A stretch of 64,000 bases of DNA from Lysobacter lycopersici (GTDB taxonomy: Bacteria; Pseudomonadota; Gammaproteobacteria; Xanthomonadales; Xanthomonadaceae). This document shows, one piece after another, positions 1 to 64,000 of this stretch. The first letter of the stretch is position 1, and every line of letters starts with the position of its first letter. The notes under the pieces were generated by a model, which was given only the letters and a program-made list of their open reading frames with translations, had not been told where the DNA came from and did no database searches. The stretch spans positions 186,001 to 250,000 of the forward strand of contig NZ_CP041742.1 of NCBI RefSeq assembly GCF_007556775.1, given 5' to 3'. The translations under genes were made by a program, and so were the position numbers.

Positions 1-811
1 ACAGCGGCATCCAGGCTTCGATGCCGGCCGGCGCGAGCCCGGCCTTCAGGTCCTGGAACAGCGCGCTGCGCCGGGTGTCGATGTCGAAGCGGTCGCGCAG
101 GGCTTCCATCGCGCGTTTCGTCGACATCTCGTCCAGCGGCACTTCGCGACCTGGCAGCATGCGCACCGCATCGACCTTGTCGAGCGAGCGCTGCGTTTCC
201 GGATCGAAGGCGCGGATCGAATCGATTTCGTCGTCGAGCAATTCCACGCGATAGGGTTCGTCGGCGCCCATCGGGAACACGTCGAGCAGGCCGCCGCGGA
301 TCGCGTAATCGCCGGGATCGAGTACCTGCGGCACCAGCCGGTAGCCGCCGGCCTGCAGGCGCAGGCGTTCGGCGTCGAGATCGAGTTTCTGCCCGACCGC
401 GACATCGAAACTGTTGCCGGCGATGTAGCTGGTCGGCGGCAGGCGCTGCATCAGCGTCGCCACCGGCACGATCACCACGCCGCGTTTCAGCGTCGGCAGT
501 CGCTGCAATGCCGCGAGCCGGCGCGAGACGATTTCCGGATGCGGGCTGAACTGGTCGTAGGGCAGGGTTTCCCAATCCGGGAAATGCACGACCGGCAGCG
601 ATGCATCGTCGCCGAGCAAGGTGAGCACGTCGGTTTCCAGCCGGTCCGCGGCGTGGTTGTCGGCGAGCACCAGCAGCAGCGGGCCGGCATGCGCGCGCGC
701 GGCTGCGACCACCGCCCAGGCCAGCGCCGAGGACGAGCCGGGCGAACGCCACCAGGCGCGGCGGTGTCCGCCCGAAGGCAGGACCGGAATGAAGGAAGTG
801 GGGTTCGACAT
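1..811 (-). CDS. mfd: Transcription-repair coupling factor Mfd, N-terminal part (cut by window edge)
   Basis: Mfd is a DNA translocase that removes stalled RNA polymerase and recruits UvrA to lesions. About 270 N-terminal residues are visible of a family length near 1150; the gene runs off position 1. The visible part is the UvrB-homology module. It includes a conserved FPDWETLPYDQF stretch at residues 77-88, followed by the motifs QRLPP, YRLVPQV, GDYAIRGGLLDVFP and PYRVELLDDEIDSIR. The start is the ATG at 811-809 on the minus strand, giving MSNPTSFIPVLP. The helicase, RNAP-binding and translocase domains lie outside the window. The family assignment is very safe. Confidence 0.95.
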   Translation of the reverse strand, partial: MSNPTSFIPVLPSGGHRRAWWRSPGSSSALAWAVVAAARAHAGPLLLVLADNHAADRLETDVLTLLGDDASLPVVHFPDWETLPYDQFSPHPEIVSRRLAALQRLPTLKRGVVIVPVATLMQRLPPTSYIAGNSFDVAVGQKLDLDAERLRLQAGGYRLVPQVLDPGDYAIRGGLLDVFPMGADEPYRVELLDDEIDSIRAFDPETQRSLDKVDAVRMLPGREVPLDEMSTKRAMEALRDRFDIDTRRSALFQDLKAGLAPAGIEAWMPL

Positions 812-876
812 CGAACTCGCGATTTTAAGCGAAGCCCGCCGCTCGACGTGGCAGGCGACCGCTCAGTGCGGCATGT

Positions 877-1431
877 TCAATGCGGATGCGGTGCGCGCAG
901 TTGCAGCACCATGCGCACCAGCGAAGGCTGGTCGGGCGAGGCTTCGCGCTTGAAGTCCAGCGATTCGGCCAGCGAGATCATCGGGTGGTTGTGGTCGAGC
1001 ACGTCGCCGTAGAGGCGTTCCAGCCGGCGACCCTTGGCCCAGCGCACCAGCCGCCGCATCAGGTGCCGGCCCAGGCCCATGCCGGTGAGGTAGTGGCTGA
1101 CGAGGATCGCGAATTCCGCGTCGCGGGTGCCGGGATTGATGGCCGCGCGCGCGACCGCGCCGACCAGGGCTTCGCCCGGCGGTAGCGGTTCCGCGGCGAC
1201 CAGCGCGAATTCGCCCTTCGGGTCCGGCCGGGTCAGGCGTTCGGCCATGGCCGGGCTCAATTCCGACATCGCGTGCAGGAAACGCTGGCGCACTTCCTCT
1301 GGTTGCAGCAGCGGGAACGCCGCGCGCAACGGGTCGGCGTCCTCGGGACGGATCGGGCGAACCAGCACCCGGCGGCCATTGCGCAGCCGGAGTTCTTCGT
1401 GCCAGGGGGGAAGGCGGTTGCGGGCGACCAT
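877..1431 (-). CDS. GNAT-family N-acetyltransferase
   Basis: A 184-residue single-domain GNAT acetyltransferase, so acetyl-CoA is the expected donor; the substrate is unknown. The GNAT core begins near residue 15 (RNGRRVLVRPIRPEDAD). The acetyl-CoA pyrophosphate loop is seen as the variant GMGLGRHLMRRLVRWAK around residue 116. A later LYGDVLDHNHPMISLAESL stretch fits the fourth motif. This arrangement resembles the acetyltransferase domain found at the C terminus of acyl-CoA synthetase-like (Pat) proteins, but here it stands alone. It lies upstream of mfd on the same strand with a 65-nt gap and is divergent from the cation transporter. Confidence 0.85.
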   Translation of the reverse strand: MVARNRLPPWHEELRLRNGRRVLVRPIRPEDADPLRAAFPLLQPEEVRQRFLHAMSELSPAMAERLTRPDPKGEFALVAAEPLPPGEALVGAVARAAINPGTRDAEFAILVSHYLTGMGLGRHLMRRLVRWAKGRRLERLYGDVLDHNHPMISLAESLDFKREASPDQPSLVRMVLQLRAPHPH

Positions 1432-1466
1432 CCGGACATGCTGCCATGGACAAGGTTAAGACTTGC

Positions 1467-1498
1467 TTGACGGATATCCCGCGCGCGATTGCTAAACT
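1467..1498 (+). promoter_or_regulatory. Candidate promoter for the cation diffusion facilitator gene
   Basis: TTGACG at 1467-1472 is followed by an extended -10-like TGCTAAACT at 1490-1498, about 30 nt before the ATG at 1529. The spacing to TAAACT is 20 nt, longer than ideal, so the extended -10 may act alone. The position in a divergent intergenic gap supports a promoter. Confidence 0.3.
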
Positions 1499-1528
1499 GC
1501 CGCGCTCCACGCGACGATCCCCCCGACC

Positions 1529-2443
1529 ATGGCCGGCAACGGCGATTCCAACCGCGCGATCGTGTTCGCGCTCGGCGCCAATTTCGCCATCGCCTGCGCC
1601 AAGGGCGTGGCCGCGTTCTTCACCGGCTCCAGCGCGATGCTGGCGGAAACCGTGCATTCGCTGGCCGATTGCGGCAACCAGTTGCTGTTGCTGCTGGGCA
1701 TGCGCCAGGCACGCCGCGAGGCATCGCCCGAACACCCGCTGGGGCAGGGCAAGGCGATCTATTTCTGGTCGTTCCTCGTGGCGCTGATGCTGTTCACCGT
1801 CGGCGGCCTGTATTCGCTGTACGAAGGCTGGCACAAGCTCGCGCACCCGGAACCGCTGCGCCAGTGGTGGTGGGCGGTGGGCGTGCTGGTCTTCGCCATC
1901 GTCGCCGAGGGCGTCTCGATGCGCGCCTGCCTGCAGGAAGTGGCGCGCGCGCGCAGCGGGCGTTCGCTGTGGCAGTGGTTCCACGCCAGCCGCCAGGCCG
2001 AACTCGTGGTGATCTTCGGCGAGGACCTGGCCGCGCTGCTCGGCTTGGTCTTCGCGCTGGCCGCGGTGCTGCTGTCGGTATTCACCGGCAACCCGGCGTG
2101 GGACGCGATCGGCACGCTGGCCATCGGCGCGCTGCTGGTGGTGGTGGCGGTGTTCGTCGCGGTCGAGGTCAAGGCATTGCTGGTCGGGCAGGGCATGGAT
2201 CCGGAACGCGAACGGGCCCTGCGCGATTTCCTGCGCCAGCGGCCAGAAATCGCCGAAGTGATCAACATCATCAGCCTGCAGCTCGGCGACCGGGTGATGC
2301 TGTCGGTGCAGGCGCGGATGCGCGAGGAACGCGATGCAGCGCTGTTGCTGCGGCAGATCACCGCGGTCGAACGCGCGGTGAAGGCGGAATTCCCCGAAGT
2401 GCGCTGGAGTTTCTTCGAGCCGGAAGCGCCGGGCGCGGAATGA
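1529..2443 (+). CDS. Cation diffusion facilitator (CDF) family transporter
   Basis: A 304-residue inner-membrane metal/proton antiporter of the CDF family; Zn2+, Fe2+ or Mn2+ are the usual substrates. Hydrophobic helices start at residue 9. The TM2 metal-site motif HSLAD is visible near residue 43, and a GEDLAALLG segment sits where TM5 provides the second half of the site. The latter resembles the E-D form of the SLC30A9-like branch rather than the classical HxxxD. After the last helix (about residue 215) comes a cytoplasmic domain ending EVRWSFFEPE. It is convergent with rlmJ, with a 12-nt gap. Metal specificity cannot be read from the sequence. Confidence 0.9.
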   Translation: MAGNGDSNRAIVFALGANFAIACAKGVAAFFTGSSAMLAETVHSLADCGNQLLLLLGMRQARREASPEHPLGQGKAIYFWSFLVALMLFTVGGLYSLYEGWHKLAHPEPLRQWWWAVGVLVFAIVAEGVSMRACLQEVARARSGRSLWQWFHASRQAELVVIFGEDLAALLGLVFALAAVLLSVFTGNPAWDAIGTLAIGALLVVVAVFVAVEVKALLVGQGMDPERERALRDFLRQRPEIAEVINIISLQLGDRVMLSVQARMREERDAALLLRQITAVERAVKAEFPEVRWSFFEPEAPGAE

Positions 2444-2455
2444 CGATGCGCCGCG

Positions 2456-3313
2456 TCAGTCGCGCGGCTTCGCCCAGGCGATGCGCGCGTCGCCTCGGCC
2501 CCCACCTTCCACGAGCATCGCGCGCAGCGCGGCAAGCGTCGCGGACAGGCGCGATTCGATGCCGAACGGCGGATTGAGCAGCAGCATCCCCGAGCCGTTC
2601 ATGCGCAGCGGCGAATCGTCGGGGCGCACCAGCAATTCCGCGAACAAGGAAGACTTCGCCGGCAAGGTCGCCGCCTCGCGCAGCATTGGCTGCAAGTCCC
2701 GGCGCTGCTTGATCGGGTACCACAGCGCGAACGTCGCCTGCGGCCAGCGCGCGAGGCCTTCGCGCAGCGCGGCGAAGGCGGCGTCGAATTCCGCGAGTTG
2801 CGCCTCGAAGGGCGGGTCGATGAGCACCAGTCCGCGCGCGAATCGCTCGCCATCCACTTTCGGCGGCAGCAACGCCTTGATCGCCACGTAGCCGTCGCGC
2901 GCATGTACCGCGACGCGCGCGTCGCCGGCGAAATTCGCCTTCAGCGCCGCGGCTTCCTGCGGTTGCAGTTCGCAACAGGCGATGCGGTCCCGTGCGCGCA
3001 GGGCATGCGCGAGCAACCACGGCGAGCCCGGGTAGGCGTCGTCGCCGTTCGCGGCCCGGCAGGCGGCGATGGCGTCGAGGTAGCGATCGACGGCGGGATC
3101 GACGCCGGTTCGAAGTCGGGCGACGCCTGCGTCCGCTTCGCCGGTACGTCGTGCTTCCTCGCCTTCGAGCCGGTACAGGCCACGCCCGGCGTGGGTATCG
3201 AGTGCGAAGCAGGCCGCCGGTTTCGCCACCAGCGCCTCGCACAGCGCCAGCAGCACGACATGCTTGAGAACGTCGGCGTGGTTGCCGGCATGGAAGGCGT
3301 GGCGGTAGTTCAT
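2456..3313 (-). CDS. rlmJ: 23S rRNA (adenine-2030-N6)-methyltransferase RlmJ
   Basis: RlmJ uses S-adenosylmethionine to methylate N6 of A2030 in 23S rRNA. The protein has 285 residues, the usual family length. The start MNYRHAFHAGNHADVLKH is the diagnostic N-terminal helix. DTHAGRGLY is the SAM-binding motif I and IDPPFE is the catalytic DPPY-type motif. A late NGSGMLLLNPPFG segment is typical of the family. The gene stands alone on the minus strand, divergent from creB. A TAGAAT hexamer on the minus strand at 3325-3320 lies only 7 nt before the ATG, so the mRNA may have almost no leader. Confidence 0.95.
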   Translation of the reverse strand: MNYRHAFHAGNHADVLKHVVLLALCEALVAKPAACFALDTHAGRGLYRLEGEEARRTGEADAGVARLRTGVDPAVDRYLDAIAACRAANGDDAYPGSPWLLAHALRARDRIACCELQPQEAAALKANFAGDARVAVHARDGYVAIKALLPPKVDGERFARGLVLIDPPFEAQLAEFDAAFAALREGLARWPQATFALWYPIKQRRDLQPMLREAATLPAKSSLFAELLVRPDDSPLRMNGSGMLLLNPPFGIESRLSATLAALRAMLVEGGGRGDARIAWAKPRD

Positions 3314-3424
3314 GCGGGGATTCTAATTGCTCGCGGGATCACGCCCCTCGGCCCGTGGCCTCGGTGCGCTCCTGCTTCACGCCGGCCACGCAAACGCCGC
3401 CGCCGCGTCGGCTACGATGCCGGC

Positions 3425-4102
3425 ATGCCGACGATCCTGCTGGCCGAGGACGAAACCGCCATCGCCGAAACCGTGCTGTACGCGCTGCGTGCGGAGGGCC
3501 TCGCGGCCGAGCACGTGTTGCTGGGCGGCGAGGTGCTGCCGCGGTTGCGTCGCGGCGGCGTCGACCTGGTGATCCTCGACGTCGGCCTGCCGGACCGCAA
3601 CGGCTTCGATGTCTGCCGCGAATTGCGCGCGGAAAGCGAGGTGCCGGTGCTGTTCCTGACCGCGCGCGACGGCGAAGCCGACCGCGTGCTCGGGCTGGAA
3701 CTCGGCGGCGATGATTACATGTCGAAACCCTTTTCCCCGCGCGAACTGGTGGCGCGGGTCCGCGCGCGCCTGCGCCGCAGCGCGCCTGCGGACGACGGCT
3801 GGCGTCGGCTCGGGCGCTTCGACCTCGATGCCGCCGGCCATCGCATCCGTTTCGATGGCGTGCTGCTCGAGCTCACGCGCTACGAATGCGGCCTGCTGGA
3901 AACGCTGCTGGCGCGCCCCGGGGCGGTGCTGGAACGCGCGAAGCTGATGGATCGCGTCTGGGGCGATGCGCTCGATACCGGCGAACGCACCGTGGACACG
4001 CACGTGAAGACGCTGCGCGCGAAACTGCGCGCGATCGCGCCGGACGCCGATCCGATCCGTACCGTGCGCGGGCTCGGTTACTCCGTGCACACGGAAGGAT
4101 GA
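3425..4102 (+). CDS. creB: Response regulator CreB
   Basis: CreB is the DNA-binding partner of the sensor CreC and binds tandem TTCAC repeats. It has 225 residues. The receiver domain (1-120) has acidic residues near 9-10, the phospho-acceptor Asp52 in VILDVGLPDRNG and the switch Lys in MSKPFSP. A C-terminal OmpR/PhoB winged helix follows (about 130-222), with ERTVDTHVKTLRAKLR and the closing RGLGYSVH. The ATG at 3425 gives MPTILLAEDE, the natural start of a receiver domain. creC follows after 3 nt, so the two are cotranscribed. The name rests on linkage to creC, creD and a Cre tag. Confidence 0.9.
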   Translation: MPTILLAEDETAIAETVLYALRAEGLAAEHVLLGGEVLPRLRRGGVDLVILDVGLPDRNGFDVCRELRAESEVPVLFLTARDGEADRVLGLELGGDDYMSKPFSPRELVARVRARLRRSAPADDGWRRLGRFDLDAAGHRIRFDGVLLELTRYECGLLETLLARPGAVLERAKLMDRVWGDALDTGERTVDTHVKTLRAKLRAIAPDADPIRTVRGLGYSVHTEG

Positions 4103-4105
4103 ACG

Positions 4106-5533
4106 ATGCGCATCGGCCTGCGCGTGCTGCTCGGCTACTTCCTGATCGTCGCGCTGGCGGCGCTGCTGGTGGGCAAGGTCTTCGTCGAACAGGTCAAGCC
4201 GGGCGTGCGCCAGGCGATGGAAGGCACGCTGATCGACACCGCCAATACCCTGGCGGAACTCGCGACCGACGACATGCTCGCCGGGCGCATCGCCGACGGC
4301 CGTTTCGCGCAAAGGGTGAAGCAAGTTTCCACGCGCAAGGTCGGTGCCGACGTCTGGGGCTTCGCCAAGGACCGCGGCGGCTTCCGCGTCACCGTCGTCG
4401 ACGCGCGCGGCATCGTGGTGTTCGATTCCGAAGGCAGGGACCTCGGTCGCGACAATTCGCGCTGGAACGACGTGTATCGCACTCTGCGCGGCCAGTACGG
4501 CGCGCGTTCCACCCGCGATGATCCGAACGACGAAAACAGCACGGTGATGCATGTCGCCGCACCGATCTACGACAACGGTGGAAAGATCGTCGGCGTGCTC
4601 ACCGTGGCCAAGCCCAACCGCGCGATGGCGCCGTTCATCGCGCGCAGCCAGAACATCATTGCGCGCTGGGGTTTCGTGCTGATGGGCGCGGCGCTGCTGA
4701 TCGGCTTGTTTGCGGCGTGGTGGCTGTCGCGCCAGCTCGGCACGCTGCGCCGCTACGCCGATGCGGTGGCCGCGGGCGAACGTGCGCCGCAGCCGCGCGC
4801 CGCCGGCGAGTTCGGCGACCTCGGTCGTGCCCTGCACGACATGCGCGAGAAACTCGAGGGCAAGCAGTACGTCGAACAGTACGTGCACGCGCTGACCCAC
4901 GAACTGAAGAGCCCGCTGGCCGCGATCCGCGGCGCGAGCGAACTGCTCGAGCAGCCGTTGCCCGAGGCCGATCGCGCGCGCTTCGTCGCCAGCATCCGCG
5001 CGCAGGGCGAGCGCATGGCGCAGATGGTGGACAAGCTGCTGGCGCTGGCCGCGGTGGAGCATCGGCGGATGATCGAGCAGCCGCAGCGGATCGGGGTTGC
5101 GTCGCTGTTGCACGAAGCCGCGGATGCGCTGCGCCAGCGTGCGGAATCAAGCGGGATCGAATTGCGGGTCGATGCGGCGAATGCTTGCGTCGTGCAAGGC
5201 GATCCGTTCCTGATGCGGCAGGCGCTGGTCAACCTGCTCGACAACGCGCTGGATTTCGCGCCGCGCGGATCGGTGGTCGAAGCTCGCGTATCGCGCGAAG
5301 GCGACGAAGTCCGCTTCGAAATCGCCGACCGTGGCCCGGGCGTTCCCGATTACGCGCGCGAACGCGTGTTCGAACGCTTCTATTCGCTGCCGCGCCCGGA
5401 TGGCGGCAGCCGCAGCAGCGGCCTCGGCCTGCCGTTCGTGGCCCAGGTCGCATCGTTGCACGACGGCCGCGTCGAGCTAAGCGAACGCGAGGGCGGCGGT
5501 ACCGTTGCCGCATTGTCCATTCCCTCGGCCTGA
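4106..5533 (+). CDS. creC: Sensor histidine kinase CreC
   Basis: An inner-membrane sensor kinase of 475 residues that phosphorylates CreB. An N-terminal helix (about 7-25) and a second near 185-207 bracket a periplasmic region of about 160 residues of the sCache-like type. A HAMP-like linker follows. The phospho-acceptor His is near residue 265 in ALTHELKSPLAAIRG. The ATPase domain shows the N box NLLDNALDFAP, the DRGPGVP motif and GLGLPFVAQV. In E. coli the CreBC system responds to growth medium, and in Aeromonas and Stenotrophomonas relatives to beta-lactam or cell-wall stress. Which signal applies here is inference. Confidence 0.92.
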   Translation: MRIGLRVLLGYFLIVALAALLVGKVFVEQVKPGVRQAMEGTLIDTANTLAELATDDMLAGRIADGRFAQRVKQVSTRKVGADVWGFAKDRGGFRVTVVDARGIVVFDSEGRDLGRDNSRWNDVYRTLRGQYGARSTRDDPNDENSTVMHVAAPIYDNGGKIVGVLTVAKPNRAMAPFIARSQNIIARWGFVLMGAALLIGLFAAWWLSRQLGTLRRYADAVAAGERAPQPRAAGEFGDLGRALHDMREKLEGKQYVEQYVHALTHELKSPLAAIRGASELLEQPLPEADRARFVASIRAQGERMAQMVDKLLALAAVEHRRMIEQPQRIGVASLLHEAADALRQRAESSGIELRVDAANACVVQGDPFLMRQALVNLLDNALDFAPRGSVVEARVSREGDEVRFEIADRGPGVPDYARERVFERFYSLPRPDGGSRSSGLGLPFVAQVASLHDGRVELSEREGGGTVAALSIPSA

Positions 5534-5543
5534 TCGGTTTTTT

Positions 5544-5610
5544 TGTGGGAGCGGCTTTAGCCGCGATGAATCCAGCCGGAAAAGCAGTCGCGGCTAAAGC
5601 CGCTCCCACA
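5544..5610. repeat. REP-like perfect inverted repeat between creC and creD
   Basis: Two 23-nt arms at 5544-5566 and 5588-5610 are perfect inverted copies (core GGGAGCGGCTTTAGCCGCG) around a 21-nt centre. Each arm also contains its own short palindrome. This matches the general form of REP/BIME elements common in Pseudomonas and Xanthomonadales. It sits 11 nt after the creC stop and could form a strong hairpin that separates creBC from creD expression or protects mRNA ends. Confidence 0.85.
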
Positions 5611-5614
5611 GAGC

Positions 5615-5630
5615 TTCACCGCCACTTCAC
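5615..5630 (+). promoter_or_regulatory. Cre tag (CreB-binding site) upstream of creD
   Basis: TTCAC at 5615-5619 and TTCAC at 5626-5630 are separated by exactly 6 nt, which matches the known CreB consensus TTCAC-N6-TTCAC. It lies 66 nt before the creD start and directly after creBC, so CreB control of creD is expected. No clear -35/-10 pair was recognised next to it. Confidence 0.75.
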
Positions 5631-5695
5631 CGTCGCGCCATCGCCCGCACGTCCCGCGGCGCGAGCATCTCCGCACCACCACCGGAGATGCGGCC

Positions 5696-6997
5696 ATGCG
5701 CCTTGCGCTGAAATTCGCGATCGTGTTGTTCCTGACGCTGGCGATCCTGCTGCCGCTGGCGATGATCCGCGGCACCATTTCCGAACGCCAGCAATTCCGC
5801 CAGCAGGCGGTGGAAGAGGTAACCCGCAGCTACGCCGGCGCGCAGAACATCGCCGGGCCGGTGCTGGTGGTGCCGTACGCGGAAACCGTCGAAGTCGAGG
5901 AGCGCGATGCGAATGGCGTGCTGCACAAGCAGCTACGCCAGCAGGACCGCACGTGGAAGTTTTTCCCGAAGACGCTGCAACTGCAAGGACAGGTCAAACC
6001 GTCGATCCGCAAGCTCGGCCTGCACGAAGTGCGCGTCTACGACCTGCAGTCCACGCTGGATGCGGCGTTCGACGTGCAGCTTCCCGCGGTCGATCCGGCG
6101 AAGCCGCGTACGCTGGGTACGCCATGGATCGACTTCGGCATCGGCGACGTGCGCGGCCTGGTCGGGGCACCGACGCTGCAGGTCGCGGGCCGTTCAACAC
6201 AGGTGCTGCAGGGCCAGCCCGGCCACGACGGTGGCGGCGTGCACGCGATGCTGGCGGACGGAACCGGCGCCGATGGGCGCATCGCGTTCCCGCTGCGGCT
6301 GCAGTTCGCGCTGCGCGGGACCGAGGCGCTCTCGATCGTGCCGTTGGCCGACGACAACCATGTCGAACTCGATTCGCCGTGGCCGCATCCGCAATTCAAC
6401 GGCGATTTCCTCCCGCGCGCGCATCGCATCGATGCCAAGGGTTTCCATGCCGAATGGGACGTGTCCTCGCTCGCCAGCAACGCGCAGGCGCAGTACCGCG
6501 CGGGAGGCGACAAGCACGCCGATGCCATCGGCCTGTCGCTGGTCGAGCCGGTGAACCTTTACTCGAAGGTCGATCGCGCGACGAAATACGGCCTGCTGTT
6601 CGTGCTGCTGACCTTCACCGGCTTCTTCATGCTGGAGACGATCAAGCAGTTGCCGATCCACCCCATCCAGTACGCGCTGGTCGGGCTCGCGCTGGCGATC
6701 TTCTTCCTGCTGCTGCTCAGCCTGTCCGAGCATATCGCCTTCGGTTGGGCCTATCTCGCCGCCGCGGTGGCTTGCGTCGGGCTGATCGGCTTCTACCTCG
6801 GTGCGGTGTTGCGCAGCCGCGTGCGCGGCTTCGGTTTCGCCGCGATGCTCGGCCTGCTGTATGCCGCGCTGTACGGCCTGCTGGTGTCGGAGGACAACGC
6901 ACTGGTGCTGGGCGCGGGCCTGCTGTTCGCGATCCTCGCCGCGATCATGGTCGCCACGCGCAAGGTCGACTGGTACCAGGTGTCGGTGCGGCAATGA
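5696..6997 (+). CDS. creD: Inner-membrane protein CreD
   Basis: CreD has 433 residues and is a CreB-regulated inner-membrane protein linked to envelope integrity and beta-lactam response; its biochemical role is unknown. The N-terminal helix (about 5-25) precedes a large periplasmic domain with the family motifs GPVLVVPYAE and RTWKFFPKTLQLQG. A C-terminal cluster of about five helices begins near residue 298 (YGLLFVLLTFTGFFMLE) and includes HPIQYALVGLALAIFFLLLL. The start at 5696 has a GGAG site at 5684-5687; the nearer ATG at 5688 is out of frame. The preceding Cre tag indicates regulation separate from creBC. Confidence 0.93.
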   Translation: MRLALKFAIVLFLTLAILLPLAMIRGTISERQQFRQQAVEEVTRSYAGAQNIAGPVLVVPYAETVEVEERDANGVLHKQLRQQDRTWKFFPKTLQLQGQVKPSIRKLGLHEVRVYDLQSTLDAAFDVQLPAVDPAKPRTLGTPWIDFGIGDVRGLVGAPTLQVAGRSTQVLQGQPGHDGGGVHAMLADGTGADGRIAFPLRLQFALRGTEALSIVPLADDNHVELDSPWPHPQFNGDFLPRAHRIDAKGFHAEWDVSSLASNAQAQYRAGGDKHADAIGLSLVEPVNLYSKVDRATKYGLLFVLLTFTGFFMLETIKQLPIHPIQYALVGLALAIFFLLLLSLSEHIAFGWAYLAAAVACVGLIGFYLGAVLRSRVRGFGFAAMLGLLYAALYGLLVSEDNALVLGAGLLFAILAAIMVATRKVDWYQVSVRQ

Positions 6998-7356
6998 AGT
7001 CCGCGTGCTGTCGCGCGATCGCGTTCGTGCATCGGTTTCCGGGATCGGATCTATCTGGATTCGTGCTACGACAGGAATGCGATGCGCGTCACGGAGCGGA
7101 TTCGCGAACGGCGGGTCGATCCGCAATTCGCGTGCGAAAACGGATTGCGAATCCTGTCACGGATCGGGCAACGCGCGATGGAATGTGAATTATTACCGAC
7201 GTTTTTCGCATCAACGGCTTATGCGGTCTTTTTGGCGGGAAGCCGTTTTTCTTCACGAGCGATGAACATTTCCGGGCGTAGCCACGAACCTGCGGGCAGG
7301 GGCAATGGAGAGTTGTTCGTTCCCGCCCGCATCCGTCCATTCCAGGGGAGTACGCC
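6998..7356. other. 359-nt gap without a recognisable gene
   Basis: No reading frame here has coding character. The second half (about 7130-7260) is AT-richer than its surroundings and would hold the promoter and a long leader for the secreted protein starting at 7357. No confident -35/-10 pair, riboswitch or tRNA was seen. A GGGGAG ribosome-binding site ends this gap at 7345-7350. Confidence 0.5.
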
Positions 7357-7869
7357 ATGTACGATTCGAAGTTGCGGTACGCCGCGCTCGCGGCTTTCGT
7401 GGCAGCCTTGTCCGTTCCCGGGTCCAGCCATGCCCTCGACCTGTTCGCGACGAACATCAGCAATGCCGCCGGCAATTGCCAGATCACCGATCCCAGCGTC
7501 GCATCCAGCACCCGGGCGAAGGCGCTTTCGCTCGACAACCTGGGTACCAACAGCGTCTGGGTCACCTGCGGATTGATGAGCGACAAGACCTCGGCCGGCA
7601 TCACCTCGCTCACGATTTCCCTGCACAACCAGAATTCGGTGCCATCCACCCTCAGCTGCACCGCGGTGATCGGCAGGTCGAGCTCGCCCGCGACGTATTA
7701 CCCGAAGTCGGTCGCGATCGGGCCAGGCGCCGAGAACCAGATCACGTGGACCGCGGCCGGGGATGGCGGCGGGATCCTGTTCCCGCATCCGGCTTCGGTC
7801 ACCTGCATCCTGCCGCCGAACACCGGCATCACCACCGACGAGATTTCCTACGCAATCGAGTTGATCTGA
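7357..7869 (+). CDS. Secreted hypothetical protein with four cysteines
   Basis: A 170-residue protein of unknown function. The N terminus is a Sec signal peptide: a basic start (MYDSKLRY), a hydrophobic core AALAAFVAALSVPGS and an AxA-type cleavage site at SHA/LD near residue 26. The mature part has four Cys, in NCQI, TCGL, SCTA and TCIL, enough for two disulfides. The Thr/Ser/Asn-rich alternating pattern suggests a small beta-sandwich. The product is periplasmic or extracellular. A strong GGGGAG site supports the ATG. The gene is alone between creD and a convergent PAP2 gene, with a shared terminator after it. Confidence 0.75.
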   Translation: MYDSKLRYAALAAFVAALSVPGSSHALDLFATNISNAAGNCQITDPSVASSTRAKALSLDNLGTNSVWVTCGLMSDKTSAGITSLTISLHNQNSVPSTLSCTAVIGRSSSPATYYPKSVAIGPGAENQITWTAAGDGGGILFPHPASVTCILPPNTGITTDEISYAIELI

Positions 7870-7888
7870 ATGCCCGGAAAGTGCATCG

Positions 7889-7914
7889 AAAGGCCCCGGC
7901 ATGCCGGGGCCTTT
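7889..7914. terminator. Bidirectional terminator hairpin
   Basis: A near-perfect palindrome, AAAGGCCCCGGC then ATGCCGGGGCCTTT, stands between two convergent genes and ends in A/T runs on both sides. It can terminate transcripts from both strands. Confidence 0.85.
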
Positions 7915-7930
7915 CGTTTCCGGTTCGCGT

Positions 7931-8482
7931 TCAACCCAGCAACGTCGCGCCAGGCACAAGCCACAGCGACACGCCCGCCAGCGTGCTGCCGATCGCGGTC
8001 GCGGCCAGCACGTCGCTGGGATAGTGCAGGCCGAGCACCACGCGCGACGCGGCGACGCTGGCGCTGAAGGGCACCAGCAGCCACGCGAGCAATGGGTAAT
8101 AGGCCAGTGCGACCAGGGTGAACGCGACCGCGTGCAGCGTGTGCCCCGACGGAAAACTGAATTCGTCCAATGGCGCGACCCAGGCACGGATGCGTCCGTC
8201 GCGCGCGAACGGCCGCGGTCGCCGCGTCCAGCGCTTCAGCGATTTGTACAGCAGCAAGGTCGCGAGCCCGGTCGCGGCGAGGTGCGCGGAGACGCGCAAT
8301 CCGTGCAGGCCGTCGACCGCGACCAGCGCCAGCATCAGCGCGTACCAGAACAGTCCATCGCCGAGCCGGCTGATCGCGGCGAAGAAGCGCAGCGCGCCGC
8401 GGTGCGCGCACAAACCGTTGCTGCGCAGGCACCAGCCCGCGTCCTGCATCGCGATGCGCTCAGGCAGGGGTCGGTTGCGCAT
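7931..8482 (-). CDS. PAP2-family membrane phosphatase
   Basis: A 183-residue lipid phosphatase of the PAP2 superfamily. The three signature motifs are present in order: K-x6-RP (KRWTRRPRP), PSGH (FSFPSGHTLH) and SR-x5-H-x3-D (SRVVLGLHYPSD). Several hydrophobic helices flank them. The start is the ATG at 8482, 23 nt inside the end of the upstream glycosyltransferase gene; a later in-frame Met (MQDAGW) is an alternative. Tight coupling to a GT4 glycosyltransferase suggests a shared role in lipid or undecaprenyl-linked sugar metabolism, which is inference. Substrates could be phosphatidic acid, phosphatidylglycerophosphate or undecaprenyl pyrophosphate. Confidence 0.9.
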   Translation of the reverse strand: MRNRPLPERIAMQDAGWCLRSNGLCAHRGALRFFAAISRLGDGLFWYALMLALVAVDGLHGLRVSAHLAATGLATLLLYKSLKRWTRRPRPFARDGRIRAWVAPLDEFSFPSGHTLHAVAFTLVALAYYPLLAWLLVPFSASVAASRVVLGLHYPSDVLAATAIGSTLAGVSLWLVPGATLLG

Positions 8483-9611
8483 GGCGTGCGCTCCGGTCGC
8501 GGGCGATGCGCCGCAACAGTTCGTCGAAATCCGCGGACACTTGCGCCGGCCGCAGCTTCGACACCGCTTCGCGCGCCGCGATGCCCATCGCCCGGCGCAA
8601 CGCGTCGTCTCCGGCGATGCGCAGGGCCGCGGCGACGAAGGCGTCGTCGTCCTCGCCGGCAATGGCTGCGCCGTGCTCGCCGTCGACCAGGTGTTCCTTC
8701 GCGGCTCCGTAATCGAACGCGACCGTGGCCACACCGCTGGCCATGGCTTCCAGCGTCACGTTGCCGAAGGTTTCCGAATGGCTGGGGAACAGGAACAGGT
8801 CGGTGCTGGCGAAATGCGCGGCGAGGTCTTCGTCGCGGCGCAGCCCGCAATACACGAAGTCCGGGTTCTCGGCGCGGATGCCGGCAAGCTCCGGTCCTTC
8901 GCCGACCCAGACGAACTTCGCATCCGGGCGCTGTTTCGCGATTTCCCGGAAGGCGCGGATCGCCAGCGGCAGGTTCTTCTCCGCAGCGATGCGACCGAGG
9001 TAGACCACGGCGAGGTCGTGTTCGCCCAGCCCCCAGCTGGAGCGCAGTTCCGTGCTGCGCCGTGCCGGCTCGAAGCGCCGCGTGTCCACCGCGCGCGGCT
9101 GGTGCACCACGTCGCTGAAGCGTTCGCCGCGCAGGAAATCCGCGAGTTCGCAGGTCGGCACCAGGGTCGCGTCGGAAGCGTTGTGGAAACGGCGCATCCA
9201 GCCCAGCGCCAGCGGTTGCAGGAAACCGACGCCGTAATCGCGGGTGTATTCGTCGAAGCGGGTGTGGAAGCCGGTGCTCACCGCGATCCCGAGCTTGCGC
9301 GCGGTGCGCAGGGCGGACCAGCCGAGCGGGCCTTCGGTGGCGATGTAGATCGCATCGGGCCGCTGTGCTTCCCAATGCCTGCGCAAGGTGCGCAGCGCGG
9401 GCAGGCCGAAGCGCATGCTCGGATAGCCGGGAATCGGCAGGCCGGGCACCAGCAATTCGTGCGCGACGCCTTTTTGCCCGCGCGATTGCCGCGGGCGGAT
9501 CAGTTCGACATCGTGCCCGCGCAGCCGCAGCCCCTGTTCCTTGGCCTGCACGGTGAGCGCGACGCCGTTGATCTCCGGCGGGTAGGTCTCGGTGACGATG
9601 GCGTAGCGCAT
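8460..9611 (-). CDS. Glycosyltransferase family 4 (GT-B), mannosyltransferase-like
   Basis: A 383-residue retaining GT-B enzyme. The N-terminal acceptor domain opens with MRYAIVTETYPPEINGVA, whose G-rich loop is typical of GT4. It continues with TGFHTRFDEYT, as in the alpha-mannosyltransferase and SqdX-like branch. The donor domain has YLGRIAAEKNLPLAIRAF and the E-x7-E region SETFGNVTLEAM near residue 290. I start it at 9611; an upstream in-frame ATG at 9644 would add 11 residues without family likeness. The downstream PAP2 phosphatase overlaps it, so they form a pair. GDP-mannose or UDP-glucose and a glycolipid acceptor are plausible but unproven. Confidence 0.88.
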   Translation of the reverse strand: MRYAIVTETYPPEINGVALTVQAKEQGLRLRGHDVELIRPRQSRGQKGVAHELLVPGLPIPGYPSMRFGLPALRTLRRHWEAQRPDAIYIATEGPLGWSALRTARKLGIAVSTGFHTRFDEYTRDYGVGFLQPLALGWMRRFHNASDATLVPTCELADFLRGERFSDVVHQPRAVDTRRFEPARRSTELRSSWGLGEHDLAVVYLGRIAAEKNLPLAIRAFREIAKQRPDAKFVWVGEGPELAGIRAENPDFVYCGLRRDEDLAAHFASTDLFLFPSHSETFGNVTLEAMASGVATVAFDYGAAKEHLVDGEHGAAIAGEDDDAFVAAALRIAGDDALRRAMGIAAREAVSKLRPAQVSADFDELLRRIARDRSARHAQPTPA

Positions 9612-9739
9612 GCGCTTCTCCGCCGGCTTTTGGCAGGGGTGCACAGAAGCGTGGCCTTGCCGGATGAAACCGCGGTGTCAGTGCGATGACGCGCTGGTGA
9701 CGGCGGGCCAATCGTTGGAAGAGGGCAGGTTTCCGGTCG

Positions 9740-10219
9740 TCAGGCGCGGTTCTTCAGCGATTCGATGAAGAACATGGCGGTTTGATGGACGAACGCGTAT
9801 GTCCCCGGCGCCGAGCTTTCGCGCGGACCGGCGACGTTGAGCGTCCTGACTCCAGCGTTAGCAACGAATATCCGCAATATTTCACCTGCCTGTTTCGCAG
9901 CCACCGTCGAAGCGTCGATGAGCTTGTACGGCTTCGACAGCTTGATGCATTTCGCCAGCGTCAGTTCGGTTCCGCCGCGCGGCCGATCGAAATAGGAAAT
10001 AGCGGTTCCATCGCTGTCCTCGATGTTCTTGAAGGTGCGCTGTCGGTAACCGCCGCCGACGAGCTCGACGAGCGGATACAGAGCGGCGATTTGCCCGTCT
10101 TCGGCTAGACGGCCTTCGGGGCACCAGCCACCGCATTCGATGCCGGCGGAGAGCGCTGCATCCAGTGCAGCCCGATCCGCGCCGGTTTGTCCGCCACTGA
10201 TGATCCGGATGGGAGACAT
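9740..10219 (-). CDS. Circularly permuted YpsA-like (SLOG) protein, 'putative molybdenum carrier' family
   Basis: A 159-residue Rossmann-like protein of the cpYpsA/SLOG type, a family thought to bind nucleotides or nucleotide-derived ligands. Its older label as a molybdenum carrier rests on weak evidence. The family motif IISGGQTGADRAALDAAL stands at residues 5-22, followed by GGWCPEGRLAEDG and the late loop LNVAGPRESSAPG. The start at 10219 has a GGGGA site 6 nt upstream; longer in-frame starts would run into the cupin gene. It is the last gene of a five-gene minus-strand run. Its role is unknown. Confidence 0.8.
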   Translation of the reverse strand: MSPIRIISGGQTGADRAALDAALSAGIECGGWCPEGRLAEDGQIAALYPLVELVGGGYRQRTFKNIEDSDGTAISYFDRPRGGTELTLAKCIKLSKPYKLIDASTVAAKQAGEILRIFVANAGVRTLNVAGPRESSAPGTYAFVHQTAMFFIESLKNRA

Positions 10220-10229
10220 CGTTCCCCGA

Positions 10230-10598
10230 TCAGACCCAGACATCGTTCGGTGCCGTGTACGCACCACCCGCGTCGCCGGTGTTCACCGTGCCGCGGGGTT
10301 CGACCAGCATCACGCAGCACTCGCGCGCCGCGACCGGACGATGCTCGACGCCCCTCGGCACCACGTACATTTCCCCGGCGGCGAGTTGTACGGACCTGTC
10401 GCGGAACTCCAGGGTCATTTCGCCCTCAACGACGATGAACACCTCGTCGGTATCCTCGTGCGCGTGCCAGACGAACTCGCCCCGGAGCTTCGCCAGCTTG
10501 AACTGGTAGTCGTTCATCTCCGCGACGACGCGCGGCGACCAGTGTTCGGAGAACTTGGCGAGCTGGTTGCGCAGGTTGATGGCGGAATCGGTCGTCAT
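10230..10598 (-). CDS. Single-domain cupin protein
   Basis: A 122-residue small cupin. Cupin motif 1 is [20 protein letters not shown] (two His and Glu as metal ligands), and motif 2 is the region [17 protein letters not shown] with a later His. The length and the start [20 protein letters not shown] fit a family of stand-alone cupins found beside acetyltransferases. The metal and substrate are not known. Its ATG overlaps the stop of the upstream GNAT gene by 4 nt (ATGA at 10595-10598), so translation is coupled. The SLOG gene starts 10 nt downstream. Confidence 0.85.
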
Positions 10599-11128
10599 GC
10601 GCGCTCCAGGTCGCCGGGCACCAGCGAGAATACGACCGCATCGGCGGGCTCGCCACGCACCACCAGCCGGTTGCGGAATTCGCCTTCACGCGTTGCGCCG
10701 AGTTTCTGCGCCACGCGCTGGCTGGCTGCGTTGTCGGGCAGGGTGACGATCTCGATGCGCACCAGGCCGAGCTCGCCAAACCCGGTGGTTGCGACCTGCC
10801 TCGCCGCATCCGCCGCCATGCCGCGACCACGGTGCGCTTCACCGATCCAGTAGCCGAGGTTGGCGGAATGGTGCGCGCGGTTGACCTGGTTGAGGCCGAC
10901 GCAGCCCAGCAGTTCGCCGTCCGCGGCGAAGATGCCGAATGCGAATTCCTCGCCGCGCGCGCGGGCCGCCGTGCAATGCGCGATGCGCGCTTCGGCATCG
11001 GACAATGCATATCCGGCATGCGCCCACGGGAACCAGTGCGACAGCGATGCGATCGATGCCTGCACCGCCGCGTGCAACGCGGGGGCGTCGCCGCTGGCGA
11101 GCGGACGGATCGTGATGGCGTTGCGCAC
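10595..11128 (-). CDS. RimJ/RimL-type GNAT acetyltransferase
   Basis: A 177-residue acetyltransferase of the RimL group, which usually acetylates protein N termini or small amines. The order is typical: [15 protein letters not shown] at the start, [20 protein letters not shown] in the centre, the acetyl-CoA loop [15 protein letters not shown], then [21 protein letters not shown]. The closing segment [13 protein letters not shown] is conserved in the group. It follows a small membrane protein after 6 nt and overlaps the cupin gene by 4 nt. No specific substrate can be assigned. Confidence 0.88.
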
Positions 11129-11134
11129 GTGAAT

Positions 11135-11398
11135 TTAGTGTGCGCGCCCGATCCGCTTGCGCAGGGCGAACACCACGCCGACCGGGACGAGGAAGTTGAT
11201 CGCGAGGAAGGGCAGTTCCTCGGTGACGGCGTAACCGGCGGAGGACACGCCGACCCACATGTTGTACAGGCAGAACGCGAGCCAGAGGATGGCGAACGCC
11301 AGGAATGCAGTGCGCGGCGATTTGCGAGCCTTGCGCATGACCCACATGGTCAGCAGGCCGACGAGGATGCCGATGGCGATGATGATGAGGGTGCGCAT
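11135..11398 (-). CDS. Small three-helix membrane protein, function unknown
   Basis: An 87-residue protein with hydrophobic segments at about 3-20, 31-48 and 63-79. A basic loop (RKARKSPR) follows the first helix and a basic tail RKRIGRAH closes the protein. No family was recognised. It sits 6 nt upstream of the RimL-type GNAT gene on the same strand and 27 nt after a second membrane-protein gene, so it is likely in the same transcript. Confidence 0.65.
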   Translation of the reverse strand: MRTLIIIAIGILVGLLTMWVMRKARKSPRTAFLAFAILWLAFCLYNMWVGVSSAGYAVTEELPFLAINFLVPVGVVFALRKRIGRAH

Positions 11399-11425
11399 GG
11401 CGAAGGCTCCAGCTTGAACGAGTCG

Positions 11426-11818
11426 TCAGATGCTGGCGATCTGGCCAAGCATCCCATAGGAAAAGCCCCAATAAAGCAACGGTGCGCTGATAAGCCAATA
11501 AAGTGCGACACCCAAGACGACAGAGGCTATGTTGAAACCGGGCGAGAGTTCCGGGTCAGGCTCGTATTGCCTTCGGCCGCGTTCACTCGAAACCAACAGC
11601 CAGGCGAGCCCTGCAATAAACAAGAAAGGGGATGCTGCACCCAAGGTGGATCGAACAGGGGCTAACCAATAACCGAGAGCAACGACGATCAGACAGATCT
11701 CGGAAATCAGCTCTATCGCCATGTATGGTCGCTCGGGCCGATCCTTGAATTCGCTTTTCAGCCACGCCGCAAGAAAGCCGGCGAAGAAGACGAAATATAA
11801 AGTTGCCCACCAAGGCAT
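11426..11818 (-). CDS. Hypothetical membrane protein
   Basis: A 130-residue protein with four predicted helices (about 4-20, 36-52, 62-78, 98-121) and short charged loops. One loop, near 79-93, is acidic (ERGRRQYEPDPELS). No known family is evident. The DNA here is visibly less GC-rich and less biased in third codon positions than its neighbours, which hints at recent arrival. It is the first gene of the minus-strand run ending with the SLOG gene. Confidence 0.6.
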   Translation of the reverse strand: MPWWATLYFVFFAGFLAAWLKSEFKDRPERPYMAIELISEICLIVVALGYWLAPVRSTLGAASPFLFIAGLAWLLVSSERGRRQYEPDPELSPGFNIASVVLGVALYWLISAPLLYWGFSYGMLGQIASI

Positions 11819-11922
11819 AGAGAGTATCCAAGGCCCGTTCCGTAGGTCGGGATCAAGCGTAGCGCACTCTCAGCGTCCTGAAGTCTGATGTGGCGCTTGC
11901 CCCTCATCCGGCCTGTCGGCCA

Positions 11923-11948
11923 CCTTCTCCCCGCGCGCGGGGAGAAGG
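11923..11948. repeat. CTCTCCCC-type palindrome
   Basis: Arms CCTTCTCCCCGC and GCGGGGAGAAGG are perfect inverted copies around 2 nt. It lies between a membrane-protein gene and the ppx stop codon. Close relatives are at 28718-28742 and 63308-63334, so it is a dispersed palindrome family. Confidence 0.8.
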
Positions 11949-11958
11949 AAAAGGCCGA

Positions 11959-13499
11959 TCAATCCGCCCGAATCTCCAGCGCAATTCCGAGCCCGGCCAT
12001 GTCCGCCGGTTCGCCGCCGAGATCCGCGCGCAGCAGCGGGCGCTGGTCCAGCCAGCGCGCGGGCAGGGTGAGCGACAACTGGTCGCGTTTCGCGCTGGCA
12101 CGCAGTTCCGGAAGTTCCGCCGCTTCGTGCGAACGGTGCAGCAGCACAGCGAGACGCAGCAGCGCGGCGATGCGCTTGGTGTCGGCGAGGAGTCGATCCG
12201 GGATCGCGTCGAAGGCCTTGTTCGGCACCTTGCGCCGGTGGCTTCGCACCAGCGCCGCCAGCACCTGCTGCTCCTGTTGCGAGAAGCCGGCGATATCGGA
12301 GTTCTGCAGCACGTAGGCGCCGTGTAGCTGGTACTGGCTGTGCGCGATGGCGAGGCCGAGTTCGTGCAGGCGCGCGGCCCAGGCCAGCATGCGGCGCGCG
12401 TCCGCATCGAGCTTCCAGTCGCCGGCGACGCGGTCGAACAGCATGAGCGCCGTGGCTTCCACCCGAGCGGCGTGCGCCTCGTCGATGCCGTAGCGCTGCA
12501 TCAGCGCCGCGACCGAAGCCTCGCGCGGATCGTCGGCGCCGCCGCGGCCGAGCATGTCGTACAGCGTGCCCTCGCGCAGCGCGGCCTTGCTCACCGCCAT
12601 GCGCGCGAGCCCGAGCGCGGAGAACGCCGCCTCGACGATCAGCAAGCCGCCGGCGATGATGGGGCGGCGATCATCGGAGAGGCCGGGCAGGTCGATGGCT
12701 TCGATGCGCTCGGCGCGCAGCAGGCGTTCGCGCACCTGCGGCAACGCCTCGGCGGTGATCGAGCCTTTCGTCAGCTTCATCGCCACGCAGACCTCGGCGA
12801 CCTGCTTGAGCGTGCCGGAGGAACCCAGCGCCTCGTCCCAGCCGACGTTGCGGTAGGCGCTGGCGAACTGCTGGAACTCGACGCCGACTTCCACCAGCGC
12901 TTCCTTCCAGCGCTTGCGCGAGAGCTTGCCGTCGCCGAAGAAGCGGCGCGTGCTGGCGACGCAACCGACCTGCAGGCTTTCGCGTTCGATCGCATCGAAG
13001 CCGCTGCCGATGATGCATTCGGTGGAACCGCCGCCGACGTCCATCACCAGCCGGCGTTGCCCCGGTTTCGGCGGTTGCGCATGCGCGACGCCGAGGTAGA
13101 CCAGGCGCGCTTCCTCGCGGCCGGACACCACTTCGATCGCGTGCCCGAGCGCGGTTTCCGCCGGCACCAGGAAGGCCTGCGGCCGCGCCAGCGCGCGAAC
13201 GGTGTTGGTCGCCAGCGCGCGCACGCGCTGCGGCGGGATGTCGTGGATGCGCTGGCCGAAGCGCGCGAGGCAGTCCAGTGCGCGTTGCTGCACCTGCGGC
13301 GCCAGCCCGCCGCGCTCGTCGAGGCCTTCCGCGAGGCGCACCATCTCGCGCAGGCGGTCGACCACGCGCAACTGCCCGAGCACGTAGCGCGCGACCACCA
13401 TGTGGAAGCTGTTGGAACCGATGTCGACGGCGGCGAGCAGGTCGCCGTCCTGCAGCGCGGGCTGCATGGTGCTGCTGTGGGACCGGCGCGCGGCGTCGT

Positions 13500-13503
<4 letters not shown>
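11959..13503 (-). CDS. ppx: Exopolyphosphatase (Ppx/GppA family)
   Basis: A 514-residue enzyme that removes terminal phosphates from polyphosphate; GppA-type pppGpp hydrolysis cannot be excluded. The first ASKHA lobe has AVDIGSNSFHMVVARY near residue 30 and the second phosphate loop MDVGGGSTECIIG near 165. The C-terminal third is an HD-like helical domain (LHELGLAIAHSQYQLHGAY, then VRSHRRK). The length fits the E. coli-type enzyme. The ATG at 13503 overlaps the ppk1 stop (ATGA). Placement last in a phoB-phoR-ppk-ppx run argues for polyphosphate as the substrate. Confidence 0.93.
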
Positions 13504-15595
<2,092 letters not shown>

Positions 15596-15599
<4 letters not shown>

Positions 15600-16915
15600 G
15601 CGGATGCGGCCTCGGCGCGCCGCAGCACCCGTTCGGGCCCGAACACGCAGGTGAAGGTGCTGCCCGCGCCGACTTCGCTCTCGATGGCGAGGCGCGCCTG
15701 GTGCAGGCTCAGCACGTGCTTGACGATGGATAGCCCGAGCCCGGTGCCGCCGAGTTCGCGCGAACGGCTGGTGGACACGCGGTAGAAACGTTCCGTGATG
15801 CGCGGCAGGTGCGACGCGGGGATGCCGTAGCCGGTATCGCGCACCGACAGCGCCGCGCCACCGTCCGGCGTGGGCGCGTAGCGGATCGCGATGTCGCCGC
15901 CGGCGGGCGTGTAGCGCACCGCGTTGCTGACGAGGTTGGAGAAGGCGCTGTGCAGTTCTCGGGTGGAACCGCGCAGGTCGGCGTCCAGCGCGGATTCGAC
16001 GGTCACGTGGTGCCGGCCCTGGCTCAGTGCCTCGGCTTCGCGTTTCAGCGTCGCCAGCATCGGCGCCATCGAGACTTGGTCGTCGGCGATCTCGTCCTGC
16101 GCTTCCAGCCGCGACAAGGTGAGCAGGTCTTCCACCAACTGGGTCATGCGTTGCGACTGCCGGCGCATTTCGTCCAGCAACGGCGCCCATTCGGGCTTGT
16201 CCTCGGGTTCGAGCAGGTCGAGGTAGCCGTGCACGACGGTCAGCGGCGTGCGCAGTTCGTGCGAGACGTTGGCGACGAAATCGCGGCGCACTTCCTCCAG
16301 CCGCATCAGCTTGGTCACGTCGCGCGCGACCAGCAGCCACAGTTCCTCGGAATAGGGGATGAGGCGCAGGTTGAGGCGGATCGCCGGATCGGTCGGCGAA
16401 ACCGCGTCGATCATCGGTTCGGCATTGCGCCCGGCGGCGAGCCAGCGCGCTACCGGCAGCGGTTGCAGGCAATCGCCGAGCGCGCGGTCGATGTCGCGCG
16501 GGTGGTGCAGGCCGAGCAGCGGCGTCGCCGCTTCGTTGAACCAGACCACGCGCTGGCTGTCGCGGTCGACGATGACCACGGCGTCGGGCAACGCGGCGGC
16601 GGCGGCGCGGTAGGCGCGCAGCATGTCGAGCAGCCGGCGCTTGCGCGAACGCATGTCCTGCTGGCCGCGATGGAGCAGGCGGTCGAGTTCGTTCCACACG
16701 CCGTCGCCGGAAGGCGGGCCGATGCGCTGGCGCGCGGTCAGGCGCAACAGCACGCCGCGCAGCTTCCAGTAATGCCAGGCGACCACGCCGAGCGCGGCGA
16801 GGGTGAGCGCCGGCCATGGCTTGCCGATCAACAGGCCGATGGCGAGGCCGATCGCGAGCACCAAGGCGAGCAGCCCAAGGGTGCGGAACCAGGCGTTGCG
16901 GGCTTGGGGCGGCAT
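15596..16915 (-). CDS. phoR: Phosphate-regulon sensor kinase PhoR
   Basis: A 439-residue membrane sensor kinase of the Pho regulon. Two closely spaced N-terminal helices (about 12-30 and 36-50) have almost no periplasmic loop, as in known PhoR, which senses through the Pst transporter and PhoU. A PAS domain follows (about 103-200: LPDAVVIVDRDSQRVVWFN). The H box FVANVSHELRTPLTVVHGY has His219. The ATPase motifs are NLVSNAVRYTP, VRDTGYGIP and GGTGLGLSIVKHV. It is 112 nt after phoB and overlaps ppk1 by 4 nt. A heptad-repeat palindrome lies in the phoB-phoR gap. Confidence 0.95.
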
Positions 16916-16929
16916 GCGGGGAGTTTAAG

Positions 16930-17023
16930 TGCGCGGTTGGTGGTTGGTCGTTGATAGTTGGAAAAAGCTGCGATCAGGTGACCGTTCGCGCCCGGCCAAC
17001 CACCAACGACCAACTACGAACCG
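16930..17023. repeat. Heptad-repeat palindrome between phoB and phoR
   Basis: The left arm (about 16935-16961) is built from degenerate 7-nt units TTGGTGG, TTGGTCG, TTGATAG, and the right arm (about 16992-17022) is its imperfect inverse (CCAACCACCAACGACCAAC). About 30 nt separate them. The left arm contains GGTTGGTGGTTGG (16935-16947), close to a two-tetrad G-quadruplex pattern. A relative is at 43784-43867. Confidence 0.8.
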
Positions 17024-17027
17024 GCGT

Positions 17028-17717
17028 TCAGAGCGCGGCCGAGAAGCGGTAACCGCTGCCGCGCACGGTCTGCACCATGCCGTCCAGCCGCGCCGGTTCC
17101 AGGGTCTTGCGCAGGCGGCGGATGTGCACGTCCACGGTGCGTTCCTCCACGTACACGTTGCCGCCCCAGACGTGGTCGAGCAGTTGCGTGCGCGTGTACA
17201 CGCGTTCGGGATGGGTCATGAAGAAGTGCAGCAGGCGGTATTCGGTCGGGCCGATCTGCACCGGCGCCTCGCCGGCGAAGACGCGGTGCGCGGCGCCGTC
17301 GATGCGCAGCGGGCCGGCGCTGACGTTGCCGTCCTCGTCGTCTTCGCGCGAACGGCGCAGCACGGCGCGGATGCGCGCCAGCAGTTCGCGCGCCGAGAAC
17401 GGCTTCACCACGTAGTCGTCTACCCCGGCCTCGAGCCCGCCGACGCGGTCGTTCTCCTCGCCACGCGCGGTGAGCATGATGATCGGGATCTCGCGGGTGA
17501 GCTGTTCCTTGCGCCAGCGCCGCGCGAGTTCGAGGCCGCTGGTGCCGGGCAGCATCCAGTCGAGCAGGATCAGGTCCGGGACGCGTTCGGCGATGGCGGC
17601 CTGGGCCTCGCGGGCATCGCCGGCGTGCACCGGCATGTATTCGCCCTTGCGCAGGGCGAACGCGACCATGTCGCGGATCGCGGGCTCGTCGTCGACGATC
17701 AGGATGTTCTTCTGCAT
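17028..17717 (-). CDS. phoB: Phosphate-regulon response regulator PhoB
   Basis: PhoB activates phosphate-starvation genes by binding Pho boxes. It has 229 residues. The receiver domain shows DDE near residues 9-11, the phospho-acceptor Asp53 in LILLDWMLPGTSG, Thr in IIMLTARG and the Lys of VVKPFSARELLAR. The winged-helix domain (about 135-227) contains IGPTEYRLLHFFMTHPERVY and the recognition-helix region VEERTVDVHIRRLRKTL, closing with RGSGYRFS. It is first in the phoB-phoR-ppk1-ppx run, and a Pho box upstream suggests positive autoregulation. Confidence 0.96.
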   Translation of the reverse strand: MQKNILIVDDEPAIRDMVAFALRKGEYMPVHAGDAREAQAAIAERVPDLILLDWMLPGTSGLELARRWRKEQLTREIPIIMLTARGEENDRVGGLEAGVDDYVVKPFSARELLARIRAVLRRSREDDEDGNVSAGPLRIDGAAHRVFAGEAPVQIGPTEYRLLHFFMTHPERVYTRTQLLDHVWGGNVYVEERTVDVHIRRLRKTLEPARLDGMVQTVRGSGYRFSAAL

Positions 17718-17764
17718 GTCGGTTTTGCCGGGCGTTCCTGCCGGGCTGGCCGGGAGACGGGGCG

Positions 17765-17798
17765 ATTAGACGACGTTTTCGTGACGATCGCATGACAC
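17765..17798 (-). promoter_or_regulatory. Pho box and -10 of the phoB-phoR-ppk1-ppx promoter
   Basis: Reading the minus strand, GTGTCAT (17798-17792), 4 nt, then TCGTCAC (17787-17781) matches the two 7-nt half-sites of the PhoB consensus CTGTCAT-N4-CTGTCAC in 11 of 14 positions. Exactly 10 nt further is TCTAAT (17770-17765), a good -10. This is the usual PhoB layout, in which the box replaces the -35. The phoB ATG is at 17717. Confidence 0.75.
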
Positions 17799-17812
17799 CG
17801 TCACGTGGGCGC

Positions 17813-19411
17813 TCACTGCCGGTGCAAATCCTCGTCGCGGATGCCCTGGCGTTGCAGTTCCAGCACCACCGGGGTGATGGCCGCGATGCGGGCGTCGATC
17901 CGGGCCCGCGCGTAGTAGTCGAGGTCCGGGCGCTTCTTCAGGTTGTTGAGCTGCACCAGGGCCTGTTCCGGGCGGCCATTGAGGTAGGCCGCTTCGGCAT
18001 AGGCTTCGCCGGCGCGGACCGCGTCGCCGGCCATGTCGCTGGCGCGGGCGAATTCGGCCTGCAGGCCGGGATCGTCGGCATTCGCGTTCAACAGCGGGCG
18101 CAGGACTTCCTGCGCGCGGCGGCCGGCGGCCGGGGTGCCGCGTTCGTTCAGCACCGACGCGTAGGTGCGGGCCACGGCGAGGTTGTTGGGCAGGCGCGCG
18201 ACCAGCGCGTCGAAGCGCGCATCCGCGGCGGCGCGGTCGTTGCCGTGGGCCCCGGCCTGGGCGATGCCCAGTTCCAGCCACAGGTTGTCGGGATGCCTGG
18301 CCAGCAGTTGCGACAGGTCGTCCATCGCGGCCGGACCCTTGCCTGCGCGGATCTGCGCCACCGCCAGCCCGTACTGCTGCGCATCGCCGAGTTTGCCGGC
18401 GCGGCCCATCTGTTCGTATTCGCGGATCGCCTGCGTCGGGGTGTCGGCCGACAGTGCGCGCAGGCGTTCCTGTGCCCATGGGAACAGCCCGTCGTCGCCG
18501 CCGCCACTGGCCCGGATGGAGAAGTTGCCCGGCAGCAGCGGGTTGTCGCTGTTGCCCATCGTCGAGGTGACAGACCCGATGCCCGAAGCGCGCAATTGGT
18601 CCGCGCGCTGGATCGCCTCGCTGATGCGGCTGGTCGTCACCGGGTGGGTGAGCAGGTAGTCCGGCGTACGCTCGCGTTCGCCGCCCTGGTTGCTGCGGCT
18701 GAGCGCGAGCATGCGCTGGAACATCTTCGCCATGTCGTCGGGATCGAAGCCGGCGCGATAAAGGGTGCGGATCCCGAGCCTGTCGGCCTCGGCTTCGCCC
18801 GAGCGCGTGTAGTTGATCTGGCGCTGGATCATCAATCCCTGCGCCGAGACCAGCGCGGCCATCGCGCCGTTGCTGGCGGAATCGCTGTTGCTGCCCTGCG
18901 CGACCGCGATCGCCCCGAGCATCGCCAGCAGGATCGGCAAACTGTCCTTCTTCGCCGCTTCCACCGAACGCAGCACGTGCTGCTGGGTGACGTGGGCGAA
19001 CTCGTGGCCGAGCACCGAAGCCAGTTCGCCCTCGTCCTCGGCGGCGAGGATGAGGCCGGCGTTGACCGCGACGTAGCCGCCGAGCGTGGCGAAGGCGTTG
19101 ATCTCGCGGTCCTTGAGCAGGAACACGGTGAACCGCTGGTCGGGCTTGTCGCTGGCCGCGCCCATGCGGTTGCCGAGCGCCTGCAGCCAGTCGTTGAGCA
19201 ACGGGTCGTCCAGCGTGTAGTTCATGTTGCGCAGCTGGGCGAGCGTCATCTCGCCGTATTCCTGCTGCTGGGCCGGGGTCAGCAGTTCGCTGGCCGAGGA
19301 ACCGATGTCCGGCAGCGACTGCGATTGCGCATCGGCGCCGGGCGCGAGCGCCAGGACGAGGCTGGCGGCGAGGAGGACGGCCGGGAGCCGTCGCGATGCG
19401 AGTGCGGTCAT
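17813..19411 (-). CDS. BepA-like M48 metalloprotease with TPR region
   Basis: A 532-residue periplasmic zinc protease of the BepA/YfgC type, which helps assemble or clear outer-membrane proteins such as LptD. A Sec signal peptide ends near residue 28 (APGADA/QS). The zinc site HEFAH stands in VLGHEFAHVTQQH near residue 135, and the third ligand is the Glu of SGEAEADRLG. A loop THPVTTSRISEA is typical of the family. The C-terminal half is made of TPR-like helices (GLAVAQIRAGKG, EAYAEAAYLNGRPEQAL). It precedes phoB on the same strand but is separated by the Pho promoter. Confidence 0.9.
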   Translation of the reverse strand: MTALASRRLPAVLLAASLVLALAPGADAQSQSLPDIGSSASELLTPAQQQEYGEMTLAQLRNMNYTLDDPLLNDWLQALGNRMGAASDKPDQRFTVFLLKDREINAFATLGGYVAVNAGLILAAEDEGELASVLGHEFAHVTQQHVLRSVEAAKKDSLPILLAMLGAIAVAQGSNSDSASNGAMAALVSAQGLMIQRQINYTRSGEAEADRLGIRTLYRAGFDPDDMAKMFQRMLALSRSNQGGERERTPDYLLTHPVTTSRISEAIQRADQLRASGIGSVTSTMGNSDNPLLPGNFSIRASGGGDDGLFPWAQERLRALSADTPTQAIREYEQMGRAGKLGDAQQYGLAVAQIRAGKGPAAMDDLSQLLARHPDNLWLELGIAQAGAHGNDRAAADARFDALVARLPNNLAVARTYASVLNERGTPAAGRRAQEVLRPLLNANADDPGLQAEFARASDMAGDAVRAGEAYAEAAYLNGRPEQALVQLNNLKKRPDLDYYARARIDARIAAITPVVLELQRQGIRDEDLHRQ

Positions 19412-19530
19412 GCTGGCAGGATGCTGCGTTCGGATGGCGTCGATGTGAATGGGGGTTGAGCGGGTGGAAAATAGCCTCCCCGGCCCGCATATTCGACTGC
19501 AACCCGCCGTACTTGTTCCCGGAGACTGCC

Positions 19531-19803
19531 TTGAGCGACGCCCCCGCCATCACGATCTACACCACCGCGATCTGCCCGTACTGCGTCGCCGCGAAGAATT
19601 TCCTGAAGAGCAAGGGCAGGGACTGGACCGAAGTACGCGTCGACACCGACCCGGCCGAGCGCGAGAAGATGATCGCGCGCACCCGCCGCACCAGCGTGCC
19701 GCAGATCTTCATCGGCGACACCCACGTCGGCGGCTACGACGACATGATGGCGCTGCATCGCGCCGGCAAGCTCGAAGCCCTGCTCGAAGGCGCCGGCGCA
19801 TGA
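19531..19803 (+). CDS. grxC: Glutaredoxin 3
   Basis: A 90-residue dithiol glutaredoxin that uses glutathione to reduce disulfides. The active site is CPYC near residue 15, with the cis-Pro loop TSVPQIFIG and the glutathione-binding GGYDDM region. The start is taken as TTG at 19531 with a GGAGA site at 19521-19525; upstream in-frame ATG codons give sequence unlike the family. The stop overlaps the next start (ATGA at 19800-19803), which couples it to an AhpD-like protein. Confidence 0.92.
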   Translation: MSDAPAITIYTTAICPYCVAAKNFLKSKGRDWTEVRVDTDPAEREKMIARTRRTSVPQIFIGDTHVGGYDDMMALHRAGKLEALLEGAGA

Positions 19804-20192
19804 GCGACGCGAACGAGAAGGATCGCGTTTCGGAGTTCACCGAATTCCGCAAGCGCATGAACGAACGCATCCTCGCCGAACCCAACCAGGTGGTGCGGCG
19901 CTTCTTCGCGCTCGACACGCAGACCTATGCGGCCGGCGCGCTGGACGTGAAGACCAAGGAACTGTGCGGGCTGGTCGCGTCGATGGTGCTGCGTTGCGAC
20001 GATTGCATCAGCTACCACGTCGCCCAGTGCCGCGACGCCGGCGTGAGCCGCGACGAGATGTTCGAAGCGTTCTCCGTCGGGCTCGTCGTCGGCGGCAGCA
20101 TCGTGATCCCGCACCTGCGTCGCGCCGTCGACTTCCTCGACAAGCTCGAGCAGGGCGGGGCGGGAACGCCCGCCGCGCACGACCACGGCTGA
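19800..20192 (+). CDS. Carboxymuconolactone decarboxylase (AhpD-like) family protein
   Basis: A 130-residue all-helical protein of the CMD/AhpD family. The core TKELCGLVASMVLRCDDC followed by ISYHV holds the Glu, the CxxC pair and the His that make a redox-active site in AhpD-like alkylhydroperoxidases. Presence of CxxC favours a peroxidase or disulfide-exchange role over decarboxylation. It is translationally coupled to a glutaredoxin by a 4-nt overlap, which fits a small redox-defence pair; the partner relation is inference. The C-terminal tail ends in HDHG. Confidence 0.85.
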   Translation: MSDANEKDRVSEFTEFRKRMNERILAEPNQVVRRFFALDTQTYAAGALDVKTKELCGLVASMVLRCDDCISYHVAQCRDAGVSRDEMFEAFSVGLVVGGSIVIPHLRRAVDFLDKLEQGGAGTPAAHDHG

Positions 20193-20220
20193 GCCTCGAA
20201 GGGCGGTCTGGCGTCGCGTC

Positions 20221-20229
20221 TGGCATAAT
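20221..20229 (+). promoter_or_regulatory. Candidate extended -10 for icd
   Basis: TGGCATAAT (TG-n-CATAAT) lies about 68 nt before the icd ATG, after the CMD gene. No good -35 was seen at the proper distance, so it would rely on the extended TG motif. Confidence 0.35.
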
Positions 20230-20297
20230 TCGCGCCCCATTCCCCCTTGGAAACGCGGGTTTTCCGCGGTTTCCACCCTGTCTGGAACTTTCGAAGA

Positions 20298-21302
20298 ATG
20301 ACGACGATCACGGTTCTCCGCGGCGACGGCATCGGCCCCGAGATCATGGATGCCACCCTGCACGTGCTCGATGCGATGCAGTTGGGCCTGCAGTACGAAT
20401 TCGCCGGCGCCGGCATGGTCGCGCTGGAAAAGCATGGCGAACTGCTGCCGCAGGCGACGCTCGATTCCATCGCCCGCAACAAGATCGCGCTGAAGAGCCC
20501 GCTGACCACGCCGGTCGGCGAAGGTTTTTCCTCGATCAACGTCGAATTGCGCAAGCGTTTCGACCTGTACGCCAACGTGCGCCCGGCGAAATCGTTCCCG
20601 AACACCAAGTCGCGTTTCCCGGCGGGCGTGGACCTGGTCACGGTGCGCGAGAACACCGAAGGCGCCTACATCGGCGAAGGCCAGCAGGTCAGCGACGACG
20701 GTGCCACCGCGACGCTCACGCAGAAGGTGACGCGCAAGGGTTCCGAGCGCATCGTGCGCTACGCCTTCGACCTCGCGCGCAACACCGGGCGCAAGAAAGT
20801 CACGGTGGTGCACAAGGCCAACATCCTGAAGTCGACTTCGGGCCTGTTCCTCAAGGTCGCGCGCGAAGTGGCGGCGCAGTATCCCGAGATCCAGTGCAAC
20901 GAACTGATCGTCGACAACTGCTGCATGCAGCTGGTGATGAAGCCCGAGCAGTTCGACGTGATCGTCACCACCAACCTGTTCGGCGACATCATTTCCGACC
21001 TGTGCGCCGGACTGGTCGGCGGCCTGGGCCTCGCGCCGGGCGCCAACATCGGCGAGCACGCGGCGATCTTCGAGGCGGTGCATGGTTCGGCGCCCGACAT
21101 CGCCGGCAAGGGCATCGCCAATCCCTGCGCATTGCTGCTCGCGGCCGGGCAGATGCTCGATCACCTCGGCCAGCCGGAACAGGCCGCGCGCCTGCGCAGC
21201 GCCATCGTCGCCACGCTGGAAGCGAAGGATGCGCTGACCCCGGACCTGGGTGGCGAGGGCAACACGCTGTCGTTCGCCAAGGCCATCGCCAGCCGGCTCT
21301 GA
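20298..21302 (+). CDS. icd: NAD-dependent isocitrate dehydrogenase
   Basis: Converts isocitrate to 2-oxoglutarate in the TCA cycle. The protein is compact at 334 residues, like the homodimeric NAD enzyme known from Xanthomonas and unlike the roughly 415-residue E. coli NADP enzyme. The substrate loop is SSINVELRKRFDLYANVRP and the metal site is FGDIISDLCAGLVGG. In the cofactor loop VHGSAPDIAGKG, Asp and Ile occupy the places of Lys344 and Tyr345 of the E. coli NADP enzyme, which predicts NAD preference. The start at 20298 gives MTTITVLRGDGIGPE. Isopropylmalate or homoisocitrate activity is less likely. Confidence 0.88.
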   Translation: MTTITVLRGDGIGPEIMDATLHVLDAMQLGLQYEFAGAGMVALEKHGELLPQATLDSIARNKIALKSPLTTPVGEGFSSINVELRKRFDLYANVRPAKSFPNTKSRFPAGVDLVTVRENTEGAYIGEGQQVSDDGATATLTQKVTRKGSERIVRYAFDLARNTGRKKVTVVHKANILKSTSGLFLKVAREVAAQYPEIQCNELIVDNCCMQLVMKPEQFDVIVTTNLFGDIISDLCAGLVGGLGLAPGANIGEHAAIFEAVHGSAPDIAGKGIANPCALLLAAGQMLDHLGQPEQAARLRSAIVATLEAKDALTPDLGGEGNTLSFAKAIASRL

Positions 21303-21312
21303 ACCGCGCGGT

Positions 21313-21341
21313 TTGACGCTCGGGGCCGCGTTCCGGACAAT
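21313..21341 (+). promoter_or_regulatory. Promoter of the tRNA array
   Basis: TTGACG (21313-21318), a 17-nt spacer and GACAAT (21336-21341) form a well-spaced sigma70 promoter 13 nt before tRNA-Pro. The G/C-only stretch after the -10 is the kind of discriminator associated with stringent control of stable-RNA genes. Confidence 0.65.
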
Positions 21342-21354
21342 GCGCGCCCGACCT

Positions 21355-21431
<77 letters not shown>

Positions 21432-21467
21432 GGTTGCGGCGGTGGAACGATGCGACAATCCGGACGG

Positions 21468-21544
21468 GCGCCCGTAGCTCAACCGGATAGAGCACCGGCC
21501 TTCTAAGCCGGTGGTTGTGGGTTCGAGTCCCGCCGGGCGCGCCA
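21468..21544 (+). tRNA. tRNA-Arg (anticodon TCT)
   Basis: Acceptor GCGCCCG pairs with CGGGCGC, the anticodon loop is CTTCTAA, the T loop is TTCGAGT, and GCCA is encoded at the 3' end. It reads AGA/AGG, rare codons in this GC-rich genome. Confidence 0.95.
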
Positions 21545-21580
21545 TGCGTCGGCAGGTTTTCCATACAAAGAAGTTCCAGT

Positions 21581-21658
21581 GGTGGCTGTAGCTCAGTTGG
21601 TTAGAGTCCTGGATTGTGATTCCAGTTGTCGGGGGTTCGAGTCCCCTCAGCCACCCCA
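21581..21658 (+). tRNA. tRNA-His (anticodon GTG)
   Basis: Anticodon stem CTGGA/TCCAG around TTGTGAT. The extra G at -1 (21581) pairs with discriminator C, the identity feature of bacterial tRNA-His. CCA is encoded. Confidence 0.95.
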
Positions 21659-21669
21659 ATTTTCGTGTT

Positions 21670-21678
21670 TGCTATACT
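21670..21678 (+). promoter_or_regulatory. Extended -10 promoter element before tRNA-Lys
   Basis: TGCTATACT, an extended -10 (TG-n-TATACT), lies 10 nt before tRNA-Lys, right after tRNA-His. It could give tRNA-Lys its own start in addition to read-through from the array promoter. Confidence 0.5.
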
Positions 21679-21688
21679 TCCCGCCTCG

Positions 21689-21764
21689 GGGCCGTTAGCT
21701 CAGTTGGTAGAGCAGTTGACTCTTAATCAATAGGTCCAAGGTTCGAATCCTTGACGGCCCACCA
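21689..21764 (+). tRNA. tRNA-Lys (anticodon CTT)
   Basis: Acceptor GGGCCGT pairs with ACGGCCC, the anticodon loop is CTCTTAA, and CCA is encoded. Its last 16 nt and the following terminator are repeated at 21919-21971. Confidence 0.95.
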
Positions 21765-21770
21765 ATCCCG

Positions 21771-21801
21771 AAACGCCCGGCACTGCCGGGCGTTTTCTTT
21801 T
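21771..21801 (+). terminator. Terminator after tRNA-Lys
   Basis: Stem AAACGCCCGGC / GCCGGGCGTTT with a 3-nt loop, followed by TCTTTT. A classic intrinsic terminator, duplicated about 170 nt downstream. Confidence 0.9.
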
Positions 21802-21819
21802 CCGCCGCCGCCAAGTCTT

Positions 21820-21900
21820 CGAACCTGCGGTTCGCCCGCTGCGCGGGCCCGGCCACGCGCTGGACGCGTGGCGTTCGCGCGGACGCGAACCGATGGTTCG
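21820..21900. repeat. Array of back-to-back short hairpins (near tRNA-Lys)
   Basis: Consecutive perfect hairpins: CGAAC/GTTCG (21820-21834), CCCGC/GCGGG (21835-21847), GCCACGCG/CGCGTGGC (21852-21872) and GTTCGCG/CGCGAAC (21873-21890). An alternative CGAACC/GGTTCG at 21886-21900 overlaps the last one. No reading frame is supported. A similar run is at 36705-36773. Confidence 0.8.
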
Positions 21901-21918
21901 CGATCCGTCCGCGCTCAC

Positions 21919-21971
21919 CCTTGACGGCCCACCAATCCCGAAACGCCCGGCCTTGCCGGGCGTTTTCTTTT
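21919..21971 (+). pseudogene. tRNA-Lys 3' remnant with terminator copy
   Basis: The last 16 nt of tRNA-Lys (CCTTGACGGCCCACCA) without the rest of the gene, followed by a second terminator hairpin (CGCCCGGC / GCCGGGCG, then TTTTCTTTT). It cannot form a tRNA. It may still terminate transcription ahead of tRNA-Leu. Confidence 0.85.
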
Positions 21972-22009
21972 GCGATCCGCGATCCCGCCGCCAGCTAGAA
22001 TGCCCCGGC

Positions 22010-22094
22010 GCGAAAGTGGCGGAATTGGTAGACGCACTGGATTTAGGTTCCAGCGGGTAACCCCGTCCGGGTTCGAGTCCCGGCTTTCGCACCA
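22010..22094 (+). tRNA. tRNA-Leu (anticodon TAG)
   Basis: Acceptor GCGAAAG pairs with CTTTCGC, anticodon stem CTGGA/TCCAG surrounds TTTAGGT, there is a long class II variable arm, and CCA is encoded. A TAGAAT hexamer at 21996-22001 may be its own -10. Confidence 0.95.
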
Positions 22095-22237
22095 GATTCC
22101 CATCGCGAAAGCTGGCGGCGGGGCACCAATTCGGGGAAAATCCCCGGTTCCCCGCACCTAGCGCGGATCCCAGCCGGCGCCCGCGCCAAGAACCATCGGA
22201 ACCCGCAGCCGACACCGCGGGCAGGAGCATTACCAGC

Positions 22238-23542
22238 ATGCAGACTTCGGTCGAAACCATCGGAAACCTCGAACGCCGCATCACCTTCCAGCTTCCCGCC
22301 GGGCAGCTCGAGGGCGAAGTCGGCGGCCGCCTGCGCGAGATCGCGCGCACCGCGCGGATCAAGGGCTTCCGCCCGGGCAAGGTGCCCGCCAAGGTCATCG
22401 AACAGCGCTACGGGCCGCAGGTGCGCGCCGAAGTGCTCGACGGCCTGCTGCGGGAAGGTTTCGACCAGGCCGTGCGCGGCAACGACCTGCGCATCGCCGG
22501 CAGCCCGTCGATCGCGCCGGGCGAGGCGAAGGACGGCGAACTTGCTTACGTGGCGACGTTCGAGGTGGTGCCCGAGTTCGGCGACATCGACGTGGCCACG
22601 CTCGACGTGGTCCGCCACACCGCCGAGGTCAGCGAGGAAGACATCGACCGCATGGTCGAGAACCTGCGCCTGCAGCGCCGCAGCTGGAGCGTGGTGGAAC
22701 GCGAGGCCCGCGAGGGCGACGCGGTCGAGGCGCAGACCTGGTCGCTGGTCGATGGCGAGCGCCTGCCGCCCGAAGGTTCCGAGCGGATGCTGACCGTGAT
22801 CGGCTCGGGATCGGTGTTGCCGCAACTCGAACAGGCCCTTTCCGACATGCGTGCCGGCGAGGAAAAGACCGTCGAGGTCGCGTTTCCCGCCGACTGGCGC
22901 GTGATGCAGCTGGCCGGCAAGACCACGCAGGCGCACCTCACGGTCGAACGCGTGTCCGAGCCCGCGCTGCCCGAGGTCGATGCCGCGTTCATCCGCAGCT
23001 TCGGGGTCAAGGGCGGCGAGATGGAGCAGTTCCGCGCCGACATCCGCAGCAACCTCGAGCGCGAGCTCAAGGGCGCGCTGATGGGCCGCCTGCGCCGCGA
23101 GGTCAGCGAAAAGCTGGCTTCGGCCTATGAGCATGTCGAGATGCCGCCGCGCCTGGTCGAGAACGAAGCGCGCATGCTGGCCCAGCAGGCCGCCGAGCAG
23201 GTTCGCCGCCAAGGCGGCAATCCGCAGTTGCCGGAAAACGCGCACGAAGCCTTCCTCGACGGCGCGCGCAAGCGCGTGCTGGTCGGGCTGCTGGTCGGCG
23301 AAGTCGCCCGGCGCAACCAACTGCGCCTGGATCCGGCCCGGGTGAACGAGACCCTGCGCCTGATCGCCTCGACCTACGAGGAACCGCAGCAGGTCATTGA
23401 GATGTACCGCGACGATCCCCAGCTCATGTCCAGCCTGCAGTCGCGGGTGATGGAAGAGCAGGTGATCGACTGGATCGCCGAGCGCGCCCGCCACCGCGAC
23501 GAGCCCTTGTCCTTCCAGGAGGCGATCTCGCCGTCGGCGTGA
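22238..23542 (+). CDS. tig: Trigger factor
   Basis: A ribosome-bound chaperone and peptidyl-prolyl isomerase that meets nascent chains at the exit tunnel. It has 434 residues, the normal length. The N-terminal ribosome-binding domain holds the signature GFRPGKVP (E. coli GFRKGKVP) near residue 45. A degenerate FKBP domain spans about 150-240, where the family FDFVGSIDG-like core is reduced, and a long helical C-terminal chaperone domain follows. The start [14 protein letters not shown] is typical. It leads the tig-clpP-clpX-lon block, conserved widely in proteobacteria, with clpP 25 nt downstream. Confidence 0.96.
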
Positions 23543-23567
23543 CGCCCCGTCCAACCCGAGGAACGCC

Positions 23568-24194
23568 ATGAGCCACGAGACCAAAGCCCTGAACCTGGTG
23601 CCGATGGTGGTCGAACAGACCAGCCGCGGCGAGCGCGCCTACGACATCTATTCGCGGCTGCTCAAGGAGCGGGTGATCTTCCTCGTCGGCGGCATCGACG
23701 ATGCCGTCGCCAACGTGATCGTGGCGCAGCTGCTGTTCCTCGAGGCCGAGAACCCCGAGAAGGACATCAGCCTGTACATCAACTCGCCGGGTGGCATCGT
23801 CACCTCGGGCATGGCGATCTACGACACCATGCAGTTCATCAAGCCGGACGTGTCGACCATCTGCGTCGGCCAGGCCGCCTCGATGGGCGCGGTGCTGCTC
23901 GCCGCCGGCGCCAAGGGCAAGCGTTACGCGTTGCCCAATTCGCGGGTGATGATCCACCAGCCGCTGGGCGGCGCGCAGGGCCAGGCCGCCGACATCGACA
24001 TCCAGGCGCGCGAGATACTGTCCATGCGCCAGCGCCTGAACGAGATCCTGTCCAAGCACACCGGCCAACCGATCGACACCATCGCCCGCGACACCGACCG
24101 CGACAACTTCAAGTCGGCGGAAGCGGCACAGGCCTACGGCCTGATCGACCAGGTGCTGGAGAGGCGCCCGGACGAGACCATCCAGCCCGGCTGA
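23568..24194 (+). CDS. clpP: ATP-dependent Clp protease proteolytic subunit
   Basis: The serine peptidase ring that degrades substrates unfolded by ClpX or ClpA. It has 208 residues with a short propeptide-like start ([30 protein letters not shown], normally processed). The catalytic Ser lies in [14 protein letters not shown], the His in MIHQPLGG and the Asp in DTDRDN. The oxyanion region is SPGG. The gap to clpX is 118 nt and contains a run of T residues (about 24219-24227) and a possible extended -10 for clpX. Confidence 0.97.
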
Positions 24195-24266
24195 TAGTTG
24201 CGCAACTGGCTGATTTGAAACTGTTTTTTTTATTGAAACCGGGGCCGGAGTCGATCTGGCCCCTTG

Positions 24267-24275
24267 TGCTATTCT
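24267..24275 (+). promoter_or_regulatory. Candidate extended -10 for clpX
   Basis: TGCTATTCT (TG-n-TATTCT) lies 37 nt before the clpX ATG. No convincing -35 is present and no sigma32-type pair with correct spacing was found, so heat-shock control is not visible here. Confidence 0.4.
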
Positions 24276-24312
24276 CGGGCCGAAACCGGCTCCAAGCATC
24301 GGGTAATTCGGA

Positions 24313-25599
<1,287 letters not shown>

Positions 25600-25705
25600 C
25601 GGCCGCCATCGGGCGGTGGCGCGGCGCTTGCAAGCGCCCGGCACCGGCCCCATAACGGCAGGACCGGCGCGCGTCGCCGGGTCTCTCCTTCCTGCCGGAG
25701 CCAGC

Positions 25706-28150
25706 ATGCCCCAGTCCGCCGATCGCCTCGTCCTGCCGGTCTTGCCGCTGCGCGACGTGGTGGTGTTCCCGCACATGGTCATCCCGTTGTTCGTCGGCCG
25801 CGAGAAATCGATCGCGGCGCTGGAACAGGCGATGGCCGCGGACAAGCGCATCGTGCTGCTGGCGCAGAAGTCGGCCGAAACCGACGACCCGGGCGCTTCC
25901 GACCTGTACGAGGTCGGTACCCTGGCGCAGGTGCTGCAACTGCTGAAGCTGCCCGACGGCACGATCAAGGTACTGGTCGAAGGCAACACGCGCGTGCGCG
26001 TGTCCGCGATCCGCGAGGTCGATGGCGCGCTCTCGGGCGAAGCCGTCGCGATCGGCGACGGCGACCAGGAAGCCACGCGCGAGACCGAGGCGGTGGCGCG
26101 TTCGCTGCTTTCGCTGTTCGAGCAATACGTCAAGACCAACCGCAAGCTGCCGCCGGAGCTGCTGCAGACGCTGTCCGGCATCGACGAGCCCGGCCGCCTC
26201 GCGGATACCGCATCCGCGCACCTCGGCGTGCGCCTGGCCGAGAAGCAGCGCCTGCTGGAAACGCTGGACGTCGACAAGCGGCTCGAGTTGCTCGTCGGTT
26301 TCGTCGATGGCGAGATCGACGTGCAGCAGATGGAAAAGCGCATTCGCGGCCGGGTGAAGTCGCAGATGGAGAAATCGCAGCGCGAGTACTACCTCAACGA
26401 GCAGATGAAGGCCATCCAGAAGGAGCTGGGCGAGATCGACGAAGCGCCCAACGACATGGACGAGCTCGCGCGCAAGATCGCCGAGGCCGGGATGCCGAAG
26501 CCGGTGGAAGCCAAGGCGAAGAACGAACTCAACAAGCTCAAGCAGATGTCGCCGATGTCGGCCGAGGCCGGCGTCGTGCGCAATTACCTCGACTGGCTGC
26601 TCGGGGTGCCGTGGAAGAAGCGCACCAAGGTCCGCAAGGACCTGAAGGCCGCGCAGGACGTGCTCGACGCCGATCACTACGGCCTGGAAAAGGTCAAGGA
26701 ACGCATCCTCGAATATCTCGCGGTGCAATCGCGAGTGGCGAAGATGAAAGGCGCGATCCTGTGCCTGGTCGGGCCGCCTGGCGTGGGCAAGACCTCGCTC
26801 GGCCAGTCGATCGCCAAGGCGACCAACCGCAAGTTCGTGCGCATGTCGCTCGGCGGCGTGCGCGATGAAGCGGAAATCCGCGGGCATCGCCGCACCTACG
26901 TTGGTTCGATGCCGGGCCGCATCGTGCAGAACCTCAACAAGGTCGGCACCAAGAATCCGCTGTTCGTGCTCGACGAGATCGACAAGATGTCGATGGACTT
27001 CCGCGGCGATCCGTCCTCGGCGCTGCTCGAGGTGCTCGATCCGGAGCAGAACAACGCGTTCAACGACCATTACCTCGAAGTCGACCTCGACCTGAGCGAG
27101 GTGATGTTCGTCGCCACCTCCAACTCGCTGAACATCCCGGGGCCGTTGCTGGACCGCATGGAAGTGATCCGCATCCCCGGCTACACCGAGGAGGAGAAGC
27201 TCAACATCGCGATGCGCTACCTCGTGCCCAAGCAGCTCAAGGCGAACGGGCTGCGCGAGGGCGAGCTCGCCATCGCCGAATCCGCGATCCGCGACATCGT
27301 GCGTTACTACACGCGCGAATCCGGCGTGCGCAACCTCGAGCGCGAGATCGCGCGCATCGCCCGCAAGGTGGTCAAGGAGATCGCGCTCAAGGGCCCGCAA
27401 CCGACGGCGAAGAAGGGCGCCGCCAAGCCGAAGACGGTCAGCGTCACCGGCAAGAACCTCGACAAGTACCTGGGCGTGCAGCGCTACGACTTCGGTCGCG
27501 CCGAAGCCGAGAACGAGATCGGCCTCGTCACCGGCCTGGCCTGGACCGAGGTCGGCGGCGACCTGCTGCAGATCGAATCGACCCTGGTGCCGGGCAAGGG
27601 CGCGTTGATCCTCACCGGGCAGCTCGGCGACGTGATGAAGGAATCCGCATCGGCCGCGTTGTCCGTCGTGCGCGCGCGCACCGACCGCCTCGGCATCGAC
27701 CTGGACTTCCTGCAGAAGCACGACGTGCACGTGCACGTTCCCGATGGCGCCACGCCCAAGGACGGCCCCAGCGCCGGCATCGCGATGGCGACGTCGCTGG
27801 TGTCGACGTTGACCAGGATCCCGGTGCGCAACGACATCGCCATGACCGGGGAAATCACCTTGCGCGGCAAGGTCACCGCGATCGGCGGGCTCAAGGAGAA
27901 ACTGCTTGCGGCGCTGCGCGGCGGCATCAAGACCGTGCTCATTCCCGACGAGAACCGCAAGGACCTCGCGGATATCCCCAAGAACGTCACCCAGCACATG
28001 AAGATCGTGCCGGTGAAGTGGATAGACGAAGTGCTCGACCTCGCGCTCGAGCGCGCACCGATCCCGCGCAGCGCACCGCAGCCGGCCGAAGGAGAGGCGC
28101 CGCCTGCCGGCGACAAGTCGTCGCCATCGGCGCTGGACATCACGCATTGA
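25706..28150 (+). CDS. lon: ATP-dependent protease Lon (LonA)
   Basis: A single-chain AAA+ serine protease, 814 residues. The N-terminal substrate-binding domain (about 10-200) starts [18 protein letters not shown]. The AAA+ core has Walker [12 protein letters not shown] and Walker [11 protein letters not shown]. The protease domain holds the catalytic Ser in [15 protein letters not shown] and the Lys in [17 protein letters not shown]. The start at 25706 has a GGAG site at 25697-25700. The tail after [12 protein letters not shown] is extended by about 32 residues rich in Pro, Ala and Ser. It degrades misfolded proteins and regulators. Confidence 0.97.
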
Positions 28151-28174
28151 ACATGCTTGCGCCGAAAAAACGCC

Positions 28175-28204
28175 TTATTGCGCTGAAAACCCCGCTGGTA
28201 TAAC
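28175..28204 (+). promoter_or_regulatory. Candidate promoter of the HU gene
   Basis: TTATTG (28175-28180), 18 nt, TATAAC (28199-28204), in an AT-rich patch right after lon. It would give a leader of about 150 nt before the HU start at 28360; E. coli hupB likewise lies after lon with its own promoters. Confidence 0.45.
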
Positions 28205-28359
28205 GTTTTCGCCGGATGTTCGCTGGCGGATGCACTTGCGTGTCCGCCCGCATGGAGGGAATGCGTTTTCCATCCATGCTCCGCATTCGCTGTTCCACGC
28301 CGCGTCCATGCGGCATTCCCCAATCGCCCGCGAGCGTGGCTCGCACACGGAGACACCAC

Positions 28360-28632
28360 ATGAACAAGAACGATCTCATCGACAAGGTTGCCGACGCGGC
28401 CGGACTGTCCAAGGCCGACGCCACGCGCGCGGTCGATGCGTTCACCGGTGCGGTGAGCAGTGCGCTGAAGGCCGGCGACAGCGTGGCGCTGGTCGGCTTC
28501 GGTACTTTCGAAGTGCGTTCGCGCAGCGCGCGTACCGGCCGCAATCCGCAGACCGGCGGCACCATCGAAATCCCCGCGTCCAAGGCGCCGGCGTTCAAGC
28601 CCGGCAAGGCGCTGAAGGATGCCGTGAACTGA
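28360..28632 (+). CDS. hupB: DNA-binding protein HU (beta type)
   Basis: A 90-residue nucleoid protein that binds and bends DNA as a dimer. The N-terminal helices [20 protein letters not shown] and the core [18 protein letters not shown] with the DNA-intercalating Pro of RNPQTG are classic. The tail [19 protein letters not shown] is complete. Placement after lon matches hupB in E. coli and other proteobacteria. The start at 28360 is preceded by a GGAGA site at 28349-28353. A terminator follows directly. Confidence 0.96.
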
Positions 28633-28653
28633 TCCCATTGGGGTCGTGTCGTG

Positions 28654-28679
28654 AAAACCCGGCCACGCGCCGGGTTTTT
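28654..28679 (+). terminator. Terminator after hupB
   Basis: Stem AAAACCCGG / CCGGGTTTT with a 7-nt loop and a T-run, 21 nt after the HU stop. Confidence 0.9.
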
Positions 28680-28717
28680 CGTTGTAGAGTCCCGCCGCGG
28701 CGCGCCCTCACCCCTTG

Positions 28718-28742
28718 CCCTCTCCCGCGCGGCGGGAGAGGG
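28718..28742. repeat. CTCTCCC-type palindrome
   Basis: Arms CCCTCTCCCGC and GCGGGAGAGGG around GCG, between the hupB terminator and tRNA-Val. Same family as 11923-11948 and 63308-63334. Confidence 0.85.
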
Positions 28743-28788
28743 GGAGTGATACTCGCGCTGCGCGCGAGTGCGTTATTGTTTTGAAGCG

Positions 28789-28863
28789 GGGCGCTTAGCT
28801 CAGCGGTAGAGCGGCTCCTTTACACGGAGCGGGTCGGGGGTTCGATCCCCTCAGCGCCCACCA
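28789..28863 (+). tRNA. tRNA-Val (anticodon TAC)
   Basis: Acceptor GGGCGCT pairs with AGCGCCC, the anticodon loop is TTTACAC, the T arm is GGGGGTTCGATCCCC, and CCA is encoded. Confidence 0.95.
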
Positions 28864-28910
28864 GATCGGTTGCATGCAGCGGCGACGGTCTGTACCATGC
28901 GCGGCTCCGC

Positions 28911-28987
28911 GGAGTGGTAGTTCAGTCGGTTAGAATGCTGGCCTGTCACGCCGGAGGTCGCGGGTTCGAGTCCCGTCCACTCCGCCA
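28911..28987 (+). tRNA. tRNA-Asp (anticodon GTC)
   Basis: Acceptor GGAGTGG pairs with CCACTCC, the discriminator is G (an Asp identity base), the anticodon loop is CTGTCAC, and CCA is encoded. It is 47 nt after tRNA-Val and likely cotranscribed. Confidence 0.95.
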
Positions 28988-29095
28988 CTGTTTTCGCGAA
29001 AGGCGCCCGATGGGCGCCTTTCTTCGTTTCCGGCCTGCACGCGCGGCCCGCGCAGGCTAAACTCGCGGGCTTCGTCCCAAGCCCTATCCAGCACG

Positions 29096-31081
29096 ATGCT
29101 GCAGAAACTCCGCGACAAATCCTCCGGCTGGCTCGCCACCACCGTGCTCGGGATCCTGGTGGTGCCGTTCGCGTTCTTCGGCATGGAGCAGTACCTGTTC
29201 CAGAACAACGACACCTTCGCCGCCAAGATCGAGGCGCCGCCCGCATGGTGGCCATCGGCGCCGGCGTTCTGGCCGGTCACCATGCTGTGGCAACGCGATG
29301 AAATCGGCGTGGAGGAATTCCGCAACCAGTTCGCACAGGCGCGCCAGCAGCAACGCGCGCAGCAGGGCGACGCATTCGACAGCGCCGAGTTCGAATCGAT
29401 CGACAACAAGCGCAAGGTGCTCGACTCGATGGTCGACCAGCGCGTGTTGCGCATGGCAGTCGATCGCAACGGGATCACCGTCGGCGACGCGCAGGTTCGC
29501 GCGGAAATCGAGAACATTCCTGCGTTCCAGGTCGACGGCAAGTTCAACGCGCAGCAGTACCAGGTGGTGCTGCAGTCGCAGGTTCCGCCACGCTCGCCGC
29601 GCGAGTTCCAGGAAGACGTGCGCGCGAGCCTGAAGCAATCGTTGATCCCGACCCAGGTCGCCGATTCCTCGTTCGTCACCGACGCCGAGCTCGACCGCCT
29701 GTTGCGCCTCACCGGCGAAACCCGCGACGTGAGCTTCGTGGTGCTGAATCCGCCGGCGGCCGACGCCACGCCGGTGACGGATGCGCAGGTCCGGGCCTGG
29801 TACTCGGCGCATGCCTCCGCCTATCGCGCGCCGGAAACGGTCACGCTGGAATACGTCGACCTCGACGCATCGAAACTCGTCGTGCCGGCGCCGACCGAGG
29901 ATGCGCTGCGCCAGCGTTACCAGCAGCAACAGGAACACGCGGCCGGGGCCGACCAGCGCCTCGCTTCGCACATCCTGGTCAAGGTCGACGCCGGTGCGAA
30001 CGAAGCCGCGTGGAAAGCAGCCGAGGCCAAGGCGAAGAAGATCGCCGAGCAGGCGCGCCAGCCGGGTGCCGATTTCGCCGCGCTCGCGCGCGCCGATTCG
30101 GACGACGACGGTTCCAAGGCCAGCGGCGGCGACCTGGGTTGGGTGGAAAAGGGCGCGATGACCAAGCCGTTCGAGGACGCGCTGTTCGCGATGCAGGCGG
30201 GGCAGGTGAGCGAACCGGTGCGCACCGAGTTCGGCTGGCACGTGATCCAGTTGCGCGAGATCAAGACTGGCACGCAGGCGACCTTCGAGCAGATGCACGA
30301 CCAGCTCGCAAAGGAACAGGCCGATTCCGACCGCGACCGCGCCTACAACGACCTCACCGGCAAGGTGGTCGATGAAGTGTTGAAGAATCCCACCACGCTC
30401 GCCGCCGCGGCGAAACTCGCCGGCCAACCGGTGCAACAGCTCGGGCCGATCGCGCGCAACGCGAAGCCCGATGCCAAGGCTGGCCTCGCCGGCAATGCGG
30501 CGGTGCTGCGCGAAGCATTCAAGGACAGCCTGGTCGAGGACGGCACGGCCAGCGATCCGATCGAGGTCGGACCCGGCCACAGCGTGCTCGTGCGCGTGCT
30601 GCAGCACACGCCGGAACGTGCGTTGAAACTGGACGAGGTCCGTGACCGCGTGGTCGCGGCGATCCGCGCCGACCGCGCGGCGAAGACCGCGGATGCCGCC
30701 GCCGAAGCCATGCTCGCCGATGTCCGCGCGGGCAAGCCGTTGCAGGACCTCGCGACCGCAAGCAAGCTGCCGATCGCGAACATCCCGGGCGTGCCGCGCG
30801 GTGCGCCGGTGCCGGACATCGACGTCGCCGATGCGATGTTCGCGGCACCCGCGCCGGCCGGGAGCAAGCCGTCGGCGGGCAAGGCGCGCATGGCCGACGG
30901 CCGCTTCGTGGTGTTCACCGTGGGCAAGGTGACCCCCGGCGATCCGGCCCAGGCGACCCCGGAACAACGCATCCAGATGCGCCAGCAGATCGCCGACGCG
31001 GCCGGCTATGGCGAGGCGATGTCGCTGGTGAAGGATTTGCGCAAGAAGATGAAGATCACCGTTTCCGAAAGCCAGCTGTAA
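29096..31081 (+). CDS. ppiD: Periplasmic folding chaperone PpiD (SurA/parvulin-like)
   Basis: An inner-membrane-anchored periplasmic chaperone, 661 residues, that meets proteins leaving the Sec translocon. A cytoplasmic start (MLQKLRDKSSGW) precedes the single helix LATTVLGILVVPFAFFGM (13-30). A SurA-like N domain is followed by one parvulin PPIase domain at about 281-389, containing ASHILVKVD, SGGDLGWVEKGAMTKPFEDA and FGWHVIQL. A second SurA-like helical region ends the protein. It follows hupB and two tRNA genes, as in E. coli, where hupB-ppiD are neighbours. A terminator follows. Confidence 0.94.
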   Translation: MLQKLRDKSSGWLATTVLGILVVPFAFFGMEQYLFQNNDTFAAKIEAPPAWWPSAPAFWPVTMLWQRDEIGVEEFRNQFAQARQQQRAQQGDAFDSAEFESIDNKRKVLDSMVDQRVLRMAVDRNGITVGDAQVRAEIENIPAFQVDGKFNAQQYQVVLQSQVPPRSPREFQEDVRASLKQSLIPTQVADSSFVTDAELDRLLRLTGETRDVSFVVLNPPAADATPVTDAQVRAWYSAHASAYRAPETVTLEYVDLDASKLVVPAPTEDALRQRYQQQQEHAAGADQRLASHILVKVDAGANEAAWKAAEAKAKKIAEQARQPGADFAALARADSDDDGSKASGGDLGWVEKGAMTKPFEDALFAMQAGQVSEPVRTEFGWHVIQLREIKTGTQATFEQMHDQLAKEQADSDRDRAYNDLTGKVVDEVLKNPTTLAAAAKLAGQPVQQLGPIARNAKPDAKAGLAGNAAVLREAFKDSLVEDGTASDPIEVGPGHSVLVRVLQHTPERALKLDEVRDRVVAAIRADRAAKTADAAAEAMLADVRAGKPLQDLATASKLPIANIPGVPRGAPVPDIDVADAMFAAPAPAGSKPSAGKARMADGRFVVFTVGKVTPGDPAQATPEQRIQMRQQIADAAGYGEAMSLVKDLRKKMKITVSESQL

Positions 31082-31104
31082 CCGGCGCGATCCGAGCACG
31101 AACG

Positions 31105-31130
31105 AAAAACCCGGCGTTCGCCGGGTTTTT
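31105..31130. terminator. Terminator between ppiD and fabI
   Basis: Stem AAAAACCCGGC / GCCGGGTTTTT with a 4-nt loop between convergent genes; A and T runs on both sides allow termination in both directions. Confidence 0.9.
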
Positions 31131-31152
31131 GTTTGCCGCATCCGCAATGCGG

Positions 31153-31950
31153 TCAGTGTTCGTCGTCGATGCCGGTCATGCCGAGGATGTTGTAGCCGGA
31201 ATCGACATAGGTGATTTCGCCGGTGACGCCTGCGGCCAGGTCCGAGCACAGGAACGCGGCGACGTTGCCGACCTGCTCGATGGTGACGGTTCGGCGCAGC
31301 GGCGCATTGTCCTCGACGTGGCCGAGGATCTTGCGGAAGCCGGCGATGCCCGCCGCGGCCAAGGTCTTGATCGGGCCGGCGGAGATCGCGTTCACGCGCG
31401 TGCCTTCCGGGCCGAGGTTGTAGGCGAGATAACGTACGGTCGCTTCCAGGCTCGCCTTCGCTACGCCCATCACGTTGTAGCCGGCCAGCGCGCGTTCGGC
31501 ACCGAGGTAGCTGAGGGTGAGGATGCTGCCGTTGCGGCCCTGCATCATCGGTCGCGCGGCCTTGGCCATTGCGGCGAGCGAGTAGGCGGAGATGTCGTGT
31601 GCGATCGCGAAGTTCTCGCGGCTCAGGCCGTCGAGGAACTGGCCGGCGATAGCTTCGCGCGGCGCGTAGGCGATGGCGTGGACGAGGATGTCGAAGCCGT
31701 CGCTCCAGTGCTTGCCAAGTTCGCTGAAGCAGTTGGCGATCTGTTCGTCGCTGGAAACGTCCAGCGGGATCACGATATTGCTGCCGTATTCCTCTGCGGC
31801 CTTCTCGACGCGCGACTTGAGCTTGTCGGTCTGGTAGGTGAACGCCAGCTGCGCACCTTCGCGATGCATGGCTTCGGCGATGCCGCTGGCGATCGAACGC
31901 TCGCTGGCGATGCCTGTGATCAGAGAGCGCTTGCCTTGCAGGAATCCCAT
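31153..31950 (-). CDS. fabI: Enoyl-ACP reductase FabI (NADH)
   Basis: Catalyses the last reduction of each fatty-acid elongation cycle and is the usual triclosan target. It has 265 residues. The short-chain dehydrogenase cofactor motif is [13 protein letters not shown], and the active-site Tyr-x6-Lys is YNVMGVAK in the segment [35 protein letters not shown] is the substrate-binding loop. The start at 31950 gives [13 protein letters not shown]. It lies apart from the main fab cluster at 53-58 kb, as in many gammaproteobacteria. No FabV-type reductase was seen in the window. Confidence 0.96.
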
Positions 31951-32003
31951 GGCGTTCGTCCTCGTTGCGAAGTCACAAGTGTGCCTCGCAATGGCCGGCG
32001 CGG

Positions 32004-33188
32004 CTACTCGCGGCCGATATCCAGCACCATTCCGGGGCGCACGGTGTCGTCGGCTTCCAGGCCGTTGCGCGTGGCCAATGCACGCGTCGAGAGTCCGTTG
32101 CGGTGGGCGATGTCGGCCAGGGATTCGCCCGCGACAACCACGTGCACGCGCCGCGACCAGCCGTTGTCTCGCACCACCGGTGCGGTCCGTGGCAGGAAGG
32201 CGCGCACCGGCGGCTTGCCCGTCGCGGCGATGGCGGGGGTGAGCAGGTCCGGGATGCGCCCGCCGAGCACGCCGCGCGGGAATGCGGGGTTCATCCGTCG
32301 CAGGGCGTTCGCATCGAGACCGTGGCGCGTGGCCCATGCGTCCAGCGAGCCGCTGCCCGCCGGCAACCGCACGTCGACCAGCAAGGGCACCGGGCGGTCG
32401 ATGGCATCCTGCCACGCGGCGCGCGCATGCGCTTCCTGCAGCAGGCAGGAGAGCGCCTGCAACTTGCGCGCATAGGCAAGTGTGATGGGCGAGAGTCCGG
32501 TGAGCGCGCCGGCATCGGCATCGCGCACGCCGTGGCCGCTACGCCGGATCGCGCCGAGCACCGCGCCTTCGCCGGCGTTGTAGGCCATGGCCACGAGTCG
32601 CCAATTGCCGGCGAACGTGCGGTCGAGCAGCTTGAGGTAGCGCACCGCCGCGCGCGTGGATTCCACCGGCGACAGACGACCGTCGTAACCGTTGCGGATG
32701 GACACGCCCTGGCGGCGCGCGGTGAGCGCAATCATCTGCCACAGCCCGGCGGGGCCGCCGTCGCTGCGCGCTTCCGGGTGGTAGCGGCTTTCCACGAACG
32801 GGATCAGCGCGTATTCGGTCGGCAGGTTTTCCGCGCGCATCGCATCGACCACGTAGCCGAACAACGGCATGGCGTCGTCGCGCGCGTTCGCCAGGCGCTG
32901 CGTGGCGTTGGCGTAGTGCGCGCGCCAGCGTGTGCTCGCGCCGTCTTCGCAGCCGGGTTCGGCGAGGCCGTCCTCGAATGCGGCGTAGATGTCGCTGCCG
33001 CTGCGGGTGGCGTCGATCGCGTCGGTCGTCGCATTGGGCACGATCGAGGCTGCTGGCGGATCGGGTTCGACGAAGATGATGTTAGTGCTGGCCGGCGCCG
33101 CGGCGGCGACAGTCGGTGTCGGCGAAGGAGTACGCGTGCAGGCGGCCGCCAGCAGCACGATGGCGAACGCGGATCGAAGCGATTTCAT
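32004..33188 (-). CDS. mltD: Membrane-bound lytic murein transglycosylase D-like lipoprotein
   Basis: A 394-residue lipoprotein that cleaves peptidoglycan glycan strands. The signal ends in the lipobox LAAAC with Cys17. The lytic transglycosylase domain (about 115-230) has the catalytic Glu in [15 protein letters not shown], then GPAGLWQM and [11 protein letters not shown]. One LysM domain closes the protein ([20 protein letters not shown]), fewer than in E. coli MltD. The ATG at 33188 overlaps the gloB stop by 4 nt (ATGA). The gloB-mltD order is conserved in many gammaproteobacteria. Confidence 0.92.
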
Positions 33189-33946
33189 CCGCGGAAAACG
33201 TCCTTCCATGCGCGCAGCGCGGCGAAGGCATCGACCGCATCTTCGGTGTCGCGACCGAGGCGAGTCGCCAGCGATGCGCGGATTTCCGGCGCATCCACGC
33301 GCAGGAAGGGATTGCAGGCGCGTTCCAATTCCAGCGTGCTCGGCAGGCTCGGATGGCCGTTGGCGCGCAATTCGCGCACCGCATCCGCATGTTCCCGAAG
33401 TTCGCGATTGCCGGGTTCGACCGCCAGCGCGAAACGCGCGTTGGCCTCGGTGTATTCGTGGCCGCAGCAGACGCTCGTGTCCGCCGGCAATGCGGCGAGG
33501 CGCGACAGCGAGGCATGCATCTGCGCCGGCGTGCCTTCGAACAGGCGCCCGCATCCGAGGCTGAACAATGTGTCGCCGCAGAACAGCAGGCCTTCGCCGA
33601 CGTAGGCGATATGGCTGCGGGTGTGGCCGGGCACGGCGACGGCATCGAACGTCCAGGGACCGATCTCGATCCGTTCGCCGTCCGCGATCCGTTGGCAGGG
33701 TTCGGGGATGCGTTCGTCTTCGGGCGCGAACACCACGGCCCGGGGCCAGCGTACGAGCAGGGCCGCGGTACCGGCGATGTGGTCGGGATGGTGGTGGGTC
33801 AGCAACACCGCGACCAGGTCGAGGCCGGCCGACGCCGCCAGCACCGGAGCGGCGTCCCCCGGATCAACGACGAGCGCCCGGCCGGCTTCGTCCGCCAGCA
33901 GCCAGATGTAGTTGTCCTGCAGGGCGGGCAGGGGACGAAGGGACAT
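33185..33946 (-). CDS. gloB: Hydroxyacylglutathione hydrolase (glyoxalase II)
   Basis: Hydrolyses S-lactoylglutathione, the second step of methylglyoxal detoxification. It has 253 residues. The metallo-beta-lactamase metal motif is THHHPDHIAG near residue 53, with further ligands in VPGHTRSH, FCGDTLFSLGCGRLFEG and CCGHEYT. The C-terminal helical region (NPFLRVDAPEIRASL) shapes the glutathione site. The start is the ATG at 33946, 33 nt from the divergent methyltransferase gene. It is coupled to mltD by a 4-nt overlap. Confidence 0.95.
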   Translation of the reverse strand: MSLRPLPALQDNYIWLLADEAGRALVVDPGDAAPVLAASAGLDLVAVLLTHHHPDHIAGTAALLVRWPRAVVFAPEDERIPEPCQRIADGERIEIGPWTFDAVAVPGHTRSHIAYVGEGLLFCGDTLFSLGCGRLFEGTPAQMHASLSRLAALPADTSVCCGHEYTEANARFALAVEPGNRELREHADAVRELRANGHPSLPSTLELERACNPFLRVDAPEIRASLATRLGRDTEDAVDAFAALRAWKDVFRG

Positions 33947-33979
33947 GCCGTGGTCGGTCGGTCCGGTCGGGCCGATAGA

Positions 33980-34618
33980 ATGCCGGACATGTCGTCCCTC
34001 GTCGTGAACCCCGCCCAGGCCTGGTTCGAAAGCCCCCACGGCCGCGCCCTGCTCGACAGCGAGCAGGCCCTGGTCGAAGCCGCGCTGCGCGAACGCCCGG
34101 CGCAGGAATGGCTGTGGCTGGCTCCGGACGCGGGCGAAAACGGGTCCACGGGCGGGCAGCGCCTGTCGCCGACGGGCTGGGACCGGAATCCGCGCTACGC
34201 CACGCCGTTTTCGATTCCCGCCGAATCGCTGGGCACGGTGGTGCTGCAGCACGTCGCCGATGGCGCCTGGGATCCGGCCCTGCTGGCCGAATGCCGGCGG
34301 TTGCTGGCCCCGGGCGGACGGCTGTGGCTGTTTGCGCTGAATCCGCTGGCGCCGTACCGCTGGAACTGGCGCGGCACCGGGCTCGGCGGTACCGAGCCGG
34401 TTATCTGGCGCCGTCGCCTGCGTCGCGTCGGCTTCGTCCCCGAAGCGGTATCGCAGGGCATCGGCCCGCGCTGGAACCCGCGGGTCGACGACGCATTGCA
34501 ATCGGGCGCGGGCATCCGCGCGGCCTACCTGCTGCGTGCGGAGAAGCGCGCATTCGGGCTGACGCCGATCCGCAGCGGACGCCGTCAATCGCCGGGCACG
34601 GTTCCGGCCACCGCGTGA
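33980..34618 (+). CDS. Class I SAM-dependent methyltransferase-like protein
   Basis: A 212-residue protein of the methyltransferase type often found between gloB and rnhA in gammaproteobacteria. Visible elements are [20 protein letters not shown], a post-motif [20 protein letters not shown] and [20 protein letters not shown], the usual strand 4-5 region of Rossmann methyltransferases. The glycine-rich SAM loop is degenerate, so activity is uncertain. ATG at 33980 or 33989 could start it. The stop overlaps the GTG start of rnhA (GTGA at 34615-34618). Confidence 0.8.
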
Positions 34619-35070
34619 AACAGGTCGAAATCCATACCGATGGCGCCTGCCTCGGCAATCCCGGTCCCGGCGGCTGGGCGGCGTTGCTGCGCTACGGCGC
34701 GCACGAACGCGAGATCGCCGGCGCGGAACCCGATACCACCAATAACCGCATGGAACTGATGGCGGCGATTTCCGCGCTGGAATCGCTGACCGAACCCTGC
34801 GGCGTCGACCTGACCACCGATTCGCAGTACGTCCGCCAGGGCATCACCGACTGGATGCCGAACTGGATCCGTCGCAACTGGAAGACCGCGGGTGGCGATC
34901 CGGTCAAGAACCGCGACCTGTGGGAACGACTGCATGCGGCGACCGCGCGACACCAGATCGCCTGGCACTGGGTGAAGGGCCACAGCGGCGATCCCGACAA
35001 CGAACGCGTCGACGTGCTGGCACGCGCGGCGGCGGAAAGCGTGCGCGAACGCGCGCGGCAAGGAGCCTGA
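34615..35070 (+). CDS. rnhA: Ribonuclease HI
   Basis: Cleaves the RNA strand of RNA-DNA hybrids. It has 151 residues. The four acidic catalytic residues are in [14 protein letters not shown] (Asp), NNRMELMA (Glu), TDSQYV (Asp) and ERVDVLAR (Asp). The catalytic His loop is [13 protein letters not shown], and the basic handle region is [17 protein letters not shown]. The start is the GTG at 34615, which overlaps the upstream stop; this gives the expected N terminus [10 protein letters not shown]. dnaQ follows after 22 nt, the usual rnhA-dnaQ pair, though here on the same strand. Confidence 0.97.
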
Positions 35071-35092
35071 AACACATGCGGCCGGAGCTTCC

Positions 35093-35815
35093 ATGAGACA
35101 AGTCGTGCTCGATACCGAAACCACCGGGCTATACGCCGACCGCGGCGACCGCGTCGTCGAAATCGGTTGCGTGGAATTGCTGGAACGCCGGCCCAGCGGA
35201 CGCACGTTCCACACCTACCTCAACCCCGACCGCGAGTTCTCCGCCGGCGCGCAGGAAGTCACCGGGCTGACACTGGAATTCCTCGCCGACAAGCCGCGCT
35301 TCCACGAAGTCGTCGACGAATTCCTCGCCTTCGTCGACGGCGCCGAACTGGTGATCCACAACGCCGCGTTCGACATCGGTTTCCTCGATGCCGAACTCGC
35401 GCGGCTCGGACCGCAGTCCGGGAACATGAAATCGCGTTGCGCGGTCGAGGATTCTCTGCTGCTCGCGCGCGAGCGTTATCCCGGCCAGCGCAATTCGCTG
35501 GATGCGTTGTGCCGCAGGCTCGGCGTCGACAACACGCACCGGCAATTGCATGGCGCGTTGCTCGACGCGCAGTTGCTGGCCGAGGTCTACCTCGCGATGA
35601 CCTCGGGCCAGAGCGAGCTCGGCCTGGCTTCCGGTGCCATGGGCGCGGCAACCACGGCCACGGCGGCACGTGCGGCGGAGTTCGAAGCCGGCGGCGAACG
35701 TCCGCGGGTCAGGGTGGAAGCATCCGACCTCGAGGCGCACCGCGCGCGGCTCGAGGCGTTGCAGAAGAAGGCGGGGCGCTGCTTGTGGCTGGAGATCGAA
35801 GCCTCCGGCCCCTGA
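35093..35815 (+). CDS. dnaQ: DNA polymerase III epsilon subunit (proofreading exonuclease)
   Basis: The 3'-5' exonuclease of the replicative polymerase, 240 residues. Exo I is VLDTETTGL (Asp, Glu), Exo II is VIHNAAFDIGFLDAEL, and Exo III is the HGALLDAQLLAEVYL region with catalytic His and Asp. The exonuclease domain ends near residue 170. An alanine-rich linker then leads to a C-terminal tail that should bind the alpha subunit (EAHRARLEALQKKAGRCLW). It is convergent with a PP2C phosphatase gene, with only 7 nt between the stops. Confidence 0.95.
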   Translation: MRQVVLDTETTGLYADRGDRVVEIGCVELLERRPSGRTFHTYLNPDREFSAGAQEVTGLTLEFLADKPRFHEVVDEFLAFVDGAELVIHNAAFDIGFLDAELARLGPQSGNMKSRCAVEDSLLLARERYPGQRNSLDALCRRLGVDNTHRQLHGALLDAQLLAEVYLAMTSGQSELGLASGAMGAATTATAARAAEFEAGGERPRVRVEASDLEAHRARLEALQKKAGRCLWLEIEASGP

Positions 35816-35822
35816 CGTCCAA

Positions 35823-36527
35823 TCAGTGTCGGCGCACCAGCAGCACGGTCACGTTGTCCGAACCGCCGCCGTCGAGCGCGGCCGCGACCAGCCCGTCGAC
35901 GCATTCCTGGGCGCTGCATTCGGTATGCGAGAGCACCTGGCCGATCGCGCGGTCGTCGACTTCCTCGGTGAGGCCGTCGCTGCACAGCAGTAGTTGCATG
36001 CCCGGGCGCAGGTCGCCCGACAGCGTTTCGACGTTCAGCGCGGAGGGATCGGTCACGCCCAGCGCCTGGGTCACCACGTTGCGGTGCGGATGGCTGCGCG
36101 CCTGGTCGCTGCTGATCGCGCCCTGCGAAATGAGTTCCTGCACGTAGCTGTGGTCCTGCGAGAGCTGGGCCAGCTGGCCGTCGTGCCACAGGTAGACGCG
36201 GCTGTCGCCGACCCAGGCGACTTCGAAGCGGTTGTCCTGCACTCGCGCGGCGACGACGGTGGTGCCCATCGGCAGTGCGTCGTTGCGTTGTCGGGACGCA
36301 CGGATGATCTCCTCGTCGGCGATGCGGATCGCCTGCGCCAGCGGCGTGCCCTGGCGGATCTCGCGCACGATGGCCTCGCGGGCGAGGGCGCTCGCGACTT
36401 CCCCGTATTCGTGCCCACCCATGCCGTCGGCGACCAGCCACAGCCCGAGTTCGCTGTCGCCGTAATACGTGTCTTCGTTCAATTCGCGCCGCAGGCCGAC
36501 ATGGGTGAGGTGTCCGAATTCGATCAT
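35823..36527 (-). CDS. PP2C-family serine/threonine phosphatase
   Basis: A 234-residue stand-alone PPM phosphatase that uses two Mn2+ or Mg2+ ions. The motifs are in order: RELNEDTYYGD, WLVADGMGGHEYGEVAS, MGTTVVAARV, WVGDSRVYLWHDGQL, LLLCSDGLTEEV and DGGGSDNVTVLLVRR. Such enzymes often reverse a Hanks-type kinase and may sit near FHA or type VI secretion genes; neither is seen here. The ATG at 36527 overlaps a possible short upstream ORF by 4 nt. Confidence 0.93.
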   Translation of the reverse strand: MIEFGHLTHVGLRRELNEDTYYGDSELGLWLVADGMGGHEYGEVASALAREAIVREIRQGTPLAQAIRIADEEIIRASRQRNDALPMGTTVVAARVQDNRFEVAWVGDSRVYLWHDGQLAQLSQDHSYVQELISQGAISSDQARSHPHRNVVTQALGVTDPSALNVETLSGDLRPGMQLLLCSDGLTEEVDDRAIGQVLSHTECSAQECVDGLVAAALDGGGSDNVTVLLVRRH

Positions 36528-36712
36528 GCGACCTCGATGGGGGCCTTTTCCGGGTTAACGAAGGCCGGCGGGATTTCCGGACACGCCCGCGGGCGGTCGG
36601 AAGGCGCGTGGCCGGCATGCATTTTGCGGGGGTGGAAGTGAACGTGGTCTTCGCGTCGGAACGCGAGGGACACGCCATCGGGCATCGCGACGGGGAGGGA
36701 TGGACGCGGCAC
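36524..36712 (-). CDS. Possible small ORF overlapping the phosphatase start
   Basis: A 62-codon frame ending ...EVA whose stop overlaps the PP2C start as ATGA (36524-36527). That is the only positive sign. Third-position GC is about 77 percent, lower than the clear genes here, no ribosome-binding site precedes either Met, and no family is recognised. Its 5' end also enters the hairpin array. It may be a leader region rather than a gene. Confidence 0.25.
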   Translation of the reverse strand: MPRPSLPVAMPDGVSLAFRREDHVHFHPRKMHAGHAPSDRPRACPEIPPAFVNPEKAPIEVA

Positions 36713-36773
36713 ATCCTTGTGCCGCGCCCTTCGGGCAGCCTTCGGCTGTCCTGATTCGTTCCAGACGAATCAG
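36705..36773. repeat. Array of three back-to-back hairpins (near tRNA-Ser)
   Basis: Three adjoining hairpins: CGCGGCAC/GTGCCGCG (36705-36726), GGCAGCC/GGCTGTC (36734-36750) and CTGATTCGT/ACGAATCAG (36751-36773). The outer two are perfect and the middle one has one G-T pair. The region holds no convincing gene. It resembles the array at 21820-21900 in layout, though not in sequence. Confidence 0.8.
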
Positions 36774-36817
36774 TCGAACCCGCGAGGCTTCTCTTCCGTC
36801 ACTTCCCGCAGACACTA

Positions 36818-36842
36818 AAAAACGCCCGCGTGGGGCGTTTTT
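36818..36842. terminator. Terminator between tRNA-Ser and the PP2C region
   Basis: Stem AAAAACGCCC / GGGCGTTTTT, 8 nt from the tRNA-Ser 3' end. On the minus strand it follows tRNA-Ser(CGA), and the symmetric A/T runs permit action in both directions. Confidence 0.9.
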
Positions 36843-36849
36843 CAGTGTC

Positions 36850-36940
36850 TGGCGGAGAGGGAGGGATTCGAACCCTCGAAGGGCTATAAACCCTTGCCTG
36901 ATTTCGAGTCAGGTACAATCGACCACTCTGCCACCTCTCC
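36850..36940 (-). tRNA. tRNA-Ser (anticodon CGA)
   Basis: Minus strand: acceptor GGAGAGG, anticodon stem CCTGA/TCAGG around CTCGAAA, a long class II variable arm, T loop TTCGAAT, discriminator G and encoded CCA. Confidence 0.95.
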
Positions 36941-37055
36941 AGACGTGGCACGCGGACGGCGAGCCGGCCGCGGGGGCGCCATGATACGGATGCGCACGGT
37001 CGCCGACAAGGCGAGGGCGCTAAACTCCGGGCTCCCGATGCCCCTGGATGGCCGC

Positions 37056-37466
37056 ATGTCCGAACTCCTGGTTCCCGTGTCCTACGGCGAGTTGCTGGAC
37101 AAGATCGCGATCCTGCAGATCAAGTCGGAGCGCATGAGCGACCCGGCCAAGCTGGCCAATGTCCGCAACGAGTTGTCGGCGCTGGAAGCGACGTGGATGG
37201 CGCATCCGGCCGCGGGCAAGGACATCGCCGAGCTGCGTGCGCGGCTGAAGGCGGTGAACGAGCGGCTGTGGGTGATCGAGGACGACATCCGGCTGAAGGA
37301 GAAGGCGCAGGCCTTCGACGCGGAGTTCATCAAGCTGGCGCGCAGCGTGTATTTCGAGAACGACGAACGCGCGCGGATCAAGAAGGACATCAACCTCGCG
37401 CTGGGCTCGGCCTACGTCGAGGAGAAGTCGTACGAGGATTACGGTTCGAAGCCGAACGGGAATTGA
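37056..37466 (+). CDS. DUF6165 family protein
   Basis: A 136-residue protein of unknown function. The N-terminal block SELLVPVSYGELLDKIAILQ and the later DAEFIKLARSVYFENDERARIKKDINLALGS region (shown here only as location, residues 86-116) are characteristic of the family. The whole protein is predicted helical and soluble, with charged heptad-like stretches that could form a coiled coil. Homologues occur beside LPS or glycan biosynthesis genes in several proteobacteria, and LPS core genes lie just downstream here. The start could also be the ATG at 37038. Confidence 0.75.
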   Translation: MSELLVPVSYGELLDKIAILQIKSERMSDPAKLANVRNELSALEATWMAHPAAGKDIAELRARLKAVNERLWVIEDDIRLKEKAQAFDAEFIKLARSVYFENDERARIKKDINLALGSAYVEEKSYEDYGSKPNGN

Positions 37467-37471
37467 TTTTT

Positions 37472-38026
37472 ATGAGGAGCTTTCCCTCTTCGCGCGATAT
37501 CTGGAAAGGAATCGATTTCACAGAATCGATGAAGCGCGCGCGGCGGCAATGCCTAATAACGGTGGTGATCTTGATCGTTATTGGTACGATTTTCAGCGGC
37601 TACATTTTTTTTGGCGAGTATCGTGCAGCGGGAATTTCAGCGGCGGATTACTGGTTTGCATCAGTGATCGGCTTGGGCTGCCCCTTGGCGAGTTGCCTTT
37701 CGGCGCTTTCGATTCTGAAGGACAGCTCCGATTTGCCACCGCCTGCTCGGATTGTGTGCAGCCGCATTCAGCCGTTTGCCGGCGCGGTTACTTGGTTATT
37801 CGTTGTCGCAATGGTTTTCCCGAATCCGGTTTCATCGGATCCACCATGGAAGCTATTGTTGGACCGGCCATGGACGTTGATTGTTCTCGTATTTGTAGCT
37901 TCTATCTTCAGTCCAATAATCTTGATGCGTGGTTGGTTATTATTTCAAAGGATTCGAATGAAGTTCGATCCGAAGTTCCGCGCGAATGCCGAGCGGTTGT
38001 CCAAGGTCATCGAAGATCATCGATGA
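37472..38026 (+). CDS. Hypothetical membrane protein in low-GC DNA
   Basis: A 184-residue protein with about four helices (near 26-45, 58-75, 96-115, 129-150). The cytoplasmic start MRSFPSSRDIWKGIDFTES and a basic C-terminal tail RIRMKFDPKFRANAERLSKV flank them. No family is recognised. It starts 5 nt after the DUF6165 stop with a weak ribosome-binding site. Codon use is clearly different from its neighbours, with many A/T-ending codons (ATT, GTT, TTA), which suggests recent gain. A palindromic repeat follows directly. Confidence 0.6.
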   Translation: MRSFPSSRDIWKGIDFTESMKRARRQCLITVVILIVIGTIFSGYIFFGEYRAAGISAADYWFASVIGLGCPLASCLSALSILKDSSDLPPPARIVCSRIQPFAGAVTWLFVVAMVFPNPVSSDPPWKLLLDRPWTLIVLVFVASIFSPIILMRGWLLFQRIRMKFDPKFRANAERLSKVIEDHR

Positions 38027-38044
38027 CTTTGTTTCAATAGAGTA

Positions 38045-38134
38045 CGTAGGATGGGTTGAGCGTAGCGATACCCATCGCACCACGCGCCCGACTGCTAAAT
38101 GATGGGTTTCGCCGACGGCTCAACCCATCCTACG
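38045..38134. repeat. Inverted repeat with CGTAGGATGGGTTGAGC ends
   Basis: Perfect 17-nt arms at 38045-38061 and 38118-38134, with inner imperfect copies (GATACCCATCGC and GATGGGTTTCGCC). The size (90 nt) and ends fit a non-autonomous palindromic element known from many proteobacteria. The right arm contains the stop codon of the heptosyltransferase gene. Confidence 0.85.
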
Positions 38135-39230
38135 GTTGGTGATCAGACGCGTACCGCTCAAACGCCTCGACCGCATCTTCGACGGTGACAAGATCCATCA
38201 CGCCATCGAATTCGACCTTCGTTCCCCATTTCAGCGCCTCGGCCGGTTTGCCGAGGAACTTGCGCGCGGCTGAGTCGTAGCGGTCCACGCAGTAGCGGAT
38301 GTCGGAATACGGCCCGCTGCGGCGCGGGTTGCTGGCGGCGTGCAGGCCAAGCACTTTCGTGCCCATCGCGTTGGCGATGTGCATCGGTCCGGAATCCGGG
38401 GTGACGAGAAGATCGGCGCGCGCGAGCACGGCGGGAAGCTGTTTCAGCGTGTCCTTGCCGATCAGATCAATCACATTTGATGCTGGCGCGGGATGCTTCA
38501 TCGCTGCGAGGATCGCGTCGCCGGTGGTGCGCTCGAGTTCGCTGCGGCCGCCGCAGAGCACGATGCGCCAGCCTTTCGCCGCGGCGTGGTCGGCGAGTGC
38601 GGCGTAGCGTTCGGCGCGCCAGTTGCGCAGCGCGTGGCTGGAGCAGGGCGAGATCATCAACACCGGGGTGCCGTCGTCGGGCCATTGCCGTGCGGCCCAT
38701 TCGAACGCCGCGTCCGGCACCGGCATGTCCCACACCACTTCGGTCTGCTTCAGTCCCAGCGGTTCGCAGAAACTGCCGATGGCATCGAGCACGTGGATGC
38801 CGGGACGATCCGGGATGCATTCGTTGACGAACAGCCCGTGCAGGTCCTTGGACCGCGATTTGTCGTAGCCGATGCGGCGCGTGGCCGGGATGAACGCGGA
38901 CAGCAGGTTCGCGCGCGCGGCCACCTGCATCTGCAGCAGCGCATCGAAACGCTGGCCGGCGAGTTCGCGGCGCAGGGCGCGCATGCCGGCGAGGCCGGAC
39001 TTCTTGTCGTATTCGAGGAAGCGCACGCCGGGCAGGCCGTCGAGCAGGCGATGTTCGCCCTTGCCGATCACCCAGGTCAGTTCGACGCCGGGCCAGGCCT
39101 TGCGCAGCGTGCGCACCAGCGGCAGCACGTGGGTGACGTCGCCGAGCGCGGACAGGCGCAGCAGGCAGACCGACGCCGGTGCGGCGTCGCGGCTTGCTAG
39201 ACTCGATCCATGGTCGCCGCCAGTGCGCAA
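38130..39230 (-). CDS. LPS heptosyltransferase-like glycosyltransferase (family 9)
   Basis: A GT9 enzyme of about 366 residues, likely adding ADP-heptose or a similar sugar to the LPS inner core. The N-terminal [21 protein letters not shown] is the family start. The acceptor domain holds [20 protein letters not shown], and the donor domain has [13 protein letters not shown] and [21 protein letters not shown]. No ATG or GTG precedes the conserved start in frame; TTG at 39230 is the best candidate, which would overlap the divergent kdkA 5' end by 21 nt. The stop (TAG) lies in a palindromic repeat. It pairs with kdkA in core LPS synthesis. Confidence 0.85.
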
Positions 39231-39959
39231 GACGTCCTCGCCCGTTTCCACGATCCGCGTGGTGATGGCGCGATTCTGTTCGACCCGACGAGGCAACGGC
39301 AAGCGACTCCGGAACAGTTCGACCCGGAACATTGGGGCGAACATGCGCAGCGCGTCGGCAGCGGTGGGCGCGGCGGCGCGTGGTTCGTGGATGCGGACGG
39401 ACGCGGGCTGGTGTTGCGGCGCTATCTGCGCGGCGGTTTCGCCGCGCGCCTGAGTCGCGACGCCTACGCGTGGCGCGGCGAATCGCACGTCCGCAGCTTC
39501 GCCGAATACCGCCTGCTGCGCGAACTGCGCCAGCGCGGACTGGCGGTGCCGGCGCCGCATGCGGCCTGCTACTGGCGGCGCGGGCGCACGTATCGCGCGG
39601 CGATCCTGGTCGAACGCATCGCCGGCGCGCGCAGCCTCGCCGAACTCGCGGCACAAAAAGGCAGCGCCGCGCCATGGGCGCAAACCGGGCGCCTCATCGC
39701 CGCGTTCCACCATGCCGGGCTCGACCACGCCGACCTCAACGCGCACAACGTGCTGTTCGACGGTGGTGGTGCGGGCTGGCTGATCGATCTCGACCGGGGC
39801 CGCCTGCGCCGGCCCGCGCGCGGTTGGCGCGAACGCAACCTCGCGCGACTGCTGCGTTCCCTGCGCAAGTTGCGCGGCGAACGCGCGGTCGCCGATGTCG
39901 ATGCGGATTTCGCGAAATTGAAGATCGCCTACGAACAAGCCTGGGAGCAAGGCGCATGA
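39210..39959 (+). CDS. kdkA: 3-deoxy-D-manno-octulosonic acid kinase
   Basis: Phosphorylates the single Kdo residue of the LPS inner core at O-4, as in Haemophilus and Xanthomonads. It has 249 residues with a lipopolysaccharide-kinase (kinase-like) fold. The nucleotide-binding start is [21 protein letters not shown], where RGG substitutes for a glycine loop. The catalytic motif is [12 protein letters not shown] and the metal-binding segment is [10 protein letters not shown]. The ATG at 39210 lies in a divergent overlap with the heptosyltransferase gene. The stop overlaps the next start (ATGA). Confidence 0.92.
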
Positions 39960-40714
39960 GTGAATGGCGAATGCGCTTCCTCGGGGTCGGCAATGCATCG
40001 GCGGCCGGCGAACTCGGTTCGGCCTCGGCGACGATCGAACGCGACGGCCGGCCGTGGCTCACCATCGACTGCGGCACGGAAGGGCTGGCCGCGCACGTGG
40101 CGCGCTACGGCGCGATTCCCGACGCGCTGTTCGTCACGCATACGCATTTCGACCACATCGGCGGTTTCGAGAAGCTGTTCGTCTCTGCGTATTTCGATCC
40201 CGCGCGCCGCGGCCGCGTGCGCGTGTACGTGCCCGCGAACGTGGTGCCGCTGCTGCACAAGCGCGTGGCCGAATACCCGAACGTGGTCGCCGAGGGCGGC
40301 GCGAATTTCTGGGACGCGTTCCAGCTCGTCGCGGTCGGCGACCATTTCTGGCACGACGGCGTTCGGCTGGAAACCTTCGCGGTTCGCCACCACTGGCCGC
40401 AGACCGCGTTCGCGCTGCGCATGCCGGGCAGCATGGTCTGGACCGGCGACACCCGCCCGATCCCGGAGCTGCTCGCGCACTACGCCAGCGAGGGCGAACT
40501 GGTCGCGCACGATTGCGCGTTGCACGGCAATCCCTCGCACAGCGGACTCGACGACCTCGAACGCGAATACCCGCCGGAACTGCTGTCGCGCTGCGTGCTG
40601 TACCACTACGGCAGCGCGGCGGAGGCACGGGAAATGCGCGCCCGCGGCCATCGCGTCGCGGACCCGGGCGAGGCACTCGCGCTGGCCGAACCGCGCGAAC
40701 CGCCGGCGGCCTGA
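39956..40714 (+). CDS. MBL-fold metallo-hydrolase (RNase Z-like branch)
   Basis: A 252-residue metallo-beta-lactamase-fold hydrolase. The metal motif [10 protein letters not shown] stands near residue 61, with further ligands in [19 protein letters not shown] and [13 protein letters not shown]. The order and length resemble RNase Z-like and phosphonate-type (PhnP-like) hydrolases rather than glyoxalase II, but no exosite arm for tRNA is evident. It is translationally coupled to kdkA by a 4-nt overlap, so a link to the LPS core or to a phosphoester by-product is possible. The substrate is not known. Confidence 0.85.
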
Positions 40715-40740
40715 ACGCGTGGTTCACCAGAATGGCGATG

Positions 40741-40807
40741 ACCCCGCCGGCTGACCTCGGCACCCGCGTCGATCGATACCGTTGCTGCCTTCCGGCCCTG
40801 GCGGGGT
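40741..40807 (-). ncRNA. ffs: Signal recognition particle 4.5S RNA (core region)
   Basis: The minus strand carries the conserved SRP loop, GGCCGGAAGGCAGCAACGG, and the opposite internal loop GGGTGCCGAGGTCAG. They are closed by the stem ACCCCGCC / GGCGGGGT at 40807-40800 and 40748-40741. True ends extend somewhat further on both sides and are not fixed here. The RNA pairs with Ffh to target membrane proteins. A position next to tRNA-Ser and upstream of dnaX is common in this group. Confidence 0.9.
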
Positions 40808-40877
40808 TTTCGATCTAGCGTCGCGAGGGACCGACGGGGTCACCATAGGACTGCGCCTGCATCGCGGCGCTTGAATC

Positions 40878-40970
40878 TGGCGGAGAGAGGGGGATTCGAA
40901 CCCCCGAAGCGCGGTTTAGACGCTTACACACTTTCCAGGCGTGCTCCTTCAACCACTCGGACACCTCTCC
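40878..40970 (-). tRNA. tRNA-Ser (anticodon GGA)
   Basis: Minus strand: acceptor GGAGAGG, anticodon stem CACGC/GTGTG around CTGGAAA, a long variable arm, discriminator G and encoded CCA. It is transcribed toward ffs, about 70 nt away, and divergent from dnaX. Confidence 0.95.
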
Positions 40971-41094
40971 GGACCCGGGCGGGCCTTGCGGTCCGTCCGG
41001 GGGCGCAAATACTAGCCGTAGCGGGCATTCATTGCGAGTCCCGTGCGCTTCCGGGGTCCCGGTTCGTGCGACGACCGCATGGCACAATGCGGCC

Positions 41095-42741
41095 ATGTCG
41101 TACCTCGTCCTCGCCCGCAAGTGGCGTCCCAGGCGTTTCGCCGAACTGGTCGGGCAGGAACACGTGGTCCGGGCGCTGACCAACGCGCTGGAAACCGGGC
41201 GCGTGCACCACGCCTTCCTGTTCACCGGCACTCGCGGCGTCGGCAAGACCACCATCGCCCGCATCTTCGCGAAATCGCTGAACTGCGAACGCGGCACCAG
41301 CGCCGATCCCTGCGGCGAATGCGAGACCTGCCTGGCCATCGATGCCGGCCGTTACATCGACCTGCTCGAGATCGACGCGGCATCGAACACCGGCGTTGAC
41401 GACGTGCGCGAGCTGATCGACAACGCGCAGTACATGCCTTCGCGCGGCCGCACCAAGGTCTACCTGATCGACGAAGTGCACATGCTGTCGAAGGCGGCGT
41501 TCAACGCGCTGCTGAAGACGCTCGAGGAGCCGCCGGGACACGTCAAGTTCCTGCTCGCGACCACCGATCCGCAGAAACTGCCGGTGACGGTGTTGTCGCG
41601 CTGCCTGCAGTTCAACCTCAAGCGCCTCGACCAGGAACAGATCCGCGGCCAGATCGCGAAGATCCTCGCTGCCGAGGGCATCTCCGCCGAGGACGGCGCG
41701 GTGCAACTGCTGGCGCGCGGCGCCGACGGCAGCCTGCGCGATGGCCTGTCGCTGCTGGATCAAGCGATTGCCTATACCGGTGGCAAGCTTGAGGAAACCC
41801 AGGTCGCGGCGATGCTCGGCACGGTCGATCGCACCCGCGTTGGCGCGCTGCTCGAAGCGTTGGCCGATGCCGACGGCGCGCGCCTGCTCGATGAAGTCGC
41901 GAAGCTGGCTGAATTCGCGCCGGACTGGGGCGACGTGCTCGACGCGCTCGCTTCGGCCTTGCATCGCATCCAGGTGAAGCAGCTGGTGCCGGAAGCGACG
42001 GTTGAAGCCGACGGCATCGATGCCGGTGAATTCGCATCGAAGCTGCGGCCGGAACTGGTGCAGCTCTGGTACCAGATGGCGCTCGACGGTCGGCGCGAAC
42101 TGCCGCTGGCACCGGCGCCGCGCGCGGGCTTCGAAATGGCGCTGCTGCGCATGTTCGCGTTCCGCCCGGATTCGAACGCGACGCAAACGGCATCCGCGCC
42201 GAATGTTTCCGCAGCGCCGCCGCGCTCCGCGCCGCCTGCAACGCCACGCACGGCGCCACCCGCGCCCGCACCGCGACCCATGCCGGAAGCGCCGGCCGCA
42301 TCGCCTGCGCCAGCTGCGCAAAGACCTGCGGCTCCGATGTCGTCGATTGCGAATCTCGATGCCGATGGCTGGCTGGAACTGGTCGCGCACAGCGGCGTGC
42401 GCGGTCCGGCCGCGCAGCTCGCCGCGCATTCGGGCTTCGTCTCGTACGCCGATGGCGTGCTGCGCCTCACGCTCGCGCCGGCCGACGAACACCTCAAGGG
42501 CCCGGCGATGGTACGCATGCTCGCCGCCGCGCTGGAACCGCAACTCGGTGTCGAGCCGCAGATCAAGTTCGAACTGGCCGAACCCTCGGGCGAAACGCTG
42601 CACGTGCGCAACGAACGCCAGCGCGACGCACGCCAGGCGCAGGCCGAGGACACCTTCATGAACGATCCGGACGTGCGCCGCATGCTCGAACAAGGCGCGA
42701 AGCTCGTTCCCGATTCCATCCGTCCGCTCGACGACGCCTGA
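41095..42741 (+). CDS. dnaX: DNA polymerase III tau/gamma subunit
   Basis: The clamp-loader motor subunit that ties together polymerase and helicase. It has 548 residues. The AAA+ domain shows Walker A GTRGVGKTTIA, a zinc module with Cys in LNCE, DPCGECETC, Walker B VYLIDEVHML and the sensor LLATTDPQKLP with SRC. A Pro/Ala-rich linker (about 365-420) leads to the tau C-terminal domain, which ends LVPDSIRPLDD. No A-rich slippery sequence for a programmed gamma frameshift was seen in the linker DNA. ybaB follows after 23 nt, then recR. Confidence 0.96.
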   Translation: MSYLVLARKWRPRRFAELVGQEHVVRALTNALETGRVHHAFLFTGTRGVGKTTIARIFAKSLNCERGTSADPCGECETCLAIDAGRYIDLLEIDAASNTGVDDVRELIDNAQYMPSRGRTKVYLIDEVHMLSKAAFNALLKTLEEPPGHVKFLLATTDPQKLPVTVLSRCLQFNLKRLDQEQIRGQIAKILAAEGISAEDGAVQLLARGADGSLRDGLSLLDQAIAYTGGKLEETQVAAMLGTVDRTRVGALLEALADADGARLLDEVAKLAEFAPDWGDVLDALASALHRIQVKQLVPEATVEADGIDAGEFASKLRPELVQLWYQMALDGRRELPLAPAPRAGFEMALLRMFAFRPDSNATQTASAPNVSAAPPRSAPPATPRTAPPAPAPRPMPEAPAASPAPAAQRPAAPMSSIANLDADGWLELVAHSGVRGPAAQLAAHSGFVSYADGVLRLTLAPADEHLKGPAMVRMLAAALEPQLGVEPQIKFELAEPSGETLHVRNERQRDARQAQAEDTFMNDPDVRRMLEQGAKLVPDSIRPLDDA

Positions 42742-42764
42742 GCGGCAACAGCAAGGACACAGAA

Positions 42765-43085
42765 ATGCGCGGCAACATCGCACAACTCATGCAGCAGGCG
42801 CAGCGGATGCAGGACAACCTGCAGCGCGCGCAGGAAGACATCGCCAAGCTCGAAGCCACCGGCAGCGCCGGCGGCGGACTGGTGAGCGTGACCCTCGGCG
42901 GACGCAAGGATTGCCGCAAGGTGCGCATCGATCCGTCCGCGATTTCCGATCCGGAAATGCTGGAGGACCTGATCGCCGCCGCGTTCAACGATGCGGTCGG
43001 CAAGCTCGATGCCGAATCCAAGGCGATGATGGACGCGGCCACCGCCGGCATGCCATTGCCGCCGGGGATGAAGCTTCCGTTCTGA
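42765..43085 (+). CDS. ybaB: YbaB/EbfC nucleoid-associated protein
   Basis: A 106-residue DNA-binding protein that forms tweezer-like dimers. The start [20 protein letters not shown], the glycine patch [14 protein letters not shown] and the C-terminal [17 protein letters not shown] segment are diagnostic. It stands between dnaX and recR, the conserved order in bacteria. A palindromic repeat separates it from recR, which may split the operon's mRNA. Confidence 0.95.
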
Positions 43086-43096
43086 TTTTTTGCTGT

Positions 43097-43174
43097 CGTC
43101 CCGGCGAAGGCCGGGATCCAGCTTTTGCTCTCGTGACGATTCAAAACTGGGTTCCGGCTTTCGCCGGAATGACG
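43097..43174. repeat. Palindromic repeat (CCCGGCGAAGGCCGGGATCCAG type)
   Basis: Arms at 43097-43121 and 43147-43174 are imperfect inverted copies, and each arm has its own internal hairpin (CCGGCGAAGGCCGG; CCGGCTTTCGCCGG). This is a widespread intergenic repeat of proteobacteria. It lies in the ybaB-recR gap and ends 8 nt before the recR start. Confidence 0.85.
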
Positions 43175-43182
43175 AAGGTTCG

Positions 43183-43779
43183 ATGTCCTCGCAACTCCTC
43201 GAACAACTGATCGAAGCCTTCCGCGTCCTGCCCGGCGTCGGCCGCAAGACCGCGCAGCGCATGGCCTACCACGTGCTCGAACGCGAGCGCGACGGAGGCA
43301 AGAAATTGGCGGAAACGCTGCAATCGGCGATCGACAAGATCGGGCATTGCGAGCGCTGCCGCGATTTCAGCGAGGACGCGGTCTGCGCAACCTGCACCGC
43401 GCCGGCACGCGACCCGCAACTGCTGTGCGCGGTGGAATCCCCGGCGGACCTGCTCGCGATCGAACAGGCGACCGGCTACCGCGGGCGTTACTTCGTGCTG
43501 CAGGGACGATTGAGCCCACTCGACGGCATCGGCCCGCGCGAGCTCGGCCTCGACCTGCTGTCGTCGCGGCTCGCGGAAGGCGAGGTGCGCGAACTCATCA
43601 TCGCCACCAACCCGACCGTGGAAGGCGAGGCGACCGCGCATTACCTCGCGCAGCTCGCGCGCCAGCACGGCGTGCGCCCGAGCCGCCTCGCGCACGGCGT
43701 GCCGCTGGGCGGGGAACTGGAATACGTCGACCGCGGCACGCTGTCGCACGCGTTCGGGTCGCGCAGCGAAATGCCGTAG
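43183..43779 (+). CDS. recR: Recombination protein RecR
   Basis: A ring-forming DNA repair protein that works with RecO to load RecA on gapped DNA. It has 198 residues. The N-terminal helix-hairpin-helix is [19 protein letters not shown] four-Cys zinc finger follows (CERC and CATC). The Toprim domain begins [15 protein letters not shown] and includes [14 protein letters not shown]. The C-terminal Walker B-like tail contains [15 protein letters not shown]. The frame is open upstream through the palindromic repeat, but only the ATG at 43183 gives the normal N terminus. Confidence 0.96.
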
Positions 43780-43783
43780 AGAC

Positions 43784-43867
43784 AGTTGGTCGTTGGCGGT
43801 TCGTGGTTGGTAGTCGACGACTTCCCGATCCCGGCCCGCCAACAACCAACTACCAACCACCAACTGG
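43784..43867. repeat. Heptad-repeat palindrome between recR and the HIT gene
   Basis: The left arm (43784-43816) has units like TTGGTCG, TTGGCGG and TTGGTAG; the right arm (43837-43866) is its inverse (CCAACAACCAACTACCAACC). The centre contains CCCGATCCCGGCC. Same family as 16930-17023 by arm sequence. Confidence 0.8.
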
Positions 43868-43877
43868 GGGTTTCGCC

Positions 43878-44228
43878 ATGTCCGACACCATCTTCCACAA
43901 GATCATGCGCCGCGAGATCCCGGCGGACGTGGTTTACGAGGACGAAAACGTCATCGCCTTCCGCGACATCGCGCCGCAGGCGCCGGTGCACGTGCTGTTC
44001 GTGCCCAAGGTCGATTTCGCAACGCTCAACGACGTTCCGGAGGACGACGCGGTGGTGATCGGCCGCCTCGCGACCGCGGCTGCGCGTTACGCGAAGAAGG
44101 AAGGATTCGCCGAGAACGGCTACCGCATCGTCATGAATTGCAACGCCGACGGCGGGCAGACCGTGTTCCAGATCCACCTGCATTTGCTGGCAGGTGCGCC
44201 GTTGGGAAGGTTCGGGACACCGGGGTGA
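43878..44228 (+). CDS. HIT-family nucleotide-binding protein (HinT-like)
   Basis: A 116-residue histidine-triad hydrolase of the HinT type, acting on nucleoside phosphoramidates. The start TIFHKIMRREIPADVVYEDE and the segment FRDIAPQAPVHVLFVPK are typical. The triad region reads TVFQIHLHLLAG, so the first His of the usual HxHxH is Gln while the central nucleophilic His is kept. The stop overlaps a GTG that may start the next gene (GTGA at 44225-44228). Confidence 0.9.
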   Translation: MSDTIFHKIMRREIPADVVYEDENVIAFRDIAPQAPVHVLFVPKVDFATLNDVPEDDAVVIGRLATAAARYAKKEGFAENGYRIVMNCNADGGQTVFQIHLHLLAGAPLGRFGTPG

Positions 44229-44704
44229 AGTCCATGTCGTCAAGTAGTCATCAGGCGATGGATCGATTCCGGCGCATCGCGCTCGTCGCCTCTGCAGCGG
44301 CTGTTGCATGCTCATGCAGTACAAGCGACGTTCTGGATGCGTCTTATGCCACGCGTGCCGATGCGGTGGCTGCTGGAGCAATCGAGCGGGGATGGATTCC
44401 TGCGTGGGTGCCTGTTGAAGCCACGCAACTCCGTGAAGTGCACGACTCGGATACGAACGAGAGCGCATTGAGCTTCAGTCTGCCGTCGAACCTGGCCTGG
44501 GAACCGTCTGCATCCTGTCGTCCCGCAGATGGCGGCGAGTTCCCTGAGCCGGCTTTTCGCCGCACATGGCTCCCGGACAATTACCAAAGGTATGCCTTTT
44601 ACAGTTGCCCTAGTGGCACCACCGGTTCCGTGCCAATGATTGCAGCGATCGCGGTGACTCAAGACAAGAAGCGCGTGTTGTATTGGCGCGTGCTTTCCCG
44701 CTGA
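44225..44704 (+). CDS. Putative lipoprotein, function unknown
   Basis: Up to 159 residues. A hydrophobic N-terminal segment RRIALVASAAAVACSC holds a plausible but weak lipobox (AVAC) with Cys at the +1 site, so the product is likely a lipoprotein or periplasmic protein. The mature part has about three Cys and no known domain. Start choices are GTG 44225 (overlapping the HIT stop), ATG 44234 and ATG 44258. GC content is lower than in flanking genes and codon bias is weak, which points to a lineage-specific gene. Confidence 0.6.
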   Translation: MKSMSSSSHQAMDRFRRIALVASAAAVACSCSTSDVLDASYATRADAVAAGAIERGWIPAWVPVEATQLREVHDSDTNESALSFSLPSNLAWEPSASCRPADGGEFPEPAFRRTWLPDNYQRYAFYSCPSGTTGSVPMIAAIAVTQDKKRVLYWRVLSR

Positions 44705-44803
44705 CCATCTTTGTATCTGGGCCTGTCCGCTTGCTGAGCTTCTTTCGGAAGCGCCGGCTTTCGCCAGCGCTTTCCGTTGCATTGACCGCGGGTCGCCGCC
44801 GAA

Positions 44804-45301
44804 TTACCACCCCCAGCCCCAACCCCATCCCCACCACGGCCAGGGCTGCGGCGCCGGGTAGCGCACGTCCACAGGGCGCGCCTTCGGCCACAGGTAGATC
44901 ACGTCGGCCGCGACGCGCGGCTGGCGGTAATCGTAATCGCCGATCTTGCGGCTCTCGTAACCGTCGATGCGGCCGAGCACGGTCAGCTCGCGGTCCTTGA
45001 GGAAGATCGCCGGATCGTAGAAACCCGACTTGCAGGCGATGAATCGGCCGCTGCCGTCCTCGCTCATGTCCGCCGGGCGGCCATCGCCCTGCAGCGTGCT
45101 GCCGATCATCTCGAAGCAGGTCTGGTTCGGACCGGGCTCGGTGCTGACGATGCGCCCGCCCCAGCGCACGGTGGCGCCGACGGCGTCGGCGCGTTGCGCC
45201 TCGCGCGGGGTGATCGGATTCACTTCGCCCTGCAACGGCTTGGGAACGCTCGCGCAGCCGGCAAGGCCGGCGACGAGCAGGGAAAGGGCCAGGATGCGCA
45301 T
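44804..45301 (-). CDS. slp: Slp-family outer-membrane lipoprotein
   Basis: A 165-residue lipoprotein. The lipobox LAGC gives Cys16 after MRILALSLLVAG. The Slp domain follows (PKPLQGEVNPITPREAQ, VRWGGRIVSTEPGPNQT, GRFIACKSGFYDPAIF). E. coli Slp is a starvation- and acid-related outer-membrane lipoprotein. The C terminus is unusual, a Pro/Trp/Gly tail PWPWWGWGWGWGW. Its ATG overlaps the last base of the tgpA stop, so it forms the end of the moxR-DUF58-tgpA-slp run. Confidence 0.88.
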   Translation of the reverse strand: MRILALSLLVAGLAGCASVPKPLQGEVNPITPREAQRADAVGATVRWGGRIVSTEPGPNQTCFEMIGSTLQGDGRPADMSEDGSGRFIACKSGFYDPAIFLKDRELTVLGRIDGYESRKIGDYDYRQPRVAADVIYLWPKARPVDVRYPAPQPWPWWGWGWGWGW

Positions 45302-47274
45302 CACGGTTCTCCAGCTAAGGGGCGATGCGCGCACAGGTCGCGGATCAGTTCGCGGGCGCGGCGCGGATCGCGTTGGTGCGAAGCGTAGCGCCATTCCGCG
45401 AAACGCGTGGTGAGTACGAGCAATGGCGAGGGCTCCGGTGACGATCCGTTCAGCCGCTGCGCCCAGGCCACGGCCGGCTCTTGCGGCGGGCGGCCGAAAC
45501 CGCGACGGGCGTAGCGCTTTTCCAGCCTGCGCCAGGCGCGCAGGACCGGGTCGCGCTCGCGCTGCTCCCGCGCCACCCGCCACGCCATCCACGCCAGCGC
45601 CAACACCGCCGCGGCGGCGAAGGCGAGCAGCAATGCACGGTCGGTGTCGGCGTCCACGTGCAGGGAACGCAGCAGGTTGCGCTGGCGGTTGGCGTCGAAG
45701 CCGAGCACGAAATCGTTCCAGCCGCGGCGCATCCAGTCGCCGACGTCGAACACCGGCGCCAGCGCATCGATGCCGCCGAGCGGGCCGTCGCCCGCGTTCG
45801 CGCGGTCGGCGAGCGTGTCGTAGACGCGTTCGGGGGACACCGCGGCGGTCGGGTCCTCGCGTACCCAGCCGCGGCCCGGCAACCAGACCTCGGCCCAGGC
45901 GTGCGCGTCGGAACGCCGCACCAGCCAGTAATCGCCGATGCGGTTGTAGGTGCCGCCGGCGTAGCCGGTGACCACGCGCGCGGGAATGCCGGCCGCGCGC
46001 ATCAGCACCACGAACGCGGAACTGAAGTGCTGGCAATAGCCTTCGCGCGTGTCGAACAGGAATTCGTCCACCGCGTTGCGCCCGGCCAGCGGCACCGCCA
46101 GGGTGTAGGCGAAGGAATCGTGGAACATCGCCAGCGCGCGGCGGACGATCGCCGCGTCGTCGTCGCCGGCTTCGGCGCGCCATTGCCTGGCCAGCGCCAG
46201 CGTGCGCGGATTGAAGCCGGCGGGGAGTTGCAGCGCCGCGCGCCGCAGCGATTCCGGCATGCGCGCATCGAACGCCGCCGGCGCCGCCGATCGCATGCGC
46301 CAGCGGCGCGGTTCGTCCAGCGGTCGATCGGCGGCGAGGCCGTAATTGCCGTCGAGCGTGGTGCCTTCGGGCGCGGACAGCGGCAAGTCGAGCGCGACGA
46401 CCTGCTGGCGATCGGTGGGTTCGAGTTCGAGTTGGTATTCCCAGCGCGTCGCCGACGGCACGACCGGGGCGGGCGGCATCGCATCGATCCAGAGCGCGCG
46501 CGTCCAGGTGCGCCCGTCGAAGTTCCAGAACGTGTAGCCGCGCCAGTAGCGCTGGATGTCGGCCGGCGTCGCGCCGAAGAACTGCACGCGCAGCGCGGGC
46601 GTGTCGTCGCTGAGCAGGTCCACCCATTCGCTGGGCGTCATGCTGTCGGACAGGCCGGGGCGCGCCTGGCTCATGCCGGGCGTTCCCCACAGCGGCGCGG
46701 CGAGCCGCGGGAACAGCCAGAACGCGGCCAGCGCCAGCGGCAGGCCGACGCCGACCAGCCCCAGCGCCGCGCGGAAAAGCCGCCAATCGCCGGAACCGCG
46801 TTCGATCCCGGCTTCGAAACCGGACAGCCGCAGCAACGCGACCAGCGCGAGGCAGGCGCCGGCCAGGCCCAGCGCGAGCGACAGCGGTCCCTGGTCGAGC
46901 AGGAAGGTGGCGAACGGCGCGAACAGGGCGAAGCCGAGCAGGCTGCGCGCGTCGCGCACGCGCACGGTTTCGGAAGGTTTCAGCGCCAGCATCGCCGCGA
47001 GCAGGGCGCAGCCGGTATCGCGCGCGAACGCGAATCCATGCGCGGCGAACACGGTACCGAACACCGCGAGCGCGAGCAGCGCGCGCAGCCACCACGGCAG
47101 CGGCCGTCGCCACGACAGCGCGGCGACCGCGAGCGCGCACGGCGCGATGGCGAGCGCGGTGGCATGCGGCAGTTGAAGCAGCAAGGGCAGCAGGCAGGCC
47201 GCGGCCGCGGCGTAGCACCAGCCGCGCGTCGCGGCATCGAGCGGCGCCCCGCGTTTGGCGTCAGTCGACGGCAT
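45301..47274 (-). CDS. tgpA: Transglutaminase-like membrane protein (TgpA family)
   Basis: A 657-residue protein with DUF3488 helices at the N terminus (about 18-190), a periplasmic transglutaminase-like domain and a DUF4129-type C terminus after one more helix (about 550-568). The catalytic Cys is in EGYCQHFSSAFVVLMRAAG, the His in DAHAWAEVWLPG and the Asp in REDPTAAVSPER. Pseudomonas TgpA is essential, but its substrate is unsettled. The start MPSTDAKRGAPL at 47274 overlaps the DUF58 gene by 14 nt. The order moxR, DUF58, tgpA is a known conserved module. Confidence 0.92.
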   Translation of the reverse strand: MPSTDAKRGAPLDAATRGWCYAAAAACLLPLLLQLPHATALAIAPCALAVAALSWRRPLPWWLRALLALAVFGTVFAAHGFAFARDTGCALLAAMLALKPSETVRVRDARSLLGFALFAPFATFLLDQGPLSLALGLAGACLALVALLRLSGFEAGIERGSGDWRLFRAALGLVGVGLPLALAAFWLFPRLAAPLWGTPGMSQARPGLSDSMTPSEWVDLLSDDTPALRVQFFGATPADIQRYWRGYTFWNFDGRTWTRALWIDAMPPAPVVPSATRWEYQLELEPTDRQQVVALDLPLSAPEGTTLDGNYGLAADRPLDEPRRWRMRSAAPAAFDARMPESLRRAALQLPAGFNPRTLALARQWRAEAGDDDAAIVRRALAMFHDSFAYTLAVPLAGRNAVDEFLFDTREGYCQHFSSAFVVLMRAAGIPARVVTGYAGGTYNRIGDYWLVRRSDAHAWAEVWLPGRGWVREDPTAAVSPERVYDTLADRANAGDGPLGGIDALAPVFDVGDWMRRGWNDFVLGFDANRQRNLLRSLHVDADTDRALLLAFAAAAVLALAWMAWRVAREQRERDPVLRAWRRLEKRYARRGFGRPPQEPAVAWAQRLNGSSPEPSPLLVLTTRFAEWRYASHQRDPRRARELIRDLCAHRPLAGEP

Positions 47275-48220
47275 GCGGCAGCAGCGCGAGCGCGCGCAGG
47301 CAGGCGTGGCGGTGCGCGGGGCCCTGCGCCGGGCCCAGCGATTCGCCCGGCAGGCGCAGCCGGTAGCGCCGGTTGCGGCGTTCGGCTTCGTCCACCCAGC
47401 GCGCGAGGCGCGAGATCCGCGCTTCGACCGGAAGCGACGCGAGTTCGCGCCAGTCGAGCACGATCTCCGCGCCTTCGCGGCGTTCGTGTTCGCGCACCAG
47501 TAACGAACCGTGGCGCGCGGACGGTTTCCACGCGATGTTGCGGCGCGGATCGCCCTGGCGATACGCGCGCAGGTGGTGCGGTTCGTCGCCGGCGACGTGC
47601 GGCCGCGCGCGCGAGCCTTCGCCGCCGCCGCTTGGCAGCGGCGGCGCATCGCGTTCCGGGCGCGGATACACCAGCAATTGCGCCTGCGGCCAGGCGAGGC
47701 ACCAGGCGAAGGCCAGCCCCAGCGGTTGCCGGGTGGAGATGCGCAACCGTTGCGGTTGCAGCCAGCCGCGCTGCGTCGTCGGCAATTCCAGCACCGCTTC
47801 GCCGGCGCCGTCGGCGAGCGATGCGGAGGCCGTGGCTTCGCCGCATTCCACGCGCAGGCCGCGGCGCTCGCGGCCGTCCGCGGCGCGCAGGTGCACGCGC
47901 AGCGACAAGGGTTCGCCCGCCGGTACCGGTTCCGCCCCGGCCGCGACCACGCGCAATCCGCTCAATTGCAGGTGCGCGACCAGCAGGCTGGCCAACGCCG
48001 CGCCGGAGAGCAGCAGCGCCAGCAACAGCGCGGGATTGTTGTTGTCGTTGAGCGCGCCCACGCCCATCGCCGCGAGCAGTGCCGCGAAAAACAGGCCGAA
48101 CCCGGTCGGAACCACGTAGACGCGGCGACGGTCGATCGCGACCGGCAAGGTTTCCGGCGTGCGTGGGCGCGTCCATGAATCCAGGCGCCGGCGCAGGCGT
48201 GCGCGCAGGCCGTCGGGCAT
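47261..48220 (-). CDS. DUF58 domain protein
   Basis: A 319-residue protein of the DUF58 family. Two N-terminal helices (about 38-56 and 63-80) are followed by a beta-rich part. The signature RAYRQGDPRRNIAWKPSAR then leads into a vWA-like fold with LLVREHERREGAEIVLDW. The family works with MoxR ATPases, perhaps as a client or scaffold in envelope assembly. It sits between moxR (1-nt gap) and tgpA (14-nt overlap), the usual order. Confidence 0.9.
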   Translation of the reverse strand: MPDGLRARLRRRLDSWTRPRTPETLPVAIDRRRVYVVPTGFGLFFAALLAAMGVGALNDNNNPALLLALLLSGAALASLLVAHLQLSGLRVVAAGAEPVPAGEPLSLRVHLRAADGRERRGLRVECGEATASASLADGAGEAVLELPTTQRGWLQPQRLRISTRQPLGLAFAWCLAWPQAQLLVYPRPERDAPPLPSGGGEGSRARPHVAGDEPHHLRAYRQGDPRRNIAWKPSARHGSLLVREHERREGAEIVLDWRELASLPVEARISRLARWVDEAERRNRRYRLRLPGESLGPAQGPAHRHACLRALALLPHAVD

Positions 48221-48221
48221 T

Positions 48222-49148
48222 TCAGTCCACCGGAACCGCGTGCAGGACGGACTTGGCGAGTGCGCGGCCATCGCCGCCGTCCGCGTCGGGCGCGAGCCGG
48301 TGCGCGGCGACATGGATGAACAAGGCCTGCACGTCCTCGGGCACCGCGTGTTCGCGGCCGAGCAGCAGCGCATGCGCGCGCGCCGCGCGCAGCAGGGCGA
48401 TGCCGGCGCGCGGCGACAGCCCGGTGCGCACGCCCGGATGGTGGCGGCTGCGGTGCAGCAGCGCCTGCACGTAGTCGAGCAGGGCATCGCTGGCATGCAC
48501 GCGGTCGGCGGCCGCGCGCAGTTCGAGCACCGAATCCGGCCCAAGCCGCGGCGTCGCGTTCGCGATCAGGTCGCGCCGATCGGCGCCGATGAGCAGTTCG
48601 CGCTCCGCGGCTTCGTCCGGATAACCGAGCGACAGGCGCAGCAGGAAGCGGTCGAGCTGCGAATCGGGCAGCGGATAGGTGCCGGCGAGGTCGACCGGAT
48701 TCTGCGTGGCGATGACGAAGAACGGCCGCGGCAGCGCATGCGTGGTGCCGTCGATGCTGACCTGCTGCTCGGCCATGGCCTCAAGCAGCGCGCTCTGCGT
48801 GCGCGGCGGCGCGCGGTTGATTTCGTCCGCGAGCAGGACCTGCGCGAACACCGGCCCGGGATGGAATTCGAAGCGCGCGCTGCCGGCGTCGTAGACCGAC
48901 ACCCCGAGGATGTCCGAGGGCATCAGGTCGGAGGTGAACTGCACGCGTTCGAAGCGCAAGCCGAGGGTCACCGCGAGCGCATGCGCGAGCGTGGTCTTGC
49001 CGAGGCCGGGCTGGTCCTCGATCAGCAGGTGGCCGCCAGACAGCAGCGCGGCGAACGCCAGCCGGATCTCCTGCGGCTTGCCCAGCACCAGCGCGTTCAC
49101 CTGGGCGATGGCTTCGCCGAGCCCGCGGCGCAGCGCGTCGGGTAGCAT
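48222..49148 (-). CDS. MoxR-family AAA+ ATPase
   Basis: A 308-residue chaperone-like AAA+ protein. Walker A is EDQPGLGKTTLAHALA, Walker B is VLLADEINRAPPRTQSALLE, and sensor 1 is FFVIATQNPVDLAGTYPLP. A lid domain follows with GLSPRAGIALLRAARAHALL. MoxR proteins help mature metalloenzymes or vWA-domain partners. It leads the moxR-DUF58-tgpA-slp run and is divergent from an ArnT-like glycosyltransferase, with a 44-nt gap. Confidence 0.94.
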   Translation of the reverse strand: MLPDALRRGLGEAIAQVNALVLGKPQEIRLAFAALLSGGHLLIEDQPGLGKTTLAHALAVTLGLRFERVQFTSDLMPSDILGVSVYDAGSARFEFHPGPVFAQVLLADEINRAPPRTQSALLEAMAEQQVSIDGTTHALPRPFFVIATQNPVDLAGTYPLPDSQLDRFLLRLSLGYPDEAAERELLIGADRRDLIANATPRLGPDSVLELRAAADRVHASDALLDYVQALLHRSRHHPGVRTGLSPRAGIALLRAARAHALLLGREHAVPEDVQALFIHVAAHRLAPDADGGDGRALAKSVLHAVPVD

Positions 49149-49192
49149 GCGCGTCTCCCTTTTGCCTGCCGGCAGTGTAGCGGGGCCGAAAC

Positions 49193-51043
49193 TTGTTGCG
49201 GAACGAAACCGAAGCGCGCAGGACCTTCATCGCCGCATGGTGCGCCGTGCTCGCGGTCAAGTGCGTGCTCGCCACGCACCTGCCGCTGTTCGTGGACGAG
49301 GCCTTCTACTGGCAGGAGGGCATGCATCCGGCGTGGGCGTATTCCGACCTGCCCGGGCTCACCGCGTGGCTGACCCGGATCGGGGTCGCGCTGTTCGGGC
49401 GCGATGCGCTGGGCCTGCGCATCCCGTTCCTGTTGCTGGCGGCGGCGGTCCCGTGGCTGGTCGCGCGGGTGACCGCGCGCGAATTCGGCGCCACCGCCGG
49501 TTGGCAGGCGGCGCTGCTCTCCCTGCTGTTGCCGCTTGCGGGCACGCTCGGCCTGCTCGCGGTGCCGGATGCGGCGATGGCGATCGCGACCCTGCTGTGC
49601 ATGGACGCCTGCGCGCGCCTGCTGCGCAATGTCAGCGCCGGCGCGGCGGTGGAACTCGCCGTCGGCCTCGCGCTCGGCGCCTTCAGCCATTACCGGTTCA
49701 TCGCGGTGCTCGCGGTGGGCTTCCTCGTGCTGCTGCTGATGCCCGAAGGCAGGCGTGCGCTGCGGGACCCGCGCATGTGGATCGCGATCGCGTTCGGCGC
49801 GGCGGCGTGGACGCCGTTGGTGGCCTGGAACATGGACAACGCCGAGGCGGGCCTGCGCTTCCAGCTCGTCGACCGGCATCCTTGGGCGTTCCACGTCGAC
49901 GGCATCCAGTTCGTGCTGGTGCAGTCGTTGCTGGTCACGCCCTTGCTGTTCGTGGCGCTGGTGGTCGCGGCGTGGCGCTACGCGCGCGACCCGCGCCCGG
50001 CGCCGAGTTTCTTCGCGTTGCTCGGCGGGCTGGTGGTGCTCGGTTTCTTCGTGCTTGGGTTCTTCGCCGATACCGAACGCGTGAGCTTCCACTGGCCGCT
50101 GCAGGGTTTCATCGCGCTGCTGCCCTTGCTTCCCTCGTTGCTGGATCGCTGGCCACGCTGGCTGCGGATCGCGACCGGCGCGCTCGCCGCGCTCGGCCTG
50201 GTGCTGATGCTCGGCTACTACGCCGCGGTGTCGGTGCCGCGCTTGCGCGAGACCACCGCCGCCACGCGCTGGTACCCGGGCAATTTCGCCGGTTGGCAGA
50301 AGCTCGCGACCCAGTCGCGCCGCGCATTGCGCGCGATGCCGAAGGGAACGCGCATCGTCGCCGACGACTTCAAGATCGGCGCGGAGCTCGGCTTCGCGCT
50401 CGGCAACCCGCGGATCGCCGTGTTGCCGCACCCGCTCAACGTCAAGCACGGACGCGCGCCGCAGTTGCACTTGTGGAAGCTGCGCGAGGACACGGTCGAC
50501 CGGGGCAAGGGCCCGGTGTTGCTGGTCGTCGGCGCAAGCGAGGTGTCGTTGCGCGAATTGCCCGCGCGCTACCACGAGTTGTGCGAACGCGTCGGGCCGC
50601 TGCCGGCGCCGCGCACGATCAGCATCGACCACGGGCGCCAGCGGTTCCTGCTGTTCCAGTTGCCGCAGTTGAAGCAACCGGGGCCGGGCAAGGGCGAATG
50701 CACGACGCCCGCGATTGCGTGGATCGAGCGGCCGGCGGTCGATGCCAGGGTCGGGCGCCGGTTCGAGGTCAGCGGCTGGGCGTTCAAGGATGGCGTCGGG
50801 TTGCGTTCGATCTGGGTGACGGTGGATGGCCGGCGCGTCGCCAAGGCCGAGTACGGCTTGCCCAGCGTCGGGCCGAAGCTGATCTGGCCGTTCTCCAACG
50901 ATCCGCAGCATCCGAACATCGGTTATCGCGCGCAGGTCGATCTGGAGGAGATGGAGAAGGGCCGGCATTGGCTCGGCCTGTGGCTGATCGGCCGCGATGG
51001 CAGCGTCGAGCCCTGGAGCGAAATCCCCATCGACCTGGAATGA
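49193..51043 (+). CDS. ArnT-like (GT83/PMT-type) integral membrane glycosyltransferase
   Basis: A protein of about 616 residues with ten or more helices in its first 350 residues, using polyprenyl-phosphate sugars. The first periplasmic loop holds the acidic catalytic motif LFVDEAFYWQEG near residue 32, then YSDLPGLTAWLTRIGVALFG, as in ArnT and related transferases. A soluble periplasmic domain follows (about 350-615), ending with an Ig-like part (EVSGWAFKDGVGLRSIWVTV). No ATG is available near the start; TTG at 49193 or 49196 is used. The acceptor (lipid A, O-antigen or protein) cannot be told. Confidence 0.85.
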   Translation: MLRNETEARRTFIAAWCAVLAVKCVLATHLPLFVDEAFYWQEGMHPAWAYSDLPGLTAWLTRIGVALFGRDALGLRIPFLLLAAAVPWLVARVTAREFGATAGWQAALLSLLLPLAGTLGLLAVPDAAMAIATLLCMDACARLLRNVSAGAAVELAVGLALGAFSHYRFIAVLAVGFLVLLLMPEGRRALRDPRMWIAIAFGAAAWTPLVAWNMDNAEAGLRFQLVDRHPWAFHVDGIQFVLVQSLLVTPLLFVALVVAAWRYARDPRPAPSFFALLGGLVVLGFFVLGFFADTERVSFHWPLQGFIALLPLLPSLLDRWPRWLRIATGALAALGLVLMLGYYAAVSVPRLRETTAATRWYPGNFAGWQKLATQSRRALRAMPKGTRIVADDFKIGAELGFALGNPRIAVLPHPLNVKHGRAPQLHLWKLREDTVDRGKGPVLLVVGASEVSLRELPARYHELCERVGPLPAPRTISIDHGRQRFLLFQLPQLKQPGPGKGECTTPAIAWIERPAVDARVGRRFEVSGWAFKDGVGLRSIWVTVDGRRVAKAEYGLPSVGPKLIWPFSNDPQHPNIGYRAQVDLEEMEKGRHWLGLWLIGRDGSVEPWSEIPIDLE

Positions 51044-51100
51044 GGATCGGGTGAATTCGGGTTGTCAGGTTGCGAAGCGATTACAGCTTAAACGAATTAG

Positions 51101-51436
51101 TTAGGCCCCACGCACGGCTCCTGCGACGATCAGCACGCCATATCCCAGCAATCCGGTGGCTAGAGACCAACGTATGCGTTTGGCATAGACAAGGGCGAGC
51201 GGAGACTGCAACTCTCGAATGCTTGGGCTGAAGGCGCGGCGTACCACCGACAACCAAACGTTGGGATCGGTGACTGGCGGGAAGGCCGAGTAAAAGAAGC
51301 TCAATGCACCGCGACGATTGACCCACTCGGGCTTTTCCGAGGCAATCACTCCGTAGAGTTTGAACAGGGCATGCAAGTAAATCAGCGTCGCGAGAAATGC
51401 CGATGCTGCTGCGAATGAAATGACGATCTTCGGCAT
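51101..51436 (-). CDS. Hypothetical small membrane protein
   Basis: A 111-residue protein with a helix at about 4-27 and another at 91-107, joined by a 60-residue soluble loop (FFYSAFPPVTDPNVW, RRAFSPSIRELQSPLAL). No family is recognised. Composition is a little less GC-rich than its neighbours. It stands alone between a glycosyltransferase (convergent) and yceF. Confidence 0.55.
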   Translation of the reverse strand: MPKIVISFAAASAFLATLIYLHALFKLYGVIASEKPEWVNRRGALSFFYSAFPPVTDPNVWLSVVRRAFSPSIRELQSPLALVYAKRIRWSLATGLLGYGVLIVAGAVRGA

Positions 51437-51495
51437 GTGGTTCTAACTTCCTGACCGACTTGGTATCCAGGGTTTAAAACGCAGAAAATTTCCGG

Positions 51496-52080
51496 TCACG
51501 GCAGCGCAAACCCCCCGTTTCGCAACAACCGCGCAGTGGCGATCAGCGGCAATCCGACCAGCGCGGTCGGATCCCGGCTGTCGATGGCTTCGAACAGGCC
51601 GATTCCCAGGCCTTCGGCCTTGAAGCTGCCAGCGCAATCGAAAGCAGGCTCCGCCTGCAGGTAGCGCGCGATTTCGTCATTGCCGAGATCGCGCATTCGA
51701 ACGACGGTCGTATCGACGGCGGATTCGCGGAAACCCGGGCCGATCACGCATAGCGCGGTGTGGAACGCGACCTCGCGACCGGACATCGCCCGCAGTTGCG
51801 CTACGGCGGATTCGAAATTCCCCGGCTTGCCGAGCACGCGACCTTCAAGATCCGCGACCTGGTCGCTGCCGATGACGAAGGCATCCGGCTCGCGGGCGTG
51901 GACCTCGGCGGCTTTTTCGCCCGCCAGCCGCGATGCGAGCGCGGCAGGGGCCTCGCCGGACGACGGCGTTTCGTCGACCCGTGGCGGCACGCATTGGAAC
52001 GGCAGGCGCAGGCGCGACAGCAGTTCGCGCCGGTAGGGCGAGGTCGAGGCCAGCAGCAGGCGGCGGGAGGAACCGTTCAA
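51496..52080 (-). CDS. yceF: Maf-family nucleotide pyrophosphatase YceF (7-methyl-GTP)
   Basis: A 194-residue Maf-like nucleotide pyrophosphatase that hydrolyses modified nucleotides, with m7GTP known for E. coli YceF. The motif LLLASTSPYRRELLSRLRL begins the protein, followed by PPRVDETPSSGE, VIGSDQVADLEG and AGSFKAEGLGI. SDQV marks the YceF branch. The start is a TTG at 52080 that overlaps the upstream stop (TTGA at 52077-52080). Position beside yceD-rpmF is the same as in E. coli, where yceF is divergent from yceD. Confidence 0.92.
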   Translation of the reverse strand: MNGSSRRLLLASTSPYRRELLSRLRLPFQCVPPRVDETPSSGEAPAALASRLAGEKAAEVHAREPDAFVIGSDQVADLEGRVLGKPGNFESAVAQLRAMSGREVAFHTALCVIGPGFRESAVDTTVVRMRDLGNDEIARYLQAEPAFDCAGSFKAEGLGIGLFEAIDSRDPTALVGLPLIATARLLRNGGFALP

Positions 52081-52436
52081 TGCACGTTCGAACGGGCGCG
52101 TTCCACCTGCGCCAGCATCTGCTCGATGCGGCCGCGGGCGGCGTCGATGGACGCACGCACGCCGTCGAGTTGTTCCAGCGAGGCCTGGTCGCCGTGTTGC
52201 TGCAGCCACAGGCGCTGGCGCAGCATTTCCTGCATGGCGTCGCGCACGGGGTTGGCCTCGTCGCCGGCGACGGCCTCGATTTCCGCCCGGGCCTCGCGCA
52301 AGCGGGCCTCGAGCGCATCGGCGGCGTCGAGGAGTTCCGCCACCGCGCGCTGGCGGGGGGCCGGGCCGCGGCGGCGGAGCAGGAGGACCACGCCGGCGGC
52401 CAGCGCCAGCAACAACAGGACGATCAAAGCCTTCAC
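52077..52436 (-). CDS. Hypothetical membrane-anchored coiled-coil protein
   Basis: A 119-residue protein: a single N-terminal helix (KALIVLLLLALAAGVVLLL), a basic stretch RRRGPAPRQR and then about 85 residues of charged helix with heptad features (ELLDAADALEARLREARAEI). It probably faces the cytoplasm as a membrane-bound coiled coil. The start is GTG at 52436. It is coupled to yceF by the TTGA overlap. No function is known. Confidence 0.65.
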   Translation of the reverse strand: MKALIVLLLLALAAGVVLLLRRRGPAPRQRAVAELLDAADALEARLREARAEIEAVAGDEANPVRDAMQEMLRQRLWLQQHGDQASLEQLDGVRASIDAARGRIEQMLAQVERARSNVH

Positions 52437-52559
52437 GCAGGAATCCCCGGGGGTTGCCGCCGCAGTCTGCCCCGATCCCGGCGCGGGCGGCAAATGCCTT
52501 GCCAAGTCAAGGGTTTGGGTTTGACATCGCCCGGGGCTGGCCCTAGCATTTCGCGTCTT

Positions 52560-53072
52560 ATGTCCGCCGAAATCCCCGAGGTCGTGGACGCGTGGCGCTG
52601 GGTCGCGGCGCGGCGCAGGATCGAGGGGCGCGTGCCGCTGGCTTCGTTGCCGCGGCTGCAGGACGGGCTGTTCGACCCCGAGGGCGATGTCCGCTTCACC
52701 ATCGATTTCGACCGCGATGCGCTGCAATTGCCGCGCGTGGCGCTGGTAGCCGAGGCCGAGCTGCCGCTGCAATGCCAGCGCAGCCTGCAGCGGTTCCTGC
52801 TCCCGGTACGGGTGGAACAGCGACTCGGGCTGATCCGGGACGAGGCCGACGAGGCCGCGCTGTCGGAAGGTTACGAACCCCTGCTGGTTCCCGCGGACGG
52901 CATGTTGCGCCCGCTGGATCTGGTCGAGGATGAGCTGATCCTGGCCTTGCCGGTGGTACCGGTGGATCCGGGGTCGGAACCGGTCGGGGACGACCGGCCG
53001 CAGGATGCGGACGAGCCCCGGCGGGACAACCCTTTCGCGGCGCTGTCGGCCTTGAAGAAGCCCGGCGCCTGA
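52560..53072 (+). CDS. yceD: YceD (DUF177) family protein
   Basis: A 170-residue protein of the family linked to 23S rRNA accumulation and found before rpmF in most bacteria. The core QCQRSLQRFLLPVRVEQRLG and LDLVEDELILALPVVPVDP is diagnostic, and the ending NPFAALSALK matches the family end. Two of the Cys that bind metal in some homologues are not evident. It is followed after 70 nt by rpmF. Confidence 0.93.
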   Translation: MSAEIPEVVDAWRWVAARRRIEGRVPLASLPRLQDGLFDPEGDVRFTIDFDRDALQLPRVALVAEAELPLQCQRSLQRFLLPVRVEQRLGLIRDEADEAALSEGYEPLLVPADGMLRPLDLVEDELILALPVVPVDPGSEPVGDDRPQDADEPRRDNPFAALSALKKPGA

Positions 53073-53142
53073 AGGCGGATTCCGAATTGAAGTTTTTGTT
53101 TGATAGCCACGTACCGAATTCGAGTTTTTCTGGAGCAATACC

Positions 53143-53337
53143 ATGGCAGTGCAGAAGTCCCGCGTTTCCCCTTCCCGCCGCGGCCAGCGTCGTTCGCACG
53201 ACGCGCTGACGGCCAAGCAGCTGGCCACCGACCCGACCTCGGGCGAGACCCACCTGCGCCACCACGTCACCGCCGATGGTTACTACCGCGGCAAGCAGGT
53301 GATCGTGCCGAAGACCAAGGTCGTCGACGAAGAGTGA
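53143..53337 (+). CDS. rpmF: Ribosomal protein bL32
   Basis: A 64-residue protein of the large subunit. The start [20 protein letters not shown] and the core [15 protein letters not shown] identify L32. It is the zinc-free form, as the usual CxxC pairs are absent. A GGAG site at 53131-53134 precedes the ATG. In E. coli plsX lies between rpmF and fabH; here only 67 nt separate them. Confidence 0.97.
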
Positions 53338-53404
53338 TCCGCCGAGCGCGGCCAGCGGACCGGTCCCGGGCCGCACGACATCGCAGCACCCGGAGGTCCC
53401 GCCC

Positions 53405-54385
53405 ATGAGCGAGCGGATCTATTCCCGCATCGCCGGTACCGGCAGTGCGTTGCCCGCGCGCGTCGTCAGCAACGACGAGCTGGCGCAGCGCGTCGAGACC
53501 AGCGACGAATGGATCGCCACGCGCACCGGCATCCGCCAGCGCCATGTCGCGGGCGAGGGCGAAACCACGGTCTCGCTCGGCCGCGACGCCGCATTGCGGG
53601 CGATGGAAGCGGCGGGCGTGGAACCCGGCGAGATCGACCTGATCGTGTTCGGCACCACCACGCCGAACCTGATCTTCCCGTCCTCGGCCTGCCTGATGCA
53701 GGCGGAACTCGGCATCGCCGGTTGCCCGGCGTTCGACGTCAACGCCGCCTGTTGCGGCTTCGTCTATGCGATTTCGGTCGCCGACAAATTCATCCGTTCG
53801 GGCGACGCGAAGACCGCACTGGTGGTCGGTTCGGAAACCCTGACGCGCATGGTCGACTGGAGCGATCGCAGCACCTGCGTGCTGTTCGGCGACGGCGCCG
53901 GCGCCGTGGTGCTCAAGGCCGACAGCGCGACCGGCATCCTCAGCACCCACCTGCACGCCGATGGCGCGAAGAAGGAATTGCTGTGGAATCCGGTCGGCGT
54001 GTCCGAGGGATTCAAGCCCGGCGAGGACAACGCCGGCGTGCGCGTGCTGATGACCGGCAACGAAGTGTTCAAGCACGCGGTCAGGGCGCTCGACTCGCTG
54101 GTCGACGAAACCCTGGAGGCCAACGGCCTCGACCGCCACGACATCGACTGGCTGATTCCGCACCAGGCCAACCTGCGCATCATCGAGGCCACCGCCAAGC
54201 GCCTGGACATGCCGATGGAGCGCGTGATCGTCACCGTCGACAAGCACGGCAACACGTCCTCCGGTTCAGTGCCGCTGGCGCTGGACGAAGCCGTGCGCTC
54301 GGGCAAGGTCCAGCGCGGGCAACTGGTGTTGCTCGAAGCCTTCGGCGGCGGGTTCACCTGGGGCTCGGTCCTGCTGCGCTACTGA
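53405..54385 (+). CDS. fabH: 3-oxoacyl-ACP synthase III (FabH)
   Basis: Starts fatty-acid synthesis by condensing acetyl-CoA with malonyl-ACP. It has 326 residues. The active-site Cys is Cys116 in [13 protein letters not shown], the His is in [11 protein letters not shown] and the Asn in [14 protein letters not shown]. The N-terminal part [17 protein letters not shown] is typical. The neighbouring Cys117 replaces the usual Ser after the nucleophile. It leads the fabH-fabD-fabG-acpP-fabF cluster. Confidence 0.96.
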
Positions 54386-54475
54386 GCGCACCCTACGCGG
54401 CGGTACAGACGCGCTAGAGCAATTGCTCTTATCATGCGCGTCCCCGGGCCAACCGGCCTCGTTCCGGCCTCCTGC

Positions 54476-55420
54476 GTGACCGCATCCCCGCAACTCGCCT
54501 TCGTGTTCCCCGGACAGGGTTCGCAGTCCGTCGGCATGCTCGCCGAACTGGCGGAAGCGCATGCCGTGGTGCGCGGGGCCTTCGAGGAAGCTTCCGACGG
54601 CGCCGGCGTCGACCTGTGGGCGCTGTCGCAGGGCGGTCCCGAGGAAATGCTCAACCGCACCGAATACACCCAGCCCGCGTTGCTGGCCGCCGGCATCGCC
54701 GCGTGGCGCGCGTGGGAATCGCAGGGTGGCCCCAGGCCCGCCCTGCTCGCGGGGCACAGCCTCGGCGAATACACCGCGCTGGTCGCGGCCGGCGCGTTGT
54801 CGTTGAAGGACGGCGCGCACCTCGTGCGCATCCGCGGCCAGCTGATGCAGGACGCCGCGCCCGCCGGCACCGGCGCGATGGCGGCAGTGCTCGGCGCCGA
54901 CGATGCGCTGGTCGAAGCCATGTGCATGGAGGCTTCGAACAGCACGGTCGTGGTGCCGGCGAACTACAACTCGCCGGGGCAGATCGTCATCGGCGGCGAT
55001 GCCGCGGCGGTCGACCGCGCGCTGGCGCTGCTGCAGGAAAAGGGCGTGCGCAAGGCGGTGAAGCTCGCGGTCAGCGTGCCTTCGCACACGCCATTGATGC
55101 GCGAGGCCGCGAACCGGCTCGCCGAAACCATGTCCGGGCTGCATTGGAATCTGCCATCGCTGCCGGTGGTGCAGAACGTGGACGCGACCGCGCACGACGG
55201 CATCGATGCGATCCGCGACGCGCTGGTGCGCCAGCTCTACCTGCCGGTGCAGTGGACGCGCTGCGTCGAGGCGCTTGCTTCGCGTGGCATCACCTGCGTC
55301 GCCGAATGCGGCCCGGGCAAGGTGCTGGCGGGATTGGTGAAGCGCATCGACAAGGCGCTGGACGCGCGCGTGCTAGGCACTGTCGGCGATTTCGAAACCG
55401 CACTCGGGGAATGGAAGTGA
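54476..55420 (+). CDS. fabD: Malonyl-CoA:ACP transacylase (FabD)
   Basis: Moves malonyl groups from CoA to ACP. It has 314 residues. The start region LAFVFPGQGSQSVGML is the family signature. The nucleophilic Ser lies in LLAGHSLGEYTALVAAGAL, and the His is in the SVPSHTPLM segment. I prefer the GTG at 54476; an ATG at 54434 would add 14 residues of unlikely sequence. The stop overlaps the GTG start of fabG (55417-55420). Confidence 0.94.
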   Translation: MTASPQLAFVFPGQGSQSVGMLAELAEAHAVVRGAFEEASDGAGVDLWALSQGGPEEMLNRTEYTQPALLAAGIAAWRAWESQGGPRPALLAGHSLGEYTALVAAGALSLKDGAHLVRIRGQLMQDAAPAGTGAMAAVLGADDALVEAMCMEASNSTVVVPANYNSPGQIVIGGDAAAVDRALALLQEKGVRKAVKLAVSVPSHTPLMREAANRLAETMSGLHWNLPSLPVVQNVDATAHDGIDAIRDALVRQLYLPVQWTRCVEALASRGITCVAECGPGKVLAGLVKRIDKALDARVLGTVGDFETALGEWK

Positions 55421-56160
55421 GCGAAAACTTGAAGGGCGAAGTGGCGCTCGTTACCGGCGCGTCGCGCGGCATCGGCGCGGCCATCGCCGACGAACTCGCC
55501 GCGCAGGGTGCGACAGTCATCGGCACCGCCACCAGCGAGTCCGGCGCGAATGCGATTTCCGAACGGCTCGCATCGAAGGGCGGCGCGGGCCGCGTGCTCG
55601 ACGTCAATGCGCCCGGCGCGATCGAAGCGCTGGTCGATGCCGTCGGCAAGGACTTCGGCGGTCTCTCCATCCTCGTCAACAACGCCGGCATCACCCGCGA
55701 CAATTTGCTGCTGCGGATGAAGGACGAGGACTGGCAGGCCATCCTCGACACCAACCTCACCAGCGTGTTCCGCAGTTGCAAGGCGGCGATGCGCGGGATG
55801 ATGAAGGCGCGCAAGGGCCGCATCGTCAACATCGCCTCGGTGATCGGCGTAACCGGCAACGCGGGGCAGGCGAACTACGCCGCGGCCAAGGCCGGCATCA
55901 TCGCCTTCAGCAAGTCGCTGGCGAAGGAAATCGGTTCGCGCGGCGTCACCGTCAATGTCGTCGCGCCCGGTTTCATCGACACCGACATGACCCGCGAACT
56001 GCCGGAGGATGCGAAGAACGCGATGCTTGGGCAGATCGCGCTGGGGCGCTTCGGCGAACCGGCCGATATCGCGCGCGCGGTGGCGTTCCTGGCCGGCCCG
56101 AACGCCGCCTACATCACCGGCGAAACCCTGCACGTGAACGGCGGCATGTACATGCCATGA
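55417..56160 (+). CDS. fabG: 3-oxoacyl-ACP reductase (FabG)
   Basis: NADPH-dependent reductase of the elongation cycle, 247 residues. The cofactor loop is VTGASRGIGAAIA, NNAGITRDNLLLRM is the structural motif, and the catalytic Ser and Tyr-x3-Lys are in VNIASVIG and GQANYAAAKAG. The GTG at 55417 overlaps the fabD stop (GTGA) and has GGGGA 6 nt upstream; the ATG at 55411 sits directly on that site. The ending ITGETLHVNGGMYM is complete. Confidence 0.95.
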   Translation: MSENLKGEVALVTGASRGIGAAIADELAAQGATVIGTATSESGANAISERLASKGGAGRVLDVNAPGAIEALVDAVGKDFGGLSILVNNAGITRDNLLLRMKDEDWQAILDTNLTSVFRSCKAAMRGMMKARKGRIVNIASVIGVTGNAGQANYAAAKAGIIAFSKSLAKEIGSRGVTVNVVAPGFIDTDMTRELPEDAKNAMLGQIALGRFGEPADIARAVAFLAGPNAAYITGETLHVNGGMYMP

Positions 56161-56285
56161 GCACACTTTCCGCAAGCAACGCGCCCTAAGTCATTGAGCC
56201 GGAAGGCTTCCGCGCCGATGCGCGAATGCCGCGGCTTTCCCTTACACTACCCGCCGCAACGGACTCCCCGGAGGAGCGAATACAG

Positions 56286-56525
56286 ATGAGCAGCATCGAA
56301 GAACGCGTCAAGAAGATCGTGGTCGAACAACTTGGCGTCAAGGAAGAAGAAGTCACCAACAACGCCTCCTTCGTCGACGACCTCGGCGCGGATTCGCTCG
56401 ATACCGTCGAGTTGGTGATGGCGCTCGAGGAAGAGTTCGAGTGCGAAATCCCGGACGAGGAAGCCGAGAAGATCACCTCGGTGCAGCAGGCGATCGATTA
56501 CGTCAAGGCCCACGTCAAGGCGTAA
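56286..56525 (+). CDS. acpP: Acyl carrier protein
   Basis: A 79-residue acidic carrier protein. The phosphopantetheine Ser is Ser37 in [19 protein letters not shown]. The start [18 protein letters not shown] has a GGAGGAG site 8-14 nt upstream. The 125-nt gap after fabG has a TACACT hexamer at 56243-56248 that could be a -10, so acpP may have its own promoter, as expected for a very abundant protein. Confidence 0.97.
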
Positions 56526-56660
56526 GCCGCCGGCGCCTGCGCGCCGTGGCCGTGACACCGCTGGGGCCGCGCATGCGGCCCCGTGCGTTTCCGGCGATTG
56601 CATCCGCAGGCGTATGTCCGCCATGAGCATAGGCAAGAGCATCGGGCCCAGGAGCCAGGC

Positions 56661-57899
56661 ATGAGCAAGCGTCGCGTCGTCGTCACCGGTCTTGGCATCG
56701 TTTCGCCGCTGGGCAACGACCTGGCCACGAGCTGGGACGGCATCGTCAACGGCCGGTCGGGCATCGGCCCGATCACGCATTTCGACGTGTCGGCGTTCCC
56801 GACGCGGATCGCGGGCGAGGTCAAGGATTTCGATCCGGCCACGTGGATCGCGCCGAAGGACATCAAGAAGATGGATCCCTTCGTGCACTACGGCGTCGCG
56901 GCCGCGCTGATGTCCATCGCCGATTCCGGCATCGCCATCGAGGGCGAGGCGGCCGAACGCATCGGCGTCGCCATCGGCGCCGGCATCGGCGGCCTCAACG
57001 GCATCGAGGAAACCACGCTGAAGTACGCGGCCGGCGGCCCGCGCAAGATCTCGCCGTTCTACGTGCCCAGCACCATCATCAACATGATCGCCGGCCAGGT
57101 CTCGATCATGACCGGGGCGAAAGGCCCGAACATCGCCGCGGTCACCGCCTGCACCACGGCCACGCACAACATCGGCCTGGCGATGCGGATGATCCAGTAC
57201 GGCGAGGCCGAAGCGATGGTCGCCGGCGGCGCCGAATACGCGACCACGCCGACTTCGCTCGGCGGCTTCTGCGCGATGAAGGCGTTGTCGACCCGCAACG
57301 ACGATCCGACCAGGGCATCGCGCCCATGGGACAAGGACCGCGACGGCTTCGTCATGGGCGACGGCGCCGGCATCCTCGTGCTCGAGGAATACGAACGCGC
57401 GAAGGCGCGTGGCGCGCGCATCTATTGCGAGCTCGCCGGCTTCGGCATGAGCGGCGATGCCTACCACATGACCGCGCCGAGCGAGAACGGCGACGGCGCG
57501 GCGCGCTGCATGATCAACGCCATCCGCGACGCCGGCATCGACGCCGCGCAGGTCGGCTACATCAACGCACACGGCACTTCCACGCCGGCCGGCGACCTCG
57601 CCGAGACCATGGCGATGAAGCGCGCGATGGGCGATGCGGCGAAGTCGGTCATGGTCAGTTCGACCAAGTCGATGACCGGGCACCTGCTCGGCGCGGCCGG
57701 TGGCGTCGAGGCGGTGTTCTCGGCGATGTCGTTGCACACCGGCATCATCCCGCCGACCATCAACCTCGACCATCCGTCCGAGGGCTGCGACCTCGACTAC
57801 GTGCCGCACACGGCGCGCGAGAAGCAGGTCGAGATCGCGATGTCGAACTCGTTCGGCTTCGGCGGCACCAACGGCACGCTGGTGTTCAAGCGGGCCTGA
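56661..57899 (+). CDS. fabF: 3-oxoacyl-ACP synthase II (FabF)
   Basis: Elongation condensing enzyme, 412 residues, also responsible for temperature control of unsaturated fatty acids in E. coli. The nucleophilic Cys is in [18 protein letters not shown], and the two His are in [12 protein letters not shown] and [23 protein letters not shown] near the end is typical. The start at 56661 has a GGAG site at 56651-56654. A heptad-repeat palindrome follows immediately. Confidence 0.96.
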
Positions 57900-57901
57900 G
57901 A

Positions 57902-58001
57902 GGCGAGGAACGAGAAACGAGAAATGAGAAACGAGTAGGGAGGAATGGGCGGAGCCGCGTCCCGACTCGTTTCACTCGTTCCTCTTCGCTCGTTCCTTCG
58001 C
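57902..58001. repeat. Heptad-repeat palindrome (GAGAAAC type) between fabF and pabB
   Basis: The left arm (57902-57935) is made of units such as AACGAGA, AACGAGA, AATGAGA, AACGAGT. The right arm (57965-58001) is the imperfect inverse (CTCGTTTCACTCGTTCC). About 29 nt lie between. It fills almost the whole gap from the fabF stop to the pabB start. Confidence 0.8.
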
Positions 58002-58002
58002 C

Positions 58003-59322
58003 ATGATCCAGACTTGCCCACTGCCTCCCGGCATTGACCTGCTCGACCTGCACCGGTCCGCGCCGGCGCGCTATCCCTTGCTGCTCGAATCCGCGGCGGC
58101 CGGCACCGCGCAGGGGCGTTGGGACCTGCTGCTCGCGACCAACGGCGAATCGGTCCGTGCGCGCGAAGGCGAAGCGTTCCTCGCCGCACTCGATCGCGAA
58201 TGGCACGCGCTGCGCACCCCGCGCGAGGAACCACGCTGGCCGTTCCGCGGCGGTTGGGCGCTGTACCTCGGCTACGAACTCGCCGGCCAGATCGAACCCG
58301 TTTTGTCGCTGCCGCATGCACCAGGCGCATTGCCGGTCGCGCTTGCGCTGCGTTGCCCGGCTGCGATCCTGCGCGATCGCGCCAGCGGCGAATGCGTGGC
58401 GGTGGCGGAAACCGCGCATGCCGGCATGCTCGATGCCATCGAAACCGACATCGCCGCGCTCGCAGCGTTGCCGTCGCTGCCGGAATGGACACCACCGCAG
58501 CACGTCGATGAAGACGAACCTTCGCGCTTCACCGACGGCGTGCGCCGCGTGCTCGACTATCTCGCCGCCGGCGACGTGTTCCAGGCCAACATCAGCCGCG
58601 GCTGGAATGCGCGGTTCGCGCGCGCGCCGCAGCCGGCGGAACTGTTCCGGCGCCTGCGCACGCACAATCCGGCCCCGTTCGCAGGCATATTCGCGGACGA
58701 TGGCTGGGCGGTGGTCAGCGCTTCGCCTGAACGCCTCGTTTCCGTGCGCGGCGACGTGGTCGAGACCCGGCCCATCGCCGGCACGCGCCCGCGCTTCGAA
58801 GGCGACGACGACGCGGCGCGCATCCGCGACCTGGTCGGCAACCCCAAGGAACGCGCCGAACACGTGATGCTGATCGACCTCGAACGCAACGACCTCGGCC
58901 GCGTGTGCGTGCCCGGCAGCGTGGAAGTCGACGAACTGATGACGGTGGAAAGCTACGCGCACGTGCACCACATCGTCAGCAACGTGCGCGGCCGCCTGCG
59001 CGCGGACGCGACGCCGGGCGCGGTCATCGCCGCGGTGTTCCCCGGCGGCACCATCACCGGTTGCCCCAAGGTGCGTTGCATGCAGGTCATCGCCGAACTC
59101 GAAGGGCAGGGGCGCGGCGCCTACACCGGCGCGTTCGGCTGGTTGAACCGCGACGGCGACCTCGACCTCAACATCCTGATCCGCAGCGCGGAGCTCGAAG
59201 GCGCGAAACTGCGCTTCCGTACCGGCGCCGGCATCGTCGCCGACTCCGATCCGCAACGCGAACTCGATGAAACCCGGGCCAAGGCGCGCGGCATGTTGCG
59301 CGCACTCGGGGTGGAAGCGTGA
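58003..59322 (+). CDS. pabB: Aminodeoxychorismate synthase component I (PabB)
   Basis: Converts chorismate and ammonia to 4-amino-4-deoxychorismate for folate synthesis; the glutaminase partner PabA is not in the window. It has 439 residues. The chorismate-binding half has GDVFQANISRG, the ETRPIAGTRPR motif, HVMLIDLERNDLGRVC, FPGGTITGCPK and GAYTGAFGWL. E. coli PabB has Lys in PIKGT at the motif where this protein has Ala (PIAGT), as in TrpE. Placement directly before pabC supports PabB rather than anthranilate synthase. The stop overlaps the pabC GTG (GTGA). Confidence 0.88.
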   Translation: MIQTCPLPPGIDLLDLHRSAPARYPLLLESAAAGTAQGRWDLLLATNGESVRAREGEAFLAALDREWHALRTPREEPRWPFRGGWALYLGYELAGQIEPVLSLPHAPGALPVALALRCPAAILRDRASGECVAVAETAHAGMLDAIETDIAALAALPSLPEWTPPQHVDEDEPSRFTDGVRRVLDYLAAGDVFQANISRGWNARFARAPQPAELFRRLRTHNPAPFAGIFADDGWAVVSASPERLVSVRGDVVETRPIAGTRPRFEGDDDAARIRDLVGNPKERAEHVMLIDLERNDLGRVCVPGSVEVDELMTVESYAHVHHIVSNVRGRLRADATPGAVIAAVFPGGTITGCPKVRCMQVIAELEGQGRGAYTGAFGWLNRDGDLDLNILIRSAELEGAKLRFRTGAGIVADSDPQRELDETRAKARGMLRALGVEA

Positions 59323-60130
59323 ACGCGCGCATGTTCCGCGGCGACGTTCGCCTCGATGCGATTCCGGCCGACGATCGCGGCATCGCCTATGGCGACGGCC
59401 TGTTCGAAACCCTGCGCGTGCATCGCGGCGAAGTGCCGTGGTGGCGCGAACACTGGTCTCGGCTGCGACTCGGTGCGGAACGACTCGGCATCCCCTTGCC
59501 GGACGAAGCACCGGTTCGCGAAGAAGCCGAGTCGTTGTTCGCCGACGGCGGCGACGGCGTGCTGAAACTGCTAGTCACGCGTGGCGCAGGCGAACGCGGT
59601 TATGCGCCGCCAGCGAATCCGGTTCCGACCTGGATCGTTTCGCGCCACGCCGTGCCGGCGACACCGGATCGTGGCCTGTGCCTGCATGTCTGCGCAACGC
59701 GGGTCGCATCGCAGCCGGCTTTGGCCGGGATCAAGCATTGCAACCGGCTGGAACAGGTGCTGGCGCGCGCCGAGGCCGAACGCGCCGGCGCCGACGAAGG
59801 CTTGATGCTCGATTCCGCCGGGAATGCCATCGGCGCGACCACGGCCAACCTGTTCACGCTCATCGAGGGTCGCTGGGTCGCGCCCGCCATCGTCGATTGC
59901 GGCATCGCCGGGGTTTGCCGCGCGAAGCTGTTGCCGGCGCTCGATGCCGATGAACGCATGCTGTCGCCGGCCGAGGTCGAAGCCGCCGATGCGGTTTTCC
60001 TGTGCAATGCGGTGCGCGGTATCCTGCCGGTGGCGCGCCTCGGCGCGCGCGAATGGCCGTCGCATCCCGCGGTGGCCGCCGCACGCATCGCCTTGTCGCG
60101 CCTGCATCCGTCCTTCGCCGTGGAGCCTGC

Positions 60131-60134
<4 letters not shown>
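59319..60134 (+). CDS. pabC: Aminodeoxychorismate lyase (PabC)
   Basis: A PLP enzyme that splits aminodeoxychorismate to p-aminobenzoate and pyruvate. It has 271 residues and the class IV aminotransferase fold. DRGIAYGDGLFETLRVH is the N-terminal signature. The PLP Lys is in GIKHCNRLEQVLA and the cofactor phosphate loop includes GNAIGATTANLF. The start is GTG 59319 (overlapping pabB) or ATG 59331. The stop overlaps the TTG start of mltG (TTGA). D-amino-acid or branched-chain transaminase activity is less likely in this context. Confidence 0.92.
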
Positions 60135-62921
<2,787 letters not shown>

Positions 62922-62943
62922 ATTCGCGAGGGGGCAGGGGACG

Positions 62944-63300
62944 ATGAGCGGAGCAGCAGGCGTACGACAGGGCATCCTGTCGCTGACCTTCAAGGACAAG
63001 GCGGGGCTGTACAACGCCTACATGCCGTTCCTCAAGCAGGGCGGGATCTTCGTGCCCACGCCCAAGCGCTACTTCCTCGGCGACGAGGTGTTCGTGTTGC
63101 TGACGTTGCCCGAATCCAGCGAACGCCTGCCGGTGCCGGGCAAGGTGGTGTGGGTCACGCCCAGCGGCGCGCAGGGCAACCGTACCGCCGGCGTCGGCGT
63201 GCAGTTCGCCGACAGCCACGAGGGCGAAGTGGTTCGCAACCGGATCGAGACGCTGCTCGCGGGCATGCTCAACGCCGACAAGGCGACGCAGACGATGTAG
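62944..63300 (+). CDS. pilZ: Orphan PilZ protein (type IV pilus assembly)
   Basis: A 118-residue single PilZ domain. The sequence lacks the RxxxR and D/N-x-S-x-x-G residues that bind c-di-GMP, like the Xanthomonas PilZ that instead binds the pilus ATPase PilB and FimX. Conserved parts are MPFLKQGGIFVPTPKRYFLG, PVPGKVVWVTPSGAQG and AGVGVQF. The position immediately after holB matches Xanthomonads. A GGGG-type ribosome-binding site precedes the ATG at 62944. Confidence 0.92.
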   Translation: MSGAAGVRQGILSLTFKDKAGLYNAYMPFLKQGGIFVPTPKRYFLGDEVFVLLTLPESSERLPVPGKVVWVTPSGAQGNRTAGVGVQFADSHEGEVVRNRIETLLAGMLNADKATQTM

Positions 63301-63307
63301 TTCTTTT

Positions 63308-63334
63308 CCCTCTCCCCGTCGCGCGGGGAGAGGG
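63308..63334. repeat. CTCTCCCC-type palindrome
   Basis: Arms CCCTCTCCCCG and CGGGGAGAGGG around 5 nt, followed by a further half copy (GCGCCGGGAGAGGGGAA). It fills the 66-nt gap between pilZ and the ferredoxin gene. The half copy supplies a purine-rich tract just before the ferredoxin ATG, which may serve as its ribosome-binding site. Confidence 0.85.
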
Positions 63335-63366
63335 TGGCGCGCAGCGCCGGGAGAGGGGAATCCGCC

Positions 63367-63558
63367 ATGAAGATCAAGGTCGATTTCGACGTCTGCGTGT
63401 CCACCGCCGCCTGCATGCAGGCCTGCCCGCAGGTGTTCGAGGTCCGCGACGACGGTTTCCTCTACATCCTCGACGAGGAACCGGGCGAAGCCTTGCGCGC
63501 GAGCGTGGAAGAGGCCGTGCAGGCCTGCCCGACCGGGGCGATTTCTGTCGAGGAGTGA
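63367..63558 (+). CDS. Small ferredoxin, [3Fe-4S] type
   Basis: A 63-residue ferredoxin. Cys10, Cys16 and Cys20 (FDVCVSTAACMQACPQVF) plus a late Cys in ACPTGAISVEE are the only cysteines. The second position of the usual CxxCxxCxxxCP is Thr13, which predicts a [3Fe-4S] cluster. Such ferredoxins (Fer4_15 type) often serve cytochrome P450 systems in actinobacteria and some proteobacteria. No P450 or reductase is in the window. The start follows a repeat-derived purine-rich tract. Confidence 0.85.
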   Translation: MKIKVDFDVCVSTAACMQACPQVFEVRDDGFLYILDEEPGEALRASVEEAVQACPTGAISVEE

Positions 63559-63570
63559 GCGCGTCGGCGC

Positions 63571-63939
63571 TCAGTGGATGCCGATCTCGATGGGTAGATC
63601 GCCCTCGCCGGCTTGTCCTGGCATGAGTTTGATCAACTTCGCCCATTCGATGATGGCGTTATCGAGCCTCTTGCGATTCGTGGATTGATTGAGTGTCGCC
63701 GAGGTGATATGGCCTCTCTCGTCGTAGGCAAGATGCACAGATGTATCGATGCTGCGCAGATGCGATTGGGTGAATTCCCGTAAAACGATGAGCATGGGCG
63801 GCTTGTAGCAATTTTCTTCGGTGACTTGCGCCTGGTCGGTTACGCATTGAGCCAATGAAGGTAGTTGGGACTCTTGTGCATTCGCCGTGGATTGCAGCAA
63901 TGAGCCAATGACAAGCAGAACAAGACTCGCGATTCGCAT
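63571..63939 (-). CDS. Periplasmic protein with TonB-C-like end
   Basis: A 122-residue protein with a Sec signal peptide (MRIASLVLLVIGSLLQSTANA/QE). The C-terminal 55 residues (HLAYDERGHITSATLNQSTN followed by a helix and a PIEIGIH strand) look like a small TonB C-terminal fold of the kind found alone in periplasmic proteins. Two Cys (QCVT and NCYK) may pair. GC content is lower than in neighbours. It is convergent with the ferredoxin gene, 12 nt apart. Confidence 0.6.
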   Translation of the reverse strand: MRIASLVLLVIGSLLQSTANAQESQLPSLAQCVTDQAQVTEENCYKPPMLIVLREFTQSHLRSIDTSVHLAYDERGHITSATLNQSTNRKRLDNAIIEWAKLIKLMPGQAGEGDLPIEIGIH

Positions 63940-63951
63940 GAAGTTCTCCGT

Positions 63952-64000
63952 TCAGGCCTTCAACGCCGGACTGTCCCAGCCCGGCCTGGCTGCGAAGCGC
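63952..64000 (-). CDS. Possible 3' end of a further minus-strand gene
   Basis: The last 49 nt contain an open minus-strand frame ending RFAARPGWDSPALKA-stop (stop at 63954-63952), 12 nt before the preceding small gene. The sequence reads like a real C terminus, but 15 residues are too few to name it. Confidence 0.35.
   Translation of the reverse strand, partial: RFAARPGWDSPALKA

Follow-up and report, generated by a model that had tools for sequence, protein, structure and literature searches.

Elements that integrate at tRNA genes by means of a tyrosine integrase bring a direct copy of the tRNA 3′ end, by which the gene is restored. Copies of a tRNA 3′ end are also found in the tyrT repeats of E. 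coli, which are tandem units that each begin in the 3′ end of the tRNA, and the guides of IS200/IS605-type elements are about 4 nt in length. Among repeats, those of the SMAG type form tandem reiterations that include flanking DNA, according to excerpts of two studies (PMC2613905, PMC3733652). We examined a repeat, here named E, which lies between two copies of a tRNA-Lys 3′ end in Lysobacter lycopersici; X denotes the DNA upstream of E and X′ its second copy directly after E. Compared with integrative elements that target tRNAs, E shares the direct copy of the tRNA 3′ end but has neither integrase nor cargo, is also found at protein genes and has its junction in the T-stem. The tandem units with a tRNA 3′ end are likewise common to E and the tyrT repeats, although E is family-wide and placed at many unrelated genes. 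With IS200/IS605 and miniature elements, as generally known and as portrayed in excerpts of PMC2817692, E shares hairpin DNA and, if it inserts as proposed below, entry after a short motif and guide pairing at the cut site, but its antisense stretch is often 7 to 13 nt, no transposase is linked to it and its target copy is long.

The SMAG/GTAG-tagged REP repeats of Stenotrophomonas and Xanthomonas are, in the excerpts consulted (PMC2613905, PMC3733652, PMC2817692), short, palindromic, dispersed, intergenic and downstream of genes like E, and the tandem trait of SMAG is also shared, with E reiterated together with its flanking DNA (up to four E with X). However, E has several stems and a length of about 95 nt, as opposed to 20 to 40 bp for the GTAG-tagged repeats, its foot is GGGTGAG with GTAG or CTAC in 0 of 24 aligned rows, and it has fixed breakpoints and an antisense stretch, neither of which is described in those SMAG passages. 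Assignment of E to the GTAG-tagged REP/RAYT repeats was thus rejected, as (i) no GTAG-type foot was found; and (ii) E does not flank the Y1 (RAYT/TIRYT) transposase gene at any of 28 such loci. Integron attC sites are, as E is, structured, folded as single strands and common in Xanthomonadales (excerpts of PMC8352920); however, the attC boxes GTTRRRY and RYYYAAC were present in 0 of 24 E rows on either strand, and this identity was rejected as well. No description of E was found in a search confined to open-licence literature, and E is regarded here as a variant of the small palindromic repeats; an earlier description elsewhere is possible.

A duplicated tRNA-Lys end and the repeat between its copies

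The locus is part of the window, the whole stretch of 64,000 nucleotides that was analysed, in which ARAGORN identified the tRNA array Pro-Arg-His-Lys(CTT)-Leu(TAG). By profile matches, this array is flanked by isocitrate dehydrogenase on one side and tig-clpP-clpX-lon on the other. The two 53-bp copies noticed in the sequence-only reading were found to be real (Table 1) and to have the content which that reading gave them, with each copy consisting of the last 16 nt of tRNA-Lys(CTT) including CCA, then a terminator hairpin and then TTTTCTTTT. The copies matched each other within the window at a BLAST E-value of 4.8e-20, so the duplication is not due to chance and a chance repeat was ruled out as its cause. 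The gene-side junction, T_L/X, is between positions 21750 and 21751 (...GGTTCGAATCC followed by TTGACGG).

Table 1. Positions of the features of the tRNA-Lys locus within the window
Feature	Positions	Strand	Basis
tRNA-Lys(CTT), target gene, intact	21689..21764	+	ARAGORN; Rfam tRNA 76.8 bits
Copy 1 (X): tRNA 3′ end and terminator	21749..21801	+	51/53 identical to copy 2
E-left: antisense to target junction (21739-21758), 17/20	21807..21826	+	Sequence; longest exact run through junction 4
Repeat E	21826..21920	+	Covariance model R1, 91.9 bits; this copy is among the 24 used in building R1
Stem 1, CCCGC-TGC-GCGGG	21835..21847	+	Sequence
Stem 2	21853..21871	+	Sequence; helix 1 of covariation count
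Stem 3, with 5-nt bulge; helices 2 and 3 of covariation count	21877..21914	+	Sequence, fold, covariation
Conserved end CTCACCC; copy 2 starts at 21921	21914..21920	+	Sequence, alignment, arrays
Copy 2 (X′): tRNA 3′ end and terminator, without tRNA body	21919..21971	+	Sequence comparison
tRNA-Leu(TAG), downstream neighbour	22010..22094	+	ARAGORN

The spacer between the copies (21802-21918, 117 bp) is a complete copy of repeat E and not an empty scar; the next-best place in the window scored 18 bits with the covariance model of E. No gene was recognisable in the spacer, as had been claimed, and the accompanying description as a run of perfect hairpins held by sequence for stems 1 and 2 but not for the bulged stem 3. 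When the minimum-energy fold of the spacer was calculated, stem 3 was retained and the remainder was paired differently, with folding only moderately above that of shuffles (z -2.29). A consensus scan reported neither terminator nor promoter here, and the hairpins and T tails were read directly from the sequence. Rfam gave nothing near a gathering score for the spacer (rnk_pseudo at 26.6 bits versus 55 and P10 at 18.2 versus 37), and E was rejected as a known Rfam family since these scores are far under the thresholds. E-left was found to match the tRNA T-arm in nearly inverted form, its mismatches lying in the middle and its distance to the junction being about 64 nt; a complementarity of 17 of 20 was reached by none of 2000 spacer shuffles. 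When an RNA fold is predicted for the entire locus, this stretch pairs with the T-arm. The predicted fold of 21689-21975 also pairs the tRNA 5′ acceptor strand with the 3′ end of copy 2 (z -8.27) and loops out X+E in an intron-like manner, of which no claim of splicing is made. The near-inverted T-arm match, the identity of the spacer as a family-wide repeat and the same layout at other genes go beyond the sequence-only reading.

The covariance model, R1, was built from an alignment of 24 E copies, that of the window included. The stems were conserved in this alignment and the right end, TCACCC, was invariant except for one base (T90, A92 and C93-C95 invariant). When scored for covariation with the structure derived from the same 24 sequences, 93.1% of pairs were standard, 78 cells were changed on both sides compared with 25.9 in shuffles, and the covariation score was 0.427, with 0.150 for shuffles and no more than 0.100 for slid alignments. 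E is a structured non-coding repeat family of Lysobacterales. BLAST with the spacer matched at least 204 of 297 family genomes at an E-value of 0.01 or less, with a weak tail that must include chance matches, while R1 at the same cut-off detected E in at least 157 of 198 family genomes and at least 48 of 54 genera. In an order-level draw of 151 genomes, at least 29 matched R1 at an E-value of 1e-5 or less, at least nine of these from outside the family. The genome of the window has five copies of E, and four others were found to have 10, 19, 39 and 41.

E was also encountered in other settings. Elsewhere in the genome of the window (L039 1673-2076, at about 2.444 Mb), E-like remnants were detected downstream of tRNA-Lys(TTT) by BLAST (82% over 51 nt) and R1 (30.8 bits). 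In two genomes of another family of the order (G045 and G054, L266-L274), E is inside near-identical repeats of 170 to 240 bp, each a putative MITE; these enclosing repeats have inverted ends, CTAGTGTGGTG.... The MITE hallmark, inverted repeats at the termini plus a short duplication of the target, is absent from the window. Among E copies without X′ (loci L063-L247), the reversed E begins with GGGTGAG, whose TGA is often the apparent in-frame stop of the abutting gene, and the frame of this TGA was coding-like in 34 of 95 copies compared with 0 and 1 for the other two frames.

The X-E-X layout at nine kinds of target

To count the layout beyond the window, 147 distinct E copies were assembled from 106 of the 122 R1 hits (16 weak or truncated hits were omitted by hand) and 42 copies from part of the rows of a further per-genome search. 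The DNA directly after E was also present upstream of E in 43 of the 147, compared with 30 of 588 control windows further downstream, some of which fall within arrays or at the same gene; the other 104 copies had no X′ above threshold. Twenty-eight arrays, each represented by its first E, were hand-picked from the 43 positives and read, with L144 and L160 (score 13) left out. The arrays were assigned by profiles and ARAGORN to nine target kinds: tRNA-Lys(CTT), tRNA-Lys(TTT), tRNA-Ser(gct), tRNA-Arg(acg), a NarL/LuxR-type response regulator, AcnA, GlnA, an HNH protein (the second X-E-X of the genome of the window) and PurA, where the array is at the 5′ end of the gene. All nine have the layout T_L/X-(antisense of T_L/X)-core-CTCACCC/X′, with sharp breakpoints and a narrow length range. 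On the gene side, all 28 arrays break after CC, 25 of them after ATCC, and the end of E is CTCACCC in 21, with the other seven differing by one or two bases. When the two junctions of each array were compared, identity was 0.93 to 1.00 at positions 0 to +8 and at least 0.89 to +24; before the junction it was 0.00 to 0.46, save at -4 (0.82) and at -2 and -1 (1.00). The X+E unit measured (i) 148 to 156 bp at the five protein genes and 147 bp at tRNA-Arg, such that six of the nine target kinds are within 147 to 156 bp; (ii) 164 to 181 bp at tRNA-Lys(CTT), with 170 bp in the window; and (iii) 115 to 134 bp at tRNA-Lys(TTT) and tRNA-Ser. Several of the tandem arrays, which reach four E copies together with X, have a truncated E after the last X (L061, L062, L156, L177 and L245), so the rule of n E and n+1 X was abandoned and this count was not used as an argument. 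A pattern scan of GTDB species genomes revealed 16 stretches with the E/tRNA-Lys junction, 13 of which have the upstream tRNA-Lys in the X-E-X layout; these records are from Thermomonas, Luteimonas and other Lysobacteraceae, plus one titled Xanthomonas sp.

The antisense stretch to the left of the E core was examined for exact antisense runs of at least 7 through or abutting the junction, using 36 arrays and 216 shifted junctions. The 36 were the 28 arrays read plus eight of the 16 GTDB stretches, with L248/L256, L254, L255, L257 and L261 left aside as duplicates of loci already in the set, L249 as a contig edge and L250 as a chance match. Such a run was found in 28 of 36 arrays compared with 10% of shifted junctions, and its distance to the junction was 67 to 78 nt in 26 of the 28 (57 in L061 and 40 in L079). 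The eight without it were the window (run of 4), both tRNA-Ser arrays, tRNA-Arg, HNH, glnA, the response regulator of L139 and the tRNA-Lys of L056. Local alignment of the 28 arrays read gave a mean score of 8.4, compared with 5.3 when junctions of other targets were used, and 17 of the arrays scored above 95% of their own shuffles. The antisense stretch fits the gene-side junction better than the E-side junction. Between genera, the response-regulator site varies (TGAGC, TCTCC and TGTCC), and each variant is paired with a matching antisense. E copies without X′ had no excess of antisense pairing with upstream DNA, and the left arms of dispersed E copies were rejected as the same antisense feature on this basis.

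Empty sites in relatives and the history of the copies

Sixty relatives were searched, and the gap between tRNA-Lys and tRNA-Leu was read in loci retrieved from among them. A single tRNA-Lys 3′ end was the rule. R1 at an E-value of 0.1 or less had no hit in the gap in any of 39 relative loci (one per genome), which means that empty sites exist; the only hit among these loci was outside the gap, 33 nt past the tRNA-Ser(gct) of the same array (L043 1772-1865 in G011, 44.9 bits), a tRNA that carries X-E-X in L167 and L170. Within genus g29, G028 was empty, and G146, G243 and G299 were occupied. Exceptions to the single end were of several kinds, including a tandem partial tRNA-Lys copy without E (G012), a diverged second 3′ end (G013), two whole tRNA-Lys genes (G029) and gap inserts of 13.8 kb (G015, L035), 2.4 kb (G017) and 600 bp (G034), and they indicate that the gap changes by more than one route. 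The 2.4-kb insert (L036) has a histidine-kinase-like gene (HATPase_c, PAS_4). In G015, the second tRNA-Lys part starts near the anticodon and not in the T-stem, and is 3.3 kb downstream with a weak XisH match between (22.5 bits, cut-off 25); this insert is probably an ordinary island at tRNA-Lys. In two further loci (L077 and L078, from G173 and G289), tRNA-Lys is followed by the left part of E only, with no second copy.

These loci bear on the suggestion that the window holds the scar or minimal remnant of a tyrosine-integrase element, with the copies as attL and attR. Part of the integration reading stands, in that direct copies of the tRNA 3′ end surround inserted DNA and single-copy relatives, for which the sequence-only reading had proposed to look, were found. 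The larger inserts of G015 and G017 at the same tRNA and the diverged second end of G013 are also in its favour. However, the spacer is a full copy of a repeat with many other locations, X-E-X is also present at protein genes including the 5′ end of purA, the T-stem breakpoint differs from the start of the repeat in G015, a Pfam scan of a part of the G015 reading frames had no integrase, and none of the relatives examined revealed an element that carries an integrase between these ends. The scar of an excised element is not supported, and we judge an integrase origin to be very unlikely. A selected double terminator that insulates tRNA-Leu, along the lines also proposed in that reading, would make E a mere spacer; the hairpin and T tail are kept in both copies, but most relatives have a single terminator, the gap is just 30 bp in L025, L027 and L043, and the arrays at protein genes (response regulator, acnA, glnA and purA among them), which this proposal leaves unexplained, duplicate coding ends and not terminators. 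It is regarded as extremely improbable.

For the most part, E copies that share a target are most closely related to one another across genera. The cores at tRNA-Lys were nearer to tRNA-Lys copies in other genera (scores of 52 to 58) than to copies of their own genome, which, where available, scored 16 (G000), 23 (G222) and 37 (G146), and most response-regulator copies were likewise closest to same-target copies in other genera. The exceptions, acnA in G146 versus G035 and the response regulator in G138, have cores that resemble dispersed copies; gene conversion may account for this, as may a renewed entry at the identical base. Of 36 family representatives compared at the response regulator, five (G002, G008, G010, G015 and G018) had a second 3′ part adjacent, with unusual limits in G002 and G015. 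Genus-specific variants were found in both X copies (e.g., TTCAC in L056 and L064), while the E cores differ far more between genera; thus, near identity of the copies need not mean the recent origin that it had been taken to suggest. This pattern would fit homogenisation of the X copies. From the patchiness of the layout and the near identity in the window, we infer that the insertions may be old, with loss by X-X recombination and homogenisation of the copies.

Possible insertion or duplication and a proposed role of the antisense stretch

No mobilising enzyme was found for E in searches of Y1 loci, phages, plasmids and RVT_1 genes. R1 at an E-value of 0.1 or less had 0 hits in 28 Y1-transposase loci of 13 genomes (about 1.5 kb around each), GGGGWSAS motifs at some of these loci belong to other repeats, and E was rejected as the repeat of a Y1 transposase. 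Phages had no match to E, and plasmids had only chance-level partial matches at E-values of 0.07 or worse in unrelated GC-rich genera. A target-primed reverse transcription of E RNA, in which the 5′ part of the RNA serves as antisense guide and the second strand is cut at a distance so that about 70 bp of target are duplicated, would be expected to yield the order T_L-X-guide-core-end-X′, and E is strongly structured; however, RVT_1 genes were found in just one of six E-bearing genomes and not in that of the window, and E has no known RNA product, making this route highly improbable.

On balance, we favour a site-specific insertion of the X+E unit with target duplication. The sharp breakpoints, narrow lengths and antisense stretch tend to argue for a directed process. 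The unit would have entered the T-stem of tRNA-Lys after ...TCC in an enzyme-driven and probably single-strand and hairpin-based event, in which the antisense stretch would pair with the target; the layout would be equally expected if E entered some 70 bp further downstream and 70 bp of target were duplicated. The tRNA would stay intact because the inserted unit brings with it, or generates, another gene 3′ end and terminator. The event would be old, and later X-X recombination would expand arrays, homogenise copies or restore the empty site. Counted against site-specific insertion are the lack of an enzyme, the many copies without X′ and without excess antisense pairing, the eight arrays including the window that lack the exact run, the local alignments of which only 17 of 28 exceeded 95% of shuffles, the shorter units at tRNA-Lys(TTT) and tRNA-Ser, and the truncated last E of several arrays, which is as expected from tandem duplication. 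No insertion was observed between close strains.

Tandem duplication at an E that already existed downstream of the gene is the main rival and is possible, though we consider it less likely. Slippage or template switching would proceed from the end of E to the CC of the gene, helped by pairing between E-left and the gene, X would be duplicated with or without E, and unequal crossing-over would follow. Consistent with slippage are the tandem reiteration of SMAG repeats with flanking DNA in the excerpts already cited (PMC2613905, PMC3733652), the CC common to both breakpoints in all 28 arrays, the truncated last E in five arrays, the X with partial E but no X′ at tRNA-Lys in L077 and L078 and the E-free tandem copy in G012. 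The L077 and L078 loci may be deletion products or the intermediate that slippage needs. Counter to slippage, one end is always the last base of E at nine target kinds, X+E is held to 147 to 156 bp at six of them, and slippage offers no explanation for the antisense stretch at near-fixed distance, unless this stretch is what triggers it. A more specific form of insertion, which we hold to be unlikely, would make E a guide-bearing miniature mobile element whose left-end antisense of 7 to 13 nt pairs with the target, with the target opened within the resulting duplex after ...CC, about 70 nt duplicated and genes entered near their ends undamaged.

If the antisense stretch directs insertion, E would be a small bacterial repeat that selects targets through base pairing and leaves behind, at a near-fixed distance, a long copy of the target; we know of no bacterial repeat family with this behaviour. 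Even under slippage, E is a structured repeat, found across the family, by which the ends of genes (e.g., tRNAs, acnA, glnA and response regulators) are remodelled. E also accounts for partial tRNA copies that might be misread as island scars, and its arrays are natural material for the study of concerted evolution.
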